Notes under the pieces: model-generated
Told to the model about the DNA's origin: nothing
Database searches by the model: none
The model's input: the letters and a program-made list of their open reading frames with translations, nothing else
Program-made: the position numbers and the translations under genes
Shown: in pieces, positions 1 through 7,688 of the stretch
Numbering within the stretch: position 1 is the stretch's first letter
Layout: every line of letters starts with the position of its first letter
Source: Opitutaceae bacterium
GTDB lineage: Bacteria; Verrucomicrobiota; Verrucomicrobiae; Opitutales; Opitutaceae
DNA length: 7,688 nucleotides
Direction: 5' to 3'
Assembly (NCBI GenBank): GCA_031266495.1
Contig: JAISAX010000248.1
Location: 1-7,688 of the forward strand

Positions 1-4
1 GTTT

Positions 5-53
5 CCCCTACCCTCACCCTTCCCTACCCCCCCCTCCCACCCCCCCCCCCCCC
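5..53 (-). other. G-quadruplex-prone G-rich tract
   Basis: Read on the minus strand, this stretch is a series of G runs of 3 to 14 separated by one- or two-base loops (G14, TGGGA, G8, TAGGGAAGGG, TGAGGG, TAGGGG). This exceeds the usual four-G-tract rule for a quadruplex. The longest run is the C14 at 40-53 on the plus strand. It begins about 50 bases past the stop codon of the leftward small gene, so it would lie in that gene's 3' untranslated RNA. The G-run pattern is seen directly; folding is inferred. Confidence 0.5.
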
Positions 54-72
54 GCCGTGCGCCGTGCGCCGT
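54..72. repeat. 7-bp tandem repeat GCCGTGC
   Basis: GCCGTGC occurs at 54-60 and 61-67 with a partial third copy GCCGT at 68-72, directly abutting the C14 tract. It is a simple short tandem repeat, probably prone to slippage. No function is visible. Confidence 0.7.
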
Positions 73-102
73 CTCTGGATTACCCGGCGGGCCTTGGAAA
101 AA

Positions 103-339
103 TCAGCCCGATTTCCTGGAGGATTTTTTTGCGGCAAACCTGGCCATTACTTCCGGGGCCATGGTCTCATCGATCCGGACAACAGGTTTTGCTCCATTTG
201 TCCGCCAGTATTCGAGAACTGCGACGGCAAATTGGGCGCGCGACCAACCAAGTGCCTCAGCCCGTGCGTCGATCAATTCGACGAGTTCTTTTGGTGCGCT
301 GGCACTGATGTAAGCCCTGTCTTTTCCGATTTTTCCCAC
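103..339 (-). CDS. Small ribbon-helix-helix-like protein (putative DNA-binding regulator)
   Basis: A 78-residue protein starting at GTG (337-339 on the minus strand). Residues about 9-15 (AYISASA) fit a short beta strand. They are followed by helix one (PKELVELIDARAEALG, 16-31) and helix two beginning SRAQFAVAVLEYW (33-45). This is the strand-helix-GxS-helix layout of CopG/Arc/MetJ-type ribbon-helix-helix proteins, which bind operators as dimers. The tail is short and basic (KKSSRKSG). An AAGGAGG-like motif lies about 22 bases upstream of the GTG, too far to be a good ribosome-binding site, and no other in-frame start was found nearby. The gene is divergent from the PEP-CTERM gene, and the shared region contains a 32-bp dyad, so autoregulation or control of the neighbour is plausible. 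Family assignment comes from the residue pattern only; a partnerless antitoxin is an alternative. Confidence 0.6.
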   Translation of the reverse strand: MGKIGKDRAYISASAPKELVELIDARAEALGWSRAQFAVAVLEYWRTNGAKPVVRIDETMAPEVMARFAAKKSSRKSG

Positions 340-387
340 AACGGGAAGCGACTTTCGATTTCCTCCTTGCGCGACAAAAAGCTTGCT

Positions 388-419
388 TTCCGTGTTATGC
401 TAGCTAGCTCAACACGGAA
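388..419. promoter_or_regulatory. 32-bp dyad (candidate operator) in divergent promoter region
   Basis: TTCCGTGTT (388-396) and AACACGGAA (411-419) are perfect 9-bp inverted arms. Between them GCTAGCTAGC (399-408) is itself a 10-bp palindrome, centred on exactly the same point (403/404). Only the two base pairs 397/410 and 398/409 break the symmetry. The site lies 49 bases before the leftward GTG and 46 bases before the rightward ATG. A two-fold symmetric site between divergent genes, one of which encodes a ribbon-helix-helix-like protein, is what an operator would look like. An RNA hairpin is the alternative. The symmetry is seen; the regulatory role is inferred. Confidence 0.5.
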
Positions 420-464
420 GATTTGCCTGAACCAGGCGTTTCTTCGCAACCAACCTCGCTCACC

Positions 465-1538
465 ATGAAAAACCCAACCCTCCCCGCCCTGTTCACCGGT
501 GCTTCCCGCGCCGTGACCTGTCTCGCCTTCGCCGCCGCGGCGCAGGCTCTCGCCGTCCAGACGGTCGTGCTCGTCCAGGACACGTTCACCCTCAACGAAA
601 CCACCCGCACCGAAGGCGGCAACCTCGCCGGGATTTCCCACGAACAGCAGAACTCCGCCGCAACCCTTCTCTCGGAGGAGTTCACCAGTCCCGACCGCAC
701 CGCGACGGATCTGCCGGCAAGCTCCGCATGGTATTCATGAAGGACCGCCTCCTACGTCACCTATGACACCTCCAACGGCGGTCGCATCAGCCTGACGGTT
801 GACACGAACTCGGCCCATTTGCTCACCTCGTTCACTGCCCCCGGCGAATCCGTCTCCCTCGGCGTTGGCGACACCCTGGAGGCGCGCTTCGACTTCTCAC
901 TCACGGGCGCTCTTGCCAGCACCCAGAACATTTTGCGCTTCGCCTTTCTCGATTCCCGCTCGACGGGTACTGCCGACGGGAATACGCGCGTCTCAGCCGA
1001 CAATCACGGCGTAAGCAACACCGCCTTCAGCAACTACAAAGGCTACATGATGGGTATCAACCCGCTTCCCCCCGCCAACAGCGCAAACACCGTCATGGTA
1101 TTCTCAAGACGCGATGCCGCCAATACCGCCCTCGTCACCACCGTCACCGATGTTTACACTGACGTTGGCCGGGGGACTTCCTCCGCGACCGGCCTTGATT
1201 CTTCCGGCGGCCTTGCCGCCGCGACTCTTTACACCGGTGTCTTCACGCTCGCCCGCGCCTCCGACGCCGCCATGAGCCTCACCTTCACAATCCTCAATGG
1301 CACGACGGGCGCCACTGTCGCCTCTCTCACCGTTGAGGACAAGGACCCCGCCGCCTGGTTCTCGTTTGACACCTTCGTCATCGCGGGAATGCGCAACAAC
1401 GGCATCGACGGCATCACGCTCGAAAACATGACCATCACGCTCACTTCCGTCCCGGAGCCGCGCAGCACGGCCATCGGTATCGGATTTTCCGTTACGCTTG
1501 CGCTGCTGGCCGCGCGCTTCCGTCGCGCCACGAAATAA
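465..1538 (+). pseudogene. PEP-CTERM sorting-domain surface protein interrupted by an in-frame TGA
   Basis: The reading frame from ATG 465 encodes a signal peptide (MKNPTLPALF... with a hydrophobic stretch ending AQALA), then a beta-rich, Thr/Ser/Ala-rich secreted domain of no recognised family. It ends with a classical PEP-CTERM tail: SVPEPRS, a hydrophobic segment ([13 protein letters not shown]) and basic RFRRATK. Such tails are recognised by exosortase and tether or export proteins at the envelope. Codon 92 (738-740) is TGA. The frame is unchanged on both sides: SSAWYS, stop, RTASYVTYD, so one substitution would restore a 357-codon gene. Downstream, ATG 819 could start a 239-residue product, but it would lack the signal peptide. 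I therefore read it as a recently broken gene, a polymorphism or a sequencing error. No clear Shine-Dalgarno precedes 465. The prepilin-like gene follows after 26 bases. Confidence 0.75.
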
Positions 1539-1553
1539 CAACACAATCCTCCT

Positions 1554-1562
1554 CCCCCCCCC
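1554..1562. repeat. C9 homopolymer before the prepilin-like gene
   Basis: Nine consecutive C residues end two bases before the ATG at 1565, where a ribosome-binding site would be expected. Length changes here would alter leader spacing but not a reading frame. Confidence 0.9.
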
Positions 1563-1564
1563 TG

Positions 1565-2317
1565 ATGAATCCATTCACCATGAATCCCCCCTCCATTTTC
1601 CCGCGCCATTCCCCGAGCATTCCGCGCTCCCGCGGCTTCACGCTCATCGAACTGCTGACGGTCATCGCGATCATCGGCATCCTTGCCGCGATCATCATCC
1701 CGACCGTTGGCAAAACGCGCGAATCGGCACGCAAAGCCCAATGCGCCTCCAACCTGCGGCAAATCGGCCTCGCGCTCATCGCGTATGCCGACGACAACCG
1801 CGGCCTGTTGCCCACCGCCTCGCCAGCGCCCGTGCCACCCGCCACCGCCAGTGTCATCTGGACAAAAGCCCTGCGCGCCTGGTTCCCGCTCCGGGGCAAG
1901 ACCGACACCTCGCTCGCCAACACCATATTCGTATGCCCCTCCGCCAATCACAACGGACTGACAGGAGCGGAACTGAGCTGCACCAGCATGGCCACCGGCG
2001 CCCTGATCGGCGACAAGGGCACGAACGCGAAGGCGCCGCGCCCGCTCTCCTCCATCACCGAACCCACCCGCGCCCCCATCGTCGTGGAAGCGCTTGTGAA
2101 AAGCGGCAACACTCCCCCCTCCTCCACAACCGTTGCCAAATGGGCCCTGGTCCAACCCGACCTCGCCGCGACCTCCATTGCCGACCTGACCGAGCTTGCG
2201 TTCCGGCACGGCGGCCAGATGAACGTGCTCTTTGCCGATGCCAGCGTCCGCCCCTTCACGCTCGCCGGATTCCGGTTACTGGTCAACCAAAGCGAAGTCT
2301 GGAACGGTTGCCAATGA
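1565..2317 (+). CDS. Prepilin-type N-terminal cleavage/methylation domain protein (type II pseudopilin-like)
   Basis: A 250-residue protein. A 24-residue basic leader ends SRG, and the prepilin peptidase site lies between Gly24 and Phe25. [19 protein letters not shown] follows, with the conserved Glu at +5 (Glu29) and the hydrophobic helix that anchors pseudopilins in the inner membrane. Next come the typical amphipathic [25 protein letters not shown] and LLP. The C-terminus contains [18 protein letters not shown], which resembles the H-X9-DG-type ending of the expanded prepilin-like families of Verrucomicrobia, Lentisphaerae and Planctomycetes; here the usual DG reads DA. Four cysteines are present, the last in the terminal WNGCQ. 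Two ATGs (1565, 1580) are possible and both keep the leader; the first is given. It lies 26 bases after the PEP-CTERM gene and 84 before the lyase gene, so co-transcription is plausible. In such loci these proteins are thought to be envelope or secretion components rather than true pilins. Confidence 0.88.
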
Positions 2318-2328
2318 CGCGCACCCTT

Positions 2329-2342
2329 CCCCCCCCCCCCCC
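2329..2342. repeat. C14 homopolymer between pseudopilin and lyase genes
   Basis: Fourteen C residues start 12 bases after the pseudopilin stop codon and are followed directly by ACACACACAC. The tract would lie in the intergenic RNA upstream of the lyase gene, and its length is likely to vary between cells or isolates. Confidence 0.9.
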
Positions 2343-2401
2343 ACACACACCTTCCCCTTCCTCTCCTCTGGCGTCCGAAACCCCGGTGTATTCATTATCT
2401 C

Positions 2402-3526
2402 ATGATGGACCTGTCCCGATTCCGTCCGGCCTTCCGCCTGCCACGCCTCATGCCGCCCGCCCTTGCCCTGCTCGCCACCGCCATTCCCCCGGCCCGCGCA
2501 TCCGCCCCCTGGCTGCTCGACCGGGACGAACTCGCGACACTCGCCGCCGCCGCCCCGGCCGCCCTCCACGTCCCCATCACCACGGTCGTTGAAAAAACCC
2601 GGATCCCGCACGGCTGCGACCCGCACGACTTCGTGAGCTACGCCCGTTACTGGTGGCCCGATCCCGCCAGGCCCGACGGACTCCCCTGGATTCGCCGTGA
2701 CGGCGACGTCAACCACGCGCAATTCGCCCTTGGTGACGACCACCGCATCCTGACCCTTGCCCGCACCGTGGAAAAACTCGCCGCGGCCTGGCGCCTCAAC
2801 CGCGACGAACCCGCGGCCCTCCGCGCCGGTGAATGGCTGCGCGCCTGGTTCATCACTCCGGCCACCCGCATGTATCCGCACATGGACTTCGCGCAAATCC
2901 GCCCCGGCCACAATCGCAACCGCGGCAACCCCGCCGGCGTGCTCGATTCCCGCTGCCTCGCCCAGGTGATCGACGCCCTGCGCCTGCTCGACGATTCCCC
3001 CGCGCTCACCCCCCCGGAAACGGCCTCTGTCAAAGCTTGGTTTCGCGCCATGTTCGACTGGCTGTCCACGGCGAAAAACGCCCTCGCCGAACGCGCCATG
3101 AAAAACAACCACGGCACCTGGTTCCTCGCGCAAATCATCCCCATTGCCCGTTACTGCGGACGCGATGACCTCGCGCGCCAGTTCTGCGACGAAGCCAAAA
3201 ACCGCATCGCTTTCCAGATCAAACCCGACGGCAGCCAGCCCGAGGAACTCACCCGCGCGGATGCCCTTGGATACAGCCTTTTCAACCTCCGCGGCCATGC
3301 CCAGATAGCCCGTCACGCGGCGAGATTCGGCGACGACTTGTGGAGCTGGAGCGCGTCCAATGGCGCCAGTCTCCGCCGCGCCATTGATTATCTGCGTCCC
3401 TACAACGACGCGCCGCGGACATGGCCCGGTTCCCAGAAAGCCCCGCTGCCCCCCGGCTTCCTCACCCCGCTCATCAAGGAGGCGGCTGCCGCCGTCGCCA
3501 CAAAGGCAATCATGCCCGACGCGTGA
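2402..3526 (+). CDS. Secreted alginate-lyase-family (PL5-like) polysaccharide lyase
   Basis: A 374-residue protein with an N-terminal signal peptide (Arg-rich start, then PPALALLATAIPPARASA). Alginate-lyase-superfamily motifs appear in order: YARYWWPDP (about 81-88), GLPWIRRDG (93-101) followed by VN, FAQIRPG with NRGNPAGVLDSR (about 173-184), KNNHGTW (234-240) and QPEELTRADALGYSLFNL (about 279-296). His237 with Asn236, and Tyr291, match the catalytic His/Asn and Tyr of PL5 alginate lyase A1-III. The His-Tyr spacing of 54 residues equals that recalled for A1-III (His192, Tyr246). These enzymes cut uronate-containing polymers by beta-elimination in the periplasm or outside the cell. Substrate cannot be fixed from sequence; alginate or another glucuronan-like polymer is possible. 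ATG codons at 2402 and 2405 both fit, and no Shine-Dalgarno is seen. Last gene of the rightward module. Confidence 0.88.
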   Translation: MMDLSRFRPAFRLPRLMPPALALLATAIPPARASAPWLLDRDELATLAAAAPAALHVPITTVVEKTRIPHGCDPHDFVSYARYWWPDPARPDGLPWIRRDGDVNHAQFALGDDHRILTLARTVEKLAAAWRLNRDEPAALRAGEWLRAWFITPATRMYPHMDFAQIRPGHNRNRGNPAGVLDSRCLAQVIDALRLLDDSPALTPPETASVKAWFRAMFDWLSTAKNALAERAMKNNHGTWFLAQIIPIARYCGRDDLARQFCDEAKNRIAFQIKPDGSQPEELTRADALGYSLFNLRGHAQIARHAARFGDDLWSWSASNGASLRRAIDYLRPYNDAPRTWPGSQKAPLPPGFLTPLIKEAAAAVATKAIMPDA

Positions 3527-3628
3527 GCGGCATCATACGTGGCCCGGGCCGCGGCCGATGGCGGAGCCGCGGGCGTTGAAAAAACGATTGTCGCAAAAAA
3601 ACGAATACAGACTGTACGCGGGAAAGCC
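3527..3628. other. GC-rich palindromic convergent intergenic stretch
   Basis: Between the lyase stop and repeat copy A there is no gene. GGCCCGGGCC (3541-3550) and GGCCGCGGCC (3547-3556) are overlapping 10-bp palindromes. GCCGCGGGC (3566-3574) can pair back on this region with a bulge, forming a strong GC hairpin. No T run follows on the plus strand, so a standard intrinsic terminator for the lyase gene cannot be claimed. Confidence 0.4.
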
Positions 3629-3749
3629 GAAGGAGTCAGGCCGAAGAATGTTAATTCTTGTGTTCCATCGTTGTAATTTGGAATGCAGGTACTCTTTCTC
3701 CTTCATGCTGTTATCGTCTAGAATTAACATTCTTCGGCCTGACCCCTTC
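3629..3749. mobile_element. MITE-like palindromic element, copy A
   Basis: A 121-bp non-coding element with 29-bp terminal inverted repeats. The right arm reads (reverse complement) GAAGGGGTCAGGCCGAAGAA then TGTTAATTC, and the left arm differs by one base (GGAGTC for GGGGTC). Beyond the arms, flanking bases continue to pair (GCGGGAAAGCC at 3618-3628 with GCTTTTCCCGC at 3751-3761, allowing one gap). The 63-bp centre is not symmetric. Copy B at 6772-6890 is nearly identical and copy C at 4921-4970 is a half copy. It sits between the convergent lyase and slipin genes, 22 bases past the slipin stop, so it could also end transcription. Terminal repeats without a transposase suggest a miniature element moved in trans; a RAYT/REP-type or DDE-type source cannot be chosen. 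Confidence 0.75.
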
Positions 3750-3770
3750 AGCTTTTCCCGCTGCCTTGCC

Positions 3771-4664
3771 TCATATCTCGCGTCTCGCTTCGCCTGCCAA
3801 TTCCGCGTGTTTGTCGAAACCGATCATGATGCGTGCGTTCGCGTTTTTCGACATCGCGGCAAGCGCCTCCAGCTCGCGCAGACGCAACAATGCCGGATGG
3901 CGCGTATAGGCTTCGGCAGCCTGTGCCTGTTCGCGGAGGGCACGAATCTCGGCTTCGTTGCGAATACTCAATGCCTCGGCTTCCGCCTGCGCCTGCTTCA
4001 GGCGCGTGGCGGCAAGCGACCCGGAGGCTTTCGCGTCGGTCTCCGCCGCCGTGCCCGCCTCGATGATTTTGATTTTCGCCTTCGCCTCGGCCTCGATCTT
4101 TTGCTGCTCGGCTTTCGTGCGTGTCTCGATCAGTTGCGCCTGGCTCAGACGTTCCGCCGCCAAAACCTTGTTCATGATTTCCTGAAGGTTGCCCGGAAAC
4201 ACGAGATCCTTCACGTCAGCGCGCAGGATGCCGACACCGTAGCCTGCGGCGGCGCCTTTCACGTCGCGCAGGATGTCTTCGCTGAGACGCGTGCGATTGG
4301 TAAGGATTTCCTCGAGTGTCATCGAAGCCAGTGAGCGGCGCGCGGCGAGTTGCACGTCGCTGTAGAGGCGGTCGTCGTGATTGCTCACCTGGTGCAACGC
4401 CGCCACCGGATCGGTGACTTTGAATTGCACGATGATGCTCACCCGGATCGCCACTTTGTCGGCGGTGAGGATTTCCTGTCCCTTGATGGTCAGGTCGCGC
4501 TCGCGCACATCGACGAGGACAATTTCAACTTTCGGTTTCCGCACGAACGAAAACAACGGTTTGCCCGGCAACTCGTAGCGGCCAGGACCGAGGATTTCCT
4601 TCATCACGCCGTCCTCGTACCGAAGGCCGCGATGTGTGTCCTTGATGATAATTTCGTTTTTCAT
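3771..4664 (-). CDS. SPFH/Band 7 (slipin-like) domain protein
   Basis: A 297-residue protein when started at the ATG at 4662-4664 (MKNEIIIKD). The SPFH core is clear: IIIKDTHRGLRYEDG (5-19), LGPGRYELPG (25-34), then VEIVLVDVRERDLTIKGQ, EILTADKVAIRVSIIVQFKV and a DPVAALHQV helix, with GILRADVKDLVFPGN near its end. Residues about 170-280 are an Ala/Glu/Lys-rich predicted coiled coil (EAEAKAKIKIIEAG), typical of slipin and flotillin oligomerisation. Unlike classical stomatin/slipins, no N-terminal hydrophobic anchor is seen, so it may be cytosolic or peripherally attached. An 18-codon in-frame extension (TTG 4716-4718, ATG 4713-4715) is possible but lacks family-like sequence, and no start has a good Shine-Dalgarno. 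It has no companion NfeD-like gene here. Likely role: a scaffold organising membrane or protease complexes (family knowledge, not shown by this sequence). Confidence 0.85.
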   Translation of the reverse strand: MKNEIIIKDTHRGLRYEDGVMKEILGPGRYELPGKPLFSFVRKPKVEIVLVDVRERDLTIKGQEILTADKVAIRVSIIVQFKVTDPVAALHQVSNHDDRLYSDVQLAARRSLASMTLEEILTNRTRLSEDILRDVKGAAAGYGVGILRADVKDLVFPGNLQEIMNKVLAAERLSQAQLIETRTKAEQQKIEAEAKAKIKIIEAGTAAETDAKASGSLAATRLKQAQAEAEALSIRNEAEIRALREQAQAAEAYTRHPALLRLRELEALAAMSKNANARIMIGFDKHAELAGEARREI

Positions 4665-4892
4665 GATTGGATCGTTCAGAAGGTCCGGTTTTGAATGGAA
4701 GCCCCGGAACACCATCAATGTGGGCGTAGAAACCGGTCACAGATCAGTCCCATAAAGTCTGGATTTGATAATGGGTCATTTGGTGATTTCCGCCCTTATG
4801 GTGTCGGGGCGAATGGAGAGAGTATTTTCGCGGACGGAAAGCAAATGGAAAACGTCTTGCCTGCACACCGGTTACTTTCCCGGTTTTTCCCG

Positions 4893-4924
4893 GCGCAGCC
4901 GAACGGGGGCGCAGCCGAACGGGG
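4893..4924. repeat. 16-bp tandem duplication GCGCAGCCGAACGGGG
   Basis: Two exact copies, 4893-4908 and 4909-4924, lie head to tail. The last four bases of the second copy are the first four bases (GGGG) of element copy C, so the duplication sits exactly at the element's outer edge. The GAACGGGG motif also borders copy B (CCCCGTTC at 6887-6894, inverted), suggesting it belongs to the element's outer boundary or its preferred context. Confidence 0.85.
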
Positions 4925-4970
4925 TCAGGCCGAAGAATATTAATTTTAGACGATAACAGCATGAAGGAGA
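4921..4970. mobile_element. Truncated, inverted half-copy (C) of the MITE-like element
   Basis: These 50 bases match the reverse complement of 6841-6890 (copy B) at 48 of 50 positions and the corresponding part of copy A equally well. The match starts with the GGGGTCAGGCC terminus and runs through CGATAACAGCATGAAGGAGA, then stops abruptly; the other terminal arm is missing. It is therefore a solo end left by a deletion or a partial insertion, in the opposite orientation to copies A and B. Confidence 0.8.
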
Positions 4971-5031
4971 GAGGCCGGCAAAACGGCGTGACTCCCTCGG
5001 CCTTTTGGCGGAAACAACGTGACGGCTCATT

Positions 5032-5087
5032 CTTTCCTTGTCCATAGGGAAAGGATTGAGCAATCCTTTCCCTATGGACAAGGAAAG
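5032..5087. promoter_or_regulatory. 56-bp near-perfect palindrome covering the ATPase start codon
   Basis: Bases 5032-5058 are the exact reverse complement of 5061-5087: 27 bp with no mismatch and a two-base centre (AG, 5059-5060). The right arm contains the ATPase start, CCTATGGACAAGGAAAG, with ATG at 5074-5076. The left arm carries the same start on the minus strand (ATG at 5043-5045 read leftward, giving MDKER). In RNA the arms would form a very stable hairpin burying the start codon, unless transcription begins inside the palindrome. As DNA it is a potential cruciform or binding site. The symmetry is certain; the role in translation control is inferred. Confidence 0.75.
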
Positions 5088-6372
5088 CTTGAAATATGTT
5101 CTCACCCAGTCAACGAACCGCAAACTCCCGGAAACCACCCCGCGCACTCTGAAATTACCCCTGAACCTGAACAAAATCGTGACCCTCGTCGGCATCCGGC
5201 GCAGCGGAAAAACCTGGCTGCTCTACGAAACCATGCGCCGCCTGGAATCCGGAGGCGTCGCACGTCAACAAATGATCCACCTCAATTTCGAAGACGACCG
5301 CCTGTTCCCGATCCGGCTCGAAGAACTGGACATGATTCTCCGCGCCCACGAGGAGTTGTATCCAGATTTCTCGGACAAAACGAGGCATCTCTTTTTTGAC
5401 GAAATCCAGAACGTGTCCGGTTGGGAAACGTATGTCCGACGGCTGTATGACAACGAGGACGTTCGCATTTTTGTCACCGGATCCTCCTCGCATTTGTTGT
5501 CCCGCGAGCTGGCGACGGGATTGCGCGGACGCAGCATCTCGTTTGAAGTTTTTCCGTTCTCGTTCGCCGAGTTCCTGACGTTTCGCGGGATTCGCCATGT
5601 GCCGTATTCCCGCGCCTCGGAGAGCCGTTTGGTGGCGGCGCTGGAGGATTATCTGGCGACGGGCGGATTGCCGGAGCTCGTTCCGGCGGAACCGGAACTG
5701 CGCCCACGCATTCTCAAGGAGTATGTGGACCTGGTTTTTTACCGGGATTTGGTGGATCGTTACAAGGTATCGAATCCGCTAGTGTTGCGCCTGTTGCTCA
5801 AGCACTGTCTTGCGCAGCCGGCGACGTTGCTCAGCGTCCACAAGCTTTACCACGATTTTCGTTCGCAGGGGTTCGCGCTCTCGAAGGACTCGCTTTACCA
5901 ATACCTCGGGTATCTTGAAGAGTCGTATGTGTTGTTCACGTTGCCGGTGGCGGAGCGGTCGTTGCGCAAGCGGGCAATGCAACCGAAGAAATTGCACGCG
6001 ATGGATTGGGCGTTGGGTTATCCGTTTGTGGCGGAAAAAAACATCGATGTCGGGCGAAAACTGGAAAGCGCGGTGTTTTTGCACTGGCGGCGAAGGCGCG
6101 AGGATTTGGCATGGATGTCGGGCGAGCAGCGTGAGATCGATCTTGTGTTGAATGACGATTCGCCGGAAACGCTCGTCAATGTCGCGTGGTCGGTGGAATC
6201 GCCTGCCACGTGGGCGCGTGAAATCGCCGCGCTCGAATGGGCCGGGAAAACACATCCCGACGCGGAACGCGTCCTGGTCGCGCACGAACTGCCATTGGGT
6301 CGCGCCGCCGCGTCCTACCCCCCCCCCCCCGGTGTTCGTTTGGTGGAGGCGTGGCGTTATTTGCTGGAATAA
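5074..6372 (+). CDS. AAA_14/DUF4143-family ATPase
   Basis: A 432-residue protein from ATG 5074. Walker A is GIRRSGKT (40-47), the GxRRxGKT/S form typical of AAA_14 proteins. Walker B is HLFFDEIQNV with Asp109-Glu110, followed by the GWETYVRRLYD and VTGSSSHLLS sensor region and GRSISFEVFPFSFAEFL. The C-terminal DUF4143 part contains LYQYLGYLEESYVLF (274-288), a WRRRREDLAW segment, GEQREIDLVL (350-359) and VNVAWSV...TWAREIAALEW, matching the EID and xxVxxS...T..RE..AL pattern of the family. Function in the family is poorly known; a stand-alone cytosolic ATPase with a nuclease-fold-like tail is the usual description. An upstream TTG (5038) would add 12 residues but lies inside the palindrome. 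The start codon is in a 27-bp-arm palindrome, a C13 tract encodes PPPP 15 codons before the end, and the stop overlaps a long inverted repeat. The middle to 3' part is more G-ending in codon use than the C-ending first part. Confidence 0.9.
   Translation: MDKESLKYVLTQSTNRKLPETTPRTLKLPLNLNKIVTLVGIRRSGKTWLLYETMRRLESGGVARQQMIHLNFEDDRLFPIRLEELDMILRAHEELYPDFSDKTRHLFFDEIQNVSGWETYVRRLYDNEDVRIFVTGSSSHLLSRELATGLRGRSISFEVFPFSFAEFLTFRGIRHVPYSRASESRLVAALEDYLATGGLPELVPAEPELRPRILKEYVDLVFYRDLVDRYKVSNPLVLRLLLKHCLAQPATLLSVHKLYHDFRSQGFALSKDSLYQYLGYLEESYVLFTLPVAERSLRKRAMQPKKLHAMDWALGYPFVAEKNIDVGRKLESAVFLHWRRRREDLAWMSGEQREIDLVLNDDSPETLVNVAWSVESPATWAREIAALEWAGKTHPDAERVLVAHELPLGRAAASYPPPPGVRLVEAWRYLLE
6318..6330. 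repeat. C13 homopolymer inside the ATPase 3' coding end
   Basis: Thirteen C residues encode the end of a Tyr codon and four prolines, just before GVRLVEAWRYLLE and the stop. At this length the frame gives a family-like C-terminus. One extra C would replace the last 13 residues with a different tail ending at 6382, and two extra would read into the downstream inverted repeat. Tracts of this kind change length by replication slippage. Confidence 0.9.
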
Positions 6373-6537
6373 GGAACTGTAATGAAAGAAACAGAGCAAA
6401 GATGCGCCGGGATTGAAGAGCGAGCCAAGGAGCTGACGAGGGAGTTTACCGGATTGTGAATAAATGACCGGGTCAGCGACGCTGGCTCGCTCTTCAAGAC
6501 CAGGCAAATTTGCTCTGTTTATTTCAGTACAGTTCCT
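6372..6537. repeat. 166-bp imperfect inverted repeat fused to the ATPase stop codon
   Basis: The left arm 6372-6437 and right arm 6472-6537 are inverted copies with about 80 percent agreement by eye and two single-base gaps. The best blocks are AGGAACTGTA, AAACAGAGCAAA, TTGAAGAGCGAGCCA and GCTGAC. A 34-base centre (6438-6471) separates them. The first base of the element is the last base of the ATPase TAA. The left arm contains a 25-codon open frame (6382-6459, MKETEQRCAGIEERAKEL...), which in the inverted right arm is broken by TAA, so coding is doubtful. It may be a miniature mobile element distinct from the A/B/C family, or a very long 3' hairpin stabilising or terminating the ATPase mRNA. 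Confidence 0.75.
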
Positions 6538-6771
6538 ATGGGCAACGACTCGCGCAAACGACGGCTTGCCTTGTCCGACACCTTCACTCCACACCATGCC
6601 CTCATTTTTTGCGCCCCTCGCCTCTCCCCCGCCGGCCCCCCGTTCGTCGATTCTGTTTCAGAGCGTCGAAGAACGCAGGGCGCCGGGAACAACACCGCGG
6701 CACAGGCATGATTTTTGGCAGCTCGAACGGGGGCGGAACGGTAGTTTTGAATTGGATACTGAGAGAAAACC
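6538..6771. other. Intergenic stretch without recognisable content
   Basis: Between the 166-bp inverted repeat and element copy B there is no gene with family-like content, no RNA gene and no clear promoter. C-rich segments (for example near 6627-6645) and GAACGGGGGCGGAACGG at 6725-6741 are present. The latter resembles the GAACGGGG motif bordering the other element copies. Confidence 0.4.
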
Positions 6772-6890
6772 GAAGGGGTCAGGCCGAAGAATGTTAATTC
6801 TTGTGTTCCATCGTTGTAGTTTGGGAATGCGGGTACTCTTTCTCCTTCATGCTGTTATCGTATAAAATTAACATTCTTCGGCCTGACCCC
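6772..6890. mobile_element. MITE-like palindromic element, copy B
   Basis: The same element as copy A and in the same orientation. Perfect 25-bp terminal inverted repeats (6775-6799 and 6866-6890, GGGGTCAGGCCGAAGAATG then TTAATT) enclose a 66-bp centre. The centre differs from copy A at only a few bases, including one extra G near 6824 that breaks the short internal frame MKEKEYLHSK seen on the minus strand of copy A. No target-site duplication is obvious. It lies in a long gap between the rightward ATPase and the leftward RraA-family gene. Confidence 0.78.
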
Positions 6891-6912
6891 GTTCGCCCTC
6901 CCGCGGGAACGG

Positions 6913-6959
6913 CTGGCTGCCACTGGCTGCCACTCCACCGGGGCCGGCAAGATGCCGGC
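6913..6959. repeat. 10-bp tandem repeat plus REP-like hairpin
   Basis: CTGGCTGCCA is repeated exactly at 6913-6922 and 6923-6932. It is followed by GCCGGC AAGAT GCCGGC (6943-6959), a hairpin with 6-bp stems in the context GGCCGGCAAGATGCCGGCGG. I recall similar GCCGGCAAGATGCCGGC units being common as dispersed REP-like repeats in Verrucomicrobia and Planctomycetes genomes, but this could not be checked here. Confidence 0.55.
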
Positions 6960-7010
6960 GGTCCCAGGCGCTTCCGCGCCAATGGCCAATATCGTCACCT
7001 CTCCCGCCGT

Positions 7011-7023
7011 CCCCCCCCCCCCC
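7011..7023. repeat. C13 homopolymer, intergenic
   Basis: Thirteen C residues in the non-coding stretch after the REP-like hairpin. No gene boundary is close, so slippage here would probably be silent. Confidence 0.9.
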
Positions 7024-7058
7024 TGCTTCCATCGAAAACGTCGAAGAACCAACGCCTT

Positions 7059-7093
7059 CCGCGTAACATCGGTTATTTCCTGATATTACGCGG
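7059..7093. repeat. 8-bp inverted repeat CCGCGTAA / TTACGCGG
   Basis: Perfect arms at 7059-7066 and 7086-7093 enclose a 19-base loop. No T run follows on either strand, so it is not an intrinsic terminator. Its function is unknown. Confidence 0.45.
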
Positions 7094-7135
7094 TTCGACA
7101 GGTATCGACGAAATCTACGAGGACGATAAGGCGAC

Positions 7136-7146
7136 GGGGGGGGGGG
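7136..7146. repeat. G11 homopolymer, intergenic
   Basis: Eleven G residues on the plus strand, the only long tract in this orientation, about 150 bases beyond the stop codon of the leftward RraA-family gene. Confidence 0.9.
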
Positions 7147-7208
7147 AGGAGAAGCGGGATACTCCGGGAAACAGTTTGGCGAAATCCGTGCCGTCCGGTT
7201 TTTTTATC

Positions 7209-7246
7209 CGGATTGGCAGTAGTTACCAACTGAAGTTACCAATCCG
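7209..7246. repeat. 8-bp inverted repeat CGGATTGG / CCAATCCG downstream of RraA-family gene
   Basis: Perfect arms 7209-7216 and 7239-7246 flank a 22-base loop that contains AGTT-ACC-AACT. It lies 50 bases past the leftward gene's stop codon. Read in that gene's direction the stem is followed by A residues rather than T residues, so a rho-independent terminator is not supported. RNA 3'-end protection is possible. Confidence 0.4.
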
Positions 7247-7295
7247 TGGTTCGTTCAGGGTCATCCGGCATCCGGGACCCGGGACCTAGAATTGT

Positions 7296-7688
7296 TCAGA
7301 AATAGCCGCCCTTCTCCGTGATCTCGCGCAGCGTCTGGCCTTCGGCGACCCACGAAAAAATCTTCTTCTCGTTGCCGCGAATCTCCTCGGCGCGGAGCAG
7401 CACCTCGTGCGCGATGTCGCGCGGCACCACGACCACGCCGTCGATGTCGCCGAGGATCACGTCGCCGGGACGGATGACCGCGTCGCCGATCTTGATCGGA
7501 ATCTGGTAGTGCGTGATCAGGCAGCGCCCGAGCGAGCCGTTCGGGATGCGGTGCTTGTAGAAAAGAGGAAACTTCTTTTCGAGAATCTGGTGCGTGTCGC
7601 GGATGCCGCCGTCGATGACCGCGCCCTTCACGCCGAGACCGACCGCCGTGGCCGTCATAACGCCGCCCCAGAGCGTGGCCTTCTCGTC
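7296..7688 (-). CDS. RraA-family protein (HMG aldolase-like), 3' part; gene continues beyond the window
   Basis: The frame is open to the last base, giving at least 130 residues (DEKATLWGGVMTATAVG... to EKGGYF). It contains GLGVKGAVIDGGIRD, the family signature with the catalytic-type Arg-Asp pair (IRD, near 7596-7604). Further on is IGDAVIRPGDVILGDIDGVVVVP, the conserved GD..GV.V.P block, then an HEVLLRAEEI helix. The family includes 4-hydroxy-4-methyl-2-oxoglutarate/oxaloacetate aldolases and the RNase E regulator RraA. In heterotrophs with sugar-degradation loci such proteins are usually annotated as aldolase- or dehydratase-like enzymes, and a metabolic role is more likely than RNase control. 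The N-terminal part lies beyond 7688; a start at ATG 7656-7658 would remove conserved sequence. Substrate is not determinable. Confidence 0.85.
   Translation of the reverse strand, partial: DEKATLWGGVMTATAVGLGVKGAVIDGGIRDTHQILEKKFPLFYKHRIPNGSLGRCLITHYQIPIKIGDAVIRPGDVILGDIDGVVVVPRDIAHEVLLRAEEIRGNEKKIFSWVAEGQTLREITEKGGYF

Follow-up and report, generated by a model that had tools for sequence, protein, structure and literature searches.

The perfect palindrome over the start codon of a PDC-S01-type ATPase gene is best explained as a pair of DNA operators that would be bound by the gene's own product and would make its expression self-limiting. We put the probability of this overall reading, which is drawn from sequence comparison, at about two in three. 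Its parts differ in strength: the palindrome very likely represents operators placed on the -35 element and on the transcription start (+1), and binding of both by the ATPase itself, through a putative DNA-reading domain, is probable. The transcript start, operator binding, self-binding and repression are all predicted features. PDC-S01, a very common candidate virus-defence gene, may in this way control itself. Paired-operator regulation is a known kind of control; what appears to be new is its recurrence as a promoter layout of PDC-S01, with self-regulation as the leading, predicted step.

The window, by which we mean the whole 7,688-nucleotide stretch analysed here, carries the palindrome at 5032-5087 (no strand assigned). 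An inverted-repeat search returned arms at 5032-5058 and 5061-5087 that match at 27/27 pairs around the two-base centre AG, exactly as the first-pass annotation of this DNA had described, and the arms lengthen to 32 bp at 94% pairing. That annotation had equated the right arm with the ATG plus the first four codons; the arm does contain the ATG (5074-5076), followed by the next three codons and two further bases. Each half of the palindrome holds an inner dyad, CTTTCC-N10-GGAAAG. Operator-like dyad 1 (CTTTCC-TTGTCCATAG-GGAAAG) lies at 5032-5053 with its centre at 5042.5, and operator-like dyad 2 (CTTTCC-CTATGGACAA-GGAAAG), which contains the start codon, lies at 5066-5087 with its centre at 5076.5, 34 bp away; neither is assigned a strand. 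Two like dyads side by side always yield a quasipalindrome. A dispersed repeat had also been considered, and no second copy was found within the scope covered: the left-arm sequence occurs at a single place in the window, in both orientations and with up to three mismatches (0 expected from 200 shuffles), and plasmid and phage collections gave no DNA match to 5000-5120. Rfam and tRNA scans of the whole window gave no match.

The gene itself (5074-6372, forward strand, ATG start) encodes 432 amino acids with Pfam matches to PF13173 (AAA_14; E 5e-36) and then PF13635 (DUF4143; E 3e-12). Residues 26-431 match the PADLOC profile PDLC04787, a PDC-S01 model, at E 2.1e-93, and six more PDC-S01 models match; by these profiles the gene is PDC-S01, a candidate defence ATPase. 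The description of PDC-S01 as AAA_14 followed by DUF4143 is our own and does not come from PADLOC output. Searches with the ATPase against NCBIfam, and against sequences of solved structures at E up to 1, returned no match. The source gene caller starts the protein five residues later, at TTG 5089. We favour ATG 5074 because 115 of the 120 best homologs (of 1159 at E ≤0.001) have an MxKExLKYV-like sequence there; these 120 are 64-71% identical to the window protein, except for one that is the window's own protein at 100%.

PDC-S01 is a single-gene phage-defence candidate of PADLOC. One survey reports that it ranks fourth in frequency among the defences of prokaryotes and has been transferred between domains several times; it also states that many PDCs show no tie to defence islands and that validation is pending for most of them (PMC12988326). 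A rumen survey lists it as the most frequent individual locus (PMC13356809). Proximity to defence genes underlies the list of such candidates but does not define membership. The neighbours of this copy that have Pfam matches (Alginate_lyase, N_methyl/SBP_bac_10, Band_7 and RraA-like) are not defence genes; the stretch available spans 7.7 kb, and the PADLOC scan covered the ATPase. The flanking Band_7 protein shares 92% identity with one of Ereboglobus sp. PH5-5, which makes the host probably a member of the Opitutaceae close to Ereboglobus. A class-level search for an empty site in a close relative of the host gave only Band_7 relatives, at 78% and 71%. As a separate observation, a distant homolog (28%) on the Arcobacter cloacae plasmid pACLO (L142, 1399-2658) lies between cas3 and cas4.

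Paired dyads are frequent, but not universal, at the starts of PDC-S01 homologs. The locus set comprised 138 sequences (137 loci and the window) with 134 tblastn hits, of which 8 were skipped for want of a start or for a short 5' side and 15 were dropped as near duplicates, leaving 111 homologs including the window. Controls were mechanically called ORFs of at least 150 amino acids from the same loci, not verified genes. In stretches of equal length, strong dyads (score at least 7) were present at 43.2% of the 111 homolog starts, compared with 7.3% of 2220 dinucleotide shuffles and 9.9% of 484 control ORF starts. The internal-repeat and joint-score tests used homolog stretches of 130-132 nt against control stretches of 115 nt, a difference that slightly favours the homologs: internal repeats scoring at least 9 were found in 59/111 homologs, 49 of them at a spacing of 32-34 bp, and in 58/484 controls, 6 of them at that spacing, while the joint score exceeded the 95th percentile of 200 controls in 69/111 homologs, 62 of which had the 32-34 bp spacing. 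With a joint score above 22 and a spacing of 32-34 as the pair criterion, 49/111 homologs fall outside it. Grouped by identity to the window protein, pairs were scored in 3/3 homologs at 60% or more (window included), 2/6 at 44-60%, 2/10 at 40-44%, 34/50 at 36-40%, 20/41 at 30-36% and 1/1 below 30%.

The cleanest test of the spacing picked site 2 by palindromicity alone; a matching dyad then lay 32-34 bp upstream in 47/91 homologs compared with 2/270 control ORF starts (Fisher p 6e-31), and six other 3-bp spacing windows gave 1-7/91 homologs and 2-7/270 controls. This test replaced a within-locus pairing permutation (0/10000), which we discarded as circular, its sites having been chosen partly by similarity. 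Later loci, L139-L172, a set that was not de-duplicated, supplied 33 usable loci out of 34 and 23 with a good site 2; 10/23 had the matching dyad at 32-34 bp and other windows held 0-2. Without L139-L143, which had been inspected beforehand, the count was 9/18. In the same later loci 13/23 fail the spacing test and 10/33 are without a strong site 2. By eye, two similar repeats precede the gene in two homologs of this later set (L141, from a Lactobacillus gasseri plasmid, at 29% identity, and L143, from a Methanomethylovorans plasmid, at 26%), but both fail the 32-34 test.

The 62 pair-positive loci are spread widely. Their titles include Nitrospirae, Planctomycetota, Chlamydiae, Bacteroidetes, Omnitrophica, KSB1, Elusimicrobia, Hydrogenobaculum, Chlorobium, Riflebacteria, Aminicenantes, Desulfobacteraceae, Arcobacter and Alphaproteobacteria, together with the archaeal Diapherotrites, Archaeoglobales and Methanosarcinales; the records are mostly MAGs, and single taxon titles may be wrong. 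Several loci from a phylum search around G244, a genome whose own locus (L057) is titled Omnitrophica, have TTCTCATTGACAATGAGAAC-type dyads with an inner TTGACA. A homolog from a cultured strain, on a plasmid of the hot-spring isolate Calditerrivibrio nitroreducens DSM 19672 (L137), has two dyads 34 bp apart, the second of them on the start codon. The gene travels in this layout without a widely shared neighbour, no neighbour family occurring in more than 4/111 loci except for a cluster of AAA-ATPase-like neighbours (14 loci). As a side observation, in those 14/111 loci a second, related-looking AAA ATPase gene lies within 3 kb of the homolog.

These distributions bear on whether the operators might instead be sites of some other regulator, encoded by the host. 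The more alike two of the proteins are, the more alike are their half-sites (Mantel r 0.415 over 63 loci, 0/2000 permutations), a signal that can reflect shared ancestry and base composition. Column by column, coupling between protein residues and half-sites was not significant (best column r 0.24, at residue 219, against a permutation 95% level of 0.249, with every third column sampled), which leaves room for a host regulator; averaged over blocks, the coupling peaks at residues 265-288. A regulator supplied by each host fits poorly with a layout that accompanies the gene in many phyla. The dyad-2 pattern of L129, one of the two nearest relatives with DNA, is TTTCCTT-N4-7-AAGGAAA; G675 (5.4 Mb), the one genome with an exact match, has it at a single place, the start of this gene. 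In G965 the gene's own dyad reads TTTCCTC...AAGGAAA and the exact pattern is absent, and under a looser pattern every other place in G675 and G965 needs three mismatches. In G239 and G244, whose genes have other half-sites, the looser pattern gave 7 and 8 places at 2-3 mismatches, about as many as its reversed control (6 and 8). On this evidence we regard a host regulator as unlikely, and the gene's own product remains the preferred ligand.

The first-pass annotation had listed a binding site among several options, and it is this option that the family data favour, both through the dyad pairs at 32-34 bp and through their position on the promoter in part of the set. In 24 loci, the window included, the centre of site 2 falls between -1 and +2.5 relative to the first base of the start codon (the on-start class). 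Averaged over this class and measured back from the site-2 centre, the -10 score peaks at exactly 14 bp and the -35 score at exactly 37 bp, giving a 17-bp spacer, and the mean -35 falls within dyad 1. Hexamers with at least 4/6 matches to TATAAT start 18-12 bp before the site-2 centre in 21/24 on-start loci, compared with 7-14/24 in five other stretches, and TTGACA-like hexamers lie over dyad 1 in 20/24, compared with 3-9 in three other stretches. SD-like 4-mers precede the start in 0/24 on-start loci and in 120/484 controls (Fisher p 0.002). Because the -10 ends about 6-9 bases before the start codon, transcripts of the on-start loci are predicted to be leaderless, with their 5' end at the start codon. 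A looser promoter scan of all 111 homologs placed the -10 of the best promoter at -17 to -11 in 47, compared with 46/484 controls. An indirect check came from reading upstream sequence as codons: 19 of the 120 listed homologs have an in-frame 5' extension of at least five residues, with Tyr (a TAY codon) at -4 in 19/19 and Phe at -2 in 18/19, the pattern that would be expected from a -10 of the form TAYNNN followed by a TTTCC arm. The window has Asn (AAT) instead. The extension of P0013, one of the nearest homologs and represented by its protein sequence, encodes an inner repeat of a similar kind.

The remaining 38 pair-positive loci, whose spacing is again 32-34, have site 2 ahead of the start codon and form an upstream class. 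Here an SD-like 4-mer is present in 15/38, position -9 beats -14 for the -10 score and -4 beats -37 for the -35 score, and TTGACA-like hexamers over dyad 1 (12/38) are no commoner than elsewhere (13-15/38). The case for operators on a promoter is accordingly strong for the on-start loci, the window among them, and weaker elsewhere.

In the window the candidate promoter that fits the family profile is modest. Its putative -35, TTGTCC (5038-5043, forward strand), stands 18 bp before a weak candidate -10, AATCCT (5062-5067, forward strand); the pair scores 5.0, second best of the 190 bases scanned. A rival candidate -10, CATTCT (5028-5033, forward strand), paired with a -35 TTGGCG over an N17 spacer, scores best by a small margin (5.4) and would start transcription near 5040, within the left arm. 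The best promoter scores 10.8 in L131 and 6.7 in L129, and L129 has a similar CATTCT candidate with a lower score.

Which of these promoters is used matters for the proposal that an RNA hairpin hides the start codon and gates translation, either in a structure-dependent manner or as protection against read-through. Hairpins that mask a start codon are familiar from RNA thermometers and the expression platforms of riboswitches, and the window resembles them in having its start codon inside a strong potential stem. The fold of 5000-5120 is very stable, at -57.5 kcal/mol compared with -26.9 +/- 3.6 for 200 shuffles (z -8.6); a transcript from the one weak window promoter that starts near 5040 would keep about 19 bp of the stem, and promoter placement is poor in the 38 loci of the upstream class. 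The likeness ends with the predicted leaderless transcript, which would be without the left arm, and with the lack of an Rfam match. In the on-start loci dyad 1 coincides with the -35 and the predicted transcript does not include it; none of the 24 has an SD-like 4-mer. Across the 62 pair loci the two dyads are equally palindromic (0.825 for dyad 1, 0.818 for dyad 2), and G.T makes up 14/79 mismatches in dyad 2 and 19/76 in dyad 1, where 15% is expected, with no clear enrichment in dyad 2. Finally, the 32-34 bp spacing between dyads stays fixed while the distance to the start codon varies. An RNA gate is thus unlikely for the family, where the earlier suggestion of translation gating is opposed by the position of dyad 1 before the predicted transcript start. 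For the window copy such gating is still possible because its two best promoters score nearly alike and one starts inside the left arm. Taken as a whole, we consider the hairpin explanation quite improbable, somewhat more so than a host regulator.

The operator-pair reading is also consistent with the nearest relatives with DNA, L129 and L131 (67% and 69% identity). Both carry TTTCCTT-type dyads at the same 34-bp spacing as the window, with TATCTA and TATAGT between the dyads and dyad 2 over an ATG or GTG, and the left flank of the window is common to L129. The first-pass annotation had suggested a foldback left by duplication or transposition, to which the presence of both sites in these two relatives and the shared left flank are opposed. 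Relatives lacking the left arm, which it had named as evidence against itself, are absent from this nearest pair; of six relatives at 45-50% identity, L132 and L135 pass the pair criterion and L091, L092, L113 and L122 fail it.

What sets the window apart is the exactness of the mirror. Folded back on itself it pairs at 27/28 positions, compared with 10-22 (of 27-28 pairs) in the other 23 on-start loci. The earlier remark that so exact an inversion of a gene start is unusual therefore applies to the exactness, unique among the 24 on-start loci, and not to dyads over the start codon, which recur in the family. We suggest, tentatively and at somewhat less than even odds, that the exact mirror arose by template-switch correction of a quasipalindrome: two operators with the same half-site would have been turned into one exact mirror, with some loss of the -10, so that the weakened -10 (AATCCT) may be the cost of the exact mirror. 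Three reports describe quasipalindrome template switching as making imperfect inverted repeats more exact (PMC7202029, PMC8604942, PMC8794818). The process that perfects imperfect repeats is known, whereas its operation in the window is suggested by one outlier. The same outlying exactness, against 10-22/28 pairs elsewhere in the class, could be taken as a sign of an assembly or amplification artefact. The left site nevertheless appears to be native, since the left flank and dyad 1 resemble those of L129 and the 34-bp spacing is common to both nearest relatives. In addition, fold-back chimeras usually give much longer arms. An artefact is accordingly a very improbable source of the mirror.

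Under the preferred reading, dyad 1 would occupy the -35 element and dyad 2 the transcription start. Because the predicted +1 is the start codon, the start codon would lie inside the operator: an operator centred on +1 would cover the ATG and write the first codons, ATGGAyAAGGAAA being read as MDKE. The ATPase would bind the dyads through its putative winged-helix domain and, once enough product had been made, would shut off its own promoter. The outcome would be an expression unit that is complete in itself and self-limiting, which would suit a gene passing from host to host. The proposed DNA reader is residues 235-290 (5776-5943, forward strand), which we infer to be a winged helix from a fold model with mean pLDDT 94.9 (helices 235-247, 255-264 and 271-283; strands 251-253 and 287-290). 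Structural alignments with this model reach about residue 320. A first fold model, with mean pLDDT 71, was set aside together with its structural matches.

The fold matches include ORC1/Cdc6 initiators, and this admits a different role for the dyads, in which they are processed rather than read, either recognized by the ATPase together with its nuclease-like C-terminal domain or serving as an initiator- or iteron-type element for mobility or self-marking. Homologs on 24 plasmid records, all below 60% identity, would suit such a role; viral contigs yielded no confirmed relative of the ATPase. The on-start dyads, however, sit on the -35 and +1 of a promoter, as expected for regulation, and we think processing of the dyads very improbable.

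A parallel to operator-mediated self-control is AbiE, in which the AbiEi antitoxin is reported to bind inverted repeats in the promoter and to exert negative autoregulation of the defence locus (PMC7319586). Both promoters carry inverted repeats; in AbiE these are bound by a protein that the locus itself encodes (PMC7319586), and the same is proposed for PDC-S01. The two differ in that AbiE is a toxin-antitoxin pair, whereas the repressor proposed here is the AAA ATPase itself, and in that the PDC-S01 sites are 33 +/- 1 bp apart, with the second covering the start codon in the on-start class. Judged by titles and the beginnings of abstracts, literature on COG1373, DUF4143, PDC-S01 and leaderless or autoregulated inverted-repeat promoters gave no account of a PDC-S01 promoter or operator layout, in a search that most subscription papers lay outside. 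The PADLOC server paper makes no mention of PDC.

The recurrent layout offers a handle on the possible control of PDC-S01. Wherever a member carries it, the layout predicts a DNA-binding specificity, a transcript start and self-repression, predictions testable with the protein and 60 bp of upstream sequence. The layout would explain start codons that lie within palindromes in part of the PDC-S01 family, and it carries a warning that an operator, and not protein function, may dictate the first residues of such proteins. A more far-reaching version, which we regard as doubtful on present sequence data, is that PDC-S01 is a portable cassette that brings along a leaderless promoter of its own, enclosed by two operators that the ATPase itself reads. 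Infection would lift self-repression, for example when the ATPase is drawn to other DNA or changes its nucleotide state. Dyads on -35 and +1, 33 bp apart, would serve bacteria and archaea alike, half-sites would drift with the protein, and the +1 operator would dictate the first residues.

Several further features of the window were noted. Two MITE/REP-like copies with inverted ends (GGGGTCAGGCCGAAGAATGTTAATT) at 3620-3758 and 6765-6905 are 94-95% identical in their aligned parts, and a third, partial copy (4896-4973) lies just upstream of the palindrome. Beyond the gene, a pair of 34-nt inverted arms (88%) at 6372-6405 and 6504-6537, 98 nt apart, begins with the final base of the ATPase stop codon. 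By eye, this 6372-6537 element shows another inverted repeat between the arms, and it appears to be a second MITE-like element. Close to its 3' end, the ATPase coding region contains a run of 13 C (6318-6330), and tracts of 11-14 C or G occur at four more places in the window, 40-53, 2329-2342, 7011-7023 and 7136-7146; such runs are possible slippage (phase variation) sites or points of sequencing weakness. At 423-1538, an apparent single secreted protein, which we take to be PEP-CTERM-like, is split by one in-frame stop at 738-740.
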